Assembly (NCBI GenBank): GCA_024636835.1
Contig: JAGXGH010000086.1
Span: 1 to 64,000 of the forward strand
DNA from: Verrucomicrobiales bacterium
GTDB lineage: Bacteria > Verrucomicrobiota > Verrucomicrobiia > Verrucomicrobiales > SLCJ01
Length of the DNA: 64,000 nucleotides
Direction: 5' to 3'
Within the stretch, counting starts at the first letter, position 1. The number at the start of each line of letters is the position of its first letter. Below the pieces are notes generated by a model. That model did not search any database and had not been told where the DNA came from. It saw nothing but the letters and a program-made list of their open reading frames with translations. Positions 1 to 64,000 of the stretch are shown piece by piece. The translations under genes and the position numbers were made by a program.

Positions 1-41
1 CATGAGCGTCTCGTGGGCTCGGAGATGTGTATAAGAGACAG
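1..41. other. Illumina Nextera adapter left on the contig end
   Basis: Bases 8-41 equal the Nextera i7-side transposase adapter, ending in the 19-bp Tn5 mosaic end AGATGTGTATAAGAGACAG at 23-41. Bases 1-7 (CATGAGC) match the last seven bases of the i7 index I remember as N714. This is library sequence that survived trimming, not a transposon in the genome. Genomic sequence starts at base 42. The adapter happens to be open in frame with the first gene and supplies a false ATG at 27. Confidence 0.97.
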
Positions 42-956
42 GAACTCAGCAAATCGCTGACCAACATCACCGACCTGCTTCTGGTCGGGTTCTTTTTACA
101 AATCGGACTCGAAGGAGCGATCACGCTATCCGGTGCCTTATGGGCCCTTCTGCTGATCGTTATCCTACCGATCAAGTCCTTGGCCTTCTTCGCCATCCTG
201 ACCCGTTTCCACCTCAGGGCACGCACCGCGTGGACAACGGCATTGTCGCTCTCCACCTACAGTGAATTCGGTCTGATCGTGATGGCGATCGGTGTAACCA
301 AAGGCTGGATTTCCGGGGATTGGATGGTTGCCATGGCGGTGGCCTTATCGGGCAGCATCATCCTCGCCGCCCCGCTCAACCGCAAATCGGAGGCCCTCTA
401 TCATCTATGGTGCCGCTTTCTGCAGAAGTTTGAAACGGCCGGAACCCATCCAGACGACCTGCCGATCCAGACCGAAGGCGAGCGTATTGCCATCTTCGGC
501 ATGGGGCGCGTCGGCACCGCGGCCTACCGCAACCTCCATGGTCGATTCCCCGGAAAAGTCATCGGATTCGATCTCGATCCAAAATCCGTCGAAGCACACT
601 GCGAGGCCAACCGCAAGGTGTTGCTCGCCGACGCGACGGACTCGGATTTCTGGGAACGCGTCAGTGTGAAGGACAATATCGACCTGGTTGTTCTCGCGAT
701 GCCCAAGCACACCGCGAACATTCGCGCTGCCGAGGCCTTGAAGATGAACGATTTCCAAGGTGTGGTCACCGCCACCGGGATGTTCGACGACGAAGTGAAA
801 GAGCTGCGCAAACTCGGTCTCGACACCGCATTCAACCTCTACAACGAAGCGGGCAATGGTTTCGCCAACCACATCTCCAACGTTTTCAAACAACAGCGCC
901 CAGACCTCGTCTCACGCTGGCGTGCCGAGGCAGAGGCAGAGCATGGGACGGCATGA
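42..956 (+). CDS. Cation:proton antiporter (KefB/CPA2 type), 5'-truncated
   Basis: This is the C-terminal part of a monovalent cation/proton antiporter. The first ~110 residues are hydrophobic helices of the exchanger domain. From about residue 150 a TrkA-N/RCK nucleotide-binding domain follows, with the Rossmann motif GMGRVG, an acidic residue after the second strand (GFDLD) and the ADATD loop. In KefB/KefC relatives this domain gates ion flux in response to nucleotides or redox state at the inner face of the membrane. The true N-terminus is missing because the contig begins here. The five residues before E (MYKRQ) are encoded by sequencing adapter and should be discarded. The family call is firm, but the transported ion cannot be read from this part. 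Confidence 0.85.
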   Translation, partial: ELSKSLTNITDLLLVGFFLQIGLEGAITLSGALWALLLIVILPIKSLAFFAILTRFHLRARTAWTTALSLSTYSEFGLIVMAIGVTKGWISGDWMVAMAVALSGSIILAAPLNRKSEALYHLWCRFLQKFETAGTHPDDLPIQTEGERIAIFGMGRVGTAAYRNLHGRFPGKVIGFDLDPKSVEAHCEANRKVLLADATDSDFWERVSVKDNIDLVVLAMPKHTANIRAAEALKMNDFQGVVTATGMFDDEVKELRKLGLDTAFNLYNEAGNGFANHISNVFKQQRPDLVSRWRAEAEAEHGTA

Positions 957-1071
957 TTTTGAGAATCACCGCCAAATACAGAATTTCAAATTCACTTCTC
1001 ACACCACAGTCCATAACCGAAAGGCCCAAGCTCCTATTGTCTTGCCTTGCAAAAGACCTTATAGTGAATCC

Positions 1072-1434
1072 ATGGAATATCTGCGCTTCGCTCTACAAGT
1101 GATCGTCGCCCTTGGTCTGTTGAACGTCTGGCTGCTTCGGGCCGGCAAATCCACCCAATATCGTGGTAAGGATGCCAGCTCGATGCGAGAAGAATTCGCA
1201 GCCTACGGGTTACCTGCATGGATGATGCTTGTGGTGGGCGCGCTTAAAGTAAGCATCGCCATAGCTCTGTTGATTGGCATTTCGGTCGAGTCTCTGGTGC
1301 TCCCTGCCGCCTCGCTTCTTATTTTTCTGATGATTGGTGCCTTTGTGATGCATCTCAAAGTCAAAGACCCTATCAAGAAATCCATCCCATCACTGGTCAT
1401 GCTGGTGATGGCGGTTGCCCTTGTCTTGATCTAA
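1072..1434 (+). CDS. DoxX-like four-helix membrane protein
   Basis: A 120-residue protein made almost wholly of four hydrophobic helices (for example ALQVIVALGLLNVWLL and MMLVVGALKVSIAIALLIG). It has the DoxX/DoxD-like signature in which a short polar stretch (EEFAAYGLPAWM) joins helix 1 to a glycine-containing helix 2. I chose the ATG at 1072 because the frame further upstream is hydrophilic and overlaps the end of the antiporter gene. DoxX-family proteins are small integral membrane proteins, some linked to thiol or oxidant stress, and the role here is unknown. It converges on a second protein of the same fold only 7 bases away, so the two probably arose from an old duplication or co-inheritance. 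Confidence 0.7.
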   Translation: MEYLRFALQVIVALGLLNVWLLRAGKSTQYRGKDASSMREEFAAYGLPAWMMLVVGALKVSIAIALLIGISVESLVLPAASLLIFLMIGAFVMHLKVKDPIKKSIPSLVMLVMAVALVLI

Positions 1435-1441
1435 AGCGTTA

Positions 1442-1798
1442 TCAGAACCCGGTGATGGCCAAGTAGGCATTAAGAAGCATGTAGGCGAACGCGGGGATGG
1501 TTTGGATAAGCGTATCTTTGATTTTGATCCGTACGCATACACCAAGAAACATCAAGATAGACAGGCCCGAGGCTGCCAGTTGTCCAAGTCCTGGAAAACT
1601 GATCACCCCAACCAGCAAGCCTCCAGCTCCTGCCAACTGCAAGATTCCGACGATTTTTCTAAACCTCGCCAGTCCATATCTCGCAAACTCCTGTTCCATC
1701 ACGGGTGCAACAAAGCATCCTATTCCGAAAAAAATGAAGGAAATGGCTGAGAACCAGATAAGTGTTTGTTGGATGACCAATGGGGATGGTCGCATCAA
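1442..1798 (-). CDS. DoxX-like four-helix membrane protein
   Basis: A 118-residue protein with four predicted membrane helices. The first is LIWFSAISFIFFGIGCFVA, followed by a polar linker EFARYGLARFRKIVG that matches the helix 1-2 linker of the neighbouring convergent gene (EEFAAYGLPAW). The ending VRIKIKDTLIQTIPAF parallels MHLKVKDPIKKSIPS there, so the two are distant homologues in opposite orientation. This is the DoxX/SURF4-like fold. Substrate and role are unknown. The reading frame is complete, with ATG at 1798. Confidence 0.68.
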   Translation of the reverse strand: MMRPSPLVIQQTLIWFSAISFIFFGIGCFVAPVMEQEFARYGLARFRKIVGILQLAGAGGLLVGVISFPGLGQLAASGLSILMFLGVCVRIKIKDTLIQTIPAFAYMLLNAYLAITGF

Positions 1799-1867
1799 CC
1801 AATATTAAGAACAACCTTCTTTTCCAACTGCGAATATTTCGCGCTGATCCTCGAGACGTCCAGATCC

Positions 1868-2125
1868 ATGACGACAATCCCGACACCGTCCATACACGAA
1901 GTATCATGGCTCTTGCCCGAAGAAGATTATTTCAGTCTCATGCTCATCGACGGCACCCTGCTGCCCGCCTTGCCACGCATGCACTGGGCGCGGTGGGTCA
2001 ACGACACCAACCGAGCCGCCAAGCTTCATCTGAAGTTCTCCGTCCTGCGTCAGGCAGCCGCCGAAGCGCTTCTCAGGGATTGCCATGACCTGGTGACCGG
2101 GAAACGCTCAGTTCGCGGTTTTTGA
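1868..2125 (+). CDS. Small hypothetical protein
   Basis: An 85-residue frame starting at the ATG at 1868 (MTTIPTPS). An upstream in-frame ATG at 1766 would overlap the divergent DoxX-like gene and is less likely. The sequence is soluble with no signal peptide or cysteine motif. Its middle (HWARWVNDTNRAAKLHLKF) and the Ala/Leu-rich helix that follows (QAAAEALLRDCHDLV) look like folded helices. I do not recognise a family. Coding potential is moderate, since it has no shadowing gene on the other strand and is bounded by a hairpin 45 bases after its stop. Confidence 0.45.
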   Translation: MTTIPTPSIHEVSWLLPEEDYFSLMLIDGTLLPALPRMHWARWVNDTNRAAKLHLKFSVLRQAAAEALLRDCHDLVTGKRSVRGF

Positions 2126-2169
2126 TCCTGCACTCTCAAACGATCCGTTCAGGTCTCGGCACACCAACC

Positions 2170-2191
2170 CTGCCTTTTCAGAAAAAGGCAG
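2170..2191. terminator. Hairpin between convergent genes, possible bidirectional terminator
   Basis: A perfect 9-bp inverted repeat (CTGCCTTTT / AAAAGGCAG) around a 4-base loop lies between the stop of the small plus-strand gene and the stop of the minus-strand peptidase gene. The stem itself contains A and T runs, but no long T tract follows on either strand, so termination is plausible rather than certain. Confidence 0.35.
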
Positions 2192-2224
2192 CATCAAGCA
2201 TGCCGAACACTTCTGGAAGACACC

Positions 2225-3094
2225 TTACCTCCACTCCTCAGGATCGAGCTTGAAGTAGCGCTTCAATTGTTCGTATAGCTCTGGCTCATCCTCTCGGAGC
2301 TGGCGTGGTTTTTCGAAGAATGTTTCCACCGATACCGCGAAGAATTCAGCGGCATTGGTCGCGCCGTAGTCGTCGATAGTTGTGTTCGTTCGGCCGTCGT
2401 TTACTTCGTCGACAAGTCGCTCGTAAGCCGGAGCAAACGCATGCGCCCACAGTGCGAGATCCCGTCCAGTATCAAGATCGGGCACACCGTCGGCTACGTC
2501 GGTTTGATCCAATTGATGAGCAAACTCATGCATCACTACGTTGTGCCCATCTTCACGGTTTATCAGCCCTTTCATTACAGAGTCCCACGCAAGGATGAGC
2601 GACCCTGTCGACCACGATTCGCCGAGAAGCACTGACTTTTCGCCATCTTCAATATGCTCGCCTGCACGCTTCGCCACAAACGCCGAGGGATAGATCAAAA
2701 TCGAATCCAGACGATCATAGGGAGTGATCGCCTTCCACCCCTCATCGATCGCTCGACCAAAAACCAACAAGCATGCCTGCGCCGCGATGATCAGCTGCAT
2801 CTCTTTGGTGACCGATTCCATTCCACCACATGCCTCAAATCGCTTCTCCTCAATAAAGATCCGCATCAAACCATCGAAACAACCCCGATGAGAGTCCCCG
2901 AGAAGACCGTAAAACCACACTTTCTCTTCGAGTATCGATCGCGAATCTCCATTCAGTCCTGCCGACATCAGCCGATCGCGACGAGATTTTCTTCGCATCG
3001 ACGACCAGAGAGGAACAATGCCAATCATCGCGATTACGCTGACCGCAGTCACCGCCAACCAACCTTGAAATTCCATCGCTACGATCGTCGTCAT
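2225..3094 (-). CDS. MtfA-like zinc metallopeptidase (family M90)
   Basis: A 289-residue protein with one N-terminal membrane helix (residues ~10-30) and then a soluble domain. The zinc-binding helix reads HEFAHQLD, the HExxH form of MtfA, and is followed about 60 residues later by AAEFFAVSVETFFEKP, which supplies the conserved glutamate region of the M90 family. E. coli MtfA is a cytosolic aminopeptidase-like enzyme that binds the Mlc repressor. The membrane anchor here suggests a different setting. The start overlaps the end of the upstream methyltransferase by 4 bases (ATGA-type coupling), so it is the last gene of the NUDIX-hisA-methyltransferase-peptidase run. The family call is strong and the cellular role unknown. 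Confidence 0.82.
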   Translation of the reverse strand: MTTIVAMEFQGWLAVTAVSVIAMIGIVPLWSSMRRKSRRDRLMSAGLNGDSRSILEEKVWFYGLLGDSHRGCFDGLMRIFIEEKRFEACGGMESVTKEMQLIIAAQACLLVFGRAIDEGWKAITPYDRLDSILIYPSAFVAKRAGEHIEDGEKSVLLGESWSTGSLILAWDSVMKGLINREDGHNVVMHEFAHQLDQTDVADGVPDLDTGRDLALWAHAFAPAYERLVDEVNDGRTNTTIDDYGATNAAEFFAVSVETFFEKPRQLREDEPELYEQLKRYFKLDPEEWR

Positions 3095-3711
3095 ACTTTA
3101 AGCTTCTGAACGATGAAATACACATGCGATCCCGGATTATCCTTTTCCGGCTGATCGTATTCCAGGTGACGGCAAACACAGCCAGCGTCAGCGATCACTT
3201 TGAGAACGGTCGGCAGGCCAAGTGCAGCGTGATAGATCTCCTCACCGTGAAGATCGGGGTTGGACGCTTCGCCGGGAACATCCACTCCACCGGTTGTTGA
3301 GATCAACACACCACCTGGAGCCAAGGCACCGAGAAGCTTGCTAAGCATCAGTTCTTGTTTATCGAGCGGCACATGCCAAACACTATCCCACGCCGAAATC
3401 AGATCATACGCCTTCGGAAACTCCCATGTGGTGATATCGCCAAGATGAAACTCCACCTCGGGATGGCGCAACTTGGCAAGACGCAACATCTTCGGAGAAA
3501 TGTCAAACCCCTCTACCTGAAGTCCATGCCCTAGCAACAGTTCAATGATGCGACCACTGCTGCCACAGCCAACGTCGATAGCGTGTCCGCCAGAACCAAC
3601 AAATCGCAGCGCTCTTTCGTGCTCGGCTATTCCATTCTCACGATAAAACTCATCACTGTCCCAGTGATAAGCGATTTTGTCGTAAGCGGCAGCTGTTCGA
3701 TTCGTGTCCAT
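3091..3711 (-). CDS. Class I SAM-dependent methyltransferase
   Basis: A 206-residue Rossmann methyltransferase. Motif I is AIDVGCGSSGR (residues ~41-51), motif II contains VEGFDIS, and the acidic loop HLGDITTWEF and the motif IV region LISAWDSVWHV follow in the expected order. Nothing in the sequence identifies the substrate. Its ATG overlaps the hisA stop by one base (TAATG), and its end overlaps the peptidase gene by four, so it is translationally coupled on both sides. Confidence 0.85.
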   Translation of the reverse strand: MDTNRTAAAYDKIAYHWDSDEFYRENGIAEHERALRFVGSGGHAIDVGCGSSGRIIELLLGHGLQVEGFDISPKMLRLAKLRHPEVEFHLGDITTWEFPKAYDLISAWDSVWHVPLDKQELMLSKLLGALAPGGVLISTTGGVDVPGEASNPDLHGEEIYHAALGLPTVLKVIADAGCVCRHLEYDQPEKDNPGSHVYFIVQKLKV

Positions 3712-4508
3712 TAGTCTTCAATGGATTGATCACGGTTATACGCCACGCAATCCTCATAACGGATCAACGATCCACCGAAAATATCCAGCGCACTACCGAT
3801 GGTCAGATCCACCTTTCCGTCACTCAGTTCATCGACACGTCGCAGATCATCCAGCGACCTAGCACCGCCCGCGTAAGTCGCTGGAATTGGTGACCACCGG
3901 CCGATAGCCTTGACCAAATCTTCATCAATCCCCCCACACTTCCCTTCGACATCTGCAGCGTGAATCAGAAACTCCGCACAGCACGCCGATAACTCTTCGA
4001 GCGTTTCCTGGGTCACATTAAGATCCGTAAGCGTTTGCCAACGGTTCATTGCGACCGTCCATCCTCCGTGAGCGTTCGTCCGACAACTGAGATCGATCAC
4101 CAAGCGATCGCGTCCACACGCCGCGACCAAGGCTTCCAGTCTATCGCTACGAAACGCACCGTCCGCATCAAACAACGTCGAAGTAACGATCACGTGGGAC
4201 GCACCGGCATCCAACCACTCGACCGCATTCTCCACCGTGATTCCGCCGCCAAGCTGAAGTCCGCCAGGATATGCTGCCAAGGCCGTACGCGCAGCCTCGT
4301 CGTTGCCTGGTCCCAACTTAATCACGTGTCCGCCGCGCAAACCGTCTTCGCCATACTTCGCGGCGAACCATGAGGCATCGCGATCACTGACAAAATTCTC
4401 GGTCAATCCCTCGCCATCATCGCGCAACGATCCACCGACGATCTGCTTCACCTTGCCATCGTGCAGGTCAATACAGGGGCGGAATAAAGATCGGCGTTTT
4501 TCTGACAT
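3711..4508 (-). CDS. hisA: ProFAR isomerase HisA, eukaryotic type
   Basis: A 265-residue TIM-barrel isomerase that opens the ProFAR ribose ring in histidine biosynthesis, making PRFAR. It resembles the plant/fungal HisA form: it starts with FRPCIDLHDGKVKQIVGG, then has ENFVSD, HVIKLGPGN and LQLGGGITVENA, a glycine-rich phosphate loop, and the C-terminal phosphate site TYAGGARSLDDL and LTIGSALDIFGG. I chose the ATG at 4508 (MSEKRRSLFRP). An in-frame ATG further upstream would overlap the NUDIX gene. No other his gene is nearby. It lies 13 bases after the NUDIX gene and its stop is joined to the methyltransferase start by TAATG. Confidence 0.88.
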   Translation of the reverse strand: MSEKRRSLFRPCIDLHDGKVKQIVGGSLRDDGEGLTENFVSDRDASWFAAKYGEDGLRGGHVIKLGPGNDEAARTALAAYPGGLQLGGGITVENAVEWLDAGASHVIVTSTLFDADGAFRSDRLEALVAACGRDRLVIDLSCRTNAHGGWTVAMNRWQTLTDLNVTQETLEELSACCAEFLIHAADVEGKCGGIDEDLVKAIGRWSPIPATYAGGARSLDDLRRVDELSDGKVDLTIGSALDIFGGSLIRYEDCVAYNRDQSIED

Positions 4509-4521
4509 GAATTTATCTCTA

Positions 4522-5115
4522 CTAAGCTTGTTCCAATTCTTGCGCATAACGAGGGAATCCAGTTCCACAGGCATCCTCCCAATTGGCTTCACCGATACCG
4601 CCGAACTCAACTAGGGAGTCCACGATCTTATCACCTTCGAAAATAAACTGACCACAGAAAATTTCCCCATCAAGCATACGCGGCATCCAGTGAATATCGT
4701 CCGCCCACATCTCTTCATAAGGAACGCTATCGAGCGGCACCCACTCGGGATCACCCTCATCGGTCTCCTCAGGCTCACCGGAATATTCAGTCGCCGTAAA
4801 CACACTGCAATGAATCCCCAGTCCATCGCGAAATTGAAAGAACAACTCACCCATCTTTTCCACGTTGTCGGGATCAACATCGATCAACAGCTCCTCAACC
4901 GTCTCTCGAACCGCACACTCCACCGCTGACTCACCTGGGTCGATCTTGCCACCAGGCCCATTGATCTTCCCCTCGCCAATCCCACGCTTTTTGCGCATTA
5001 ACAAAATCTTTTCATCAACGATGACGAACAAAAGAGTCGCGTGCATTGTGGGCACCCATTGTGACCAATCGATCTCGCTGCAGGTGGTAAGATTTCTCGC
5101 ACGTTCTTCATTCAT
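4522..5115 (-). CDS. NUDIX hydrolase of the MTH1/8-oxo-dGTPase type
   Basis: About 197 residues. The NUDIX box is GGKIDPGESAVECAVRETV followed by EEL, with the catalytic REx2EE glutamates present; the box-final glycine is replaced. Beyond the box it follows human MTH1 rather than bacterial MutT: VPYEEMWADDIHWMPRML and FCGQFIFEGDKI line up with the MTH1 segments containing MWPDD and the FxGxFxFxGxD stretch. MTH1 hydrolyses oxidised purine nucleotides, and a nucleotide-pool cleaning role is inferred. I placed the start at the ATG at 5115 (MNEERARN). An ATG at 5220 adds an unconserved leader. It is first in the run with hisA. Confidence 0.82.
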   Translation of the reverse strand: MNEERARNLTTCSEIDWSQWVPTMHATLLFVIVDEKILLMRKKRGIGEGKINGPGGKIDPGESAVECAVRETVEELLIDVDPDNVEKMGELFFQFRDGLGIHCSVFTATEYSGEPEETDEGDPEWVPLDSVPYEEMWADDIHWMPRMLDGEIFCGQFIFEGDKIVDSLVEFGGIGEANWEDACGTGFPRYAQELEQA

Positions 5116-5256
5116 GAGGCCATACCCATAGACCGCTCCAGCCCTTTGCGCCAGCGTGGATATCGTCATAAGCAGTAGGCACCGCGAGGAGGGCTGTCCA
5201 GAACTTGCCCTCGGTTGCATACCATGCGTTCTGCGATCATGGGGACTGCCGGACGA

Positions 5257-5634
5257 TCAATAATTAACTGACTGATTTTCGATCAGTGAATCGATAGACA
5301 CTTTATTCATCTTCTTATGCCCAAGCACCTTGCCATAGGCAGTTCGATCAGGCATAGGCATCATCAAGGCGTCATATTCCCTTGTCTTCAGGTATTCCAC
5401 CTTAGTGCCTATAGGTAAGAATGTTTTTGGGGGCGGCTCAGAAGAATAAGGCTCATATCCTCTTACAAGTTCTAGACTATCAGTGCCTGGATAATCCAAG
5501 AAATAGTATGGCTCATTTAGCGTAATCACCGAACCCTTCTTAAGTTTGTATTGGTCTGATATATCGCGGCTAGTGCACGAGGCACATAATAAGCTAAGTA
5601 GAGCTGCTAACCCCCAAGCAAGTGTTATTCTCAT
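5257..5634 (-). CDS. Hypothetical lipoprotein
   Basis: A 125-residue secreted protein beginning MRITLAWGLAALLSLL and then the lipobox CASC, so it is predicted to be lipid-anchored at Cys ~19. The rest is polar, with a proline-rich stretch (SEPPPKTFLPIG) and no recognised domain. I took the ATG at 5634 rather than 5664, because it puts the basic residue directly before the hydrophobic core. Base composition (many TAT, ATA and AGT codons) is lower in GC than its neighbours. It is not in an obvious operon. Confidence 0.6.
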   Translation of the reverse strand: MRITLAWGLAALLSLLCASCTSRDISDQYKLKKGSVITLNEPYYFLDYPGTDSLELVRGYEPYSSEPPPKTFLPIGTKVEYLKTREYDALMMPMPDRTAYGKVLGHKKMNKVSIDSLIENQSVNY

Positions 5635-5672
5635 ATCAACGGAGGATATGTTACGACCTCCCACAAATTACC

Positions 5673-5858
5673 CTAATTCGTATTAGCCACCACCGAACCA
5701 TCCGCCTCCACGGTCAATTCCAAGGGTCGACAACAGATCTCACAGTCGTAATCTAGCGTGCAGGGCCGTTCGTTCGGCGGCGGATCGACAATTAAAAATG
5801 TCTCGCCACAGTAGGGACAGCTAATTTCCATTTCTTTATCGATGTCGTCGCTTCTCAT
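5673..5858 (-). CDS. CPXCG-motif cysteine-rich protein
   Basis: A 61-residue protein with two CxxC knuckles: ISCPYCGET near residue 14 and YDCEICCRPLEL near residue 40, the usual layout of the CPXCG family of small zinc-ribbon proteins. Acidic residues and a short C-terminal strand complete the family length. The biological role of this family is not known to me. It stands 38 bases upstream of the lipoprotein gene on the same strand. Confidence 0.75.
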   Translation of the reverse strand: MRSDDIDKEMEISCPYCGETFLIVDPPPNERPCTLDYDCEICCRPLELTVEADGSVVANTN

Positions 5859-5930
5859 GTCATGTTTAGCTGATACACCTCAGCCACTTTTGAGCATGCC
5901 AGAACGCCGCAGGATAAGAAAGAGAAAACG

Positions 5931-6356
5931 ATGAGCCAAACAACTCCAGAACTCACCCCGGAAGACCCACTCGACGCCGTCATTGCGAGGCTCGCCGCCT
6001 TGGGCATTGATGAAGACGACCTCATTGAGCAGTTCATCCTCGGTGATGGATCCGGTGGTCAGAAAATCAATAAAACCCATTCCTGCGTTCAGTTGCGCCA
6101 CCCAGGGCTCGGCATCGACATCCGCTGTCAGGACTCCCGCTCGCGGTCAAAAAATCGTATCATGGCCCGCGAGTTACTCGCCGAAAAAATCGAAGCACGC
6201 GACCGCGCAGCCCAACTCAATCGACAGCGCCGACGCGCCGTCCAGCGCGCGAAATACCGAAAGCCAGGCAAGGCAGCAAAGAAACGCATCCGCGAAGCCA
6301 AACAGCACCACTCAAGAAAGAAGCAACTCCGCAAAGGGCCAGGGTCACACGACTAA
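5931..6356 (+). CDS. GGQ-domain peptide release factor-like protein
   Basis: A 141-residue protein consisting of only the catalytic domain of class I release factors: GDGSGGQKINKTHSCVQL carries the GGQ motif that enters the peptidyl-transferase centre. A long basic tail (KPGKAAKKRIREAKQHHSRK) follows, as in ribosome-rescue factors ArfB and MTRFR/C12orf65 that enter the empty mRNA channel. It has no codon-recognition domain. The text around the GGQ (RHPGLGIDIRCQDSRS) is closer to the MTRFR-like branch than to E. coli ArfB. It should hydrolyse peptidyl-tRNA on stalled ribosomes. The start is the ATG at 5931, and a shorter start is not needed. Confidence 0.8.
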   Translation: MSQTTPELTPEDPLDAVIARLAALGIDEDDLIEQFILGDGSGGQKINKTHSCVQLRHPGLGIDIRCQDSRSRSKNRIMARELLAEKIEARDRAAQLNRQRRRAVQRAKYRKPGKAAKKRIREAKQHHSRKKQLRKGPGSHD

Positions 6357-6394
6357 ATGCGTTTCAACAATGAAACGGATTCGTGCGCTTGCGC

Positions 6395-6477
6395 TGTAGT
6401 TAGACGTGTCGGCTAACACCTAGATTTGCGGGCACAGCCCGGTGACTTTTCAGTGTGAGCCGACACGTCACCCTACA
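6395..6477. repeat. Palindromic intergenic repeat (83 bp)
   Basis: The two ends form an imperfect 25-bp inverted repeat whose core is perfect: GACGTGTCGGCT at 6403-6414 and AGCCGACACGTC at 6458-6469, around a GC-rich loop. The left arm (6395-6421, 27 bases) occurs again without mismatch at 50381-50407. It sits just after the release-factor-like gene and before the convergent peptidase gene. It may be a REP/MITE-like element or act as a bidirectional terminator. Confidence 0.75.
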
Positions 6478-6491
6478 TCAACACAGGCCAA

Positions 6492-7481
6492 TCATCGAAA
6501 AAACAGCTCCTCCGCGCGCTTGCGGTGGTTTTCCATCGCCTTGGCGCGCTCGGCGAGGCGTTTTCTCAGCATCGGATACGGAGATAGTTTGGCGGACTCC
6601 TTGTCGGCGAAAAGCAGGACCAAGAGATCGATTAATCCAGATACATCCAAATAGCTGACTGCTTCGGGAGCCACCTCATGATTCTCTGCGACGTTGTGAT
6701 AGTTTTCCAATGCAATGGAGATTCCGCCCGACTGGATTCCGAAGGCCTGGAGCGCCGATGCCTCGCACGCCCCGCCATCGAGTAATGCACGCTGCACGGG
6801 GATTTCATGCTTCCGCGCCAACCATTCCAAAGTCGCGGTGATCTCGTGATCGAAAACCGACAAGCGGTCACCCACGCGCAACACCGGCCCCTCTCCCACT
6901 TTTACGTGAGCACGTGGAGTGGAGGTTTCCAAACTCACGAATCGCACACCCTTAGGTAGCGGCCAGTTTTTCGCCATTGCCACGGCACCGAGAAAGCCAA
7001 CCTCTTCGGCTCGGGTAAACAAGGCGTAAACGTTCGCCTCCACATTCTTGCGTGCAAGCTCTCGAAACAAGGCCAGCATCACCACACAACCAATCAAATC
7101 ATCGCAAGCACGCGCGACGACCTTGCCATCGCGCAGCGCAAAAGCTTCCACATCCCACACGGCGAAGGCTCCGTGATCGATAATTTGCTCGCGACATTTC
7201 TCAACTGTCGCTTCCGGCACACCGCCCAGAAATTCGAGTTCACCTGAATCATTCTTCACAAAGCCAGGGTGGTCCATGTGCGCGCCAAACGCATACTTCG
7301 CGCGTTTTGACCCAAGACGATACTGGGCGATCACATTTCCATAGTCGTCGAGCTTCCACGTCACATTCGCGATCTTCTCCAACTCCGCTATCACCTGCTT
7401 GCGCACATGATATTCGTGGAAGGGAGCGGTAGGGATGCTCAGGATTCTCTTCAGTAAAGCTTCAAGGTGGCGTTTGTTCAT
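6492..7481 (-). CDS. M42-family metallo-aminopeptidase
   Basis: A 329-residue co-catalytic zinc peptidase. The expected ligands appear in order: AHMDHPG (His/Asp region), a bridging Asp in CDDLIG, the catalytic Glu pair in TRAEEVG, an acidic region LDGGACEASAL, and the last His in NVAENHEVAPE. This is the M42/M28-like clan that trims peptides in the cytosol. No signal peptide is seen. Start at the ATG at 7481 (MNKRHLEALL); ATGs at 7493 and 7505 add an unlikely leader and run into the divergent acyltransferase gene. Family call good, substrate preference unknown. Confidence 0.8.
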   Translation of the reverse strand: MNKRHLEALLKRILSIPTAPFHEYHVRKQVIAELEKIANVTWKLDDYGNVIAQYRLGSKRAKYAFGAHMDHPGFVKNDSGELEFLGGVPEATVEKCREQIIDHGAFAVWDVEAFALRDGKVVARACDDLIGCVVMLALFRELARKNVEANVYALFTRAEEVGFLGAVAMAKNWPLPKGVRFVSLETSTPRAHVKVGEGPVLRVGDRLSVFDHEITATLEWLARKHEIPVQRALLDGGACEASALQAFGIQSGGISIALENYHNVAENHEVAPEAVSYLDVSGLIDLLVLLFADKESAKLSPYPMLRKRLAERAKAMENHRKRAEELFFR

Positions 7482-7532
7482 TGGTCGTGGCATTGAGCAT
7501 CGCACTTGCGGTCACATCCATCCAGCGCAAGT

Positions 7533-8555
7533 ATGAAAAATACGATGAGTAAGAATTCGAGTAACGACAACACAAAGCCGATACGGTCGTTGGGGAAACG
7601 GTTGCGTTATGGCTTTGAGTGGCTCGTTCTCATACTTGCTCGCGACACGCTACGGATGCTTCCCCACGACAAGCTCTTCAGCTTGTCGAAATTCTTCGGA
7701 AAGTTAGCGTTCATCTTTGATAAGCGCGGTCGCGAAACCGCCATAGAAAACCTCAGGGTTGCCTTTGGCGAGCGCTTCACCCCAGACCAACGACGAGCCA
7801 TCGCACTGGAAAGCTACCAGCACTTTTCCCGTGCCTTCATGGATCTCTTTTGGTCGCCCAACATCAATGAAGAGAACTTCCATACACTGGTGAGTTACGA
7901 GTTCGATGACGAGAGAATTTGTCGCAAAGCCATCGATAATGGCGCCATTTGCCTAACCCCGCATTACTCGAATTTTGAATGGCTTGCGCTGTGTTACGCC
8001 TATTACGGGACGCCTGTCACCATCATCGCCCAAGATTTCAAAAACCCCTACCTCACCAAAGTTTTTCGAGACTTCCGCGAGTTGTCAGGTCATCAGGTCA
8101 TCCCACAGGAACGAGCAATGATCCGCTTGCTTAAACTTCTCAAGTCAGGCAAAAGCACAGCGCTGCTCCCCGACCTAAAAATGCCACCCAGTAATTTCTC
8201 TGTGGTCTCAGAGATCTTCGGCCTTCCGGTGTCATCCACACCTCTCCACGCCGTTCTTGCGAAACGCACTGACGCCCCGCTGCTCCCCGCCATCTGCATC
8301 CCAAATCCCGACGGCACTTATCGGATGCGCGTTTTGAAACCCATTGAGTTTACAGAGGACGCCTCGATCGAGGAAATTGTCCAAGGCTGTTGGGATGTGT
8401 TCGAACCCATCATCTCGGAACAGCCTGCACCCTGGCTTTGGATGTATAAACACTGGCGCTACAAAGCACTCAACTACACCAAAGAATTTCCGAACTACGC
8501 GAACAACTCAAGCGCGTTCAATAAGATGCTCAACAAGGCGAAATCCACAAACTAG
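7533..8555 (+). CDS. Lipid A-type (LpxL/HtrB-like) acyltransferase
   Basis: About 340 residues, lysophospholipid/late lipid A acyltransferase fold. It has a membrane-proximal N-terminal helix (FEWLVLILARDTLRML), the HX4(D/E) catalytic pair as HYSNFEW near residue 160, and later the PLLPAICIPNPDG strand typical of HtrB. The family adds secondary acyl chains to lipid A at the inner face of the cytoplasmic membrane, which would fit a Gram-negative type envelope. The starts at 7533 and 7545 are equally possible, and neither has a clear ribosome site. It overlaps the convergent GxxExxY gene by 4 bases. Confidence 0.8.
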   Translation: MKNTMSKNSSNDNTKPIRSLGKRLRYGFEWLVLILARDTLRMLPHDKLFSLSKFFGKLAFIFDKRGRETAIENLRVAFGERFTPDQRRAIALESYQHFSRAFMDLFWSPNINEENFHTLVSYEFDDERICRKAIDNGAICLTPHYSNFEWLALCYAYYGTPVTIIAQDFKNPYLTKVFRDFRELSGHQVIPQERAMIRLLKLLKSGKSTALLPDLKMPPSNFSVVSEIFGLPVSSTPLHAVLAKRTDAPLLPAICIPNPDGTYRMRVLKPIEFTEDASIEEIVQGCWDVFEPIISEQPAPWLWMYKHWRYKALNYTKEFPNYANNSSAFNKMLNKAKSTN

Positions 8556-8938
8556 CTCTTCGTCATCTCCATCGAGATCCGCTTGATACCTGAGCGTAGA
8601 TCACTCGACGAGAAGTCGACCATCAACCCTTGTTTATAGCCACCAGCACGCATTAACCCAACAAGGCGACGCTTGTCCATACTGGATTGTCCCATCGCCA
8701 CAATGACGACAACCATCTGATTCTCCACGAGAAAGTCCAAGGAGGCATCACACGGTAAGCGTTCGCCCTTGTAGTCCATCATCACTGGCACATCCTGCTG
8801 GAAAACGATTTCCCGCATTCTTAGTTCGTGAGCCAAAGCCGCCCGGTACCCATAGTCTGGCATCGTCGTGCCCAACTCGCGATGCACCTCCAAACAGGAG
8901 CCGATAACCAGATGTGGAAGATCGTCAATATTGAGCAT
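8552..8938 (-). CDS. GxxExxY-family protein with degenerate signature
   Basis: A 128-residue protein of the GxxExxY family (PD-(D/E)XK-like fold). The start LVIGSCLEVHRELG and the following AALAHELRMREI match the family closely. The segment that names the family (normally GLLESVY) reads TMPDYGY here, so the G is lost and the E is replaced by D. The second half keeps VPVMMDYKGERLPCDASLDFLVEN in place of the usual Y-K-G-x3-x-Y-x-D-x-L-V pattern. Function is unknown even in intact members. Divergence of the signature may mean loss of the putative nuclease activity. Confidence 0.7.
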   Translation of the reverse strand: MLNIDDLPHLVIGSCLEVHRELGTTMPDYGYRAALAHELRMREIVFQQDVPVMMDYKGERLPCDASLDFLVENQMVVVIVAMGQSSMDKRRLVGLMRAGGYKQGLMVDFSSSDLRSGIKRISMEMTKS

Positions 8939-8983
8939 TGGTGGCTACCGTAACAAAATCCGTGCTAACAAAAAAGCACGAAA

Positions 8984-11323
8984 TCACTCTCCCCCGCCCT
9001 GCTGCTCTTGTCGGCGCTGTTCAATCGCCAACTGACGGATCAAGGCTAAGGCCGGTTGATAATTTCGATCGACACCAAGCGCATTGGTGACCGCTTCCAT
9101 CGCGGCATCCAAATTATTCTGACGCATATGAATGGTGGCACGTGCGTAAGGATAATCAGGCAATGACGGATCGGCGGTCTCTGCACGTCGGATCGACGCA
9201 GCCGCTTCATCGAGCTTTTCCTCTGCTGCCAACAACAAGCCCAGATTGTAATGTGCGCGAGCAAAACCAGGCGCAATCTCCACAGCCTTCGCGAACGATT
9301 CCCGTGCTTTTTCCTGATCTTTCAACTCACCGTAGGCCAAACCAAGAAGATACGGATAGCGGCTATTCTCAGGATCAAGGTTCGCGGCTTTCACCAACTC
9401 CTCCACGGCTTCGCGTCGCTTGCCTGTCTGGTTGAGGAAGATCGCGTAAGCCTCATGACTCGGTGCCGAGCTAGCATCCCAGTCGACCGCTTTCTTAAAC
9501 CACTCAGCAGCTGACTCGAAGTCGCCACGGCGAGTGAACATTTCCGCACGTCGTAGAGCACCTGCTGGTTGGTCACTGATGTGAGTCACAAAGGCATCCA
9601 CCTCTTTGTATGCCTCGGATTCCACTGGGAGCTGATTAATCAATGCCCAAGCCGCGGTAATTCTCACCGACCTCACAGGATCTTCGATCGCCTTTTGCAA
9701 TCGCGCTACGTCTCGGTTTCTTGCAAACACACCCGCAGCGGCTTCACGCACTAGAGCCGTATCCGAACCCATCGCTGCATCCGCACGTTCAACAACGCGC
9801 TGGTCACCTGCCCACATCTGCATCGTTCCCAACAAGGTGGCACTCCATGCGGGGATCACCTGTTCGTCATACGCTTTGATCAAACCTTCGATTGCCGCAG
9901 GATCGCCATCGTAAGCCGCTTGCATCGAACGAGTCCGCTCGCGTTCCGGACGGTTCATTTTCTCTCCATACCACTCGTCCACCCACTTAATTGCCCAGTC
10001 CACCGACTCTTCGGTGTGGCACTTGTTGCAGGCGTTGGGTATCCCCAGCTCCTTGGTCAGCAAAGGATCGGGAATGTGGAACCCATGATCACGGCGAGGG
10101 TCGCGCCCCATATACGTAGTGTTCGTCATGTGGCATTCCACACATTGGTTGCCGGTGCTATCGTACTTGTGGAACGAGTGCTCTGTAGGATTAATCATCG
10201 TGGCACCATTTGTTCCAGCCGCGTGGCACTGCATACATAGCGCATTACTTTCCACAGGGTACTTCACAGCTGCGGTGTGCGGGTCATGACAATCCATGCA
10301 CGTCACTCCGGCATGCCCCATTTTACTCATCTTGAAGGACGTCCACACATAGTCCTCATCGAGAATTTGCCCATCCGCATACCACAGCCTTGGGGTGCTC
10401 GGAAGCGTCAACTGATAGTGATCTTCGTATGCAGCACCTGCCGCGAAAGAATCGTCGATCTCTCCGCGGCGGCTGTGGCAACTCGCACAGGAGTCCATCG
10501 TCATCTTATCATTCTGTGACATGGGATCACCGTCAATATCGATCAAACATCCATTGGTCGGGTTCGCGACGGGCAAAAGATTTCCGTGACACTGGGTGCA
10601 ACCAATCGCCATTTCGTTCCACTCCGAGTGATACGTATCAGTTTCGACGTCATAATTTTTATTATAATCCGTCATGTGGCAGTAGGCGCAATTCGCATTC
10701 CAGTTCATGCCTCGCCCTGTCCAGTGTCCCCAATCCAAGCGAGTCCTGTCGTCATTTGGAGTCGAGTCGAACCACTCATTCTTTTCTGGATCCCATGCTA
10801 TACGGCTTGTCTGCCAGCGTCCGTTGCCTACGTCAGTTAAGTATTGAATCAACGGCACCTCACCAATTGCCATCGCCATCGGGTAGTTGTGCTCGTCACC
10901 CTTATCCGCAAATTTCACTGTCGCGCTGGGTATCTCTTTGCCCTCTACCCATTGCATGACCCATGTTTCGCCCGGAACCTCAATCGACTGACCCGCAAAA
11001 ACCTTAGCATCGCGCTTCTTGGAAACCATCCGGTTGGCGAGTCCATGGTGCGAGTGTTGCCACTTCTCCGCCTCTTCTTTGTGACATTCGATGCACTTCG
11101 AAGAAATCGCTCCGACTGCACCCTGCCTCACAGCAGATTTCTTCATATTTAAGCTTGGAGTAACGCCTTCCGAAACCTCATCCACCGGTTTCTCGGCTTG
11201 TGATTTGTCCTCACTAGGTTTTGTCTGTTCATCGATATCCTTGGTCCCACAGTAGGCCAAAGTGCAAACCGCCACCGACGCAAGCACGACTCTTCCCCAC
11301 ATTTTTTTAAGATTCCTACTCAT
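8984..11323 (-). CDS. Octaheme c-type cytochrome with HEAT and TPR repeats
   Basis: A 779-residue exported protein. The N-terminus (VVLASVAVCTLAYC) is a signal sequence with a possible lipidated Cys ~25. Eight CXXCH heme sites follow: CIECH, CAYCH, CTQCH, CASCH, CMDCH, CMQCH, CVECH and CNKCH, between residues ~75 and ~440, in the cytochrome c554/c' style. A HEAT-like stretch (RSVRITAAWALIN) comes next, and then at least four TPR units (for example RYPYLLGLAYGELKDQEKARESF). Such proteins carry electrons in the periplasm, and the TPR part should bind a partner. Its ATG lies 5 bases after the pilin-like gene, so the two are likely co-transcribed. Confidence 0.85.
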   Translation of the reverse strand: MSRNLKKMWGRVVLASVAVCTLAYCGTKDIDEQTKPSEDKSQAEKPVDEVSEGVTPSLNMKKSAVRQGAVGAISSKCIECHKEEAEKWQHSHHGLANRMVSKKRDAKVFAGQSIEVPGETWVMQWVEGKEIPSATVKFADKGDEHNYPMAMAIGEVPLIQYLTDVGNGRWQTSRIAWDPEKNEWFDSTPNDDRTRLDWGHWTGRGMNWNANCAYCHMTDYNKNYDVETDTYHSEWNEMAIGCTQCHGNLLPVANPTNGCLIDIDGDPMSQNDKMTMDSCASCHSRRGEIDDSFAAGAAYEDHYQLTLPSTPRLWYADGQILDEDYVWTSFKMSKMGHAGVTCMDCHDPHTAAVKYPVESNALCMQCHAAGTNGATMINPTEHSFHKYDSTGNQCVECHMTNTTYMGRDPRRDHGFHIPDPLLTKELGIPNACNKCHTEESVDWAIKWVDEWYGEKMNRPERERTRSMQAAYDGDPAAIEGLIKAYDEQVIPAWSATLLGTMQMWAGDQRVVERADAAMGSDTALVREAAAGVFARNRDVARLQKAIEDPVRSVRITAAWALINQLPVESEAYKEVDAFVTHISDQPAGALRRAEMFTRRGDFESAAEWFKKAVDWDASSAPSHEAYAIFLNQTGKRREAVEELVKAANLDPENSRYPYLLGLAYGELKDQEKARESFAKAVEIAPGFARAHYNLGLLLAAEEKLDEAAASIRRAETADPSLPDYPYARATIHMRQNNLDAAMEAVTNALGVDRNYQPALALIRQLAIEQRRQEQQGGGE

Positions 11324-11328
11324 CGTTT

Positions 11329-11853
11329 TTACTCTTCGTCCTGTGAGTTGAATTCGCGATAGATGCCCTCGCGGGTATCGCTCTGCTTGCCGTAAGGGTC
11401 CCAGTATCCATTACCAATTTTCCCATCAAGTTTAGTAAAGGTCTCATCCGGCACTCCCGGTAATAATCCGATCCGAAACGGTCCGTAAGCGTTTCCGAAA
11501 ACATCCGCTCCCGTCCTGTGCAGTCGCTTGAATTTACTGCGCACCTCAGGCAATAAATCTTCAATCGTCACTTCGCGCCCTTCCTTCCAGTCGTTCTTCT
11601 CTGTCATTACAATCATCGACCTCTCAATCTCCTCAAGTTCCGTCCGGATTGAACGCGCGTTCTCCACCGTTTCCTCTCGCAACGAACCTGCCACTAACAC
11701 CGCAGCGAATCCCAGAAGTATTGTCGACAACATCAACCACTCCAAGACCGTCACCCCTGATCGTCCCAGCGCTATCGCTGGCAATCTTTTCGGAGCACGG
11801 CATGAGGAGGAAATCACTGTCGAGATTAAACGCCAACATCGCCACTTGATCAA
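11329..11853 (-). CDS. Type IV pilin/pseudopilin-like protein
   Basis: About 174 residues. A prepilin signal is visible: a short basic leader ending GRSG, then VTVLEWLMLSTILLGFAAV with the conserved Glu at mature position 5 inside a hydrophobic helix. This is followed by a soluble domain with GNAYGPFRIGLLPG and ending GNGYWDPYGKQSD, like pseudopilin tails. Cleavage by a prepilin peptidase is expected. The start is uncertain: the ATG at 11853 gives a long leader, and a TTG nearer the GRSG site gives a normal 9-10-residue leader. It is transcribed directly into the octaheme cytochrome gene, an unusual pairing. Confidence 0.68.
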   Translation of the reverse strand: MIKWRCWRLISTVISSSCRAPKRLPAIALGRSGVTVLEWLMLSTILLGFAAVLVAGSLREETVENARSIRTELEEIERSMIVMTEKNDWKEGREVTIEDLLPEVRSKFKRLHRTGADVFGNAYGPFRIGLLPGVPDETFTKLDGKIGNGYWDPYGKQSDTREGIYREFNSQDEE

Positions 11854-11882
11854 CCTCTAAGCGAAAAGCATCCACACGCTCC

Positions 11883-11923
11883 ACGATCTTGGCAGGTGGT
11901 AGCTTCCATCCCAGTAATCGACG
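11883..11923. repeat. 41-bp direct repeat, copy 1
   Basis: The sequence is repeated in the same orientation at 12276-12316 with 35 of 41 bases identical. The two copies flank the orphan antitoxin gene, 80 bases beyond its stop and 60 bases before its start. The 11854-12003 gap otherwise shows nothing I recognise. Confidence 0.7.
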
Positions 11924-12003
11924 TTCCCCCTTCCTCTGTGTAATGACTGAGAATCCGGCTTAAATCCCGCTGCACAAGCGGGTGCAAGGTCAGCTCCGAC
12001 ATC

Positions 12004-12216
12004 TCAACGATTCAGTGACGTTTTGACCTGCTCCCAAGTCAATCCGATACTGGGATCTTCATCCATCTCTTTTGAACGTCGCTTAGCCTCTGCTAAACCA
12101 TCGTCCTCATCCGACAGGCCTGCTGGTAAAGAGTCGAGGATATCGCAGGCCAGAGAAGCTCTTTGATCCTCAGGTAGATCTAGAACCTGACTGTAGATTT
12201 CGGAAACCTTATCCAT
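12004..12216 (-). CDS. Addiction-module antitoxin-like protein (orphan)
   Basis: A 70-residue protein of the 'putative addiction module component' family. It starts with a helix VSEIYSQVLDLPEDQRASLACDILDSL, the hallmark of these proteins, followed by an acidic middle (GLSDEDDGLAEAKRRSKEMDED) and a tail around WEQVK. In complete modules it precedes a RelE/ParE toxin. No toxin frame exists downstream: the next 150 bases are non-coding and end at the pilin-like gene. Direct repeats flank it, so it may be a remnant of a mobile toxin-antitoxin cassette. Confidence 0.75.
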   Translation of the reverse strand: MDKVSEIYSQVLDLPEDQRASLACDILDSLPAGLSDEDDGLAEAKRRSKEMDEDPSIGLTWEQVKTSLNR

Positions 12217-12275
12217 ACAATTAGTGTATCGCGATTTACGTAAGCGTCGCGCAATTTTAAAGCAATTGAGGTAGG

Positions 12276-12316
12276 ACGATCTCGGTAGGTGATAGCTTCC
12301 ACACCGGTAATCGACG
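12276..12316. repeat. 41-bp direct repeat, copy 2
   Basis: Second copy of the repeat at 11883-11923 (35/41 identical, no gaps). It lies between the antitoxin gene and the end of pbpC. The spacing of the two copies is 393 bases, and the antitoxin gene is the only thing between them. Confidence 0.7.
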
Positions 12317-12434
12317 CTGGAACTGTGCCCACGTCATCAACCAACGCTGGCCGCGACGATCTGCAGGTTTTCTGTGGATTGGTATTCGAACAGGCGATTT
12401 TAATCCATCCGAATACCCTATCTCCATCACTCCC

Positions 12435-14770
12435 CTACCTCGGCACCGATTCCACCGTGACTTGGGTGGAGTTGGATCGCCCCAGGTCATCCACGACCTG
12501 AACCACCCACTCGCCAGGATCCGCCTGCCAAAAACAAACATCTTCAGGAGCCGATGCGCCGACAAAACGATCGTCAACGAACCAAAACACCTTACTCACA
12601 CCCGGCGAAGCATCGACACGCAGCGGCACGCGCTTCCGCCCACCGTCCCGCCCGTCCACCGAATATACCACCGATTGCTGTGGAGAAACAATCAACGGCG
12701 CATGACTTCGGTCTGCTGCCAACAAACTCGCACCAGTCGAAGCCATTTCCGGAGGTTGGCGACGCGGCAAGCCTGCCAAACGGAATAACTCAAGCATATC
12801 CGATGGCCAGAACTCAAAGACTTCACGGCGCAGTTCATGCGTGCCGTCATCATCCATGACTCGACGACCAGTCGCCACATCGATAAGCACTTCGCGATGC
12901 ACCGTGCATGGCTCGATCGGTGAGACGCCAGGCAAAAACCAACCCTGCTCGATATGCGAACAATGCTTTCCAGGCAAAGCCCCGGAAACCGCGCACAAGT
13001 TCAAGCGCTTCACTCCCATCGGCGGAGTATCCGGCGGTGTGGGTAAACGCATCATACCGAGCATTTCGAAGAGCAATGGCCCCGCAGATTCTCGCGCGAC
13101 AAATGCTGGGTTACCCTTTCCGTCAAAGTTCCCCACCCAAACAATCAACACATAATCGCCATACACCGCAGCTGCCCAGCCATCACGAAATCCATGTGAC
13201 GTGCCCGTTTTCCAATGCACCTCCGGGTCATCGGCCAGCAGGTCATACTCGCGCGGCCGCAGCATGTCACGCACTACGAAACACGCAGCCGGTGACAGGA
13301 CTGGCTCGATCGCCTCACCTTTCGCTTCGTCGCCACTAAACCGTAACGGTAAAGGACGTCCATCCGTCGCCAGCATGGCATACAATTGCCCCATCTCTTC
13401 CATCGACACCTCACCGCCACCGAGAGGCAGCGACAGCCCGTAGTGCTCGGAATCTTCGGGCAAGCGAATCCCACAGCGCTTGAGGAAATCGTAAAACTCA
13501 TGATCACCTAGCTGCGCCGCTAAACTGACCGCCGGGATGTTACGACTCGCGTAGAGTGCGTCCGCAGCCGCTATCGGCCCGACAAACCCACGGTCGAAAT
13601 TCTCCGGATTGTAGTCGCCAAAACTGCGCCGTGCATCGCGGACCAAAGTGCGCCCGTGGATCAAACCGCGATCCACCGCGAGCGCGTAAACGAAGGGTTT
13701 CAAGGCTGATCCTGGCGAACGTCTCGCCGTCACCCCATCCACCTGACCATGAATCTCTGCACCGAGAAACTCCGCGGATCCAACGTAGGCACGAACTTCT
13801 CTCGTAGGCGCATGAACCAAGAGCGCGCAGGCATTGGTAATCCCTAACTCACGATGACGAGCGACGTAATCGTTGATCGCCTGTTCGATCTCGCCCTGCC
13901 GCCGGGAATCGATCGTCGTCACCACTCGTTCGCTGTTCGGGTGCTCGGTCAACACCCGGCGCGCCAAATGCGGCACCCCACGCGGCACACGCTCATGAGC
14001 GCGGATCGAAAACTCGGCATCCAAGGGATCGACTCTACGTCCATCAGCTTCCGACAAACGTCGCCAAAGTCGAAATTGAGCACGCGCCAGCGATGGGTTA
14101 TCGCCGTTCCGACGGGGCTGCCGTGTAGACGGGCTTTGAGGGATCACCGCCAGAGCCACCGCTTCGCGCGGAGTCAGATCGACACATTCCTTACCACACC
14201 AAACCATTGCCGCCGCATTCGCTCCTTCCACATTACCGCCATAAGGAGCCAAGGTGAAATACGCCTCAAGGATTTGCTCCTTCGTATAGTGACGCTCTAA
14301 CTGCAATGCATAAAACATCTGCACCAGCTTGCCGGGGATGCTTGTTGTCTCGAGTCCAAACCTCAAACGTGCCAGCTCATCGTGATCGTCGATCCGCCAC
14401 CGCGTTTAGTGTCGGTGATCATACCCAGTGTCGCCCTACCTATCGAAATCACATCGACCCCAGGGTGATCGTAAAACCGTCTATCCTCGTGAAACAGTGT
14501 CGCATCGATCAATTCCTGACTCACCTCGTCCAAGTGCGTTCGTAAGCGATAGCGCTCGTCGGCCGCCAAAGTCAAGTGAACAGGACGCCCCGAGGCATCA
14601 TCAACCAAGCGCGAGTAGCTCAAACCCTCGGGATAAAGTCCTGGGTCGGGTAGCAGCCAATAGACCACTGCCGCTAAACCGACCATCACCAGCCCAAGCA
14701 GACAAGCGCGACGAAGCCAACGCTTCACCCATACTTTCCACTTCGGTTTTGCTGATCGATCGGCAGCCAT
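12435..14770 (-). pseudogene. pbpC: Penicillin-binding protein 1C, broken by a one-base frameshift
   Basis: PBP1C joins a lipid II glycosyltransferase to a transpeptidase and acts in the cell-wall periplasm. The N-terminal part (14363-14770) has the membrane anchor LVMVGLAAVVYWLL and the glycosyltransferase catalytic stretch ATLFHEDRRFYDHPGVD, ending GGGSTITM then SWHV and a stop. The rest resumes in another frame (12435-14366) with RLRFGLETTSIPGK, the transpeptidase serine in SPGSALKPF, the SxN-like SRN, KTGTSHG, and a C-terminal BiPBP_C domain. Inserting one base between 14377 and 14378 restores the invariant GGSTITMQLAR. Deletion in the strain or an assembly error are both possible. It follows the A2M gene as in other genomes (TAATG overlap). 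Confidence 0.88.
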
Positions 14771-17700
14771 TATTCGCTAGACGATACTGTCAATTTACCG
14801 CCACCACTGCGTGCCTTGGTGCCGGGATCATACATGTCTTCAGCGTAAGCAGGTGGAACAGCGAAAACACCAGCGGCAACCGGTTTGATCCGATACTCAA
14901 AAGTGCGCAGGTCATTCTTACCCAAGCCCAAGAAAAACACATTTCGATCCTCGCGCACTTCCACAAAATCCGCTCCAGGCACCGTATTCACTCCAGGCCG
15001 AAGCGCATTGGCCTCGACTTCAAATCCGCCGGGCAGCAGGTCCAACACCGCGAGGTTCGTCAGCGTTCGATTAGAAATATTGCGCACCGTGATTCTCACC
15101 GTCAGCGGATCCCCAACCTTGGCCGTTGTTGCCGGCTTCCCATCTGCACCGATCAACTCACGGAACACTTCCAAACCGTCGCGCAGTTCGTCTTTTGGCA
15201 TTTCACGATCATAACCTGCCTCAACAACCTGATAGAATGCGCCCAAGTCAGAGCCACCTTGATCCAAGCCAAAGGTGAACCCAGCGATATCCTCAGGAAA
15301 TGCCATCTGTCGATATCCCGCTGCCATTTCGGAGAGCACGGATTTCTCCCCGCTCCCGCTCTCCGCCGTGATCGATGTCATCACACCCGATTCTCCAACC
15401 AACTGGGAGTAAGCCTTAAGAGCCAATATTCCCGATGCCGCTGAGATGGTATTAATTCGTCCATCGTGAATCGGTTGCAGTACTGGTGACAGATCGTCGT
15501 AGCCGAAATCCTTTGCCACTCCGGGAAAGTGTCGACAAATCAATGCAAACCCGAGCGCGTCACGTGAACTCTTATCGTGATAGTAGTAATAATAACCCGT
15601 CGGCATCTCGCGAAGTTTTCCGTCACGCACCGCCTTGAGATATTCCTTCATCAAGGCATCACCCTCCTTGTCTTTTTTCAACAACTTGTAAGTTGCCGCG
15701 ACATACATACCACTGAGGTCACGCTTCCACTCATCGCCAAACTTGGTCGATAAATTATCACGCAGATTGAGTAACAGATTTGTCGTTACCTGGTTGTCGC
15801 CACGGGTGAGCAGATAGATCGCCGCCGCTTGATTCAACGCCTGATCAAGCGTCGCCGGAGTCTCTGCGGCGATCGCCTTCATTCGACTCCGCGCCAACTC
15901 ATACATCCGACTTGGCACAGGATAGCTAGACAGCTTGGCCTCAACGAGAAACGACATCACATAGATGCTCAGGAAGTCATCGGCTAGATTCGCCGTATCG
16001 GACGACGACCAATAGCCGAACGCACCGTTCGATTGCTGACGGCTCGCCAAATGCGACATCGCACCGGCGATATCTTTTGCCGCCTTTTCCTTGTCGAATC
16101 CAAAATCCACCTCATCGCGCAACAAAAGCCGACCCATAGCACGACTGGTTATCTGCTCGCTGCACCCCCATGGATATTGTCGCAGGTATTTTTCCAACCC
16201 CGCAGCCAAGCCCATCGGAGCACTGGAAACAGAAACTGAAAGATTACGGAATTCCGGGTACATATTGCGGTGGACATCCAGATCGTGCGTGGACATGCGA
16301 TAGTAACCACTCTGGATTTCCGTGACGTATGGCGATGCCGGACGGACACTCATGGTCGCTGCCCTCCCCATGTTTTTGTCGCCACTTTGTGCGATGAATT
16401 TCATTTCAGCCCCACCGAGGTTGTCGGCGACACGGAAGGTAAACTTCGCGGTTTTCTCCTCGCCCTGCGCAAGTTCAATCATTTGGTCTTGGCCGTCGAC
16501 CAACTCCAAGCGCTCACCAGATTCCACCGACACGGTAATCTGATCGCTCTCAGCGCCCGACTCTAAATTATTGGCAACCGCCACCGTAGCCACAAACTCA
16601 TCACCCGGCGAAACGAACAATGGCACATTCGGCGTAAGAACCATCGGCCCACGGGCCAAGGCACCATCGGCAAGTTGACCGACCGATCCCTCGTCCACCG
16701 CAACGGCCATCAAGTTCAATTTTCCGGCGAAATAGTCTGGCACATCGTAGCTCACTTCCTTCCATTCAGGACCTGACTCGACAATCCCGGACCAGAAAAC
16801 AACGGGCGGTTCACGCCGACGCTTAAATGGGTTGATGTGCAGTTTCGGCGGAGCGCCTCCACCACCGAATGCCTTGCTGTTTCGTAACAACGAGAACTCA
16901 GGCAGAATCAAATCGAGCAGCTGCGCAGTTTCCACACGCAGTCCACGTTTCTTCATCAGTTCCTCCAATGGCTTCGGTAACTTGTAATCAGTAATCTGAT
17001 GAATCCCCGCATCCACCGCATAAACAACCATCCGCCCAGGCTTCGCCGAGCGATAGCTGATCGCCAGACGATCACCAGGTTTCACTACAGCAGGCGCTTT
17101 CAACTCGACCTGCAGTTTACGCTTGTCTGGGTTCGCCACGATCGGGTGCACCGCGTAGCTCAAGGGACTCATGAACACCTCGGGTGAATCGAGTGCACGA
17201 ACAAATCCAACCGATACATAAACGGTTCCTTCCACATCTTCCGGCAGTCGAATGGTCTGCACCGATGAGGTCGAGTCTGTTTTAAACCAACGGTAAGCAA
17301 TCACCTTATCGGTCTCCAAAGTGATCAATCCGGCTCCGGTGTATGGTGCACGAATCGACATCTCAATTTCCTCGCCAGAGTTCCACTCACTCTTCGCCAA
17401 TTTCACGTCGAGTTCAGCATCGCGCTCAAGACTGCGTCCAGAGTCACCCTTGCCTGCGATCGTGAACGGACATTCCAGAATCACTTGATTATTCGTATCC
17501 AGCAACTCCAAGCGGAAGTCTCCCGGCGAGGACGTTGGAAGGTCAAATTTCGTCCCTCCTTCAGCAACAGAAATCGCTCCATCGGAAAACTGCCTATCAC
17601 GCAAGGTCGATACGTAGGAATACGTGCCGTTTTTATTCTTCGTCAACACCGAGACATGGCGCGACTCAACGATACGCCAAACCAGCGCATCAAGGGCAAT

Positions 17701-20658
17701 CGACTTCAACTCTCTATCGATGGCAAGCAATTCGACTGAACGTTCGGTGTCTGCACCGATGTAGTTTAAATCACCATCTGCCTTGTAGCCTATCACATGG
17801 TCAAAGGGCGAGACCAAGGTTGATGCCGCACCGCGAACGCTGCGTCCACCGCTCGCTTCGAACCCTTCGGCGAGAAGGTTCATCTTGAAGCATGCGTTGG
17901 CAAAACGCTCAAGTTTAAGATCAAAGATCACATCGCCGTTCTCGTCGGTTTTCTGTTCACCAAGGTTCACCGTGTCACCGGCTAGTTCTCTCGACTCATC
18001 GACTAAGCGGTTATGGAAAGTGTGATCAGGATAGGCAGCGAAGTAGAAACTAGCCGCACTCAGCTCAAGCTTCCCTTTCATCCTCCTGTCAGCGGCCGGG
18101 AAACCAAAGAGCGTCTGCAGATTCACCGTCGCTTGAATATCCGCAGGCTTGATCCACCCCACCGTTTTCTCCGCTCCGGCAATCGTCACATTGATCTTCA
18201 TCGTGTCCGGTTGGAAGTCTTCAACACGGAAGCGATGCGTTGCCAAGGTGTAGCGACGCTCATTAGTGATACGATAAAGGTTGGCAGAATAGTTCCCGGT
18301 GGGCAGTTCTTCGCTGGTCTTCGCGGTGAACTCGACAAAACCATCAGCCCCCAACTTTGTCCGATTCACATACACTTGAGCCCCTTTTGAATCCGTTACC
18401 GAAATCTCCACCGGTAAACCACTCACACCACCACCCCAATCGCGACGTTTCACAATCGCACCAAGATAAACATTGTCACCAGGGCGATAAATCCCGCGCT
18501 CGGAAAACAGAAACGCCTCTAGTTGATCACCACGCCAATCCATAAGTCCTCCCGTATCGAAACGTGAGAAATTCATCATCCGGTCGTTGCGATCAAACGG
18601 CAGGAATGCCACATCGCTCCCTCGGCGAACCACCAGTGCTACCGCTCGTTTCTCGGGTGCCGTCTGCGAAACTGTGGGTATTCTCGCATAACCACCTTCC
18701 TCAGTCATCGTCTCGGCCACATAGGTACCATTCTTGGCAATCACACTGACGCTCACACCGTCGATTGGCTCTCCGCTAGCAATACTCTGGACGAATACAT
18801 CGCGACGCCCATCCGCACCCGACTTCGCAAGGATCCCAAGATCAGTGACCAACACGAAACGTTCTTCTTGTGCCTTGCTATCTACCAAATTCCAATCCTG
18901 AAGCGTGACATCACCGACCATTCTCCGCTTGGAGTTTTGTGATGGTTTCACACCCTCGACCTTTAGGAAAAACAATCCCTTCGCCTCGTCGCCAGGAGCC
19001 GTGATCACGCGATCCATTGCAGCACCTACGTCAACCATTGGAAACGAGGCTTCGAACTCATTAGAAGATGCGACCGGCAAAATACGGCGATCATAGATCG
19101 CTATGTTTTCCTCATCAAACATCCAAGAGTTCATGAAGTTGGGCGATTGGAAATCTCCATTGGTCAGAGCGGCAAGATGATTGACCTGCGAAAGCGGAAC
19201 TCGCGCAAAGGTCACTCGCACATGGTTCACGCCACGCGTTTTCATTCCAAGTTTACGCTCGCCGCTGATGGCGATCACACCGCCCTCAGCAAGCAACGCA
19301 CACTCCTTGGGAAAGAGTGGAATCCCAAGATAACTCCCGAACGCATCCTTCAACTCAAACCCGCCCAGTGCATTCACCCCAGCACTCACCCGAACAAAAA
19401 GCTGACCTTCCCCTTCGATCTGAAACTTGAATGCGTGGACTGTGCTCATCGGTGCCCCATCAGACAATTCAGTCTCCACTCGCTGCAGTCGGATTGAATC
19501 CCACTTGGCGAGAATTTCATCAGTCACCGCAGCGGTGCCGGGCAGACGTTGATTACCGGAGAATCGATAGTTAACCGGAATCCGCCAAGCCTCGACGTGC
19601 TTGCCCATTTCTTCTCCAGTGACGTAACCCGTTGTATCGACAAACAAAAACTGCTCGGGAGAACCCTCGTCATCGCGCACGATTTCCGAACGAGTACTCG
19701 CAATCGCAAACCCACTGAAGCGATCCGGCACCCGCACTTTCACGCTCGCATCTTTCACCGATGGTTCACCACCCGATAGTGCCTTCACTTTACTAGCCAC
19801 CGTCACCTTCAGAAAATCGCTCTCCTGTGGGATCGTGATCCGAGAACTGCTCACGTAAAAACGATAACCCACCATTTTCTCGTCGTCGGCAATCTCGTAT
19901 ACATTGTCAGGCTTCACGCCTTTGTAGGTAAACAAATCGGATTCACCGACCACATCAAAGAGCAGTGCTCTATCGATCGTTTCATCGGACACCTTGTAGT
20001 TGCTGGTCACCGTAGCGACGACCTGATGTCGCGTTGGATCGGTTGGATCGGTATAGAAGCGATCATCGGAAATCATAAATTCGAGGTCAGGTGTCTTGGT
20101 CCTCCACTTGTAGGACTCGAACTTCACCTCCTCGGGGAAGACTGAGGGATTGGCAGCAATCTCCAATTCAACACCCGCTGGCCATTCTTCTTTCGGAGTG
20201 AAAACCAATGTTTTGTCATTCGACCATTTCCAACTTCCCTTCACCTCCGGCTCAAGTGCGATTCCATGGTCGACAGTTTTGCCAACCAATTCGATAGGTG
20301 CTGCGCTCTCGCTAAATGACATCACCAGCGGGCTCAAAACCACATCACCAGTCTGGCTGCTGACCGATGCCGCATTGGCTCCACTAACCGAAACCTCGAT
20401 CGTCCTCATTACCGTCCGCTCCACCGGACGCGCACGATGAGCATCCCACCACTGATAACCATACCAGCCCGAAATCGCCAACACGGCACAAGCAACAACT
20501 GCCCCACCGCTTGCTTTCGGATGAGACTTCAAGCCAGTTGCCAATTTTCTTCCAGCATTACTCAACCATTTCGGCGGCGAATAGTGAAGATCACCAAAAA
20601 TGGCAGCGAAAACACGCTGCACACGAACAAGAAATGACGAAGAAGAAGAATCACCCAT
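14770..20658 (-). CDS. Bacterial alpha-2-macroglobulin (YfhM type)
   Basis: A 1962-residue envelope protease inhibitor. One membrane helix sits near residues 50-70 (AVVACAVLAISGWYG), so most of the chain is periplasmic. Macroglobulin-like beta domains fill the middle, including FLFSERGIYRPGDNVYLG, the MG domain signature. The thioester motif is intact: YPWGCSEQ, with Cys at about residue 1498, followed by the alpha-helical toroid (LNQAAAIYLLTRGDN). A proline-rich, KRRREPP segment near residue 1280 is a plausible bait region. Bacterial A2Ms trap attacking proteases and are usually beside pbpC, as here. About 1950 residues is within the range for YfhM-like proteins. Confidence 0.93.
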   Translation of the reverse strand: MGDSSSSSFLVRVQRVFAAIFGDLHYSPPKWLSNAGRKLATGLKSHPKASGGAVVACAVLAISGWYGYQWWDAHRARPVERTVMRTIEVSVSGANAASVSSQTGDVVLSPLVMSFSESAAPIELVGKTVDHGIALEPEVKGSWKWSNDKTLVFTPKEEWPAGVELEIAANPSVFPEEVKFESYKWRTKTPDLEFMISDDRFYTDPTDPTRHQVVATVTSNYKVSDETIDRALLFDVVGESDLFTYKGVKPDNVYEIADDEKMVGYRFYVSSSRITIPQESDFLKVTVASKVKALSGGEPSVKDASVKVRVPDRFSGFAIASTRSEIVRDDEGSPEQFLFVDTTGYVTGEEMGKHVEAWRIPVNYRFSGNQRLPGTAAVTDEILAKWDSIRLQRVETELSDGAPMSTVHAFKFQIEGEGQLFVRVSAGVNALGGFELKDAFGSYLGIPLFPKECALLAEGGVIAISGERKLGMKTRGVNHVRVTFARVPLSQVNHLAALTNGDFQSPNFMNSWMFDEENIAIYDRRILPVASSNEFEASFPMVDVGAAMDRVITAPGDEAKGLFFLKVEGVKPSQNSKRRMVGDVTLQDWNLVDSKAQEERFVLVTDLGILAKSGADGRRDVFVQSIASGEPIDGVSVSVIAKNGTYVAETMTEEGGYARIPTVSQTAPEKRAVALVVRRGSDVAFLPFDRNDRMMNFSRFDTGGLMDWRGDQLEAFLFSERGIYRPGDNVYLGAIVKRRDWGGGVSGLPVEISVTDSKGAQVYVNRTKLGADGFVEFTAKTSEELPTGNYSANLYRITNERRYTLATHRFRVEDFQPDTMKINVTIAGAEKTVGWIKPADIQATVNLQTLFGFPAADRRMKGKLELSAASFYFAAYPDHTFHNRLVDESRELAGDTVNLGEQKTDENGDVIFDLKLERFANACFKMNLLAEGFEASGGRSVRGAASTLVSPFDHVIGYKADGDLNYIGADTERSVELLAIDRELKSIALDALVWRIVESRHVSVLTKNKNGTYSYVSTLRDRQFSDGAISVAEGGTKFDLPTSSPGDFRLELLDTNNQVILECPFTIAGKGDSGRSLERDAELDVKLAKSEWNSGEEIEMSIRAPYTGAGLITLETDKVIAYRWFKTDSTSSVQTIRLPEDVEGTVYVSVGFVRALDSPEVFMSPLSYAVHPIVANPDKRKLQVELKAPAVVKPGDRLAISYRSAKPGRMVVYAVDAGIHQITDYKLPKPLEELMKKRGLRVETAQLLDLILPEFSLLRNSKAFGGGGAPPKLHINPFKRRREPPVVFWSGIVESGPEWKEVSYDVPDYFAGKLNLMAVAVDEGSVGQLADGALARGPMVLTPNVPLFVSPGDEFVATVAVANNLESGAESDQITVSVESGERLELVDGQDQMIELAQGEEKTAKFTFRVADNLGGAEMKFIAQSGDKNMGRAATMSVRPASPYVTEIQSGYYRMSTHDLDVHRNMYPEFRNLSVSVSSAPMGLAAGLEKYLRQYPWGCSEQITSRAMGRLLLRDEVDFGFDKEKAAKDIAGAMSHLASRQQSNGAFGYWSSSDTANLADDFLSIYVMSFLVEAKLSSYPVPSRMYELARSRMKAIAAETPATLDQALNQAAAIYLLTRGDNQVTTNLLLNLRDNLSTKFGDEWKRDLSGMYVAATYKLLKKDKEGDALMKEYLKAVRDGKLREMPTGYYYYYHDKSSRDALGFALICRHFPGVAKDFGYDDLSPVLQPIHDGRINTISAASGILALKAYSQLVGESGVMTSITAESGSGEKSVLSEMAAGYRQMAFPEDIAGFTFGLDQGGSDLGAFYQVVEAGYDREMPKDELRDGLEVFRELIGADGKPATTAKVGDPLTVRITVRNISNRTLTNLAVLDLLPGGFEVEANALRPGVNTVPGADFVEVREDRNVFFLGLGKNDLRTFEYRIKPVAAGVFAVPPAYAEDMYDPGTKARSGGGKLTVSSSE

Positions 20659-20773
20659 AATCTCTCAATAGTCTAAAAAATGAGCGATTCTTTCAATACA
20701 TCATTCACTTTATACTATAATTTTTTCCACGAACTTTTTCACACAGAACCCGATTTTACTGGCGCTTACTAAC

Positions 20774-21050
20774 ATCGCCATGTTGCTCGTGAAAGCGTGG
20801 TAAAAGGGCATCCGAACAACCCACCAAGCCAATCTCCTCAAGCATCCCCAGACTCGCGAACTCATCGCCTTCCCACTTTCTGACCTTCGTAGTTTGAAAA
20901 AAACGTGCCCAGGGTGGCATCCGAGCAACCCCAGTCCTCCCACCCCCCAAGGATCGCTAGCCAATCGAACGCTCCCCCTTCCATCTCATCACCCTCGCCA
21001 CTTTCTCACGAAAGTAGCTACGTTTGGAAAAACGTGGCGAGGGTGATGAT
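20774..21050. repeat. Cluster of three diverged palindromic units in a 500-base spacer
   Basis: The gap 20659-21160 has no gene I can support. It holds three related units at about 20774-20823, 20863-20933 and 20987-21050. Units 1 and 2 share GCATCCG(A/G)(A/G)CAACCC. Units 2 and 3 share a CATC..CC..CACTTTCT start and the run up to AACGTG..AGGGTG. Unit 3 is a perfect 15-bp inverted repeat, CATCACCCTCGCCAC at 20987-21001 against GTGGCGAGGGTGATG at 21034-21048, with a 32-base loop. It looks like a REP-type family. Confidence 0.65.
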
Positions 21051-21160
21051 TAACACCCAAAACGCAGACAATTCTTTTGGGTTGCCATGTCATGCCGTTA
21101 AATCAACAGCCCCTTGATCACCCCGCGGCTTGCCACAACAACAGCCAAATCACACGAACA

Positions 21161-21367
21161 CTAGGCTTCACCAGTAACATCACCGATCAGAATAGATGTG
21201 GCGACAGCTATGATCTCTTCGTGGTCACCTCCGAGATCCTTTTTTAGACATCTCAACTCATCCGTTTCCTCTTCAGAAAAGCTTTCACGGCGTTTCATTT
21301 CATGAAGCATCTTCTTGGAACACAGGCTCATATACCTGCGGTATTTAGTCTTCTCTTGTTCGTTCAT
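21161..21367 (-). CDS. Small charged hypothetical protein
   Basis: A 68-residue frame from the ATG at 21367 (MNEQEKTKYRRYMSL). It is strongly charged and helical (CSKKMLHEMKRRESFSEEETDEL) and ends in a hydrophobic stretch with glycine (EEIIAVATSILIGDVTG). No family recognised. An upstream ATG at 21403 would add a hydrophobic tail that reads like untranslated sequence. Isolated by spacers on both sides. Confidence 0.4.
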   Translation of the reverse strand: MNEQEKTKYRRYMSLCSKKMLHEMKRRESFSEEETDELRCLKKDLGGDHEEIIAVATSILIGDVTGEA

Positions 21368-21677
21368 ATTCACTCTGAGCACGACACTGAACACCATATG
21401 CACTCGCTATCTATGAAACATTCAGTCGTATTCATTTCAAGCCCATTCCTGCCTAATTCGCGCTTCCCATTAGGAAAACAAAGACGAACAATCGTCCTGG
21501 ACCTGCGCGCTTAGATCGTGACTGAAGATTCAACCGCTAATGATCACAAATTCAACAGCTTCAGAAAAAAATCTGCGCTAATCTGCGTCATCTGCGGCTC
21601 AAAACATCCCCGCTGAGGGTGCGAGGTCTGTCAGGGACTTTCATCACCACCAAAACGTCCTACAACGATCCAAACAC
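21368..21677. other. Spacer of 310 bases with a short dispersed motif
   Basis: No gene seen. Bases 21569-21605 carry the ATCTGCG-type triplication (ATCTGCGCTAATCTGCG and then TCATCTGCGGCTC), a relative of the ATCCGTG repeats elsewhere in this window. The GC-poor start (21400-21560) may hold promoters for the small gene to the left or the lipoprotein to the right, but I cannot assign boxes. Confidence 0.4.
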
Positions 21678-22421
21678 GTGCCCCCTTCCCGTCTGCCGCT
21701 CATCCTCTGCTCGCTCCCCCTGCTGTGTCTGATTTCTTGCAGCACACCTAACACCGCGCCACCAGCCAAATTCTACCCAGCCGACACGGTTTCGCGGGAA
21801 GAAACCATTGCCATCGCAGAGGCCTACCGCTCGCACATGTGGACACCTGAACCTCGCCACATTTTTCACGGTCACGACAACCAAGGAATTTGGATCGACA
21901 CACCGGATGAGATGCATCGACCGTCCGACGGATCGCGCCCCGGATGGTGGATTGCTGGCGCCACCAACATAGGCATGCCCTACAAATGGGGCGGCTTCGA
22001 TTCCCTTCAGTCCTTTGACCAAGGACTCGTCGACGGCAAATACGCGGGCGACCTCTACTCAGAGGAGAAGCGCCGCCAACTCGACAGCGCGGTGAGTGAT
22101 GAATGTGTTGGTATCGATTGCTCGGGATTCATCTCAAGATGCTGGCGACTCGACCGTTCCTACTCGACAAGAGAACTCCCCCAACTTTGCGATCAGCTCG
22201 CATCCTTCAGCGATCTCAAAAAGGGCGACATCGCCAACAAAGTCAATGCCCACGTTCTGCTCTTTGACTATTGGATGAATCGCCAGCGCACCCATTTCGT
22301 CGCCTACGAAACCGGCTCTCCACCAACGTGGAAAGTCGTTCGGCACACCATCGAAGTCGAATACATCAAACATTTAGGTTACACACCTTACCGCTACAAA
22401 CACATCCGCGACGACCAGTAA
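21678..22421 (+). CDS. NlpC/P60-like cysteine hydrolase, lipoprotein
   Basis: A 247-residue exported protein: leader MPPSRLPLILCSLPLLCLIS followed by CS gives a lipobox (LISC) at Cys ~21. The later part shows NlpC/P60 features: MPYKWGGFDSL, the nucleophile in GIDCSGFISRCW (Cys ~ residue 149), and a histidine about 45 residues on in NAHVLLFDYW, preceded by LKKGDIANK. This family cleaves peptidoglycan peptides in the periplasm. The spacing from Cys to His is short for a classical member, so it may be a divergent subgroup of amidases. Start from the ATG at 21678. No operon partner is seen. Confidence 0.68.
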   Translation: MPPSRLPLILCSLPLLCLISCSTPNTAPPAKFYPADTVSREETIAIAEAYRSHMWTPEPRHIFHGHDNQGIWIDTPDEMHRPSDGSRPGWWIAGATNIGMPYKWGGFDSLQSFDQGLVDGKYAGDLYSEEKRRQLDSAVSDECVGIDCSGFISRCWRLDRSYSTRELPQLCDQLASFSDLKKGDIANKVNAHVLLFDYWMNRQRTHFVAYETGSPPTWKVVRHTIEVEYIKHLGYTPYRYKHIRDDQ

Positions 22422-22460
22422 AAAAACTCGAACCTTAATCCTAGATCAATATAAGATTTC

Positions 22461-22540
22461 AACCACGGATTTTCACGGATGAACACGGATAGAAATGCTT
22501 CTGAAAAACACATCCGTGCCAATCCGTGCCATCCGTGGTT
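22461..22540. repeat. 'ATCCGTG' dispersed hairpin repeat
   Basis: An 80-base element with end arms AACCACGGAT (22461-22470) and ATCCGTGGTT (22531-22540), and inner copies of CACGGAT and ATCCGTG, so it folds as a nested stem. It is related to elements at 23390-23603 and 52136-52293. It lies between two convergent genes, where it could also act as terminator. Confidence 0.75.
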
Positions 22541-22584
22541 AAAAAATCCCTGCTACCGTAATTGAGACCAACTCAAAAAAGCCA

Positions 22585-23211
22585 TCAGCGATCGAGCTCC
22601 TCTGTTGGGTATCGACTCGTCCAGAGAGGAGCAAACGGAGTCCGGCTTTTCGGAACGATCATTTTTTCAAGTGTGACACGGTTCCACGTTACCCACCAAT
22701 CGGACTCTTTCTCAGCCGTGGCTTTAGTGAGACCTTTGCCATATTCTCCTTCCGTTACAATACCTGGCCCGGAAAGGACAAGCGCATATCCTTCAATATC
22801 GCTGTCCCTCGGCTTCTTTTGCCCTGTCAGTCGCTCGATAGTATCAGGTTCGATGTAGGCACTGAGGAAAATGTTCCCATCCTTCGCGTTGATATTTTTG
22901 TATCGGCTTGTCCCTATCAGACGGACCGGCACCGATGGATCCTTGTAATTATCCATGACAACCGCAAACCACTTGGCCTCAAGGCTGGGGATGAATCCTG
23001 ACGGATCTGTAGTCTGCACTTCAACCTCGGCTTCGATCTCGATCCAATAGCGAGTTTTCGTGGATTTGTCTCGCGGCCCCGATATCTGATACTCAGGGGC
23101 TTGTTGGGTCTCGCCCTGAATAGCGATAATCTTTGCACGGTGAACAGGTTCGGCGGCTTCTGCTCCGAGTAAGAAAATAGCACCGAGAGTAAGGAAAAAG
23201 ATCGATTTCAT
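22585..23211 (-). CDS. Amuc_1102-like pilus-associated protein
   Basis: A 208-residue secreted protein: leader MKSIFFLTLGAIFLLGAEA with probable cleavage after AEA. The body is beta-rich: IEIEAEVEVQTTDP, KWFAVVMDNYKD, RLIGTSRYKNINAKDG. It ends WVTWNRVTLEKMIVPKS and then RTPFAPLWTSRYPTEE. The tail with TPFAPLW..RY is what I associate with Amuc_1102-type proteins of Akkermansia relatives, which sit in a type IV pilus operon. No pilus genes are adjacent here. Start from ATG at 23211, since the upstream ATG at 23250 makes an atypical leader. I am moderately sure of the family and not of a role. Confidence 0.55.
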   Translation of the reverse strand: MKSIFFLTLGAIFLLGAEAAEPVHRAKIIAIQGETQQAPEYQISGPRDKSTKTRYWIEIEAEVEVQTTDPSGFIPSLEAKWFAVVMDNYKDPSVPVRLIGTSRYKNINAKDGNIFLSAYIEPDTIERLTGQKKPRDSDIEGYALVLSGPGIVTEGEYGKGLTKATAEKESDWWVTWNRVTLEKMIVPKSRTPFAPLWTSRYPTEELDR

Positions 23212-23389
23212 GGTTTTGGTCTGCTGGTTCATGTTACGAGTGACCTTCATATCACAGCGCTTAGAGGAGGGACTGCGCCTAGACTACTGCTCCTTATCAA
23301 ACGACCCACCCTGCAACTTTCTTAGAAGCCACAATTTCCGACCAGCCATAAAGCATTCTAGGTCATCGCTGATGCGCACATAAGTATTC

Positions 23390-23603
23390 AACCACAGCCG
23401 CAGCGCAGCGGAGACGGACGAAGTCAAATTTCACGGATAAACACGGATTCAAATACTTCTGAAAAACATCCGTGCCCATCCGTGAAATTTGCCTCTCTTC
23501 TGATTTTTAAGAGATTTCTGTGTATTCAGTGTAATCCGTGGTCACTTATTGCCTTTTGCAACTCCGGCTGTCTTAGTCGCTTTAGGCTCCTGCGGCTGTG
23601 GTT
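23390..23603. repeat. Compound dispersed repeat with nested inverted repeats
   Basis: This fills most of the gap 23212-23632. The outer arms AACCACAGCCGCAG (23390-23403) and CTGCGGCTGTGGTT (23590-23603) are perfect complements. The inner arms CAAATTTCACGGAT (23425-23438) and ATCCGTGAAATTTG (23478-23491) are too. The left module 23390-23429 recurs inverted at 52254-52293 with 38 of 40 bases identical. The rest of the gap (23251-23389) shows nothing I recognise. Confidence 0.8.
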
Positions 23604-23632
23604 AAAAATCCCTATCAAGGGTCCGAGGACGA

Positions 23633-25162
23633 CTAAGCGAAATACTTCTCGATCGCCTTCACCAAGCCTGGGATATCATGCTCCTTGGCCTCGATGTCCA
23701 CCTTGTGCCCGAGCGCCATGATGGTCGCCGAGGTGACGGGACCGATACTAGCGATCAAGCATTTCTTCGGCAGTGGGATACCGAGTTCGAAAAAGTGTTC
23801 GGCGGTCGACGAGCTGGTGAAGGTGATCACATCCGCACCCTCTTCACGCAAGCGCTCTTGCCCGCCGCTGATGTCGTCTGTCTCCGCAATGGTCTTGTAG
23901 GCTAGTGCCTCGTCGACGATGGCACCGATCTCAGTTAAGCCTTTGCTGATGACGTCCCTTGCCTGTTCGGGACGTACCCAGAGAACGGTTTCGTTCTCCA
24001 GACTCCCCACCTTCGGATCTTTTTTAAACGCTTTGACCAAGCCCTCTGCCACATGCAGCTCAGGCATGAGGTCGACCTTCAAATGGTAATGCTTGATCCG
24101 ACGAGCTGTTCCCGGTCCCACGGCGGCAATTCGCACACCGCCGATGCTGCGGGCGTCGTCGTAGATTTTGTAGAAAAGGTCAAAGAACGCATCAACGCCA
24201 GTTGGGCTGGTGAAGACGAGCCATGAGTATTTATGGGCTTCCATGACCAAGCGACCAAAGTCTTCCAACTCGGTTGGAGGCACCGTTCTGATCGTCGGCA
24301 GTTCAAAAACATCGGCACCAAGAACGTCGAGCTCACGACTCAGTTCTCCTGCCTGCTGGCGGGTGCGGGTCACCACGATTCGCTTTCCGAAAAGCGGGCG
24401 GTTCTCAAACCATGCTATCCGCTTGCGAAGATTCACCACATTCCCAATCACCGCCACCGCTGGTGCTGCGAAACCCGATTTTTCCACCTTGTCGGCAATA
24501 TCGCCAAGCGTGCCGACGAGCGTTTCTTGCTTCGGCGTCGTCGCCCAGCGAATCAGCGCGATCGGCGTTTTCTTATCCGCACCGGCAGCGATCAATGCCG
24601 TCATGATCTGACGTATCCGACTGACTCCCATCAGAAACACCTTGGTCCCCGGGTTCGCTGCGATCTTCGCGTAGTCGAGCGAGGTTTCGCCCTTCTCCGG
24701 GTCTTCGTGACCGGTAAAAATCAACAACTCAGAGTTGTGCTCGCGGTGCGTCACCGGAATCCCGGCAAACGCGGGACCACCGATGGTCGAGCTGATTCCT
24801 GGCACGATTTCGAAATCCACACCTGCGGCGCGAAGTTCTTCGGCTTCTTCTCCACCACGTCCGAAAATCATCGGGTCACCGCCCTTCAGACGCAGCACTT
24901 TTTTGCCCGCCAAAGCATGCCTCACCAGCACGTCATTAATCTCATCCTGTTTGAGTGCGTGATTTCCTGCCTTCTTGCCTGCGTAAATGACCTCGGCTTC
25001 GGGTCGTGCCCAGCGCAATATCTGCGCATTACTCAGGTAGTCGTAAACAATCACGTCTGCCTGTTCGACGCACTCCTTGGCGCGCAGTGTGACCAGTCCA
25101 AGATTACCCGGACCAGCTCCAACCAACCAACAGATACCTCTCGATGAAGAATTCTTTGCCAT
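23633..25162 (-). CDS. cobA-hemD: Fused uroporphyrinogen-III methyltransferase / uroporphyrinogen-III synthase
   Basis: A 509-residue fusion. Residues 1-250 are the SUMT (CobA) domain with VGAGPGNLGLVTLRA, the SAM loop LRLKGGDPMIFGRGGEE and GIPVTHRE. Residues ~265-509 are the HemD domain, beginning GKRIVVTRTRQQAG and containing LVFTSPTGVDAFFD and TFTSSSTAEHFFE. The synthase closes hydroxymethylbilane to uroporphyrinogen III, and the methyltransferase sends it to precorrin-2 (siroheme/B12), so one protein sits at the branch point. It follows hemC by 17 bases as the end of hemA-hemC-cobA/hemD. Confidence 0.93.
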   Translation of the reverse strand: MAKNSSSRGICWLVGAGPGNLGLVTLRAKECVEQADVIVYDYLSNAQILRWARPEAEVIYAGKKAGNHALKQDEINDVLVRHALAGKKVLRLKGGDPMIFGRGGEEAEELRAAGVDFEIVPGISSTIGGPAFAGIPVTHREHNSELLIFTGHEDPEKGETSLDYAKIAANPGTKVFLMGVSRIRQIMTALIAAGADKKTPIALIRWATTPKQETLVGTLGDIADKVEKSGFAAPAVAVIGNVVNLRKRIAWFENRPLFGKRIVVTRTRQQAGELSRELDVLGADVFELPTIRTVPPTELEDFGRLVMEAHKYSWLVFTSPTGVDAFFDLFYKIYDDARSIGGVRIAAVGPGTARRIKHYHLKVDLMPELHVAEGLVKAFKKDPKVGSLENETVLWVRPEQARDVISKGLTEIGAIVDEALAYKTIAETDDISGGQERLREEGADVITFTSSSTAEHFFELGIPLPKKCLIASIGPVTSATIMALGHKVDIEAKEHDIPGLVKAIEKYFA

Positions 25163-25179
25163 AATCGTATCTTTCGCGC

Positions 25180-26151
25180 TCAGAGTTCGAGCGGTTTTAA
25201 GCTATCAAATAACTGCCTTGCCTGCACTTCCGGCGATTCGCTTCCGCTGACCGCTGCCACTTCCGGCAAAGCCTCGTCGCCGAATACCACGGCATCCACG
25301 CGTTGCTCGTCACCCATCGTGTGGGTAGAAATCCCAATCGGCGTCTCGCACCCCGCATCGAGGAGTCGCAAGAACTCGCGCTCGCAACGCACTTGCCGCC
25401 ACGTTATCGCGTGGTTCACACCTGCGATCAAGTCACGCGCGGCGTCATCGTCTTTACGAATCTCAAATCCGACCGCGCCCTGCCCCGCCGCTGGCCGAAC
25501 CAATTCGCCATCGATGACGTGGGCGTGAACGTTCACATCGTCGATGACAATCGTGCCCGACATTGGGTCGTGTCCGAGCCGCTCGAGCCCGGCACGTGCC
25601 AGTATGATCGCGTCAAAATCGCCTGCGATCATTTTCCGAATCCGCGTCGGCACATTGCCTCGGATCTCCGCCGTTTTCAGATCGTCGCGCAGATGAAGCA
25701 ACTGCTTGGCACGACGCACACTGCTCGTTCCCACCACACTAGCAGGCGGCATAGAATCCAAACCCTTCGCCAAATCGATACAGCTCAACAGCACGTCTTC
25801 TGTCGGAGCGCGCTCCAGCACACCAGTAATCTCAAAAGCCTTCGCCAATTGGGTGGGCACGTCTTTCAGCGAGTGCACTGCTACATCGATCTCGTCCTTG
25901 AGTAGCGCAATTTCGAGCTCTTTGGTGAACACACCCTTGTCGATGATTTCGCCATCGGGGCCAAGCGTTCCCGACAAATCGGCTAAACGCACGTCCTGAC
26001 GGAGATCGCCGGTAGTTTTAATCACCACTCGCTCCAATCGGATGTCTGGATACGCGGCCAGCAATGCAGCCTCGGTCATTTCAGCCTGCACTAATGCCAA
26101 CTCACTGCCTCGCGTTCCAATGCGCCAAATTTTCTCTTCGTTGTTCGTCAT
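25180..26151 (-). CDS. hemC: Hydroxymethylbilane synthase
   Basis: A 323-residue porphobilinogen deaminase. RIGTRGSELALVQA opens the protein, VAVHSLKDVPT is the conserved substrate loop with the catalytic Asp region, GTSSVRRAKQL follows, and the cofactor cysteine lies in LLDAGCETPIGIS (Cys ~ residue 268). It links four porphobilinogens into hydroxymethylbilane in the cytosol. The ATG overlaps the hemA stop by 4 bases, so translation is coupled. Confidence 0.95.
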   Translation of the reverse strand: MTNNEEKIWRIGTRGSELALVQAEMTEAALLAAYPDIRLERVVIKTTGDLRQDVRLADLSGTLGPDGEIIDKGVFTKELEIALLKDEIDVAVHSLKDVPTQLAKAFEITGVLERAPTEDVLLSCIDLAKGLDSMPPASVVGTSSVRRAKQLLHLRDDLKTAEIRGNVPTRIRKMIAGDFDAIILARAGLERLGHDPMSGTIVIDDVNVHAHVIDGELVRPAAGQGAVGFEIRKDDDAARDLIAGVNHAITWRQVRCEREFLRLLDAGCETPIGISTHTMGDEQRVDAVVFGDEALPEVAAVSGSESPEVQARQLFDSLKPLEL

Positions 26152-27179
26152 TCGTCGTTCCCCACGTCAATCACCCCATTCAATCGCTGCCGCAACTCTT
26201 TCTCGATCAATACACGACACTCGGCAATCTGCGCCTCACGGGCGAACCGTGCTTCAGCCGCCAAAGACTCGAGCGCATCGATGTCGTAAAGATAGATCTC
26301 ATCCAAATCATTCACGTCCGGATCAATGTCACGTGGCACCGCGATATCGATGAGGAATAGCGGACGGCCATGGCGCTTTTTGCGGATCTCGATCATATCC
26401 GCTTTGGTTACCACGTGATGAGGAGCCGAAGTAGACGAAACAATCACATCCATATCGACTGCCCGTTTTTGCCAATCATCGAACCGGATCGCCTCGCCGT
26501 GCATCTCCTCAGCCAATTCCACCGCTCGGTCATACGAGCGGTTCGACACCACCACACTTTTCGCCCCGCGCGACACCAAACTCTTTGCCGTCACCCGACT
26601 CATCTCACCCGCACCGAGGATCATCACTCCGGATTTCTTCAAGTCGCCAAAAATCCGTTCCGCCAACTCCACAGCCACCGAGCCAATCGACGTCGCGCCT
26701 CGCTGAATTCCAGTGCGTGAGCGCAAACGCTTACCGACCGAGAAACTCGCTTGGAATATCTTGTTCAACTGACGCCCGGTAGAGCCACCTTCGAGTGCGC
26801 GGCGATACGACTCTTTCACCTGACCAAAGATTTCTGTTTCACCCAACACCATCGAATCCAAACCCGCCACCACCTCAAACAGATGCTTCGCCGCATCAGC
26901 ATTGCGCATGCTGTAGAAATGACCGCCGTGATGGCAATCTACATCGCGCATTATACTCATGCGATCGAGCAAGGCCTTCTCCACTCCCTCGTTGGGATTC
27001 TCAAGTCCAACATACAGCTCCACACGGTTACACGTAGACACCAACACAACCTCGTTTACTGAGTCCACATCGCGGAACTGCTGCAAGGCTAACTCCACGT
27101 CCTTCTCAGCGAACGCCAAGCGCTCACGCAGATCCACATGCGCGGTGCGGTGATTAATTCCAAGACAAAGAAACGACAT
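26148..27179 (-). CDS. hemA: Glutamyl-tRNA reductase
   Basis: A 343-residue enzyme that reduces glutamyl-tRNA(Glu) to glutamate-1-semialdehyde, the first step of C5 heme synthesis. It begins LCLGINHRTAHVDLRERL. The nucleophilic cysteine is in VSTCNRVELYV (about residue 48), the NADPH site in VMILGAGEMS, and a C-terminal helical tail. This is shorter than the usual ~410-420 residues: the dimerisation helix is reduced, ending VLIEKELRQRLNG. Start placed at the ATG at 27179, since the ATG at 27194 adds only five residues. First gene of the heme operon, 35 bases after ccsA. Confidence 0.92.
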   Translation of the reverse strand: MSFLCLGINHRTAHVDLRERLAFAEKDVELALQQFRDVDSVNEVVLVSTCNRVELYVGLENPNEGVEKALLDRMSIMRDVDCHHGGHFYSMRNADAAKHLFEVVAGLDSMVLGETEIFGQVKESYRRALEGGSTGRQLNKIFQASFSVGKRLRSRTGIQRGATSIGSVAVELAERIFGDLKKSGVMILGAGEMSRVTAKSLVSRGAKSVVVSNRSYDRAVELAEEMHGEAIRFDDWQKRAVDMDVIVSSTSAPHHVVTKADMIEIRKKRHGRPLFLIDIAVPRDIDPDVNDLDEIYLYDIDALESLAAEARFAREAQIAECRVLIEKELRQRLNGVIDVGNDE

Positions 27180-27213
27180 CGTTCGGCAGTTCAATTCACA
27201 GGTTTTCCCAAGC

Positions 27214-28002
27214 TCACACCGTCATGAATCCTATCGATCCAGCCGCCAACACGAACAATCCCATAACGATCCACGCCATCGCACTTTGTGAGATTCCCAA
27301 CACCTTCCGACACCCCAACAACAAAACATAAAGAATCAACACCGCGTAACCAATCGCTAATTTATCGCCAGGCACTGGGGTGGGAGCGAGATACGATACA
27401 CCTAGCGATACCGCCAGCAATAACACACCAATAATCAACAGACGCATCAGCGTGGTGAACAGTTTAGTGATCGGTGGAAGGACAAAGAAGGTAGGCGATG
27501 TTTGGTGAAGTTTGAGGTGGCGGTTCTGCAGTAAAAACATACCTGCCGCAACCGCTGCCAATCCAAAGGCACCATAGGCCATGATTGCCGTCGCTGCGTG
27601 CAATTCCACCACCGCACTCACCTGCTTCACTGGCTCGCTAGGAAGTGTTTGATAGACTCCTGGCAGCATTGCTAAAACTTGTAACAAAACCACCAGTGGC
27701 ATGGTGCACATTCCCAGTAACGATAGCCGATACGATGATCCGAAAAGCAGATACCAAATAATCATCGCCCACGCCAAAAACACCAGCACTTCACCACTGT
27801 TGGTGATCGGGCAGCGACCGTGCGCTTCACCGCGCACCCACAGCAATGCCATCTGCACCACAAATCCGAAACTAACCACCAACAAGCCCACTCGCGAATC
27901 TCGGTAGCGGTTCGTTTTCACCATCCAGAGCACCAAGCCGAAGTTCCCTGCAAAGAGCAAGGTCGAGACCAGGAGAAGAAGTTGATCGATGGTTAGCGGC
28001 AT
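27214..28002 (-). CDS. CcsA/HemX-like cytochrome c assembly membrane protein
   Basis: A 262-residue protein with about eight membrane helices. It keeps the heme-handling features of the CcsA/ResC/HemX family, for example a helix ending PITNSGEVLVFLAWAMIIWY and a conserved histidine in VVELHAATAIMAYGAF. It lacks the full tryptophan-rich WWD motif in the part I can read, which is why HemX-like is also possible. Its position directly before hemA fits both: HemX homologues sit with hemA and modulate HemA levels, while CcsA delivers heme for cytochrome c. Start at ATG 28002 (MPLTIDQLLLL). Confidence 0.72.
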   Translation of the reverse strand: MPLTIDQLLLLVSTLLFAGNFGLVLWMVKTNRYRDSRVGLLVVSFGFVVQMALLWVRGEAHGRCPITNSGEVLVFLAWAMIIWYLLFGSSYRLSLLGMCTMPLVVLLQVLAMLPGVYQTLPSEPVKQVSAVVELHAATAIMAYGAFGLAAVAAGMFLLQNRHLKLHQTSPTFFVLPPITKLFTTLMRLLIIGVLLLAVSLGVSYLAPTPVPGDKLAIGYAVLILYVLLLGCRKVLGISQSAMAWIVMGLFVLAAGSIGFMTV

Positions 28003-28116
28003 GAATAGATGATACGTCTGTGAATTCACCGATCGAGCGGCAAATATCAGATAGTACAGCATAGATTCCACCGATCAGGATTGCAACCTAGCCCTCCCTC
28101 AGCATAGGTTCTTTCT

Positions 28117-28656
28117 GTGAGCAAAAATAACGACGCCCTAGCTGCCAAACTCTGCGAGGCCATCCGCGATGTCCCCGACTTCCCAAAGCCGGGAATTATC
28201 TTCAAGGATATCACTCCCGTCCTCGCTGACGGCGAACTTTTCAAGCTCTCCATCGACGCCCTAAGCGCCATCGTCGCCGCGCACAATCCCACCAAAGTCG
28301 TCGGAATCGACGCGCGTGGATTCATCTTCGGCGCAGCCGTCGCCGACCGCCTGGGCATCGGATTTGTTCCGATGCGGAAATCGGGCAAACTCCCGTGGAA
28401 AACGATCGGCGAAACCTATGCCCTCGAATACGGCGAGGCCGTGCTCGAAGTCCATCAAGACGCCATCGCACCCGGAGAACGCGTCGTCGTCGTCGATGAC
28501 CTCCTCGCCACCGGCGGCACCGCCAACGCAGCAGTGAGTTTGATCAAACAACTCGGCGGCGACCTTCGCACCCTCGCGTTCCTGATCGAACTCGATTTCC
28601 TCGATGGCAGAAAGCTTTTCCCCGACGTCGAAACGACCTCGGTGCTGCATTACTGA
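28117..28656 (+). CDS. apt: Adenine phosphoribosyltransferase
   Basis: A 179-residue purine salvage enzyme that converts adenine and PRPP to AMP. It opens with VPDFPKPGIIFKDITPVL, has GIDARGFIFGAAVADRL and the 13-residue PRPP motif VVVVDDLLATGGT, and ends LFPDVETTSVLHY. The start is a GTG at 28117 (next ATG is far inside). Its 3' end is repeated in decayed form at 37778-37860, and a defence island begins 115 bases after the stop. Confidence 0.96.
   Translation: MSKNNDALAAKLCEAIRDVPDFPKPGIIFKDITPVLADGELFKLSIDALSAIVAAHNPTKVVGIDARGFIFGAAVADRLGIGFVPMRKSGKLPWKTIGETYALEYGEAVLEVHQDAIAPGERVVVVDDLLATGGTANAAVSLIKQLGGDLRTLAFLIELDFLDGRKLFPDVETTSVLHY
28571..28653 (+). repeat. apt 3'-end copy flanking the island (left, intact)
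   Basis: The last 83 bases of apt before its stop codon are matched, without gaps, by 37778-37860, 9207 bases away, at 66 of 83 positions. Both copies face the same way and frame the defence genes. In translation the right copy reads LACLIELYFLVG, stop, KLFADTETTSLLYYK against LAFLIELDFLDGRKLFPDVETTSVLHY here, so the similarity is clearly of coding origin. Confidence 0.85.
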
Positions 28657-28771
28657 TTGAGTTGGAGAGGCCCGCAGGCAGAGATTCTCCTCAGCCCTCC
28701 CTCCTTTTTTTACCAGATTTAAAGATTAAACTTAACAAGACTGTTGTTTTGGGCGTGGATGACACAACGCC

Positions 28772-31549
28772 ATGTCATTCAAACTCGAGGACCTTCCATA
28801 CCAGCGCCAAGCAATCAATTCGATCGTCCGTCTCTTCAGCGGTCAGCAGCGTAACTATTTTAATTTGGAACTCAGTTCAGACTGCTTTCCCAACCGACTC
28901 GACCTGGAACGAAACGAAATCGTCCAGAATGTCGAAACCATCGCCGCCGAAAATGGGATCTCCCGCGGTGAGGCCAACCTTTCCATCGAGCCCGACTACT
29001 GCATCGAAATGGAGACAGGCACGGGGAAAACCCTTGTCTATCTCCGCACCGTTTACGAGCTCTGCCGCGAATATGGCTTCACCAAGTTCATCATTCTCGT
29101 TCCCTCCGTCCCTATCCGCGAGGGTGTGCTCGACACCATCGCCTCATTTCGCCCGCAACTGGAGAGGCTCTACAATATCCCGCTCCATGCCTTCGAATAC
29201 GACAGCAAAAAACTCACCAAGGTAAAGCGCTTCATTGAAGGCTCGGACCTTCAGGTGATGATCATGACTACCCAGTCATTTAGCGCTGACGACAACATCA
29301 TCAACCGCGACGGCACCAAGCTCGAAAATGCTCCCGACGGCATCTCCTACTGGCAGGCTCTCTCAAAGGTTCGCCCCATCGTTATCATGGACGAGCCCCA
29401 AGAAGGAATGGACACCGACAACCTCCGACCCCGCCTCCATGAACTCAATCCCGTCGCACGACTACGCTACTCAGCCACTCACAAACTTGTTCGGAATCTC
29501 ATCTACCGTCTCACTCCTTTCGAAGCCTACAGTCAACGCCTCGTTAAAAAGATCGAAGTCCTCTCCATAACGGAAATCAACGACGAAGCCACCCTCAAAC
29601 TCGAACTCGTCGAAATACAGACTGGTAAAGGAGCCCCCAAAGCCAAACTCAAAGCCTGGCGCCAAATGTCCAGCGGCTTCAAATACGCGGAAACCAAATG
29701 GCTCAAAGACGGCGACTCCCTTGAGGAAGTGACCAATAATATCTCCTACCGCGATTTCAAGATCGCTCATATCCGCGCCCAAGGACTCCGAGGCGGAGGT
29801 GCTTTAGTCAAGTTCACCAACGGGGTCGAACTGACACCCAGATCAGCCACTGGCGACTTCAAGGGCATCTTTCGGCAGCAACTCTTCTGGCTGTGTGTTC
29901 GCCACTTCGAGAAAGTCGAGTCCCTCAAAAAAATGGGAATCAAACCGCTCTCCCTCATCTTCATCGACAAAGTTGCCAACTACATGGATCCCGATGGAAT
30001 TGTCCGCACCCTCTTCGTCGAGGAGTTTCCCAAGGCCTACGAAGAAGTTTACAAGGAAGCACCACCAGCAGGTTTCGTTAACGAAGTCCAAGCCTACTAC
30101 TTTGCGAAAACAAACCAGGGTGAATTCACCGACAGCGAAAACTCGATGGCCAAGCAACGCGAGATCTACGACGAGATCCTCCGCGACAAGGAAGCCCTCC
30201 TCGACTTCTCCAATCCCCGCCAGTTCATCTTTTCCCACTCCGCGCTTGGAGTCGGCTGGGATAATCCCAACGTCTTCAACATCGCTACCCTCAATCAAAC
30301 TTACTCCGACATCAAAAAGCGTCAGGAGATTGGCCGTGGTCTTCGAATCTGCCGCAATCAGGCAGGCGTGCGTATCTACGACGACGATACCACCCCGGAA
30401 GGCGAAGAGATCAATCTTCTTACCGTTATCCCCAACGAGAGCTACCAAACTTTCGTCACTCAGTATCAGGACGAACTCCGCGACCACGTTCCTACAAGAC
30501 ACACCAAGAAGGGCCAGCCTCAGAACAAGAAGACAGTCCGCCTCGTTCGCGAAAAGTTCAAGTCCGATCCCTTTCAACGATTCTGGAAACGCCTTTCCCA
30601 GCGCACCGACTATTCCGTCCACTTCGATGAAGACGTTCTTATCCGCGACTGCGTCGACGCGCTCAATACCATCAGCATCCAGCATTACCAGGCAGAGGTA
30701 GAACTTGCCACCATCGAGTCACTCTCCGCAGATCAGGATGCCGAAACCCGCCATCAGGGCAGTGAAACTGTCCGCCTCTCCGCCGATTTTACCCCCATGG
30801 ATCTGATTGAGGAACTCTCGGAGAACACCTCACTCGCCTATCCAACGATCATGGCGATCGTTCGTGGTATCACGAACTTCGATCAATTCATCCGCAACCC
30901 GCCACGCTACCTACACCTTGCCACGGGCCACATTAACCGTATTGCAGCCACAGAAATGGTCCGCACTATCGATTATCGCCCCACCGGTGAGCACTACGGA
31001 CTCGATCTTTTCAAAGATATCATTGAGACTTATCGCACCACAGAAGCCACACCGAATCACGGGATCTACGACCACGCCATCCTCGACTCTGACTCCCTAC
31101 CTGAAAAACGTTTTACGAGGGAAGCGGACGCCCATCCGCGCGTCCGCGCTCTCATCAAGCTCCCCGATTGGTATAAAATCCCCGTTCCTTCGTTAAAAGG
31201 CGGGTCCAGCACCTACACCCCCGATTTCGGCGTCGTCGTCACGCATAAAGGTCTACGCGATTCAGAAGAAGTGGAACTTCATCTCGTCGTCGAAACTAAA
31301 TCCACCGACGACATCCATCAGCTCGCCGAGGACGAACGCTTCAAAATCCTTTGCGCCGTAAAACACTTCGAAGCCCTTGGCGTCACCAACAACTCGTCAC
31401 TCCTTTACCGCGCCCCTGTCTCCCGTTTCGATCCCACTACCCACGAAGATCCTCCGGAATACGAAGGTAGTCTCTCAGCTATGGGCTTCTACGCGCCTTA
31501 CCAGAACTTTTCCAGCCCGCTGACCAAAGCATCAAATTCTGAGCAATAA
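28772..31549 (+). CDS. res: Type III restriction enzyme Res subunit
   Basis: A 925-residue helicase-nuclease. The SF2 core has the Walker A box METGTGKTLVY (residues ~79-89), a Walker B DEPQ box (~206) instead of the usual DEPH, and motif VI QEIGRGLRICRNQ (~517). The C-terminus carries a PD-(D/E)XK nuclease: TPDFGVVV, then HLVVETKSTDD (~815-850). In type III systems Res needs Mod for site recognition, moves along DNA using ATP and cuts beside the site. The gene comes before mod with two other genes between, whereas mod-res is the usual order. It starts 115 bases after apt, and a 93-base AT-rich gap separates it from the next gene, so that gap may contain an internal promoter. Confidence 0.93.
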   Translation: MSFKLEDLPYQRQAINSIVRLFSGQQRNYFNLELSSDCFPNRLDLERNEIVQNVETIAAENGISRGEANLSIEPDYCIEMETGTGKTLVYLRTVYELCREYGFTKFIILVPSVPIREGVLDTIASFRPQLERLYNIPLHAFEYDSKKLTKVKRFIEGSDLQVMIMTTQSFSADDNIINRDGTKLENAPDGISYWQALSKVRPIVIMDEPQEGMDTDNLRPRLHELNPVARLRYSATHKLVRNLIYRLTPFEAYSQRLVKKIEVLSITEINDEATLKLELVEIQTGKGAPKAKLKAWRQMSSGFKYAETKWLKDGDSLEEVTNNISYRDFKIAHIRAQGLRGGGALVKFTNGVELTPRSATGDFKGIFRQQLFWLCVRHFEKVESLKKMGIKPLSLIFIDKVANYMDPDGIVRTLFVEEFPKAYEEVYKEAPPAGFVNEVQAYYFAKTNQGEFTDSENSMAKQREIYDEILRDKEALLDFSNPRQFIFSHSALGVGWDNPNVFNIATLNQTYSDIKKRQEIGRGLRICRNQAGVRIYDDDTTPEGEEINLLTVIPNESYQTFVTQYQDELRDHVPTRHTKKGQPQNKKTVRLVREKFKSDPFQRFWKRLSQRTDYSVHFDEDVLIRDCVDALNTISIQHYQAEVELATIESLSADQDAETRHQGSETVRLSADFTPMDLIEELSENTSLAYPTIMAIVRGITNFDQFIRNPPRYLHLATGHINRIAATEMVRTIDYRPTGEHYGLDLFKDIIETYRTTEATPNHGIYDHAILDSDSLPEKRFTREADAHPRVRALIKLPDWYKIPVPSLKGGSSTYTPDFGVVVTHKGLRDSEEVELHLVVETKSTDDIHQLAEDERFKILCAVKHFEALGVTNNSSLLYRAPVSRFDPTTHEDPPEYEGSLSAMGFYAPYQNFSSPLTKASNSEQ

Positions 31550-31642
31550 TCACCATTCCGCAGCAAATAATTAAATCAAAACCACCCATTCAAGCGTATT
31601 TATATTTGCAAACCGTCAAAATATTGACATTTATACCCTGTA

Positions 31643-32863
31643 ATGATCATCCGCTACACATTTAAGAACTTCTACTCGTTCGCTGAGGAGACAGAAGTCG
31701 ACTTTACCGTCGGAGCACAAGCGGGCGACCGCCCGGGCATCGTCAAATCCGAGTCCGGCGAAAGGTTGAATCTTGTCACCGGCGTCTTCGGAGCCAATGC
31801 CTCAGGTAAAACCACCTTGCTCAAGCCACTCGGATTCCTCGCGTGGTTCGTTCTTGAATCCGCACGCTCGAAGCCCGGATCTACAATCTCTTACGAACCC
31901 TTCGCCTTCACCAAGAAGCTCATTGGCCCCACCGAAATTTCCCTCGAATTCGAATTCTCGGGTGAGCATTACCTTTACGAACTCGCCTTCACTCCACAAC
32001 GGGTAATCCGCGAATCCCTTCACCGCAAAAAGACGCGCTTTGCCTACATCTTTGAGCGCGAATGGCTTGAAGACTACCAAGAATACGAGTTTAAGTCTCA
32101 GGGCATTGCCGCTGCCTCCAACGTTCCACAGCGTGAAAACGCCTCATGGTTGGCATCTGCTTTGCTCCAGCAGCATGAGTTCGCCATCAACCTGGTTCCA
32201 TTTTTTAATTCACTACACGGTAACCTTGACACGATGGGGCGCACCCCCATCCACGAAGCGGAATTTTTGAATCTTATGACAGCCGCTGAGTTCTTTCATG
32301 CTGAAAAAGACACCTTGAAGCGAGCTTCCCATTTGATGGCAAGCTTCGATCTAGGACTCACGAACATTGACACTCGGCTGCACAAAAATACTGGCCCGGA
32401 TGGAAATGAATACGAGCTCACCTACCCAGTCGCTGAACATCAAATTGAAGGCCAAAGCTACATCCGCTCCCTGATGCAGGAATCCCGCGGCACACAGGCG
32501 CTCTTTGTTCTGCTACGTTATCTACTCCCCGTTCTCAAATCCGGCGGCATCGCATTCATCGATGAATTCGAATCCGGTCTACACCCTCACATGGTCCGCG
32601 CCGTCGTCGACCTCTTCTTTAACCCTGCCACCAATCCGAAAAACGCCCAGCTCATCGCCACCTTCCATACAGACTTCCTCCTCCGCGACACCCTCCACAA
32701 ATACCAGGTTTACCTCGTGGAAAAAGACGACGAACTCGTCTCCCACGCCTACCGCCTCGACTCCATCCGCAAGTCCAAAGGCGGCAAGGCCCCGCGCAAT
32801 GTGGAAAACCTCTTCGAGAAATATCACGCCGGAGCCTACGGCGGCATTCCAGAGTTCTCCTGA
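31643..32863 (+). CDS. RloA-like AAA ATPase (ABC-type fold)
   Basis: A 406-residue P-loop ATPase. It begins MIIRYTFKNFYSFAEETEVDF, as RecF/OLD-like ATPases do, has Walker A GVFGANASGKTTLL (residues ~48-61), and in the second half the ABC-type Walker B IAFIDEFESGLHP followed by the H-loop IATFHTDFLL. It is paired with a TOPRIM protein starting 10 bases after its stop. ATPase plus TOPRIM partners are known from RloA/RloB, PARIS (AriA/AriB), Gabija and OLD systems. RloB-like features of the partner make the Rlo designation the closest. It probably senses phage and drives the TOPRIM partner. Confidence 0.82.
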   Translation: MIIRYTFKNFYSFAEETEVDFTVGAQAGDRPGIVKSESGERLNLVTGVFGANASGKTTLLKPLGFLAWFVLESARSKPGSTISYEPFAFTKKLIGPTEISLEFEFSGEHYLYELAFTPQRVIRESLHRKKTRFAYIFEREWLEDYQEYEFKSQGIAAASNVPQRENASWLASALLQQHEFAINLVPFFNSLHGNLDTMGRTPIHEAEFLNLMTAAEFFHAEKDTLKRASHLMASFDLGLTNIDTRLHKNTGPDGNEYELTYPVAEHQIEGQSYIRSLMQESRGTQALFVLLRYLLPVLKSGGIAFIDEFESGLHPHMVRAVVDLFFNPATNPKNAQLIATFHTDFLLRDTLHKYQVYLVEKDDELVSHAYRLDSIRKSKGGKAPRNVENLFEKYHAGAYGGIPEFS

Positions 32864-32872
32864 TCATCGGTC

Positions 32873-33385
32873 ATGTCGCGCACCAACCCCAGTAAGAAGA
32901 AACCCCGCTACGCCCGCGCGACGGCTCAGATCGTCGTCGAAGGCTACACCGAAGAAGCCTTCTGCCGACACCTCAAATCCCTCTACGCCCATAACTGCGG
33001 GGTCAAAGTCGACATCCACAACGCCCGCGGCGGCTCCCCGCAGGACGCCATCAAATCCGCTCTCAAACGCAAGGGCTTCGACAAAACCCTCATCCTTTTC
33101 GATACCGACGTTCCTCTTCCCAAAACATGGCGCGACAGAGCCAATGCCAAAAGCTGCAAACTCATCACTCCAGCCCCCTGCATCGAAGCCTTCTTCCTCG
33201 ATCTCCTCGGCCAACCCTGCAATGGAGACACTGCCGACTGCAAACGCACCTTCGAGGCCATCATCCCACCGCCGGATAAATTCACCCCGGCTCCCTACGC
33301 CGACCACTTTCCCCAATCCCTCCTCGACGAGCAGAAGAACAACAACCGACTTCTCGCCGACCTACTTACCGCTTTCCGACCATGA
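32873..33385 (+). CDS. RloB-like TOPRIM protein
   Basis: A 170-residue protein with a basic N-terminus and TOPRIM features: the glutamate motif in IVVEGYTEEAFCRHL (residues ~21-35), and the DxD motif in TLILFDTDVPLP (~70-80). A conserved stretch PAPCIEAFFLDLLG follows, as in RloB (PF13707-like). TOPRIM nucleases cut DNA or RNA. Here cleavage is inferred from the metal-binding motifs. The stop overlaps the mod start by four bases (ATGA), so both are translated together, which embeds this module inside the restriction-modification operon. Confidence 0.82.
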   Translation: MSRTNPSKKKPRYARATAQIVVEGYTEEAFCRHLKSLYAHNCGVKVDIHNARGGSPQDAIKSALKRKGFDKTLILFDTDVPLPKTWRDRANAKSCKLITPAPCIEAFFLDLLGQPCNGDTADCKRTFEAIIPPPDKFTPAPYADHFPQSLLDEQKNNNRLLADLLTAFRP

Positions 33386-35481
33386 GTGACGACACCACAC
33401 CCACCGAATCTCTCAACGATCTCCTGCCCACCACACCAGACGGACACCAAGAACGTCTCGCCGAACTCAAGCGTCTCTTCCCCGATCTCTTCACCAACGA
33501 AGGCCACCTCAACCCCGATGAGCTTAAACGCCTCGTCGAACCCAACGACGTGCACGAGACCGAGCGCTATGAGTTCAAATGGTATGGCAAAGCCGCCTCA
33601 AAGCGCGAAGCCTTCACACCTACCACCGCCACCCTCGTTTACGATGAAGCGCGCTCGCTCAATCCTGACCAAGCCGATGGCAACATGATCATCGAGGGCG
33701 AAAACCTCGAAACCCTCAAACTCCTCCTCAACGCCTACCGCGAACAGGTGAAACTCATCTACATCGACCCTCCCTACAACACCGGTAAGGATTTCATTTA
33801 CCGCGACAACTACAAGAAAGACAAAGCCAACTACTGGGAGGAAACCGGCGTCACCGAAGACGGCATCAAACTCGATTCCAACCCAGACAGTTCAGGTCGC
33901 TATCACTCGGATTGGCTCTGTTTCATCCACGAGCGATTACTCGTCGCAAGGCAGCTCCTAACTCGCGATGGTGTAATTCTAGTTTCCATCGACGACCACG
34001 AATTGGTCAATCTTCGTAAAGTCGCCGACGAGGTCTTTGGTGAAGAAAATCATATCGCAAACCTTATCTGGGAAAAAGGACGGAAGAATGACGCAAAGTT
34101 AGTGTCTGTAGGTCACGAATACATAGTTATCTATGCAAAGGACAAAAGCTTATTGAAAGAGCTGAAAACTCTGTGGCGCGAAGAAAAGCCCGGAGCTCCA
34201 GAAATTTGGGAGGAGTATTGTCGACTGAAAGAAATCCATAATGATGAATTGGAGAAAATCGAAACGGCTCTTGGCGAATGGTTTAAAGAGCTATCAAGAA
34301 ACCACCCATCAAAGAAACTTCAACGCTATCGACGCGTCGATGAAAATGGTCCTTGGCGCGATCGTGATATTTCTTGGCCTGGTGGTGATGGGCCGACATA
34401 TGACGTAATTCATCCAGTAACAAAACAACCTTGTGCAGTTCCTGAACGTGGGTGGATATATTCGTCTCCAATAGAAATGCAGCGACAGATTGATATTGGA
34501 TTAGTAGTCTTCCGTGAAGATCACACCGAACCTCCATTTCGGAAGGCACATCTTAGGCCCTTAGCAGAGGAGAGTGATATCGGCGAGAGCGAGGAGGAGG
34601 AAGAAGATGAAGATACCGATGATGGAGAACTCGCTCAGCAAGTGCGTGGAACCTACTTCTATAAACAATCACAACCATCGGTTAAACTTCTCCGCTCCGT
34701 ATTTGACGGAAAGAAACTCTTCCCCAACCCGAAGGATTCTGAGGAGCTTGCGCGCCTTGTAAAATATGTGACGGCAGATGATAAAAAATCACTGGTCATC
34801 GACTTTTTTGGAGGCTCTGGAAGCCTTGCTCACGCGGTTCTTGAAACAAACTTCACCACAGGATCAGAATACCGCTTCATCACGGTTCAGATTCCAGAAG
34901 CTGTAAATGCAGACAAACGTGAAGGAAAAGCAGCTCTCTCAGCTGGTTTAAAAACCATCTCCTCCATCACCATCGAACGCGTCAAACGCGTCATCGAAGG
35001 ATACGGCAGCGACCCGCAGCCCATCCCTGACACAGGCTTCAAGGTTTTCAAACTCGCCAAATCCAACTTCCCGCGTTGTGAGTTCAAGCCCGACTCCGAG
35101 AAGAGCGAAGAAGAAAACATTACCGCCCTGCGCCACTACATCGACGAAAAAGAAGCCGCCTTCTTCATGACCCTCGACGAATCCGGCACCCGCGATGTGT
35201 TTGATGAAGTCCTGCTGAAAAACGGCTTCCAGCTCCACTACCGCAAAACCCGCCGCGACGATTTCCCAAAAAACGAAGTTTACGAAATCACCGACCCACG
35301 CCGTAGCGCCCTCGTTTGCCTCACCTGGAGCCAGAGCATCGACGACATCACCCTCGCCCGCCTCCGCGAACTCACCGAATCCGGCCAAAAGCCCTTCTTC
35401 ATCTGCCTCGAACGCTCCCTAACAACCACCGCCAAATGGAACCTCAAACACCTCCTCGGCGACCACTTCAACGCATTTTAA
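33382..35481 (+). CDS. mod: Type III DNA methyltransferase Mod subunit
   Basis: A 699-residue adenine methyltransferase of beta class. Catalytic motif IV DPPYNTGKDF (residues ~129) precedes SAM motif I FFGGSGSLAHAVLE (~475), with the target recognition domain between. That middle, roughly 34040-34930, is clearly more AT-rich and uses other codons than both ends (for example AAAGAGCTATCAAGAAACC). It ends in an acidic run (SEEEEEDEDTDDGE) just before motif I. This suggests domain replacement by recombination. The Mod subunit gives sequence specificity to Res and protects host DNA. It is translationally coupled to rloB before it, and the TIR gene starts one base after its stop. Confidence 0.93.
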   Translation: MSDDTTPTESLNDLLPTTPDGHQERLAELKRLFPDLFTNEGHLNPDELKRLVEPNDVHETERYEFKWYGKAASKREAFTPTTATLVYDEARSLNPDQADGNMIIEGENLETLKLLLNAYREQVKLIYIDPPYNTGKDFIYRDNYKKDKANYWEETGVTEDGIKLDSNPDSSGRYHSDWLCFIHERLLVARQLLTRDGVILVSIDDHELVNLRKVADEVFGEENHIANLIWEKGRKNDAKLVSVGHEYIVIYAKDKSLLKELKTLWREEKPGAPEIWEEYCRLKEIHNDELEKIETALGEWFKELSRNHPSKKLQRYRRVDENGPWRDRDISWPGGDGPTYDVIHPVTKQPCAVPERGWIYSSPIEMQRQIDIGLVVFREDHTEPPFRKAHLRPLAEESDIGESEEEEEDEDTDDGELAQQVRGTYFYKQSQPSVKLLRSVFDGKKLFPNPKDSEELARLVKYVTADDKKSLVIDFFGGSGSLAHAVLETNFTTGSEYRFITVQIPEAVNADKREGKAALSAGLKTISSITIERVKRVIEGYGSDPQPIPDTGFKVFKLAKSNFPRCEFKPDSEKSEEENITALRHYIDEKEAAFFMTLDESGTRDVFDEVLLKNGFQLHYRKTRRDDFPKNEVYEITDPRRSALVCLTWSQSIDDITLARLRELTESGQKPFFICLERSLTTTAKWNLKHLLGDHFNAF

Positions 35482-35482
35482 G

Positions 35483-36439
35483 ATGGCCACGCTCTTTTTC
35501 TCATACTCCCACGCGGATGAAACCCTACGCGATGAGCTTCAGAAACACCTCATCATGCTCGAGCGCTCGGGAACGATTGAATCGTGGCATGATCGACGCA
35601 TTCCCGCTGGAGATAATTTTGCCGATAGTATTGATGAGAACCTCGAGAAGGCGGAAGTTATTCTTCTACTGGTAAGCCCTGACTTTCTTGCGTCCCGCTA
35701 TTGCTACGAGGTGGAAATGACTAGGGCATTGGAAAAGCACAACAACGGCAGCGCCAGAGTAATCCCCGTCATACTACGCCCCAGTGACTGGCACAACTCA
35801 CCGCTGAAAGATCTCCTGGCTGCGCCGAAAGATGGAAAACCAGTGACCAAGTGGACCGATCTAGACGAAGCCTTCCTCAACGTGACCCAGATGATTCGCG
35901 ATGCAATCGGGTCGTCAGCAAATTCCGCGCCGCCCGTCCAAACAATTTCCACGCCAACGAATCCCGTCATCGAGAGTCATCCACGCTCCAGCAACCTGGC
36001 CGTTAAAAAGACCTTTACGGATGCAGACAAGGATCAGTTTCTGGACGATGCATTCGGCTACATTTCACGTTATTTTGAAGGATCACTAAAGGAACTTGAA
36101 CAACGTAACCCGGAGATCCAAACCCGATTCGATCCCTACGCTAGCCACGGCTTTGAGGCTACCATTTATCGGGAAGGGAATAAAATCAGCCGCTGTGTGA
36201 TTGAAAGAAGCCCGGATCAAGCAATGGGTAATTCCATTACCTACGGAACCCAACGATCCTCAGGCAACCGTAGCAGCATGAACGAATCCCTTATCATCGA
36301 ACAAACTGACCAATCACTACATCTTCGCCCAATGATGAGCCACATCATGCGAGGTGGATTCGAATCAGACAGCCTGCTAACCTTCGAAGGCGCATCGTCA
36401 CTGTATTGGGACAAACTGATGGAGTCACTACAAAGATAA
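35483..36439 (+). CDS. TIR-domain protein with an unassigned C-terminal domain
   Basis: A 318-residue protein. Residues 1-130 are a TIR domain: it starts MATLFFSYSHADETLRDEL, has IPAGDNFADSIDENLEKAEVILLLVSPDFL, and the probable catalytic glutamate in SRYCYEVEMTRAL (~ residue 75-77). Bacterial TIR effectors consume NAD+ or make cyclic ADP-ribose signals after phage sensing. Residues ~185-318 (starting FTDADKDQFLDDAF) match no domain I know and may be the sensor. It starts one base after the mod stop. No Thoeris-type SLOG partner is next to it. Confidence 0.85.
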   Translation: MATLFFSYSHADETLRDELQKHLIMLERSGTIESWHDRRIPAGDNFADSIDENLEKAEVILLLVSPDFLASRYCYEVEMTRALEKHNNGSARVIPVILRPSDWHNSPLKDLLAAPKDGKPVTKWTDLDEAFLNVTQMIRDAIGSSANSAPPVQTISTPTNPVIESHPRSSNLAVKKTFTDADKDQFLDDAFGYISRYFEGSLKELEQRNPEIQTRFDPYASHGFEATIYREGNKISRCVIERSPDQAMGNSITYGTQRSSGNRSSMNESLIIEQTDQSLHLRPMMSHIMRGGFESDSLLTFEGASSLYWDKLMESLQR

Positions 36440-36450
36440 CTCAAAGACCG

Positions 36451-37611
36451 ATGTTCATCAGCCTGCAGCAGACCACTGGCTCCCGCATCACCAGCCTATC
36501 GAAGCAATGGCGCGACCGTGAAGAGGAGCTTCGGAAGCTCGGACAGTCCGATGAGTTGATCTGCCCGCATTGCAAGGAACTCGTCACCTTCCGATGCGGT
36601 GAGATCAACCGCCCTCATTTCGCTCATCGGCAAGACACCAAGTGTCCGCTCAAAGGCAACCGCAGCCCGCAAGAAATCGAAGCCAAGGCTCAGCTCTACG
36701 AAGCCCTAGAGCACACTTGGCCCGATGAAGTGCAAATGGACGTCATGTTGGACGGCGAAACCCAACCCATCGACATTCTTTTACTCAAGAACGGTGAACC
36801 CTTCGCCGCCTACTGGACGCTCAGCAGAACCATCCGCAACTGGGACGCCTTCACCGCTCCTGCCGAAAATCACCAGATCCGCTACCACATCATCTACACC
36901 GGCGACGCCCACAAACACCCGGAAGACCAACTCATCCTCCAAAAACAGCAACGGGATCAGATTCACCACAGCCAGGAGTTCGACAGTTGCGAGTTCGCCA
37001 ACCACGGCCACCTCAGCTTCATCGATATCGAATCCTCACAGCTTGTGATCTACCGTGGCCTGACTTGCGTCCACTCCCCCAACGGATACCAATACGAGCT
37101 CAAACGCACCGCACCGCTTCGGCAACTCCACATCAACACAAATGGAGAACTCATCACCAGCGAGGATATCAGCTACACCAAAGAGCTGGCTATTCTGATC
37201 AAGCAACGACAGGAAGAACTCCACCGCAGAATTGAAGAAAAGCACCGACGAGAACGAGAAGAAGCGGAAGCACGCGCCAAGCGCCTAATCAGCCAACAAC
37301 AACGACAGCAGAAAACCAAACAACGGCAGTGCATTTATTGTCATCAAGACACCGACGCTTGGGCGCTGTTCCGTCCCGGGGGCAAATGTGTCTGCCATGC
37401 ATGTCTTCCAAACCACAAGCAACAAAACCCCAATAGCGCGGCAGGTGTTTTAAAACGCGCTGAGACCGCCGCACGGCCAAAGATTGGGGTCTACACCTGC
37501 GTCTACTGCAAGAAGGAAACTTCTGAATGGAGTATCATGTCGAACGCAAACAAAACCTGCGTCTGCAAAGAATGTCTTCCAGAACACAACCGCCGCAGAA
37601 CAGGCAAGTGA
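36451..37611 (+). CDS. CoiA-like protein with zinc knuckles
   Basis: A 386-residue protein. The N-terminus (residues ~25-65) is the CoiA-type zinc finger, LICPHCKELVTFRCGEINRP then HFAH. A nuclease-like core follows: IEAKAQLYEALE and QPIDILLLKNGEPFAAYW, where the usual D-E-K triad is only partly visible (Glu of E-x-K replaced, A at the K position), so activity is doubtful. A charged coiled coil (~260-290, KHRREREEAEARAKRLI) leads to two C-terminal CxxC zinc ribbons (CIYCHQDT... and CVYCKKET...). CoiA is a competence-linked helicase-nuclease relative. As the last gene of the defence operon it could process foreign DNA. Start from ATG at 36451. Confidence 0.65.
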   Translation: MFISLQQTTGSRITSLSKQWRDREEELRKLGQSDELICPHCKELVTFRCGEINRPHFAHRQDTKCPLKGNRSPQEIEAKAQLYEALEHTWPDEVQMDVMLDGETQPIDILLLKNGEPFAAYWTLSRTIRNWDAFTAPAENHQIRYHIIYTGDAHKHPEDQLILQKQQRDQIHHSQEFDSCEFANHGHLSFIDIESSQLVIYRGLTCVHSPNGYQYELKRTAPLRQLHINTNGELITSEDISYTKELAILIKQRQEELHRRIEEKHRREREEAEARAKRLISQQQRQQKTKQRQCIYCHQDTDAWALFRPGGKCVCHACLPNHKQQNPNSAAGVLKRAETAARPKIGVYTCVYCKKETSEWSIMSNANKTCVCKECLPEHNRRRTGK

Positions 37612-37627
37612 GTGGTAAATCCATATC

Positions 37628-37780
37628 TCACCTGCCCTGTAAAAACCCCACCACTTCCGCCGACTCAAAGCCATCTGTAACCAAGGGTTGAAACTCATCG
37701 CAAGCCTTCATTTCACACATCAATTCGCCCGGCGGCCAGAACACGCCTGCATTGATTCTTCGTGTCACCTCGACCACCCC
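37628..37780 (-). pseudogene. Possible remnant of a RecB-like nuclease C-terminus
   Basis: Minus-strand frame 37628-37850 lacks stops and reads EVTRRINAGVFWPPGELMCE and ends GFLQGR with a stop. The pattern R-I-x-A-G-V-F-W-P-P near the end resembles C-termini of PD-(D/E)XK (RecB-like) nucleases. No start or upstream domain exists, since the frame is cut off where the apt remnant begins. It may be chance, but the composition looks coding. It fills the first part of the 309-base gap 37612-37920. Confidence 0.3.
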
Positions 37781-37860
37781 TTGCGTGCTTAATAGAACTT
37801 TATTTCCTCGTTGGCTGAAAGCTTTTCGCCGACACAGAAACGACCTCGCTCTTGTATTAC
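37778..37860 (+). pseudogene. Decayed apt 3'-end copy at the right edge of the defence island
   Basis: 83 bases match the end of apt (28571-28653) at 66 positions without a gap. In the apt frame it has a stop at the codon matching Arg of DGRK and runs past the ancestral stop position into AAG TAG. It is a dead duplicate in the same orientation as apt, 9207 bases from the intact copy. With the intact copy it brackets the six defence genes. The rest of the gap (37861-37920) is unremarkable. Confidence 0.85.
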
Positions 37861-37920
37861 AAGTAGCAGTCGGGGGGCATAGTTGGTGATTCTCTCTGAT
37901 ACCACTTCACACATCCCCGA

Positions 37921-39297
37921 CTATTTCTCCTTCCCATGCTCGACGACGGGCCAGAATTTTTCCCAGTCGAAGGGTCGGGAAAATTCGCCGTAGTGGCATT
38001 TCATACAATCGCCGGCGCCGAGCGGGCGGAACTTGAAGGCAGGTTCCTTGCCGCTATTCCAAGCGTTGACGTGTTCGCTGCCGGGCCCGTGGCAGGATTC
38101 GCACCCAACGTTGGTTAGCTTGGTGTCGCCATATTCACGACGGTATCCCGAGGGAGTTCCGAAGCCAACGGTGTGGCACCCGATGCAGGTTGGATCGGCG
38201 TCGGAGTTCTTTTTAACCAAGGTGTCGAAAGCGTGCGAGTGGGCGGAAGCATGCCACGTCTCGGCTTCTTTAACGTGACATTGGACGCACTGGTCGCTGC
38301 CGACATAAGTGGCGACAGGTTTGACTCCGGGAACGGCATTTTCGCTGAGTCGTTCCGGGTGATCGATAAGTAGATCGGTATGGCGAACGACGTCGCGGTA
38401 CTTTGCGGAAAGCGCCAAGAGTTCCTCATCCTGCGGGATGTGCGGCTTCATGAGCTGAATATCGAAGTCCTTCGCCTTGAGCCCATCGTTGTTTCGAAAA
38501 AGCGAAACCTGCCCGACCGTGCGCGCCTGGTTGGAGGTGAACACAATGTAGGACTGATTCTCCTTTTGCAGGTATTGCGAGGCCTGCCGAACGTCTCCTC
38601 CGATGATGAGGGAGAACTCATAGAACGCATTGGCGATCCGCTTCATTTCTTCTTCGGGCGCGTAGGCGAGGAGAATGACTTCGTCACACTCTGTCGCGAG
38701 CGCGGGAAGGTAACGTGAAATAGCGTCGTCGAGGCTAAGTATCTCGAGACCTTCACCGGGGTCTGCCACCGAATTGGGATCGACAACGCCAAGGATTCCA
38801 ATTTTTTTGTTTCGAATAGTGACTATCTTGGATGGCGGGGCGATGAGTTCGCCACTCTCCTCATTGATCAGCGACGCGCTGATCAGTGGCGCCTTTTGCG
38901 ATGCGATGATCTCCTGCAGGGTCGCGCCGGTGAGCTTGGCTTCAGCCCCTCCAAGGTTGAGGGCATGATAGCCCATAATATTGTAGGCTTGGAGGATATG
39001 GCGGTATTTGATCACGCGGAAATCCTCGTCGCCAGCGAGCGAGTTGCCGACATCCACGAGGAGCGATTCAGGGTCGCGATGCCGATCCAGCCAGGTGCGA
39101 ATGCGGGTTAGTCCTCCGTATTGGCCGGTGAAACACCCGCAAGGCTCCATGCGCCCGCGGTTGTCACAGGTGAAGTATACGGGCAAGGCATCGGCTTCCC
39201 CTCCCCCCTCTTTCGGATCGGGTTTGTAAAGAAACCCAAGTCCACCAATAACGAAGACGACCAAGCAGAGAAGAGCGGCGTAGGCAGGCTTATTCAT
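37921..39297 (-). CDS. Calcineurin-like/cytochrome c554 fusion protein
   Basis: A 458-residue exported protein with an N-terminal membrane helix (YAALLCLVVFVIGGLGFLY). Residues ~40-320 resemble 5'-nucleotidase/calcineurin-type metallophosphoesterases but with few metal ligands (VYFTCDNRGRMEPCGCFTG, LGGAEAKLTGATLQE). The tail has four CXXCH heme sites: CVQCH, CIGCH, CESCH, CMKCH. It belongs to the cytochrome c554-like group. It is the last gene of the moxR operon, 3 bases after the DUF4159 gene. Heme delivery for it could come from the ccsA-type gene at 27214. Confidence 0.82.
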   Translation of the reverse strand: MNKPAYAALLCLVVFVIGGLGFLYKPDPKEGGGEADALPVYFTCDNRGRMEPCGCFTGQYGGLTRIRTWLDRHRDPESLLVDVGNSLAGDEDFRVIKYRHILQAYNIMGYHALNLGGAEAKLTGATLQEIIASQKAPLISASLINEESGELIAPPSKIVTIRNKKIGILGVVDPNSVADPGEGLEILSLDDAISRYLPALATECDEVILLAYAPEEEMKRIANAFYEFSLIIGGDVRQASQYLQKENQSYIVFTSNQARTVGQVSLFRNNDGLKAKDFDIQLMKPHIPQDEELLALSAKYRDVVRHTDLLIDHPERLSENAVPGVKPVATYVGSDQCVQCHVKEAETWHASAHSHAFDTLVKKNSDADPTCIGCHTVGFGTPSGYRREYGDTKLTNVGCESCHGPGSEHVNAWNSGKEPAFKFRPLGAGDCMKCHYGEFSRPFDWEKFWPVVEHGKEK

Positions 39298-39300
39298 GGT

Positions 39301-39933
39301 CTAATGGACGAGGGCGTAAACGAGAGCATTCTCATTGATCTTGGCACAATCATTTATTTGGCTCCCTCCGCAGCAACAGCAACCCTTGGCATTTGAGGAA
39401 TCGTTGAGCCCTTCGGGTGAGTAGAGAATAGCCAGTCGGTCATTCACCGTGATGCCGTAAAGTTGGACAGTTTTCCGTGACGCCTTGATTTCGGTGATTT
39501 TATTCACCATCGAGAAAAGTTCATGATCCATGGAAAGTGGCTCCAAGGGATACGCAGGAAAGACCGCGGCAAGTTCACGGCGGAAGGCTTTGTTCCACGC
39601 CGCGTCGGAGCACCCGGGACTGACGATAACGAAGCCACCGTTCCTGACGTAGCGTTTCAGGTTATTGCGCTCGGCTTCCGAAAGACTGAAATCGCCTTCC
39701 CCTGTGAAGACACAGAGCGGTGTGGAAAAAACTTCATCGGTGGCCAGTTTTACCCGGGCAAAGCGCGGTGCGATGTTCAGCCCGGTAGAATGGGCGGTAG
39801 TGGTGAGGAACTTGTCCGCAAAGCATACCGACGTCTGGTTTTTCCCGTAAACGAGATTTCCACAGACAATTTGCGGTTCACCAGCGCGGGCGAGTCCAAT
39901 GAGAACAATGAGGAAAGTGAAAATGGCTTTCAT
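39301..39933 (-). CDS. DUF4159-like secreted protein
   Basis: A 210-residue protein with a signal peptide (MKAIFTFLIVLIGLARAGEP). It shows the DUF4159 core: LKRYVRNGGFVIVSPGC, then FRRELAAVFPAYPLEPLSMDHELF, with the late cysteine cluster GCCCCGGSQIND. DUF4159 proteins resemble the glutamine-amidotransferase fold and occur at the end of moxR-type operons. The cysteine cluster may bind metal. It lies between the DUF4175-like gene (9 bases) and the cytochrome gene. Confidence 0.75.
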   Translation of the reverse strand: MKAIFTFLIVLIGLARAGEPQIVCGNLVYGKNQTSVCFADKFLTTTAHSTGLNIAPRFARVKLATDEVFSTPLCVFTGEGDFSLSEAERNNLKRYVRNGGFVIVSPGCSDAAWNKAFRRELAAVFPAYPLEPLSMDHELFSMVNKITEIKASRKTVQLYGITVNDRLAILYSPEGLNDSSNAKGCCCCGGSQINDCAKINENALVYALVH

Positions 39934-39942
39934 GAGTATTTA

Positions 39943-42717
39943 TTAGGGCTTGGTAAGAGTGCGGAAATAAGCTTCGGTGAGATCTTCGTATTCACGAAGA
40001 ATGGCTTGGCTTTCTGGTGTTTCGGTTTTTCGCGTGCTAGTGAAGGGTTCGTCACTACCGCTGTTGCGATCGACTTTCGCGATTGGACCACCTGTTCCCG
40101 GTCCAGTGCCGAGACCTTTTCCACCTGCCATGCGACCGGCAATGGCTCCGGGCATCATGGATTCTCCGCCCATCAGTGCCGGGCTCTGCCCAGGCTGACC
40201 ACCTGTGGCCATGCTTCCACTCATCCCGGAGCCAGATCCGCCCGAACTGCCAAAGGGAGTAAATTTCAGCGACTGCATCATTTGTGAAAAGCTGTTACCA
40301 GGATTGTTCCCGGGAACACTCAGATAACGGTCAAACCCTTCGCTTTCACACTGACCCGTGCCGCCCTTACATTGGCCGATAAGTTTTGCCATCTCCTCCT
40401 CGAGATTGCTGGCGCGTTGGTGGGATGACTGTCCATCGGCGGACACCATGGACTGCGAGCTTTGGCGGCCGAGGCCGGCAAAAGAACCCTGATCAATTGC
40501 GTCGGCGAGGTCGCGCGCGCTTTGAGCGGCCTTGGGAAACTTCTCCTCAGCCAATTCAGCATGATGCTCGAGCTTTTCCTCCAGATTCTCGAGAGCACTT
40601 GCAATGTCGCGCTGCCGCGGCGCGAGTTGCTGGAGTGACATGCGGTCCTGCACATTGAGTTCCTTCATCTCCTCGAAACGCCTGGTCTGCTCCACAAGCT
40701 CTTTCTGCGACTCGTGCAGAGCCTGAAATTCGTTGAAGTCTTTGATGAGTTCGTGGAGAGCGGCGAGGTCCTCGAGGGGTTCTCTCACTTGCTCCTCGCC
40801 CTTTTGCTGCTGTTGATCGAGACGATCGGCGTGCTCTTGGGCCGCCTCCTTTTTGCCGGCCTTTACGTCCTCGCGATTTTGGACCACAGATTGCTGAATC
40901 TCGTTCGCCATGTCGTCCAATTTCTGCTGAAGATCCTTCTCGAAATCGTAGACCGGCTCGTCGCGACCGAAGTCCTCCATTTCTTTGGCGATTTGTTCGA
41001 GCCGCTGGTTCAAGGATTCCTGTTCTTCTGGAGAGGCTCCGTTTTCTGCCAATGCTATTTGCTCTTTGACTAGTTCCTCGAAGCGATTGAGCAGGTCTTC
41101 ATACTTCCCGCTGATCTCGGCAACGTCCGTCAGCTTGCGAAGATACTCGTTGTATTGCTCCGTGCTGATGACCTCGAGACGGCGCACCTCCGTTCGGGAG
41201 AGATGGGGCGTCGGACAGTTGTCGATGACTTCAGCCGAGAGCGTGATGATATCACCCGGCTCGACTTCAAGTTGAGACAAGGAGAGCTGTTGCTCGAAGA
41301 TCTCATTCCGAGGGCCGACTCCTTCGAACGACCTCTCGACTGGCTCGCGGGTCACACCATTCACCGCCAAAAACGTGCGAACCTTCCGGATCCCGTAATC
41401 GTCGCTGGTGCTGACGGTGAACTCGAACTCGTGATCTTCCACGATGAAGGAATCCTCACCCGGGGAGATGATGATAATGGCCGGAGAGAGATCACGGCTC
41501 ACGGTAAGCGCCGCAGTGGGAATACTATACGGCTGGCGGTCGTCTACATCGCGGAAGTCGAAGCTGAGTTGCCCGGACTCGGCGACAACGAGCGTGGCCA
41601 AGGCTACGTAGAGTTCGTCGTCTTTGGGTGTGAGGGGGACGATTTGCTGGCTGGTGTTCTCGTCCCGTAAGGTGGCGGTGAGCCTACCGGCGCCCAGCGG
41701 ACGGTTTGAGCGGAGCATGAAATTCAAGGTGGAGCCTTCGAGTGCTTGCAACCCGGCAAAACGGAATTCCTGCTTTCGGGGAGGAAGCCCGGTGTAGGCG
41801 GGTGGAATGATTTCGAGGTCGGCGCCGACGAGTTGTGGGACCAGTTCGACCGCAATCTCACGCCGTTGGCTTCGGCTGCGCTCGTTTTTACTATGCGCAA
41901 AAATGGTGAGCGGTTCGCGGATATCATCAAGCAAAACAACGAACGTTTCCTTGTCAATCGCCGCCATCGAAAGCGTGCGCGGAGGGCGACTGCTATCACT
42001 GGGAGCCACTGAGAGGATCACGTCTTTCAACTGATGGCCGGTGACCTTGACTTCGACCGAGGCGGACTCGCCGTAAACGACTTCAATGCCATCTTCGACC
42101 GGTTTGGTCACATCGAGCCACGAAAAGCTGATAGGCGGGTGATCGCCGAAGGGGTCAACGAGTCGCGCGAGCTGACGATGGGCAGGCTTACCCAAGAGAA
42201 GAACAAGAACGAGGAAGCCACCCAGAAAGGCGAGCGCAAGCTTGACCTCCCGCCTCATCCCCGGGAATCGCGCGAGCGAAGATAGCGTCGAGGGGTTGAC
42301 CTGAGCCCCGGACTCACGCACGGCGTGTTCGGCCAGTTCGCGTGTAAGTGGGGCAGCTTGTGGGTCATTGGCTTGAGCGTGCAGTTGGAGAACATTCGTC
42401 AATCTGCTGCCTAGCTCATGGTCACGATCCTCTAGGTCGCGAGCCGTCTTTTCGAGTCCGGGGCGCCGCCAAACGATTTTCACAATGGCGAGGACAAGCA
42501 GCAGAATAATAACGCCGAGAAACGATGCCAGCTGAATAGCTCTCAGGATGGCATTCAGGTGAAGGAGAAGATCCACAAGTGACATCGCCAGCACAGCACC
42601 GAGAAGGAACTTGATCGAACGCAAGAGACGAAGATACGCCTTTTGCGATGCGAAGACCTTCGCAGCGGAGCCGAGGGCTTGAATGATCGATGACCGTTGA
42701 GAATCGGATTGGCTCAT
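39943..42717 (-). CDS. DUF4175-like membrane protein with long coiled coil
   Basis: A 924-residue protein. Two or three N-terminal helices (residues ~35-90, VLAMSLVDLLLHL and FLGVIILLLVLAIVKIV), a third near residue 160 (ALAFLGGFLVLVLLLG), then a beta-rich periplasmic section. From ~540 to 780 it is a long charged coiled coil, for example QRLEQIAKEMEDFGRDEPV and KDLQQKLDDMANEIQ. It ends in Gly/Ser/Met-rich low complexity (GSSGGSGSGMSGSMATGGQ). It resembles the DUF4175 family, in which the coiled coil probably supports a large complex. Part of the moxR operon, 12 bases after the VWA gene. Confidence 0.75.
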   Translation of the reverse strand: MSQSDSQRSSIIQALGSAAKVFASQKAYLRLLRSIKFLLGAVLAMSLVDLLLHLNAILRAIQLASFLGVIILLLVLAIVKIVWRRPGLEKTARDLEDRDHELGSRLTNVLQLHAQANDPQAAPLTRELAEHAVRESGAQVNPSTLSSLARFPGMRREVKLALAFLGGFLVLVLLLGKPAHRQLARLVDPFGDHPPISFSWLDVTKPVEDGIEVVYGESASVEVKVTGHQLKDVILSVAPSDSSRPPRTLSMAAIDKETFVVLLDDIREPLTIFAHSKNERSRSQRREIAVELVPQLVGADLEIIPPAYTGLPPRKQEFRFAGLQALEGSTLNFMLRSNRPLGAGRLTATLRDENTSQQIVPLTPKDDELYVALATLVVAESGQLSFDFRDVDDRQPYSIPTAALTVSRDLSPAIIIISPGEDSFIVEDHEFEFTVSTSDDYGIRKVRTFLAVNGVTREPVERSFEGVGPRNEIFEQQLSLSQLEVEPGDIITLSAEVIDNCPTPHLSRTEVRRLEVISTEQYNEYLRKLTDVAEISGKYEDLLNRFEELVKEQIALAENGASPEEQESLNQRLEQIAKEMEDFGRDEPVYDFEKDLQQKLDDMANEIQQSVVQNREDVKAGKKEAAQEHADRLDQQQQKGEEQVREPLEDLAALHELIKDFNEFQALHESQKELVEQTRRFEEMKELNVQDRMSLQQLAPRQRDIASALENLEEKLEHHAELAEEKFPKAAQSARDLADAIDQGSFAGLGRQSSQSMVSADGQSSHQRASNLEEEMAKLIGQCKGGTGQCESEGFDRYLSVPGNNPGNSFSQMMQSLKFTPFGSSGGSGSGMSGSMATGGQPGQSPALMGGESMMPGAIAGRMAGGKGLGTGPGTGGPIAKVDRNSGSDEPFTSTRKTETPESQAILREYEDLTEAYFRTLTKP

Positions 42718-42729
42718 GGTTCTAAGTTT

Positions 42730-44880
42730 CTAGGTCAGGCCCCAGCGTCGCCGCAGGAACCATTCCAAGGCAAGAATGAATGTGATAAAGAGGAGCACCC
42801 AAGTTCTATCCCAAAGCGGATTCAAGCGGGTGCGTGCCTCCATCGGACTGGTCTCGCGAAGGAAATCGGTGAAGAGATCCTTGATTTCGTTCGGGTTGAC
42901 CAAACGTCCGCCGGTAGCGGCAGCGAGTTGCCCCAGGTAGGCGGTATCGGTCGCTGTTTCCGTGCGCTCGACTTCTTCGGTGAACGCGATAAAGCGCGCA
43001 CGCACGACCTTGCCATTCGGTAGTTTGATGGTGGCGGAATAACGGCCACTGGCGCGGGGCGTAAAGTTGGCTGAGTAGCTGGTTTGGTCATCGTTCGGAG
43101 CGAGCGCAAGGACGGCAGCCTGCTCCTCATCGTGCGTAATATTGACAACAGGCTGGCCTTGAGGCGGCTCAAGTCCGTTGAGAGCAAGTGTGAATGTGAT
43201 TTCTTCTCCGAGAGCGAGGTTAGCGGTGTTGGTTTGAAAAGTGTAGTTGCTGCCGGGAGTAACTCCCCCGTTGGAGAGCATCCAGAGAACGAGCTGATCC
43301 CAAAAAAGATCGTAGAGGTTGTTGTCGAATTCCGTCTTGGAGTTAAACACCCACTTCCAAAGATCGCCCACGCCGAGAGAAAGCGTCTGCCCTCCACCGA
43401 AACGACGGAAAACGACGCCGGTATTCCGGCTGTTGGTATCGGCGTAGGTTTCGGCGAGCGTTTTTGGATCGCTGATGGGTTGGTAGGAGGTAATCTCAGG
43501 AAGGTCGTCGGCTGCGGTGCGTTGGTGAAGAAGTTTGAATGGCGGAACCGATAAGGCCGCGGTCGCCACTTCAAGTCGGGCAGGCTCGGTGGAATCATTC
43601 CAGCGGATCGGCTCGAGTCCGGAATCCGGGATATTCTCCCACGGTTTTCCACGGGAAAAAATCACAATGCCGCTTTGCTGATCGACCCATTCCCTTAGAG
43701 CGTCGACTCCGGATTCGCCGAGCACTTCATCGACTTTCTTGCCCAGAATCACGATTTTATAGGGCGAGAAATCTTCGACTGATGAAGGAGCCGTGAGTTC
43801 TTCCTTTGCCCGCTTGGGATTCGAACGAACGGCGCGCACACGCTGCTTCGTGAATCGCACGAGCGCGTCGACGTCGAGCTTGTCATTGCGCGCCAGCGAG
43901 CGCCGGAGAAAGGTGGTGTCCCAATAAGGCTCGCCTTCGACGAGAAGAACGCGGACCTTCTCATCGAGGACGTTGAGATAATTGACCGCGGTGTTGTTGC
44001 CGGTCTGATGTTCGTTGGCAACGGGCTGCACATTGAACGCGTATTCGAACTGACCACTCTGCTCTTCTGTGACGACAAACTCAACCTCGTGAAAAGACTT
44101 GTCCCCGGTTTGAAGTCGTTTGCTGTTCACCACTTTCCCTTCGCGAAGAAGGTCGACAACGATGGTCTCACGGGGACAACCGATGGTGCGCAGGGTTGCG
44201 CTGAGGCGGGTGAGTTGTTTTTTAAAGGTATAGGGATGGTATCCGGAGATACGGATGGAAATATCGCGTGCCGAACCGGCTGAACCAATCGGAACGCCAT
44301 ACACGACGGTGTCGCGGTCGCGCGCATATCGGGCGGTTTGACCGGGAGGGATGGCTTCGAGGTCGTGTCCGTCAGTCAGAAGAAGGAGCGCGGCAGGAGG
44401 GGCACCCTGATGATTTCGGAAGAGCTGGCGAAAGACCGAGTGGAAGAGAGTTTGATCCCCATCTGGAGTCATCTTGCCGAGTTGATCCGGAGTAACCGCT
44501 TGCACCGACGAATCGAAGACATGATAGCGCAGAATGGAATTTAGATCCACGTTCTTGAAGTCGTCATCCGCCAAGAGATTTCGGGCATATTCAAATCGAG
44601 TGACGCCATCAACATCGTCTTCAGCCATGCTTGCGGAGCGATCGATGGCGATCAAAAACGAACGCTCGACTGTCGGCGGAACGATCGTCATTTCCTCGGA
44701 AACGCGTAGTAGTAGTGAGACGATGAGAAGAACGCCGAGGAGACGGAGAGCAGTGAGGACAATGCTCCGCATTCGTCCTAGACGACGATTAGCACGCTGA
44801 TGCGCGACCAAGGTAAGCACGGCCAACGCCACCGCGATGCCGATGATCCAGGAGATGGGAAGAATCGGATCGAAGATCAT
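42730..44880 (-). CDS. VWA-domain membrane protein of the moxR operon
   Basis: About 716 residues. Two N-terminal helices (IIGIAVALAVLTLVA and ALRLLGVLLIVSLLLRVS), then a von Willebrand A domain with the MIDAS start FLIAIDRSASMAEDDVDG (residues ~75-95) and the later LLLLTDGHDLEAI. A beta-sandwich section and a GATase-like part with LLVEGEPYWDTTFLRRSL follow, and one C-terminal helix (WVLLFITFILALEWFL) ends it. This matches the 'glutamine amidotransferase/VWA' proteins of these operons, which probably load or check a cofactor or metal complex. Start from ATG at 44880, overlapping the upstream gene by four bases. Confidence 0.8.
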   Translation of the reverse strand: MIFDPILPISWIIGIAVALAVLTLVAHQRANRRLGRMRSIVLTALRLLGVLLIVSLLLRVSEEMTIVPPTVERSFLIAIDRSASMAEDDVDGVTRFEYARNLLADDDFKNVDLNSILRYHVFDSSVQAVTPDQLGKMTPDGDQTLFHSVFRQLFRNHQGAPPAALLLLTDGHDLEAIPPGQTARYARDRDTVVYGVPIGSAGSARDISIRISGYHPYTFKKQLTRLSATLRTIGCPRETIVVDLLREGKVVNSKRLQTGDKSFHEVEFVVTEEQSGQFEYAFNVQPVANEHQTGNNTAVNYLNVLDEKVRVLLVEGEPYWDTTFLRRSLARNDKLDVDALVRFTKQRVRAVRSNPKRAKEELTAPSSVEDFSPYKIVILGKKVDEVLGESGVDALREWVDQQSGIVIFSRGKPWENIPDSGLEPIRWNDSTEPARLEVATAALSVPPFKLLHQRTAADDLPEITSYQPISDPKTLAETYADTNSRNTGVVFRRFGGGQTLSLGVGDLWKWVFNSKTEFDNNLYDLFWDQLVLWMLSNGGVTPGSNYTFQTNTANLALGEEITFTLALNGLEPPQGQPVVNITHDEEQAAVLALAPNDDQTSYSANFTPRASGRYSATIKLPNGKVVRARFIAFTEEVERTETATDTAYLGQLAAATGGRLVNPNEIKDLFTDFLRETSPMEARTRLNPLWDRTWVLLFITFILALEWFLRRRWGLT

Positions 44881-46970
44881 GCCGCGACCTCCTTGCTTGG
44901 TTTTTTGAGCACGAGATGGAGCAGTGACTCCAATGCAAGAAAGCCCAGTGCGGCGAGAACGAACCAGTGAAAGGCGGGGAGTCCCTCGACCCATTCATCG
45001 ACATCCGCGCCAACACCAAGCAGGCTGGCATTGGAGGATTCGGGCGTACGGGAGGGTAGCACGGCAGGATCGAGTGCGCGGAGATCGGACTCGTGATTCG
45101 TCGCATTGACCGCGAAGACTTGCAAGGGGTTGCCATCGTTGTCGGGAAGAATATAAGGTCCGGGAGTGTCGGCGGCGAAGCTGAAGAAGACGCGCTCGCC
45201 CCGAATTTCAACTTCGGCCTCGATTTCGCTCTGGTCGGGGGCAATCAGTCGGCGTCCCATGGATTCAGAGGTCCAGGCTTCGGAGTATATTCGATCCCCC
45301 ACCCGGTAGTCGCCTTCACGCGAACTGGCCGGCGAAAGCTTACCGAGAATGTCGTGTATCCATCCGGGAAAGAGACTTTGGCGGGCGATGTTGGAGGAAA
45401 GCTCACCAACCGAAAAGTTGGCGATGAGGAGCGTGCCGAGTCCCGCTTGGGTTTCAGTGAGAGCGGGAGTACCATCGGCGTAGCTAAGCAGGACACGACC
45501 ATTCCCGGTCGCGGATGCGTGATAGAGGTTATAGAATTCGAGGAAACCCAGATTGCGGCGGCGGTCGCCTTTGAAGAGACGCAGGAATGGTGAGCGAAAG
45601 TCACCTTCGGAAATCCTCATCGCTCCTCCGGCAAGGTTCGCTGAGTTCAATTTTGTGGTCGGTTGGAGCGGGAGTTCATTGCCGAGGGTATCGGCGAGAA
45701 GCGACAGATTGGCAATGTCGTGGGTGCCATCGAGGAAGATCAGCGCCCCGCCGCCCGAGCGAAGAAAGGTGCAGATCGCGCCCACTTGCGTGCGGGAAAG
45801 CGCCGGTGCCTGGGTGATAAGAATCTTGGATGACCCTGAGAGCGAAGACGGCGTGAAATTTTCACCATTCAATTCAAGGACGCGATAGACGCCGTGACTG
45901 TCTTCGGCATATGGATTGACGGCCGCCTTGAGAAAGCGCGTCGAGTTCCCATCACCCTCCCCGTCGTGGAGAATGACAACTTGCTCAGTATCGCGCACTG
46001 CAACGGGCAACCAGAACTGGTTGTCGAGCGGGAGGTCATCGGGCGATAGCCGGATCTCGACCGCGTGGGTTCCGGAGCGTAACCCGGGCATGGCAAGTGT
46101 GACTTCACCTTCGCCCCAAGGAGGAAGCGAGACGGTCTCATCTGCGACCAAAGCGCCGGCTACAAAAGCTTCGATCTTGCCACTGTAGGTGTCGCGCGAG
46201 TAATTCCCCACCCGGGCGGTGATATCAAATTGCTGACTGCGAGTAGGCGGAGAACCGGCGAGTTTGGCCTCGATGATGGCTTGGTTTCTGCGCGCTTCGT
46301 TGTCGGTGGCGGGAACAAAGAGGAGGTTGGATTTCCCTGGAAGGGCGTCGAACTGTATCGATGCCCAATTCTTGCGCTGAAAGTCCGAGAGGTAGATGAA
46401 GTCAACGGGACCATCCGCCTTGGAGGCTAGTTGAACAGCCAACAAATTCGCGGCTTTGAAGTCAGCCCTCGCAGCTTGTGGTTCGGCATCTGCAATGAAC
46501 TTTTCAGCCGCAGCGATGTTATGACTAAATTGGGAAAAACCAGCTTTCGGTACGCGTCCGGCAAGAATCGGAATCACGCGGTCGAGAGGATCGAGTGCGC
46601 GGAGAATTTCCGAGGACTTGAGTTGCGCACGTTTCCAGGTCGAGACGTTCTCGTCATGGTGAGCCATGCTCAGCGATTGATCGACGATGAGGATGACATG
46701 GCGGCGCTCGGATTGACTTTGTTTATTCACCCCGATGACCGGTCGGAAAAATGCGAGGACGAGCGCAATCAATGCGAGCGAGCGAAGCAGAAGAAAAAAG
46801 AAGTGTCGCCACTTGAATAGGCGCGAGCGACCGGCAAGAGATTTTTTCAAGTCATCGAGCGACGAGAAGAAATACTTTTTGGGTGTCCGTCGGCTGAGCC
46901 AATGGATCACGAATGGCAATGCTGCCAAGGCAAGCCATCCCCAAAGTGCGCTGGCTGAGGTAAAGCTCAT
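44877..46970 (-). CDS. BatA-like N-terminal double-TM, VWA membrane protein
   Basis: About 697 residues. It begins MSFTSASALWGWLALAALP, then FVIHWLSRRTPKKYFFSSL, the BatA signature: two helices with a conserved basic stretch between. A VWA domain follows with DQSLSMAHHDEN (near-canonical MIDAS DxSxS at residue ~105). Later there is a beta-rich region with IGNYSRDT-like strands and a C-terminal helix (HWFVLAALGFLALESLLHL). Partner of the DUF58 protein in moxR operons. The start at 46970 overlaps the DUF58 gene end by four bases (ATGA), and the end overlaps the VWA gene. Confidence 0.82.
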   Translation of the reverse strand: MSFTSASALWGWLALAALPFVIHWLSRRTPKKYFFSSLDDLKKSLAGRSRLFKWRHFFFLLLRSLALIALVLAFFRPVIGVNKQSQSERRHVILIVDQSLSMAHHDENVSTWKRAQLKSSEILRALDPLDRVIPILAGRVPKAGFSQFSHNIAAAEKFIADAEPQAARADFKAANLLAVQLASKADGPVDFIYLSDFQRKNWASIQFDALPGKSNLLFVPATDNEARRNQAIIEAKLAGSPPTRSQQFDITARVGNYSRDTYSGKIEAFVAGALVADETVSLPPWGEGEVTLAMPGLRSGTHAVEIRLSPDDLPLDNQFWLPVAVRDTEQVVILHDGEGDGNSTRFLKAAVNPYAEDSHGVYRVLELNGENFTPSSLSGSSKILITQAPALSRTQVGAICTFLRSGGGALIFLDGTHDIANLSLLADTLGNELPLQPTTKLNSANLAGGAMRISEGDFRSPFLRLFKGDRRRNLGFLEFYNLYHASATGNGRVLLSYADGTPALTETQAGLGTLLIANFSVGELSSNIARQSLFPGWIHDILGKLSPASSREGDYRVGDRIYSEAWTSESMGRRLIAPDQSEIEAEVEIRGERVFFSFAADTPGPYILPDNDGNPLQVFAVNATNHESDLRALDPAVLPSRTPESSNASLLGVGADVDEWVEGLPAFHWFVLAALGFLALESLLHLVLKKPSKEVAA

Positions 46971-47995
46971 GATTCGAATTCGGTCCAACTGCGAAAACCC
47001 AGGTAGGCTTCGATGGCGTCGAGATAAGGTTGGTCGGTGCTGACGCGGGCGAAATCGATCCGTCGGCGCATCGCACCAGTGCTCAGCGCCGCCGTGCGGT
47101 CGCGAACAGTCGCTTCAAAGACGTCCCGGATCTCTTCTGGTTCGACTTCGATTTCTTCTTCGGTTTCGAGATCCACAAAGCGAGCAAGTGGCGCGCTCGG
47201 GAGAGTGCTCTCCTCGGGATCGGCTATTTGGAGAAGGAGAATCTCAAACCCGCGATGAAGGAAGGGACTGAGGGCTTCCAGAATTTCTTCCGGGGCTTCA
47301 CCAAGAAAATCGGAGAGAACAACGAGACGCCCCCGACGCTTGGTCAGCAGTGCGGTTTCGGTAAGCGATTCGGCGATGCGGGTTTCGCCTTGCGGATGAT
47401 CCGTCGGCAGCGCGAGTTGCATAAGCATGCGCTGGAGATGCCTTGTGGTGCCACCACAGGGAAGGTGCGAGCGCACTTTATCGGCGAAGAGAGTGAGACT
47501 GACCTTATCCCCCTGGCGAATCATCAGATGGGCGAGCGATGCGGCAATGCGGGCAGAGCGTAGCGCCTTCTGCTCGCGCCCTCCGGTAGCGAATGCCATC
47601 GAGCCGGAAACATCGGTAACAAGATGAACGGCGAGGTCGGTAAGCTCATCATAAGTGCGAATGAAGAGCTTCTTGGTGCGGGCGTAAACGTGCCAATCAA
47701 TCGCGTTGACGGAAAGCCCGGGATAGTACTGCTTGTGCTCGGCAAACTCCCCACCGGATCCGAAATCGTGCGACTTGTGACGACCGGAAAATCGCGCTTC
47801 GACCGTGCTTTTCGCGAAGGCGATGAGATTTCTGTAGCGGGCAAGTTCTTCTTCATTGAGGAACTTCTTCCCACTGGGCAAGGCGGGTGGAGTCGCTTTC
47901 TCCCTCGCCTTGAAATGCGACGGCAGCGGTGGAGGTGTGGTCCGGAGGGGCGCTGCAGGTAATGTCCCCGGGGGCCTTTGAGCAGGAATAGCCAT
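46967..47995 (-). CDS. DUF58 protein
   Basis: A 342-residue soluble protein of the DUF58/VWA-like family that accompanies MoxR ATPases. It has the FSGRHKSHDFGSGGEFAEHK stretch, then LSVNAIDWHVYARTKKL, the characteristic DUF58 core, and a VWA-like MIDAS LVTDVSGSMAFATGG. A proline-rich N-terminus (AAPLRTTPPPLP) suggests a flexible lead. It is 8 bases after the moxR stop. Confidence 0.9.
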   Translation of the reverse strand: MAIPAQRPPGTLPAAPLRTTPPPLPSHFKAREKATPPALPSGKKFLNEEELARYRNLIAFAKSTVEARFSGRHKSHDFGSGGEFAEHKQYYPGLSVNAIDWHVYARTKKLFIRTYDELTDLAVHLVTDVSGSMAFATGGREQKALRSARIAASLAHLMIRQGDKVSLTLFADKVRSHLPCGGTTRHLQRMLMQLALPTDHPQGETRIAESLTETALLTKRRGRLVVLSDFLGEAPEEILEALSPFLHRGFEILLLQIADPEESTLPSAPLARFVDLETEEEIEVEPEEIRDVFEATVRDRTAALSTGAMRRRIDFARVSTDQPYLDAIEAYLGFRSWTEFES

Positions 47996-48003
47996 AGCAA
48001 GGT

Positions 48004-48978
48004 CTAGCGATGCTCATCGAGGAGGCGGACAATAATATCCTTCGCTGTTAGGCCTTCGCCCGTGGCGCGATAGTTTGGCACGATGCGGTGCGAGAGCACG
48101 GCTGGTGCTACTTCGTAAACGTCGTGCACCTCGGGCGCCGAACGCCCATCCATGAGAGCAAATGCCTTCGCACCAAAGACGAGATACTGCGAGGCGCGAG
48201 GGCCGGCACCCCATTCAATGTATTTCTTGGCAACCTCGGCAGGAGCAGACTCGCCGGGACGGGTCGCGACCGAAAGAGCAACCGCACTGGCTAGAACGCC
48301 ATCCGCAACGGGCATCGCTCGAACAAGTTTCTGAAACTCGAGAAGTTTTTCTGCAGTGAGCACTCTATTCAATGTCGCCCTTTCACCAATCGTCGTGCGG
48401 CGAACGATCTCCTGCTCTTCCGCCGGCTGAGGATAACCCAAATCGAGAGAGAACATGAAACGATCAAGCTGCGCTTCCGGGAGAGGATAGGTTCCTTCCT
48501 GCTCGATGGGGTTCTGGGTGGCGACAACCAAGAACGGTGATGGCAACGGCCTGGTCTCACCAGCCACAGTAATCTTGCGCTCCTGCATCGCCTCCAGAAG
48601 AGCCGACTGGGTTTTGGGAGGCGTTCGGTTAATTTCGTCAGCGAGAAGAAGGTTCGTGAATACGGGTCCCGGCCTGTATTGAAACTCGAGGTTACCTGCG
48701 TGCTCGTGAATAACTTCCGACCCGATGATATCGCTGGGCATCAAATCAGGAGTGAACTGAATGCGGTTGAAGCTGACGCCAAGCACATCGGCAATCGAAT
48801 GCACGAGGAGGGTTTTTGCGAGGCCGGGCACGCCGATAAGAAGGCAGTGCCCATTTGCGAAAAGCGAGGCGACAAGGCTTTTCACGATGTCATTCTGCCC
48901 AACAATGACCTTGGAGAGTTCCTCCATGACTTGGGCTGCCGACGCTCGGGCCTCTTCGATGCTCGTATTTTGATCCAT
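48004..48978 (-). CDS. MoxR-family AAA ATPase
   Basis: A 324-residue AAA+ chaperone. Walker A LLIGVPGLAKTLLVHSIAD (residues ~52-70), Walker B LLADEINRTPPKTQSALLEA (~115), a sensor region VVATQNPIEQEGTYPLPEAQ and QLDRFMF, all typical of MoxR. These ATPases remodel metalloprotein or VWA partners using ATP. It is the first gene of a seven-gene run to 37921, in which all intergenic gaps are under 15 bases. Confidence 0.95.
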   Translation of the reverse strand: MDQNTSIEEARASAAQVMEELSKVIVGQNDIVKSLVASLFANGHCLLIGVPGLAKTLLVHSIADVLGVSFNRIQFTPDLMPSDIIGSEVIHEHAGNLEFQYRPGPVFTNLLLADEINRTPPKTQSALLEAMQERKITVAGETRPLPSPFLVVATQNPIEQEGTYPLPEAQLDRFMFSLDLGYPQPAEEQEIVRRTTIGERATLNRVLTAEKLLEFQKLVRAMPVADGVLASAVALSVATRPGESAPAEVAKKYIEWGAGPRASQYLVFGAKAFALMDGRSAPEVHDVYEVAPAVLSHRIVPNYRATGEGLTAKDIIVRLLDEHR

Positions 48979-49289
48979 AATTTCAGTTGGGATAACGGGT
49001 GCAGCTTATTCGTTATTAGGAAAGTTTATCCACTACAATCCCTTACCAAATTTATAATTATACCAAATCTTGGTATTGATCTGACGCGATTGGGTGGGGA
49101 GTTGGTTGATCGTGAGCTACTTGTGCGCGGCAAAAAGTCATGTTTTTATTCGAAACCGCTATTACAGATGGGGGACACAAAGTGACCAATTTGTTATTTA
49201 CACCTCGCAAGGTAGGCGTATCTCCCCTGCCCCCAAGCATTGGGAAAACGCGCTAACTGGATTCGTTCAAAATGCCCCATAAGGGAGCA
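48979..49289. other. 311-base spacer with AT-rich promoter-like segment
   Basis: This is between argF (to the right, same strand) and the moxR operon start. No gene is convincing. A 60-base AT-rich stretch (49020-49080) lies 40-100 bases upstream of moxR and contains the perfect palindrome at 49061-49075 (see separate entry). I cannot fix -35 and -10 boxes. Confidence 0.4.
49061..49075. promoter_or_regulatory. Candidate operator palindrome upstream of moxR operon
   Basis: TACCAAATCTTGGTA is a perfect 6+6 palindrome with a 3-base centre, inside an AT-rich segment 83 bases before the moxR start codon. A second half-site, TACCAAAT, lies at 49044-49051. This fits a dimeric repressor site, but no regulator is known and nothing else supports it. 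Confidence 0.3.
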
Positions 49290-50207
49290 CTATCCCCTGC
49301 TCAAGAGATATTGCATCACGCCCTTCTGCGCGTGCAGACGGTTCTCCGCTTGGGTGAAAATCTCATCCGCACGTGCTTCGAGCACAGCTTCGGTGATTTC
49401 CTTGCCGCGATACGCGGGCAAACAGTGAAGCACCATCGCGTTTGAGGCCGCTTTGGCGAGCATTGCATCGTTCACCTGAAACGCCATCAACTGCTCTTCA
49501 CGACCTGCATCGTCAAGTTCTTCCTGCCCCATGCTTACCCACACATCCGTGTAAAGTACATCCGCGTCGGCAACCGCAGCGTCAACATCGGAACTGAAGC
49601 TGACATTTCCTTTGGTAAAATTCTCACGGAACGCCGCATCGGGGAGGCACATCTCCGGTCCGGCAACGACCAATTCAAACCCGAGACGTTCGGCCGCCCA
49701 CATCCACGAACGCGACATGTTGTTGTCGCCATCGCCAAGGAAAACAATCTTCTTCCCCTCCCAAGTGCCGAACTTCTCACGAATCGACAACAGATCCGCA
49801 ATGATCTGACATGGATGTTCTTCATCAGTCAGTGCATTGATCGTAGGAATCCCAGAATACTCGGCAAAGGTTTCGACATCCGACTGATCGAAAGTCCGAA
49901 TGATCGCGCCATGCACCATGCGCCCGAGAACACGCGCCGTATCTTCGATAGGCTCGCCCCGACCAAGCTGCATATCCTTTGAGGAAAGATAGATCGCGCT
50001 CCCGCCCATCTCTCTAACTCCCACTTCAAAACTCACACGGGTACGTGTTGATGCCTTGCTGAAAATCATCGCCCAGGTCTGATTCGCAAGAATCCCCCGA
50101 TTGGTGGCATTCTTATTCTTACGATCGCGCTTCGCGACCTCGCCGATTTCGACGATTCGCTCTAAATCCTGTGCGGTGCAGTGTTGAATTCCGAGAAGAT
50201 GTTTCAT
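49290..50207 (-). CDS. argF: Ornithine carbamoyltransferase
   Basis: A 305-residue enzyme that makes citrulline from ornithine and carbamoyl phosphate. The carbamoyl-phosphate loop is FSKASTRTRVSFEVGV (S-T-R-T), the GRGEPIEDTARVLGRMV and HPCQIIADLLSI segments follow, and the ornithine-binding HCLPAYRGKE near the C-terminus marks it as OTC rather than ATC. Length and motifs are standard. No other arg genes are near. Confidence 0.96.
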   Translation of the reverse strand: MKHLLGIQHCTAQDLERIVEIGEVAKRDRKNKNATNRGILANQTWAMIFSKASTRTRVSFEVGVREMGGSAIYLSSKDMQLGRGEPIEDTARVLGRMVHGAIIRTFDQSDVETFAEYSGIPTINALTDEEHPCQIIADLLSIREKFGTWEGKKIVFLGDGDNNMSRSWMWAAERLGFELVVAGPEMCLPDAAFRENFTKGNVSFSSDVDAAVADADVLYTDVWVSMGQEELDDAGREEQLMAFQVNDAMLAKAASNAMVLHCLPAYRGKEITEAVLEARADEIFTQAENRLHAQKGVMQYLLSRG

Positions 50208-50380
50208 AGCTGATTAGAAAAGTTACCCTCCATACGTCGCAGATTTTTGCGACGTTTCGAGAAATTGGGGAAGGAACAAGATGAACACCAAACATCTAAG
50301 GATGCAACTGAATTTCGCGACACAAACGAGACAAGAAACGCGGAACGAACATCTCTTCACCCCGGCGCAGTCGTATGAAA

Positions 50381-50407
50381 TGTAGTTAGACGTGTCGGCT
50401 AACACCT
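50381..50407. repeat. Second copy of a 27-base repeat
   Basis: Bases identical to 6395-6421, the left arm of the palindromic repeat near 6.4 kb. Here only one arm is present and no complementary arm follows. It sits in the 250-base gap between panE and argF, where I see no gene. Confidence 0.8.
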
Positions 50408-50442
50408 CATATCCGGCACCGCCGCAAACCACTTCACGCCCT

Positions 50443-51375
50443 TCATGGTGAAACACTCGCTTGATACGCCTCCATCGCTTTAAGAAGTATCCGCATTTCA
50501 GGAACATCCACACCTACCTCCTCAGCACGAAGCACAGGAAGACGCCAAATAGAATCTAATTCGATCCGTCGACCGGAGTGATAGTCGAGCAAACTCGATG
50601 GCCGGTAGGGCCCCATGTTTCTCGTCACTTCCATCTGCTTGGAAACCAAGGTTTCGACCTCTCCGATATCGTAACCAAGGGCACTCGCTACGGCGTGCAC
50701 CTCTCTCATCAGTCGCTCGACCTTATCGCTCACTCGCGACATAATCTCTGCGCAATCGATACCACCCTCGGCAATGGCCAATCCATTAAACGGAATGTTC
50801 CAGAACAACTTCCGCCATTGCGCTGCGGCAAGATTTTCAACCGCCTTGGCCTGGATGCCGCACGCACAAAGTTCATTCACTAATTCCTCACAAGCCCCTT
50901 CTCGTCCGCGATAGCATCCGACCGTAACATGCCCCTGATCGATATGATGAATCACCCCGGGTTCAATGCGGTTGAGACAGACAAAGCACAGCCCACTGTA
51001 GATTTCGGACTGAGGAAATTTTTCACCAAAGAACACATCGTTGCCCAGTCCATTCTGAAGCGTCAGAATGGTAGTGCCTTCTCCGACCATGGGCTTCACC
51101 CACTCCGCCACTTCGGCGTTTCCAGTTGTCTTCGTCGCAATAATCACTAAATCCACCACACCAACTTGGGATGGACGTTCGCTGACCTCAATCGGATCGA
51201 GATGAAAACTTTCCGCCACCTCACTGCGCACTTGGAGACCACGCAAACGAAGGCTTGGCACATCTGACCGCCCAATAAAGATCACATCACCACCGGAGTT
51301 GGCGATCAATCCACCGTAATAGCCACCGATCCCACCAGTGCCAACTATCGCAACTTTACCTAGCGTCTTTGCCAT
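50443..51375 (-). CDS. Ketopantoate reductase-like enzyme (PanE/ApbA)
   Basis: About 310 residues. Rossmann start VAIVGTGGIGGYYGGLIANS, the ApbA segment VDLVIIATKTTGN, TLQNGLGNDVFF, and the C-terminal domain with AAAQWRKLFWNIPFNGL, where the catalytic Lys and Asn of the K-x3-N-x4-N pattern are retained. The family reduces ketopantoate to pantoate for CoA synthesis, though members with other 2-oxo substrates exist. Start at the second of two adjacent ATGs (51375). Confidence 0.82.
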   Translation of the reverse strand: MAKTLGKVAIVGTGGIGGYYGGLIANSGGDVIFIGRSDVPSLRLRGLQVRSEVAESFHLDPIEVSERPSQVGVVDLVIIATKTTGNAEVAEWVKPMVGEGTTILTLQNGLGNDVFFGEKFPQSEIYSGLCFVCLNRIEPGVIHHIDQGHVTVGCYRGREGACEELVNELCACGIQAKAVENLAAAQWRKLFWNIPFNGLAIAEGGIDCAEIMSRVSDKVERLMREVHAVASALGYDIGEVETLVSKQMEVTRNMGPYRPSSLLDYHSGRRIELDSIWRLPVLRAEEVGVDVPEMRILLKAMEAYQASVSP

Positions 51376-51390
51376 CATAACCAGTAGCAC

Positions 51391-52068
51391 TTAACCCACA
51401 GCGTTCGCCGTGTAAATCGAAGCCACCCCGAATGACAAAGGATCACACTTCGCATCGGTAAACCCATTCGCATCGATGAGATCGGTCATCTCACTACCGG
51501 AAGGAAACTTTTCAATCGTTCCACCAAGATAGGCATAGGCGTCTTTTTGCCCGGTAATCACTCCTGCGACATTCGGCAAAAGGGTGTGGAGGTAAAACCG
51601 ATACGGGCCGCGTAGTAGTCCGGCGGGAAGTGAAAAATCGAGCACCAACATCATCCCGCCCGGCTTCAGCACGCGGGACATCTCACGGATTCCCTTCGGC
51701 CAGTCCGCCATGTTACGCAGACCGAATGCGACGGTCACCACGTCAAACGAATCGTCAGCAAAGGGCAGCGCCATTCCATCGGCGGCGACGAGGTGTTTGA
51801 TCTTTCGTTTGCGCGCCTCATCGAGCATCGGCACACAGAAATCCGCGCCAACAACCGTGGCGTCGGGAATACGTCCTTGGATTTCTTCCGCAAGATCACC
51901 TGATCCAGTCGCAAGATCCAACACCATAGCCGGCGATTTTGCCGCGACGATCTTGCCCACTTTTTTCCGCCACAGCACGTCCACACCAAGGCTCAACACA
52001 TGGTTGGTCACCACATATTTATCGGCAATTCGAGCGAACGCGTTTCGGACGTATTTTGGGTCTTGCAT
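51391..52068 (-). CDS. menG: Demethylmenaquinone / ubiquinone methyltransferase
   Basis: About 225 residues with the UbiE/MenG signatures: VRNAFARIADKYVVTNHVLS at the start, SAM motif I LDLATGSGDLAEEI, and RNMADWPKGIREMSRVLKPG. It methylates demethylmenaquinone (menaquinone route) or a ubiquinone precursor. The quinone cannot be decided from the sequence, but menaquinone is the rule in Verrucomicrobiota. Start at ATG 52068 (MQDPKYVRNAF). It is 15 bases upstream of the panE-like gene. Confidence 0.92.
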   Translation of the reverse strand: MQDPKYVRNAFARIADKYVVTNHVLSLGVDVLWRKKVGKIVAAKSPAMVLDLATGSGDLAEEIQGRIPDATVVGADFCVPMLDEARKRKIKHLVAADGMALPFADDSFDVVTVAFGLRNMADWPKGIREMSRVLKPGGMMLVLDFSLPAGLLRGPYRFYLHTLLPNVAGVITGQKDAYAYLGGTIEKFPSGSEMTDLIDANGFTDAKCDPLSFGVASIYTANAVG

Positions 52069-52135
52069 CTGCCCACAACATGCGCGGATTCTCGTCACTT
52101 CCAACAAAGAAACTCACTCTAGAAAGGAAAATAGG

Positions 52136-52293
52136 AACCACAGATTTCACGGATATACACGGATAATCAGTGAGTTACATCGACTAGGCGACTAACCCTC
52201 TGGTTGATCGAGATGAATTTCATAAGTGCCTCTAAATCCGTGCTTTCCGTGTCATTTGACTTCGTCCGTCTCCGCTGCGTTACGGCTGTGGTT
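52136..52293. repeat. Compound dispersed repeat with inverted module
   Basis: Starts AACCACAGATTTCACGGAT and ends, inverted, with the module of 23390-23429: bases 52254-52293 are its reverse complement at 38 of 40 positions. Inner CACGGAT and ATCCGTG copies form imperfect stems. It occupies most of the 293-base gap between menG and the Hsp70 gene. Confidence 0.8.
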
Positions 52294-52361
52294 CTCATCT
52301 CTGATTTTAGGCTCACTCTTTGCTGAGTGCTGATCCAAACATCATTCCGGCAGGTCGGCAT

Positions 52362-53870
52362 TCAGGATTTCACCACCAACTCTTGCAGTCGATAATACTC
52401 ATCACTCAGAGCAACCTCTTCATCTCCATCGAAGACCTGCTCAATCACGGCACCGGCTCGACCATCTTTTGCCTTAATCGTTACCCTTCCTGCCGCATCG
52501 TAGCCTAGCTCTACCTCGACAGGATAATTCTTCTCAGGTTCTGCAATCGGACCAAAGGTGAACTTGCCCAAGTTTTCCGCGACTTCGTATTCATCCTTAC
52601 GCTGCAGCACTTCGATCGACACGGTTTTCTGCTCTTTGCTTCTCGTGTAAAGAGTTTCTCTTGCTGTGGCTGGCACAGGCACGTTCTTTTCAATCAATGC
52701 ATGGAATACAGCCTTCTTTGCCTGAGGATCAAAAACCCTGACCCCCAGCTCATTACCGGTGACCAACTGTCGCAGTGGGGGCGCTGCCACTTGCTTATCA
52801 CCGTGCATCTGTTCCGCCAAGATCGCTGCACCATAGGCAACTGAGGCATGAGGTTGCTGCCTGCGCACACGAGTCTTTGGTAATCCGCTCATCTCACGAA
52901 CTTTTCGCTCCACGCAGGGAAGCAAACTACTCCCTCCGGTGAGCACCAGATCGTCGATATCATCCCAACCCATACCCGCCGCTTTCAGCGCCTTTTCACA
53001 AATCAACTCACTGGCTTCCAACCAAGGTTCCGCAGCCTCCTCAAACTGTGCACGGTTAAACGTCACGCGAATCTGCCGCCCGGCAAGAATCAAGGGCTTA
53101 CTAATGACTCCCCGACCTGGCTCGGATAGCTCAATTTTGGCACGCGTCGCAAAAGTTCTTAGCTTTTGCATCGCCTCGTTATCATCGCTAATTCCTACCC
53201 GGTGCTGACTACGGTATTGATCCTCAACAATACCCATGATCACTTCATCGAAGTTCTTCCCACCAATATTTTTCGCACCTTCAGTTGCCAACACATAAAG
53301 CCCATCCGGTGTTGCCTGGAGCACTGTCGCATCCAAGGTGCCACCGCCAATATCGAAAACGAAGATCGTTTTCTCGCCATGCTTTGCATCAAGACCGAAA
53401 TACGTTGCCGCAGCCACAGGCTCTTCTACGACGCCTAGCACGGGAAGATCCGCGAGCCGCCCTGCGTTTACCGTCGCTCGCCGCTCCGCTTCATTGAAAT
53501 GCGCCGGCACCGTGATCACCGCACCGGTGACCGCTTCCTGGCAAGCCGACTCTGCATCTGCTTTCAACTTTCGTAACACCAATGAGGAGATTGCCTCGGC
53601 AGAGTAGTCCCTCCCTTGGTGGTCGGTGAACACCGTCTTGTCCGTTCCCATGGAAAGTTTGGCAAATCGACAAATAGCTAGCCCCGCCTCCTCATCCAAC
53701 AACTGCTCCACCAAATCACCGACCAAGCATCCACGCTCGCCCACATGGACGACGGAAGCCGTCTGAAAGTTCTCGCTGTTGTCCAGATGCGGACACAACA
53801 CGGGAGTACCCGCACGGTTCACATACCCCACCAGCGAAAATGTCGTTCCAAGGTCTATTCCTATGATCAT
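52362..53870 (-). CDS. Hsp70-family chaperone (HscC-like)
   Basis: A 502-residue Hsp70. The nucleotide-binding domain is complete: GIDLGTTFSLVGYV, the phosphate loops with FVFDIGGGTLDATVLQ, and the adenosine motif LVLTGGSSLLPCVERKV. The substrate-binding domain is short and lacks the long lid of DnaK, as in HscC. It opens the J-like/PEGA cluster in reverse reading: it is the last gene of the run 63195-52362. The start is ATG 53870, since the earlier in-frame ATG at 53930 adds an unconserved leader. A partner J protein is expected and the two J-like membrane proteins are candidates, although they lack HPD. Confidence 0.9.
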   Translation of the reverse strand: MIIGIDLGTTFSLVGYVNRAGTPVLCPHLDNSENFQTASVVHVGERGCLVGDLVEQLLDEEAGLAICRFAKLSMGTDKTVFTDHQGRDYSAEAISSLVLRKLKADAESACQEAVTGAVITVPAHFNEAERRATVNAGRLADLPVLGVVEEPVAAATYFGLDAKHGEKTIFVFDIGGGTLDATVLQATPDGLYVLATEGAKNIGGKNFDEVIMGIVEDQYRSQHRVGISDDNEAMQKLRTFATRAKIELSEPGRGVISKPLILAGRQIRVTFNRAQFEEAAEPWLEASELICEKALKAAGMGWDDIDDLVLTGGSSLLPCVERKVREMSGLPKTRVRRQQPHASVAYGAAILAEQMHGDKQVAAPPLRQLVTGNELGVRVFDPQAKKAVFHALIEKNVPVPATARETLYTRSKEQKTVSIEVLQRKDEYEVAENLGKFTFGPIAEPEKNYPVEVELGYDAAGRVTIKAKDGRAGAVIEQVFDGDEEVALSDEYYRLQELVVKS

Positions 53871-53988
53871 CGTTTCGTGTTCAGTCTCGTCTACTCTCGA
53901 TTCTTTATTACCACCATCCAAGCATTTCAATCATGGACTCGTTATTGCTCATTACATTTATCTAAACTAGCAAGAGTCCATAAGTGAT

Positions 53989-56241
53989 CTAGTCGCCAGC
54001 GCCACAATCCAGCACACACCGAAAGCCTATCGTGCTCCATCGAGAATCGGGTATATGGAAGCTTCGTGTAGATGACCAATACCACCATTGCGCACTGCTA
54101 TACCAAGAACTGCCACGAACTACACGATCAGGACTTTCATCATTAAAAGTTTCCTCGCACCATTCGGCCACATTACCTCCCATGTCATACAATCCGTACT
54201 TATTTGCTTTATAACTTCCAACAGGAGCAACACGTGCATGCGCATCGACATGACCTTCAATCGGGTCTGACCACGACGGCCAGCTTCCACCCACTACTGC
54301 CTCACTACCCGCATAGTTACCATCGTCACTCTTCGGTGGCCAATAGTTTCCAAATGGATACTGGTCCTCAATTTCTGCATTTTTGCTCTTTATTGTAGCG
54401 CTAGCCTCCTCATTAAGGCCCACGGCGACGCTCCACTCGTGATCAAAAGACAACCGATACATCTGACCTTCGCGAATCTTTCCAAGCCCGAGTTCGCGGC
54501 TAGTTAGCCACTTGCAAAACGCCCTCGCATCAATCCAGCTGACTCCGCAAACTGCGTGATCGCCAGTTTGAGCATGACCTGGACTCTTCCAAGTTCGACC
54601 TACTTGATTTAGACCTTTCCGTCCATTCTTAATATCCAGTGAATACATACCGCCTGTCGCATCATAACCGGTCTCCTTGACGAAGGCTTCGAAGTCCTTC
54701 AGCCTAGTCTCATAAACACTGAACAATACCTTATCACCGCCAGCGGGCACAAACTTCATTCCTATTGTGTTAGTATAGGTGCCATCACCAGTGGGATAGG
54801 GAGTCTTCTCCAAGCTCACAAATTTACTGCCCACTTCATCAGCCTTCACCATTACGCGCACTTCCGATTTCTTGAACCTCTGCTTCCTCAAACTTAATAC
54901 GTGCTCGCCGGTTGGGACCACGGTCTCATATGGTGTCTTTCCTAACACCTCTCCCAAGCTATTAATCACATCAGCTCCCGCTGGATCACTGGTCAACTTT
55001 AGTGTCCCTTGCGAAAAGCGTGACGTAATCTCTTCTTTCTTATCTCTTTCCACCACCACTTTTTCATGGTAATCCGGCCAGCCGGAACGCTTCATCACCA
55101 CTTCGTATTCGCCCGTCGGCAAGTCCGCTTCCACTCCCGGTGTCTGCCCACTGCGTGGCTCGAATTCGCGATCGCTCTTCACATCACTGGTCACTTGTGA
55201 GAGAGAGTAACTCATCCCTTCAGGAGTGCTCTTTACCAGCACCGCACCTTCGCTGCGATTCAAACGCACCGGGCCCATCATCGTGGTGTCATCCTTACGC
55301 ACCACCGCCGTCTGGGTCACTGGATCGTAACCTTTCTTCTCGATCACCACCTCATATCTCCCCAGCTTCAAGTCCACGTAATTGGCTGGGCTCAATTCTT
55401 CACCCTTGCCACTCAATCTCACCGTTGCACCGCCTGGTTCAGTCTTCACCACCACCGCACCACGAGCCGTCGCCAATAGCGATTTTAGACTATCTCTTGC
55501 AGTTGATGCCTCGGAGTGATTTTCATCCAAATCCAAAACCTTCTCAAACCCTTCCAAGGCATTCTCCCACTCTTCCTGACTCTGCATCAAACGTGCGCTC
55601 GCCAATAAGCCATCGATCTTCCGCTGTCGATCTGCCAAGGCGCGCACATTATCAGCCTCAACTTTATCTAACGCTACTTTCACCCGCTTTTCGCCATCGA
55701 GTGCTTCTTTCCAAGTTGGTTTTAATGACAGCGCTTCCGCATACACCTCTGCCGCCTCACCCCAACTCTCGGACTCTTCATGCACCATCCCCTGCTGAAC
55801 CAACCTCGCTGCCATCTCGCGCTTAGGATTCTCTATCCCAAACCACCAGCCAGCTCCAGCACAGCACATCAGCAACACCAACACAACAGCGACCAGGATT
55901 TCTTTCCCGTGCCCACCGCTCTGAGCCACTTTTTTGCGTTTCGGTGGTGTCTTCTCATCAACGCCTGCCGCATCTACTATGCCAGCTGGACTTTCGACCT
56001 GCCCATCAAAATCCGGTCTCAAAGCCGGTAAATCCCCACCATCAGCCGCTAGTTCGATCACTTCAATCGCCTCTTCCATCCGAGTGATCGACTCGCGATA
56101 TTTCTGTGCTAATCCAGGAGTCGGAGCCCTCGCCAACTTCTCCTCCAACTTCCGACGCTGAGTAGAAAACGCCTCGTGGCGCAAGTGTTCATCAGCGCCG
56201 GGTTCCACTCCCAGCACCTTGTAAGCATCTTCTAAATTCAT
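53989..56241 (-). CDS. J-like / TPR / PEGA / FGE-fold membrane protein (copy B)
   Basis: 750 residues. 1-70: J-like helices (LEDAYKVLGVEPGADEHLRH) without the HPD motif. ~110-132: membrane helix (ILVAVVLVLLMCCAGAGWWF). ~140-240: TPR-like helices. ~255-480: three PEGA repeats (GAVVVKTEPGGATVRLSG, GAVLVKSTPEG, GTLKLTSDPAGADV). ~490-745: a formylglycine-generating-enzyme (SUMF1) fold with YTNTIGMKFVPAGGD and the end VVRGSSWYSSAQWWYWSSTR. The two catalytic cysteines of true FGE are absent near the end, so enzymatic formylglycine formation is unlikely, and a ligand-binding (C-type lectin-like) role fits better. The PEGA region is very similar to copy A at the DNA level, while the FGE end differs more and is lower in GC. 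Confidence 0.85.
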   Translation of the reverse strand: MNLEDAYKVLGVEPGADEHLRHEAFSTQRRKLEEKLARAPTPGLAQKYRESITRMEEAIEVIELAADGGDLPALRPDFDGQVESPAGIVDAAGVDEKTPPKRKKVAQSGGHGKEILVAVVLVLLMCCAGAGWWFGIENPKREMAARLVQQGMVHEESESWGEAAEVYAEALSLKPTWKEALDGEKRVKVALDKVEADNVRALADRQRKIDGLLASARLMQSQEEWENALEGFEKVLDLDENHSEASTARDSLKSLLATARGAVVVKTEPGGATVRLSGKGEELSPANYVDLKLGRYEVVIEKKGYDPVTQTAVVRKDDTTMMGPVRLNRSEGAVLVKSTPEGMSYSLSQVTSDVKSDREFEPRSGQTPGVEADLPTGEYEVVMKRSGWPDYHEKVVVERDKKEEITSRFSQGTLKLTSDPAGADVINSLGEVLGKTPYETVVPTGEHVLSLRKQRFKKSEVRVMVKADEVGSKFVSLEKTPYPTGDGTYTNTIGMKFVPAGGDKVLFSVYETRLKDFEAFVKETGYDATGGMYSLDIKNGRKGLNQVGRTWKSPGHAQTGDHAVCGVSWIDARAFCKWLTSRELGLGKIREGQMYRLSFDHEWSVAVGLNEEASATIKSKNAEIEDQYPFGNYWPPKSDDGNYAGSEAVVGGSWPSWSDPIEGHVDAHARVAPVGSYKANKYGLYDMGGNVAEWCEETFNDESPDRVVRGSSWYSSAQWWYWSSTRSFHIPDSRWSTIGFRCVLDCGAGD

Positions 56242-56267
56242 CATTTCTCGATTCGTCTCAACGTTGA

Positions 56268-58217
56268 TTATTTCTTGTTAAATCTCACCACCCAGTCGCG
56301 CAGCCACTTCTCAAGTGCCGTGCGGATCGCCGGCATCCTTCCTGCCACTCCCGATGCCTCACGACGTCTCTCATCCAACTGGCGCAACCGTTGCTCGATC
56401 GATTTCTCCTGATCTCTGCTCGCGCGGGTGCGCTTTTCCTGTTCGGCCTGAAGTAATGACTCCCTGGCCTGCACCTGATCGCCCAACTCACCGGCGAGAG
56501 TGCGCATCACCTTTTGCAAATATTGCCCGACTAAATTCTGCTGTTCGCGGAACAAATCGGCCACCACCCGCCGCAGTTCCCTACCCGTCGCGTCATGCAG
56601 TTTTTCCAATTCCTTTTCAATGGTGAGATTCTGCTGCTTGCGAATGCTCACATAAGTCCAGAAGAACCCGATGATCATCAGCGGCAACATCGCAGCGTAA
56701 AGATACGTCCGTAAATTCGTCTGCTCACCGAGCAATGTTCCGATCGCGCCGAAGACCATCCCCAACATCAGAATCCCGAAAATTCCTTGGCGAGCCTTAC
56801 CTAAACGAGAGCCAATACTCGGCTTCGGCATTTCGCCACGATAGCGAATTTCCGGTCTCGCCAATCCCGTCATCGAGCTCCAGAAAGCCTTTTCGTCCAA
56901 ACCCGGAAACGTTGGCTTAAATGCGATTCCAGCTTGTTCGGTCAACCGCTTCCTCAGCGACTCGCCAGCCAAATCCAGTGCTTCTTGGATCATCTTCAGA
57001 TCCTTGATCAGACGCTGTCGACAAAACGCCTCTACCTCACGGACCAAGCCATCCTGACACCCTTCATCGAGAGTCAACTTGATGACATTCCCACGGGCAT
57101 CCTGCAAAATATCCTCCGCATCAATTTCGCCAGCCAATTCGTCCATTCGTTGATACGCCCCACCGCCGGCCACCAGCAAACGCTTGCTCTCCTCCTCCAC
57201 ACTCCGACGCAATGCCTCCATTTCCTCCTGCAAGGTTTCTCTCACCTTATCGACCTCCCGTCTCAATTCCTTGTGCTGACCACTCCCCGTGATTAACCCG
57301 GATTGCTGGAGCTTCTTTTGATTCTGAAGATTAACGTCTGCCTGCTCCACCTCACCCTGCAACAACTCCACCCCGGCCTCCAGCTCCCGCTGACGCCGCG
57401 TTTCCTGGATAAACCGCCGCAACTCGCTCGACGGCTGAGTCAGTAATTCCAGACGAGCATCCACCACATCCGCTCCGCTGTTCATCCGCATCGGCGAGAG
57501 ACTACAAACCACCTTCCATCCCAGCCACCATCCTTTCGAAGGCAAGCCACCGGTTTCCTTGCCGTTTCCGACCAAACATTGCAAGCCGACCATTTGCTCC
57601 ATCAGAAGTTGCAGCGTATCGCGCTCCGCCTGGCCAAATTCCGCTTCCACTGGCCCACAGAGGAACAACCAATCCGCACCATCCGCCAGCACTGACAACA
57701 GTGCAGGTTTCTTCACCAGAGCCGACAAGCTTTCAGGGACCAGCAAGCGCAATCCGCGTCGACGCGATGGTGCCGGCAATTGCAAGCGCAAAGGATCCAT
57801 CCACGATGATGGGTTCCCCTCCTGCAACAGATCCTCGTCCTCCAGTGCAGCGACAAACGACTCCGCCTGATCGAACTCCTGCAGCGACTCTCCGGTATCG
57901 AGCGAAAACCCGCGCTCTTGCAACAAGATTTCGGTATAGCCGATTCGCGACGGCACGATAACCCGGCAGATATTATAATCATCTCCAACCAGTGCCGATA
58001 CCGCGGCAGCTGTCGACTCAGGAGTCAAGCCAACTAAAACCGCTCGCACTGGGTCGCTAAACAAAGGCTGACCCAAACGCTCAAACGCATCACACAGTGG
58101 AGTGATCGCCTGCCCAGCTTCCTGGGCTTGTGCCAAACGCCCGGCAATTTCCGCCGCTTCACCCAATTCGCGCCGCACGAGATTTTCATCGGCGGATGTG
58201 ATCGTCAAAGCTTCCAT
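56268..58217 (-). CDS. Membrane protein resembling dynamin with degenerate P-loop
   Basis: 649 residues. The N-terminal 260 residues have a G-domain look: VRAVLVGLTPESTAAAVSAL where a dynamin P-loop would be, but without the GKS/T, and later ADWLFLCGPVEAEFGQAERD like a switch/G4 region. A long coiled coil (~275-345, QKKLQQSGLITGSGQHKELRR) and then two membrane helices (~475-540, GIFGILMLGMVFGAIGTL and AAMLPLMIIGFFWTYVSI) follow, and another coiled coil (~545-640) ends it. This architecture matches bacterial dynamin-like proteins. Loss of the P-loop suggests a pseudo-GTPase, if the call holds. It is 26 bases from copy B and 63 from the coiled-coil gene. Confidence 0.55.
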   Translation of the reverse strand: MEALTITSADENLVRRELGEAAEIAGRLAQAQEAGQAITPLCDAFERLGQPLFSDPVRAVLVGLTPESTAAAVSALVGDDYNICRVIVPSRIGYTEILLQERGFSLDTGESLQEFDQAESFVAALEDEDLLQEGNPSSWMDPLRLQLPAPSRRRGLRLLVPESLSALVKKPALLSVLADGADWLFLCGPVEAEFGQAERDTLQLLMEQMVGLQCLVGNGKETGGLPSKGWWLGWKVVCSLSPMRMNSGADVVDARLELLTQPSSELRRFIQETRRQRELEAGVELLQGEVEQADVNLQNQKKLQQSGLITGSGQHKELRREVDKVRETLQEEMEALRRSVEEESKRLLVAGGGAYQRMDELAGEIDAEDILQDARGNVIKLTLDEGCQDGLVREVEAFCRQRLIKDLKMIQEALDLAGESLRKRLTEQAGIAFKPTFPGLDEKAFWSSMTGLARPEIRYRGEMPKPSIGSRLGKARQGIFGILMLGMVFGAIGTLLGEQTNLRTYLYAAMLPLMIIGFFWTYVSIRKQQNLTIEKELEKLHDATGRELRRVVADLFREQQNLVGQYLQKVMRTLAGELGDQVQARESLLQAEQEKRTRASRDQEKSIEQRLRQLDERRREASGVAGRMPAIRTALEKWLRDWVVRFNKK

Positions 58218-58280
58218 ACTCTCAGCATTTCCGTCAGCAAAAAAAGGTCAAGCCCGACGTGTCTAACAAACACTCAAAAA

Positions 58281-60386
58281 CTAGATATAGGGCGTGGACC
58301 GAGCCGCTTGAGCTGAAGAAATGGCGGCATCCGCTGCGGACTCCGCTTGGCGAGCTGCGGACTCTGCACGACTTGCTGCCGACTCTGCTTGCTGTGATGC
58401 AGTCTCTGCCTGACGCAAAAGACTCTCAATCTGACCCAAGGCCTGAGATGCGGTGTCGTGCATCTGTTGTATCTGCTCGGAGCCATTTCTCGCCTCACCG
58501 TGGAAGGTCTCGATCTGTTGATACAGGCCTCTCGACTCGCCCAGCACTCCGTTGATTTCCTCACGCAGCCCCTGAGCAGCACTCAGCACTTCAGCAACAC
58601 TCTGCTTCAAGCCCTCCGCTTCGTGGAGAGCGTCTTCGACTTTTGTCCGTCCGGTGGCTGCCGCTTCCGCATCGAGTTTAATTTGTTCGACCTTCTCCTG
58701 CCCCAGACTAACAATGGCACTCACCTTCTGTGCCAAGTCCACCTTCATGTCAGAAACATAAGAGATCGCATCGGCATGCGCCTGTTTGGCACCTGCAAGC
58801 TCGTGCTCTGCGGTGGTGGCTGCCGTTTCCGCATGGCTTTCTGAACGCTCCGCAGAGGTCTCGGCATGTTCCGCATCAGTCGCAGAGGACTTGGCCTCCG
58901 TAGATGATGCGAGAGATGCCGAAGCAGAAGACGCGGATTCCTGGGCGCTGGTTTGGGATTGCGATGCTGATGATGCCGCCTGGCTTGCCTCCGCTTGCGC
59001 ACGATCCGACGCCTGACTTGCCTCCTGCGCCTCCGCTTGCGCTCGACTCGATGCCTGCGTTGCCTCGTTTGCCTCCGCTTGCGCACGGTCAGAGGCCTGC
59101 GTCGCTTCCTGCGCTTCCGCTTGAGCGCGATCCGATGATTGGCTTGCCTCTTGGGCCTCGCGCTCGGCAGTGTCGCTCGCCTGCTCCGCTTTCGCCTGCG
59201 CTTGCTCGCTCAGATCTGCCGCAGCCGTTGCCCGTTGTTGTTGTTCCTCGCTGCTATCAGCGGCAGTCGTCGCCCGCGCCTGTTGTTCCTCACTCTGATC
59301 CGCTGCGGCCGTCGCCCGTTGTTGTTGTTCTTCACTAACATCAGCCGCCGCCGTGGCACGCTGTTGTTGTTCTTCCGAGACATCAGCCGCAGCTGTGGCT
59401 CGTGCCTGTTGTTCTTCGGAAACATCTGCTGCCGCCGTGGCTCGCTGTTGCTGCTCTTCGGAATGATCCGCAGCCGTCGTTGCGCGGGCCTGCTGTTCTT
59501 CACTGGTGTCCGCTGCCGTTGTCGCCCGTTGTTGCTGCTCCTCACTGGTATCCGCCGCTGTCGTCGCCCGGTGTTGTTCATCTTCCGCCGCACGGGCTGC
59601 CGTGTCCGCCGCCTTATGCTCATCCTCTGCCAAGCGTGCCGCCGTTTCAGCCTCGCCACGCGCCGCATCCGCCGCGCCAGCCGAATGTTCCGCATCGGCC
59701 CTCGATGAAGCTGCGGCGTCAGCCGAGGCATCCGCCTCACCCGCCGATTGATTCGCCGCCGTCGCACTGTGCCCGGCCTCACCCGCTGACTGCCCGGCGA
59801 TATCGGCACTGTGCCCCGCATCGGTGGCGCTCTGGCTCGTAGCCTCGCTGTCGGCATGCGCCTGATCCCGGAAATGTCCCGACTCCGCAGCCGCCGACTC
59901 CGCCTGATGGGAGGATTGCTCAGCCTCTGATGACGCCGACTCCGCCACACGTGCCGCGACTCCCGCCGAAGCAGAAAATCCCTCGGCCTCAGTTTGAGCG
60001 GCATCGGCACTAGCCGAACTCTCCTGCGCTTGAGCTGCAGCACCTTGGGCTTCTGTCGCAGATCCCTGAGCTTCCGTTGCCGACGCCTCTGCTTGATGTG
60101 CCGCCCCGCTTGCCTCACCCACCGAAGCCTGCGCTTGGGCCGCAGCATCCGAGGCATCGTCGGCAGACGCTCTGGCTTCACCCGCAGACGCCGAAGCCTC
60201 ACCGGCGGAAGCGTCTGTCGCACTTGCTTGCGCGGCTGCTTCGCCGGCACTCATCTTTGCGTCCTCGCTCGCTGCAGCGGCTTCATCAGCGGATTGCTGG
60301 GCTAGACGAGCCGATCCTGCTGCCTCCTCGGCAGCAAGTTGATCGTCAGTTAAGGATGGTGGCGGTGTGGTATCATCGGCTGGCAT
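58281..60386 (-). CDS. Extreme Ala/Glu/Gln/Ser coiled-coil protein
   Basis: 701 residues, nearly all helical repeats. The N-terminal half is built of SA(G/D)EA-type short repeats. Then about nine 14-residue units of the form SEEQQQRATAAADV, then about five of the form DRAQAEAQEATQAS, and a C-terminal region with NGSEQIQQMHDTASQAL. Fourteen residues are two heptads, so a long uninterrupted rod of >60 nm is expected. There is no cysteine, no signal peptide and no membrane helix. The same stretch gives long frames on the other strand, but they are shadows. It is probably a cytoplasmic or tethering rod working with its neighbours. Confidence 0.8.
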   Translation of the reverse strand: MPADDTTPPPSLTDDQLAAEEAAGSARLAQQSADEAAAASEDAKMSAGEAAAQASATDASAGEASASAGEARASADDASDAAAQAQASVGEASGAAHQAEASATEAQGSATEAQGAAAQAQESSASADAAQTEAEGFSASAGVAARVAESASSEAEQSSHQAESAAAESGHFRDQAHADSEATSQSATDAGHSADIAGQSAGEAGHSATAANQSAGEADASADAAASSRADAEHSAGAADAARGEAETAARLAEDEHKAADTAARAAEDEQHRATTAADTSEEQQQRATTAADTSEEQQARATTAADHSEEQQQRATAAADVSEEQQARATAAADVSEEQQQRATAAADVSEEQQQRATAAADQSEEQQARATTAADSSEEQQQRATAAADLSEQAQAKAEQASDTAEREAQEASQSSDRAQAEAQEATQASDRAQAEANEATQASSRAQAEAQEASQASDRAQAEASQAASSASQSQTSAQESASSASASLASSTEAKSSATDAEHAETSAERSESHAETAATTAEHELAGAKQAHADAISYVSDMKVDLAQKVSAIVSLGQEKVEQIKLDAEAAATGRTKVEDALHEAEGLKQSVAEVLSAAQGLREEINGVLGESRGLYQQIETFHGEARNGSEQIQQMHDTASQALGQIESLLRQAETASQQAESAASRAESAARQAESAADAAISSAQAARSTPYI
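59210..59600. repeat. 42-bp tandem repeats inside the coiled-coil gene
   Basis: About nine in-frame 42-base units (CGTGCCTGTTGTTCTTC-like on the plus strand) coding the SEEQQ-x-RAT-x-AAD segments. Copies differ at a few bases and so the array can change length by slippage without frame loss. Followed at 58970-59190 by a second family of 42-base units coding DRAQAEAQEA-x-QAS. Confidence 0.8.
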
Positions 60387-60714
60387 AGGACTCTTGTGTT
60401 AGTAGTTTTTGCTTAAATGATCAAAAAACATAACCTTGTTACCCTAAATGACCTGCTCGGTCACGGTTAAAAGCCGTTTAATTACACAAAACAGCAGCAG
60501 ATCTCACGCCAAAGCAGCATCCAATCGCCTGCGTTGAGCGATATCGAGCGCTCCAGAACTTTCACCTCGCGCTCATAATGGCACCGCCGCAAGCCCATTG
60601 ACCATTGGCACTTGACCAATGACAGCACCGGAAGATCCAACTCCCGACCTGCCATAGACTCCCAAGCCACCATCAATTTCCCGCACAATCCCTTAGACCA
60701 CCCACCGGTGCCCC
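60387..60714. other. 328-base spacer between coiled-coil gene and copy A
   Basis: I see no supported gene. The frame 60482-60745 on the minus strand has odd composition (many Trp and Cys) and no family. The AT-rich part (60405-60485) before the coiled-coil start could be its promoter. I searched this gap for a template repeat matching the end of copy A and did not see one. Confidence 0.5.
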
Positions 60715-63195
60715 CTAGCCCCCACCACCGCACACCAATACACACCGAAAGCCGCGGTTACTGCCGCGGTAATCGGGGATAGTGCGATGGCGGAGGGAAG
60801 ACAAGAACCAGTGCTGATCGTGGTAATCCCAGCCACCCCCGCGCAGCACGCGGCGTTTCCGATCACCACTAAACCAGTCCTCGCACCACTCCAACACATT
60901 ACCCCCCATGTCATGTAGTCCGTATTTGTTTGCCTTGTAGCTTCCCACAGGCGCCACCCTGGCATGGGCATCACGATGTCCGGAAATTAGTGTCCAATTC
61001 CACGGCCAACTTCCCACTTTCGCCTCACTTCCCGCATAGTTCCCATCGTCACTTTTCGGCGGATAGTTGTTCCCCCACGGATACACACCTGCGATCTCTT
61101 GATCTTTGCTTTTCGGCGTGCCGGAGGCGCTCTCGTTTAACCCTACTGCCACACTCCACTCGTGATCGGATGGTAAGCGGTATTCTTGATCACTGCGAAT
61201 ACGCCCCGCTTTGCGCTCACGCTCGGTCAGCCATTTGCAAAATGCCTTCGCATCGTTCCAACTCACTCCGCACAAGGCGTAATCTGGCCCCTGGGCATGT
61301 CCCGGACTCTTCCATGTCCGGCCCACTTGCACGAAACCCGCCTCATATCCCTCTTTGTGATCAAGGGAATACATCCCACTCGTCGCATCATACCCCGTCT
61401 CCTTCACAAACGTCTCAAAGTCCTTCACCCGCGTCTCGTAAACACTGAACAATACGCCATTACTCCCGGCTGGCACGAACTTCATTCCGAGGTCGTTGGT
61501 ATAAGGCTTTCCTGCCAGTGGATAGGGAATTTTCTTTAACACGGGACTGGCCGTCGCCGTCTTTCCTTTCATCACCTCCACACGCAGCTCGGCGACCTCA
61601 TACCCCTGCTTCTCCACCTCAATCACATGCACACCAGTCGGCACTTCAACTTCCAGCGGAGTCACTCCCAGTTCCTTCCCTCCCACACCACGCACCATGG
61701 CACCAGCAGGCTCGCTCACCACTTTCATCCGTCCTTGCGAAAACTCCCACACACCTTTCCCTGTTTTCCCGTTCGCCACTTCTACCTGCGTCTTCCCATC
61801 TGGCCAGCCCTCGCGCTTAAACACCACTTCATAAGTCCCGACAGGCTGTTCATCCAAACTCAGCGGTGTCTTGCCTAACAGCTTCTCACCTCCACCAACA
61901 ACCTGGTAAACCGACATCCCCGAAGGCACACTGACCAGCTCCAAGGTTCCCTGACCGAACTCCCAATCCACCTCTTCTTTGAGGTCACGCGCCACCGTCA
62001 GTCGACGTTTGTAATCCGGCCAACTGGAACGCTTCATCACCACCTCGTATTCGCCCGTTGGTAAGTCCGCCTCCACTCCGGGTGTCCGCCCGCTGCGCGG
62101 CTCGAACTCGCGATCACTCTTCACATCGCTGGACACCTGCGTGAGTTCGTAGCTCATCCCCTCAGGCGTGCTTTTCACCAAGACCGCGCCTTCGCTGCGG
62201 TTCAAACGCAGCGGCCCCATTACCGTGGTGTCATCTTTACGCACCACCGCCGTCTGCGTCACGGGGTCGTAACCTTTCTTCTCTATCACCACCTCATACC
62301 TTCCCAGCTTCAAGTCCACGTAATTGGCAGGGCTCAGCTCTTCGCCTTTACCACTCAAGCGTATCGTCGCACCACCGGGTTCGGTTTTGACCACCACCGC
62401 ACCTCTCGCATTAGTCAGCAACTTCTCCAACCTCGCCACTGCTTCATTGGCTTCGACATTGTCTGCATCCAGAGACGCGGCTTTGCCATACAACTCGAAG
62501 GCCTCACCCCACTCATCCTGACCTTGCGCGATGCGCGCCTGCACTAGCAAACGTTCGACTTCACGATCTCGCTCTGCCAAAGCGCGGGCATTTTCTGCCT
62601 CAATTTTCTCCAGCGCTGTCTTCACCCGCTTTTCGCCATCGAGTGCTTCTTTCCAGCTCGGTTTTAACGACAAGGCTTCCGCATAAACCTCGGCCGCCTC
62701 GTCCCAACTCTCGGACTTTTCGTGCACCATACCTTGCTGAACTAAACGCGCTGCCATCTCACGCTTGGGATTCTCCATCCCAAACCACCAGCCAGCTCCC
62801 GCTCCACACATCAGCAACACCAATACAATAGCGACAAGAATCTCTTTTCCATTCCTCGAGCCAGGCGATTTCGAACGGCTTGCGCTCGCTCGCTTCGACG
62901 TAGCTACCGCATCCTTGTCTTCTTCGGATGGTGATGGTTGGGGATCGCTCTCGACAGAACCGAAATCAGGACGGAGCATCGGGAGTTCACCGCCATCCGC
63001 CGCCAGTTCGATCGTTTCAATCGCCTCATCGAGCTTTGTTAGAGTATCCCTATATTTCGCCTTCAGACCAGGCGTTGGAGCCTTTGCCAGCTTTTCCTCA
63101 AGCCGCCCTTGAAGACGCCGATACGCCTCATGGCGCTCCACTTCATCAGCCCCCTCGGAAACCCCGAGCATTGCATAAGCATCCTTCAAATTCAT
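60715..63195 (-). CDS. J-like / TPR / PEGA / FGE-fold membrane protein (copy A)
   Basis: 826 residues, paralogue of 53989-56241. 1-75: J-like helices (MNLKDAYAMLGVSEGADEVE) without HPD. ~128-150: membrane helix (ILVAIVLVLLMCGAGAGWWF). ~160-260: TPR-like. ~275-560: four PEGA repeats, one more than copy B (extra units GTLELVSVPSGMSVYQ and GRMKVVSEPAGAMV). ~570-822: SUMF1-type fold, with WNDAKAFCKWLTERER, PWGNNYPPKSDDGNYAGSEA, DMGGNVLEWCEDWFSG and the last segment VLRGGGWDYHDQHWFLSSLR then GFRCV. The catalytic cysteines of FGE are missing. The last 40 residues show D, Y, H, R, G, N where such proteins in diversity-generating retroelements have Asn in the template. Start at 63195, the same Met as copy B. 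Confidence 0.85.
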   Translation of the reverse strand: MNLKDAYAMLGVSEGADEVERHEAYRRLQGRLEEKLAKAPTPGLKAKYRDTLTKLDEAIETIELAADGGELPMLRPDFGSVESDPQPSPSEEDKDAVATSKRASASRSKSPGSRNGKEILVAIVLVLLMCGAGAGWWFGMENPKREMAARLVQQGMVHEKSESWDEAAEVYAEALSLKPSWKEALDGEKRVKTALEKIEAENARALAERDREVERLLVQARIAQGQDEWGEAFELYGKAASLDADNVEANEAVARLEKLLTNARGAVVVKTEPGGATIRLSGKGEELSPANYVDLKLGRYEVVIEKKGYDPVTQTAVVRKDDTTVMGPLRLNRSEGAVLVKSTPEGMSYELTQVSSDVKSDREFEPRSGRTPGVEADLPTGEYEVVMKRSSWPDYKRRLTVARDLKEEVDWEFGQGTLELVSVPSGMSVYQVVGGGEKLLGKTPLSLDEQPVGTYEVVFKREGWPDGKTQVEVANGKTGKGVWEFSQGRMKVVSEPAGAMVRGVGGKELGVTPLEVEVPTGVHVIEVEKQGYEVAELRVEVMKGKTATASPVLKKIPYPLAGKPYTNDLGMKFVPAGSNGVLFSVYETRVKDFETFVKETGYDATSGMYSLDHKEGYEAGFVQVGRTWKSPGHAQGPDYALCGVSWNDAKAFCKWLTERERKAGRIRSDQEYRLPSDHEWSVAVGLNESASGTPKSKDQEIAGVYPWGNNYPPKSDDGNYAGSEAKVGSWPWNWTLISGHRDAHARVAPVGSYKANKYGLHDMGGNVLEWCEDWFSGDRKRRVLRGGGWDYHDQHWFLSSLRHRTIPDYRGSNRGFRCVLVCGGGG

Positions 63196-63304
63196 CACCC
63201 GAAAATCAAGCGGCAATCAAAAGCACATAGCAACTCAAAAAGTCTTGAATCTCGCTCTCGCCCTAAGCCGAGCTTTGAGGTTGATCGGACAACTTCCAAA
63301 AACA

Positions 63305-63344
63305 CAAAAAAATCCTACGCCTCCATTTCTGGAGGTAGTCGGAT
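63305..63344 (-). terminator. Strong rho-independent terminator after tRNA-Leu
   Basis: On the minus strand, ATCC-GA-CTACCTCCA pairs with TGGAGG-C-GTAGGAT around a GAAA tetraloop, and a run of T's follows at once (63306-63311 read as A on the plus strand). It lies 13 bases after the tRNA and stops transcription before copy A. Confidence 0.88.
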
Positions 63345-63357
63345 GATTGCTAGAAAA

Positions 63358-63439
63358 TACTCAGAACAGGACTCGAACCTGCACGGGTCACCCCACTGGT
63401 GCCTAAAACCAGCGCGTCTACCAATTCCGCCATCTGAGC
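63358..63439 (-). tRNA. tRNA-Leu(TAG)
   Basis: 82 bases without encoded CCA. Acceptor GCTCAGA pairs with TCTGAGT, then discriminator A. The D-arm carries GGCGGAATTGGTAGACGCG. The anticodon stem-loop CTGGT-TTTAGGC-ACCAG gives anticodon TAG, which reads CTA/CTG leucine codons. The long variable arm (TGGGGTGACCCGT) is class II, and the T-arm is GCAGGTTCGAGTCCTG. A terminator follows directly. Confidence 0.96.
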
Positions 63440-64000
63440 AACGGGAAGGCACCACCATTACTCCGCAGAAGGATCAATGCAAGCGCATCTGTGCAGACAA
63501 TTTCTGATTATTCTGAAGCGTTGTAAGCTTTGTGAAACAGCCGTCGATGAAATCTAGGGAGGTATTGTTTTTGGCCGCACCACGTAAAACCTTCGGTCAC
63601 GTGGCTTGTCGGCGGAGAAAAGACGCAAAAAACCGGCACCAGCGCTACCGCTTGCGACCAATGCCTATTGCTCAATGCCCAATGCCTTTTTTTTACCATG
63701 AAGAGCATGAGGAACATGAAGCTTGGGTTGTGTTTTTAACCAGAAGGGCTGGAAGGACAAGAAAGGGTTAAAGGGAGTGATTCCGGTTTTCTGTAGCGGT
63801 GGCTTTGTAAGCGTCGGAGGGTGATAGGGGAAACAGAGGGACGTTCGTTCGGCGCTTGCAAAGCGTCCGCTACAGGGAATCCAAATTCCGCGCTTCACGT
63901 AATGAATACCATCGGAGGTGTGATGGCATAATGCGGCTGAGCATGCCTCCTGCCTCCCATTTTTTTGCGCCTTTTGTGCCTTTTTGCGGCTAAATTTCAG
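63440..64000. other. 561-base gene-free end of the window
   Basis: No gene is supported; frames here are short and of poor composition. It contains low-complexity 'CATGAAGAGCATGAGGAACATGAAG' style repeats near 63700 and a TTTTGCGCCTTTTGTGCCTTTTTGCGG run at the end (split here for length: three GCC/TTTT units). A palindromic element is listed separately at 63791-63875. Confidence 0.5.
63791..63875. repeat. 'CTGTAGCGG' inverted intergenic element
   Basis: CTGTAGCGG (63791-63799) is matched by CCGCTACAG (63867-63875) in inverted orientation, with GCTTTG..AAGCG and CGCTTGCAAAGCG inside each arm. The 85-base unit resembles dispersed intergenic elements. Copies were not found elsewhere in this window. 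Confidence 0.55.

Follow-up and report, generated by a model that had tools for sequence, protein, structure and literature searches.

Five minus-strand genes within the window, the 64,000-nucleotide stretch of DNA analysed here, form a conserved locus and belong together, since their neighbourhood is kept in another family and since a pseudo-dynamin and an Hsp70 subfamily that they encode are confined to the same genomes. The gene set is found again in Verrucomicrobia that are only distant relatives of each other. It has lost both halves of the canonical contact between J domains and Hsp70, which points to a rewired chaperone-receptor machine. J proteins are regarded as unable to act on Hsp70 without HPD and its Hsp70 arginine.

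A conserved five-gene locus

The window comes from contig C143 of a draft genome of 5.5 Mb. All five genes proposed in the first-pass annotation are present as open reading frames at 52362-63216, with gaps of 328, 63, 23 and 58-118 bp between them. In order of transcription they are:

60715..63216, minus strand: receptor A (FGE-A), 833 aa from TTG or 826 aa from ATG at 63195
58281..60386, minus strand: Ala-rich coiled-coil rod, 701 aa, with a 14-residue repeat and counterparts in the genomes G338 and G592
56268..58217, minus strand: pseudo-dynamin, a two-TM protein of 649 aa with the TM pair near the C-terminal third
53989..56244, minus strand: receptor B (FGE-B), 751 aa
52362..53930, minus strand: lidless Hsp70 of a distinct subfamily, 522 aa as called

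For the Hsp70, a conserved ATG at 53870 is the probable start and gives a protein of 502 aa. Pfam assigned an FGE domain and PEGA repeats to each receptor and HSP70 to the last gene, and gave the rod and the two-TM protein no credible family. An NCBIfam scan of the five-gene locus gave sub-cut-off matches only, PADLOC gave zero matches, and scans for promoters and terminators gave signal near chance level.

No relatives of the pseudo-dynamin were found among 93 order relatives. A search of a 388-genome sample of the phylum revealed a relative, 38% identical, in G338, a member of the Opitutaceae. After the pseudo-dynamin in that genome come a rod of 708 aa that shares the 14-residue period, seven tandem receptors with J-like module and TM helix, and a convergent Hsp70. 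In G592 (Opitutaceae, Candidatus Didemnitutus), pseudo-dynamin, rod and receptors share one contig, further receptors lie on a second, and a receptor with a convergent Hsp70 lies on a third; there are at least five receptors, and the order of the contigs is a presumed one. One of the G592 contigs matches record JAUXOH010000055.1 (Candidatus Didemnitutus), and a named-genome search with a two-sequence pseudo-dynamin alignment returned one locus. G607 carries a receptor cut off by a contig end beside a convergent system Hsp70; this genome is 73% complete, and no pseudo-dynamin was reported for it in a search of 250 Opitutaceae. That the five genes are unrelated neighbours, gathered by accident in a single draft genome, would agree with the absence of the pseudo-dynamin from the order relatives, but is extremely improbable given that the same families occur in the same neighbourhood in the Opitutaceae with a pseudo-dynamin just 38% identical, and the recurring loci rule it out.

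The pseudo-dynamin and the Hsp70 subfamily occurred in the same two genomes only of the 388 sampled. With at most three Hsp70 candidates scored per genome, the subfamily was found at 64% identity and the next best candidate at 39%. Among the 250 Opitutaceae, the pseudo-dynamin was found in G338 and G592, the only genomes with several J-like receptors (8 and 6 matches respectively), and single J-like receptor matches were found in 21 others. Weak pseudo-dynamin matches in G596 and G634 were taken as chance, the one in G596 lying inside a peptidase-like gene. The end domain of the solo receptors examined is TonB-like, FGE or beta-helix-like (the first and third of these assigned by eye), and neither the system Hsp70 nor the pseudo-dynamin lies nearby. 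The receptor family therefore extends beyond the system; the Hsp70 subfamily and the pseudo-dynamin were met only together with receptors. Separate occurrence of the families in most genomes, which by the first-pass annotation would speak against the system, is in part seen for the J-like receptor family, members of which stand alone in genomes without this Hsp70.

Receptors built on a J-like module

The first-pass annotation had described twin single-pass receptors carrying four and three PEGA repeats; Pfam counts agree, and hydropathy gives one TM helix in each. Both consist of a J-like module, the TM helix, a TPR-like stalk, the PEGA repeats (four in receptor A, three in receptor B) and an FGE-fold end domain, the Pfam matches to TPR after the TM being weak. 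The parts located are:

62998..63195, minus strand: receptor A, J-like module without HPD, residues 1-66 counted from the ATG at 63195
62785..62841, minus strand: receptor A, TM helix at residues 119-137 counted from the ATG, by hydropathy
61531..62403 (approximate span), minus strand: PEGA repeats of receptor A, 4 stretches matching Pfam PF08308
60739..61428, minus strand: FGE-fold domain of receptor A, Pfam PF03781, 1.8e-33
55843..55899, minus strand: receptor B, TM helix at residues 115-133 counted from the ATG at 56241, by hydropathy

A profile built from ten J-like modules was compared with true J domains. The profile-profile comparison gave P 97.1%, E 6.5e-11 and a score of 57, against scores of at most 17 and P of at most 3% for 50 column shuffles, and a search of the PDB matched the J domains of Sec63 (E 4e-4) and DnaJ. 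The module of receptor A modelled alone with AF2 forms three helices, with block pLDDT of 93-97 across residues 1-60; Foldseek ranked DnaJ J domains best for this model, every E lying above 0.1. HPD is missing from all aligned modules, which read E, a one-residue deletion, then E or D at its place. These comparisons identify the module as a true J-domain homologue without HPD, in line with the HPD-less J-like N-terminus of the first reading. For a second candidate J-like family, found in GrpE-Hsp70-FGE operons, profile comparison gave P 6%.

At the other end of the receptors, PF03781 matches both proteins, and the best PDB sequence match of the FGE domain is PorK/GldK. The SUMF1 fold claimed previously is present, but the domains are not cysteine-less as had been stated: they contain cysteines, none of which lies in the stretch after RGG (between RGG and GFRC). 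In SUMF1, this stretch holds the catalytic cysteine pair. A reading of the FGE C-termini as DGR variable proteins was rejected: the 3' end of receptor A has no template copy in the genome, and no DGR-type RT was recognised there (two of three RTs carry QGxPLSP, as group II introns do, and the third lacks GxxxS[PQ]).

Within the G338 array, identity falls from 76% in the J-like module and 73% in the TM to 19% in the last 150 residues. Pfam detected PEGA in all seven receptors, one of them without a significant single stretch. Among the receptor end domains recognised by Pfam are FGE, PDZ with FGE, Sel1, DUF2846 and DnaJ-type cysteine-rich repeats, the matches to the last two lying below curated cut-offs. 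The twins of the window are thus one end of a range that reaches to seven receptors with different outer domains. A constant J-like module and TM joined to variable C-termini is what would be expected if all receptors had one inner connector in common and differed in their sensors or binders on the outside; it leads us to propose receptors docked by the J-derived module. Positively charged residues outnumber negative ones before the TM and likewise after it. The J-like N-termini are likely to face inwards, to the cytosol, although with positive charges on both sides of the TM the topology is not certain. Three receptors carry the DnaJ-type cysteine-rich repeats, a second Hsp40 feature that speaks for the receptor array proposed below; such repeats are odd in a supposed periplasm, however, and count against the proposed topology.

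The Hsp70, the pseudo-dynamin and the rod

The Hsp70 of the window has a PF00012 nucleotide-binding domain (Pfam) and is 64% identical to its G338 and G592 counterparts. All seven catalytic residues tested (D8, T11, K70, E171, D194, T199 and D201) are kept in the four system Hsp70s, in which R167 is replaced by G, N170 by E, and T173 by V or L. In the three system Hsp70s compared further, D393 is changed to L or Q and D481 to A or T, the SBD-alpha lid is absent, and the proteins stop soon after SBD-beta. A paralogue in the genome of the window (C127), which adjoins an FHA protein, keeps R167, N170 and T173. R167, D393 and D481 constitute the network acted on by the HPD aspartate (PMC7289447), and the lost Hsp70 residues are tied to J-domain action in two further reports (PMC13012618; PMC8215388). 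Both sides of the canonical J/Hsp70 contact are thus gone, HPD in the module and the R167 network in the Hsp70. With both HPD and R167 absent, ordinary J-domain stimulation of this Hsp70 is not expected; their joint loss is compatible with either a rewired contact or no contact.

The first-pass annotation had seen in the two-TM protein a dynamin without P-loop. The P-loop site reads GLTPESTA rather than GxxxxGK[ST], which bears out the missing P-loop, and profile-profile comparison, the one method to support the relation, points to kinship with dynamins through a predicted domain:

57567..58103, minus strand: pseudo-GTPase region, about residues 39-217, aligned by hhalign with verrucomicrobial dynamin-like proteins
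56643..56786, minus strand: TM helix pair, residues 478-525, by hydropathy

Against these dynamin-like proteins, hhalign gives a collinear match across 169 columns, with P 70.7% and a score of 45. The N-terminal part alone, with which the shuffle control was run, gave P 26.6% and a score of 33, compared with at most 21.5 for 50 shuffles. When subgroups of the dynamin-like proteins were compared one by one, most produced no match, Pfam found no dynamin family in the protein, and the AF2 model (mean pLDDT 43.7) was too poor for use. The 14-residue repeat reported earlier for the rod of the window was borne out, with an identity at lag 14 of 0.466 and a shuffled maximum of 0.197; rods across loci gave 0.44-0.55, with shuffles at most about 0.20.

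Candidate mechanism and known systems

We tentatively favour, at somewhat less than even chances, a membrane-spanning array of receptors that docks a non-canonical Hsp70 of its own, with the pseudo-dynamin and the rod as scaffold. In each receptor, the J-like module, constant and without HPD, would most likely lie in the cytosol. One TM helix would lead from it to a most likely periplasmic part, in which a stalk (coiled coil or TPR) and PEGA sandwiches carry a variable end domain that may bind a ligand in the envelope or outside. The J-like modules would dock the lidless Hsp70, whose J-contact surface would have changed along with the loss of HPD, and the Hsp70 may be an ATP-driven clamp that holds receptor tails, or a partner common to them, and not a machine for protein folding in general. 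The receptors would be gathered on a common membrane-attached scaffold made up of the two-TM pseudo-dynamin and the Ala-rich rod. The purpose of the system could be envelope organisation or defence. A fuller version, in which J-derived receptors and Hsp70 co-evolved off the HPD/R167 contact and the Hsp70 became a signalling clamp reading variable envelope receptors gathered by pseudo-dynamin and rod, is possible and held with less confidence. The membrane-bound chaperone system of the first-pass annotation is upheld as regards the grouping of the genes and the probable cytosolic J-like end, not as regards ordinary J stimulation; nothing specific speaks for the tension sensing also suggested there.

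Several observations weigh on the array model. The joint loss of both contact halves also fits an absence of binding between J-like module and Hsp70, which counts against docking, and J-like membrane proteins are also found without this Hsp70. The positive charges on both sides of the TM and a dynamin relation seen by profile comparison only count against the model as well. The joint absence of HPD and R167 and the solo receptors favour a reading in which the J-like module is an oligomerisation or adaptor element only, holding receptors to the pseudo-dynamin or the rod, while the Hsp70 serves another step, for example rod or pseudo-dynamin assembly, with no J-like contact. We consider this rather unlikely, since the Hsp70 subfamily was seen solely beside these receptors and three receptors carry a second Hsp40 feature in their cysteine-rich repeats.

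Less probable again is a role in conflict or immunity, like that of the GTPase- and chaperone-centred systems of Kaur et al. (2020), in which variable ends would sense an invader at the envelope, and Hsp70, pseudo-dynamin and rod would act as switch and effector superstructure. A very sparse distribution (2/388 genomes), variable tandem components, and a published theme of GTPase, Hsp70, GrpE and DnaJ-fused repeats near the membrane, with PEGA, PDZ and FGS also present (Kaur et al., 2020, PMC7159879), speak for it. On the other side stand the absence of DO-GTPase and GAP1 from the Pfam scans, the lack of GrpE and of any recognisable toxic or pore-forming effector, and the fact that no defence genes were seen beside the loci; a known defence system was rejected on the zero PADLOC matches.

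The published systems nearest in composition are the DO-GTPase/GAP1-N2 systems, which include an Hsp70-GrpE-DnaJ theme and DnaJ-FNIII and whose core components differ from those found here (Kaur et al., 2020, PMC7159879). Common to both are an NTPase-like part, Hsp70, a J domain fused to repeats, TM segments, domains of the PEGA, PDZ and FGS type, and variable linked genes, whereas the present locus is without DO-GTPase, GAP1, FNIII and GrpE and instead has a P-loop-less dynamin relative, an HPD-less J module, and an added rod and receptor array. No Pfam match to DO-GTPase or GAP1 was found in the locus up to E 1-10 with a library that presumably holds models of both. The locus resembles those systems in layout and is not a member, because their core components were not found in it. 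Membrane J proteins acting with DnaK-type Hsp70s (DjlA, Sec63) share J-domain homology and membrane anchoring with the receptors, which differ in lacking HPD, in an Hsp70 without R167 and lid, and in having many paralogues with different ends. HPD-less J-like proteins such as Pam16 likewise have a J fold without HPD; Pam16 works on a canonical Hsp70 as partner of a J protein that does bear HPD, in contrast to this locus, where no HPD partner was seen. The FGE domain is like that of PorK/GldK and other FGE-fold envelope proteins, but sits here on a J-like/PEGA membrane receptor, with no type 9 secretion context seen at the locus. Bacterial dynamin-like proteins (Cj-DLP1/2, PMC6104087) show by profile the same order of GTPase-like elements, together with a helical part and a C-terminal membrane segment, while the pseudo-dynamin lacks a P-loop, is a single rather than a paired gene, and stands in an Hsp70/receptor context. 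The open-licence literature yielded no description of this composition, as the first-pass annotation had supposed, or of IniB with Hsp70 or HPD-less bacterial J proteins.

HPD and R167 jointly missing beside J-derived receptors would constitute a natural double mutant for communication between J proteins and Hsp70. For the Verrucomicrobia, whose envelope biology is poorly known, the system would moreover bring in an array of membrane receptors that vary in their outer domains.

Other Hsp70 loci

The genome's own paralogue Hsp70 retains R167, one of the residues tied to J-domain action. Its neighbours are a 131-aa protein and an FHA protein that matches GrpE weakly; this Hsp70 cluster is different from the system in the window. 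Lidless Hsp70 genes adjoin an FGE-domain gene in four further loci, where Q replaces R167. The FGE and GrpE assignments rest on Pfam matches in L115, and a J-like N-terminus on the FGE protein is an unconfirmed candidate.

Hsp70 loci outside the window
L002:7674-11135, own genome, paralogue Hsp70, FHA protein, 131-aa protein
L115:8430-12408, lidless Hsp70, FGE-domain and GrpE-like genes (both by Pfam)
L116:1830-5048, lidless Hsp70, FGE-domain gene
L117:7465-11560, lidless Hsp70, FGE-domain and GrpE-like genes
L118:8294-12462, as L117

Variant J-like membrane proteins

Three receptors end, after TM and PEGA, in DnaJ-type CxxCxGxG repeats, which is odd for a domain placed in the periplasm. Akkermansiaceae-like genomes each carry one J-like/TM/TPR protein with a beta-helix-like end, adjoined in several cases by a purC-like or nadE-like gene.

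J-like membrane proteins
L076:2237-3877, CxxCxGxG end
L077:2-1747, CxxCxGxG end
L139:3-1640, CxxCxGxG end
L052:8025-10172, TPR, beta-helix-like end
L055:8032-10113, same
L059:7741-10101, same
L064:9193-11241, same

Possible duplications

The twin receptor genes (53989-56244 and 60715-63216) share tracts of 80-90% identical DNA, covering the TM/stalk and first PEGA repeats, with much less similar stretches between them, a sequence pattern resembling that expected after duplication with gene conversion. Because the Candidatus Didemnitutus genome contains a second pseudo-dynamin (L072:3904-4530, truncated by the contig end), it may carry two copies of the locus.
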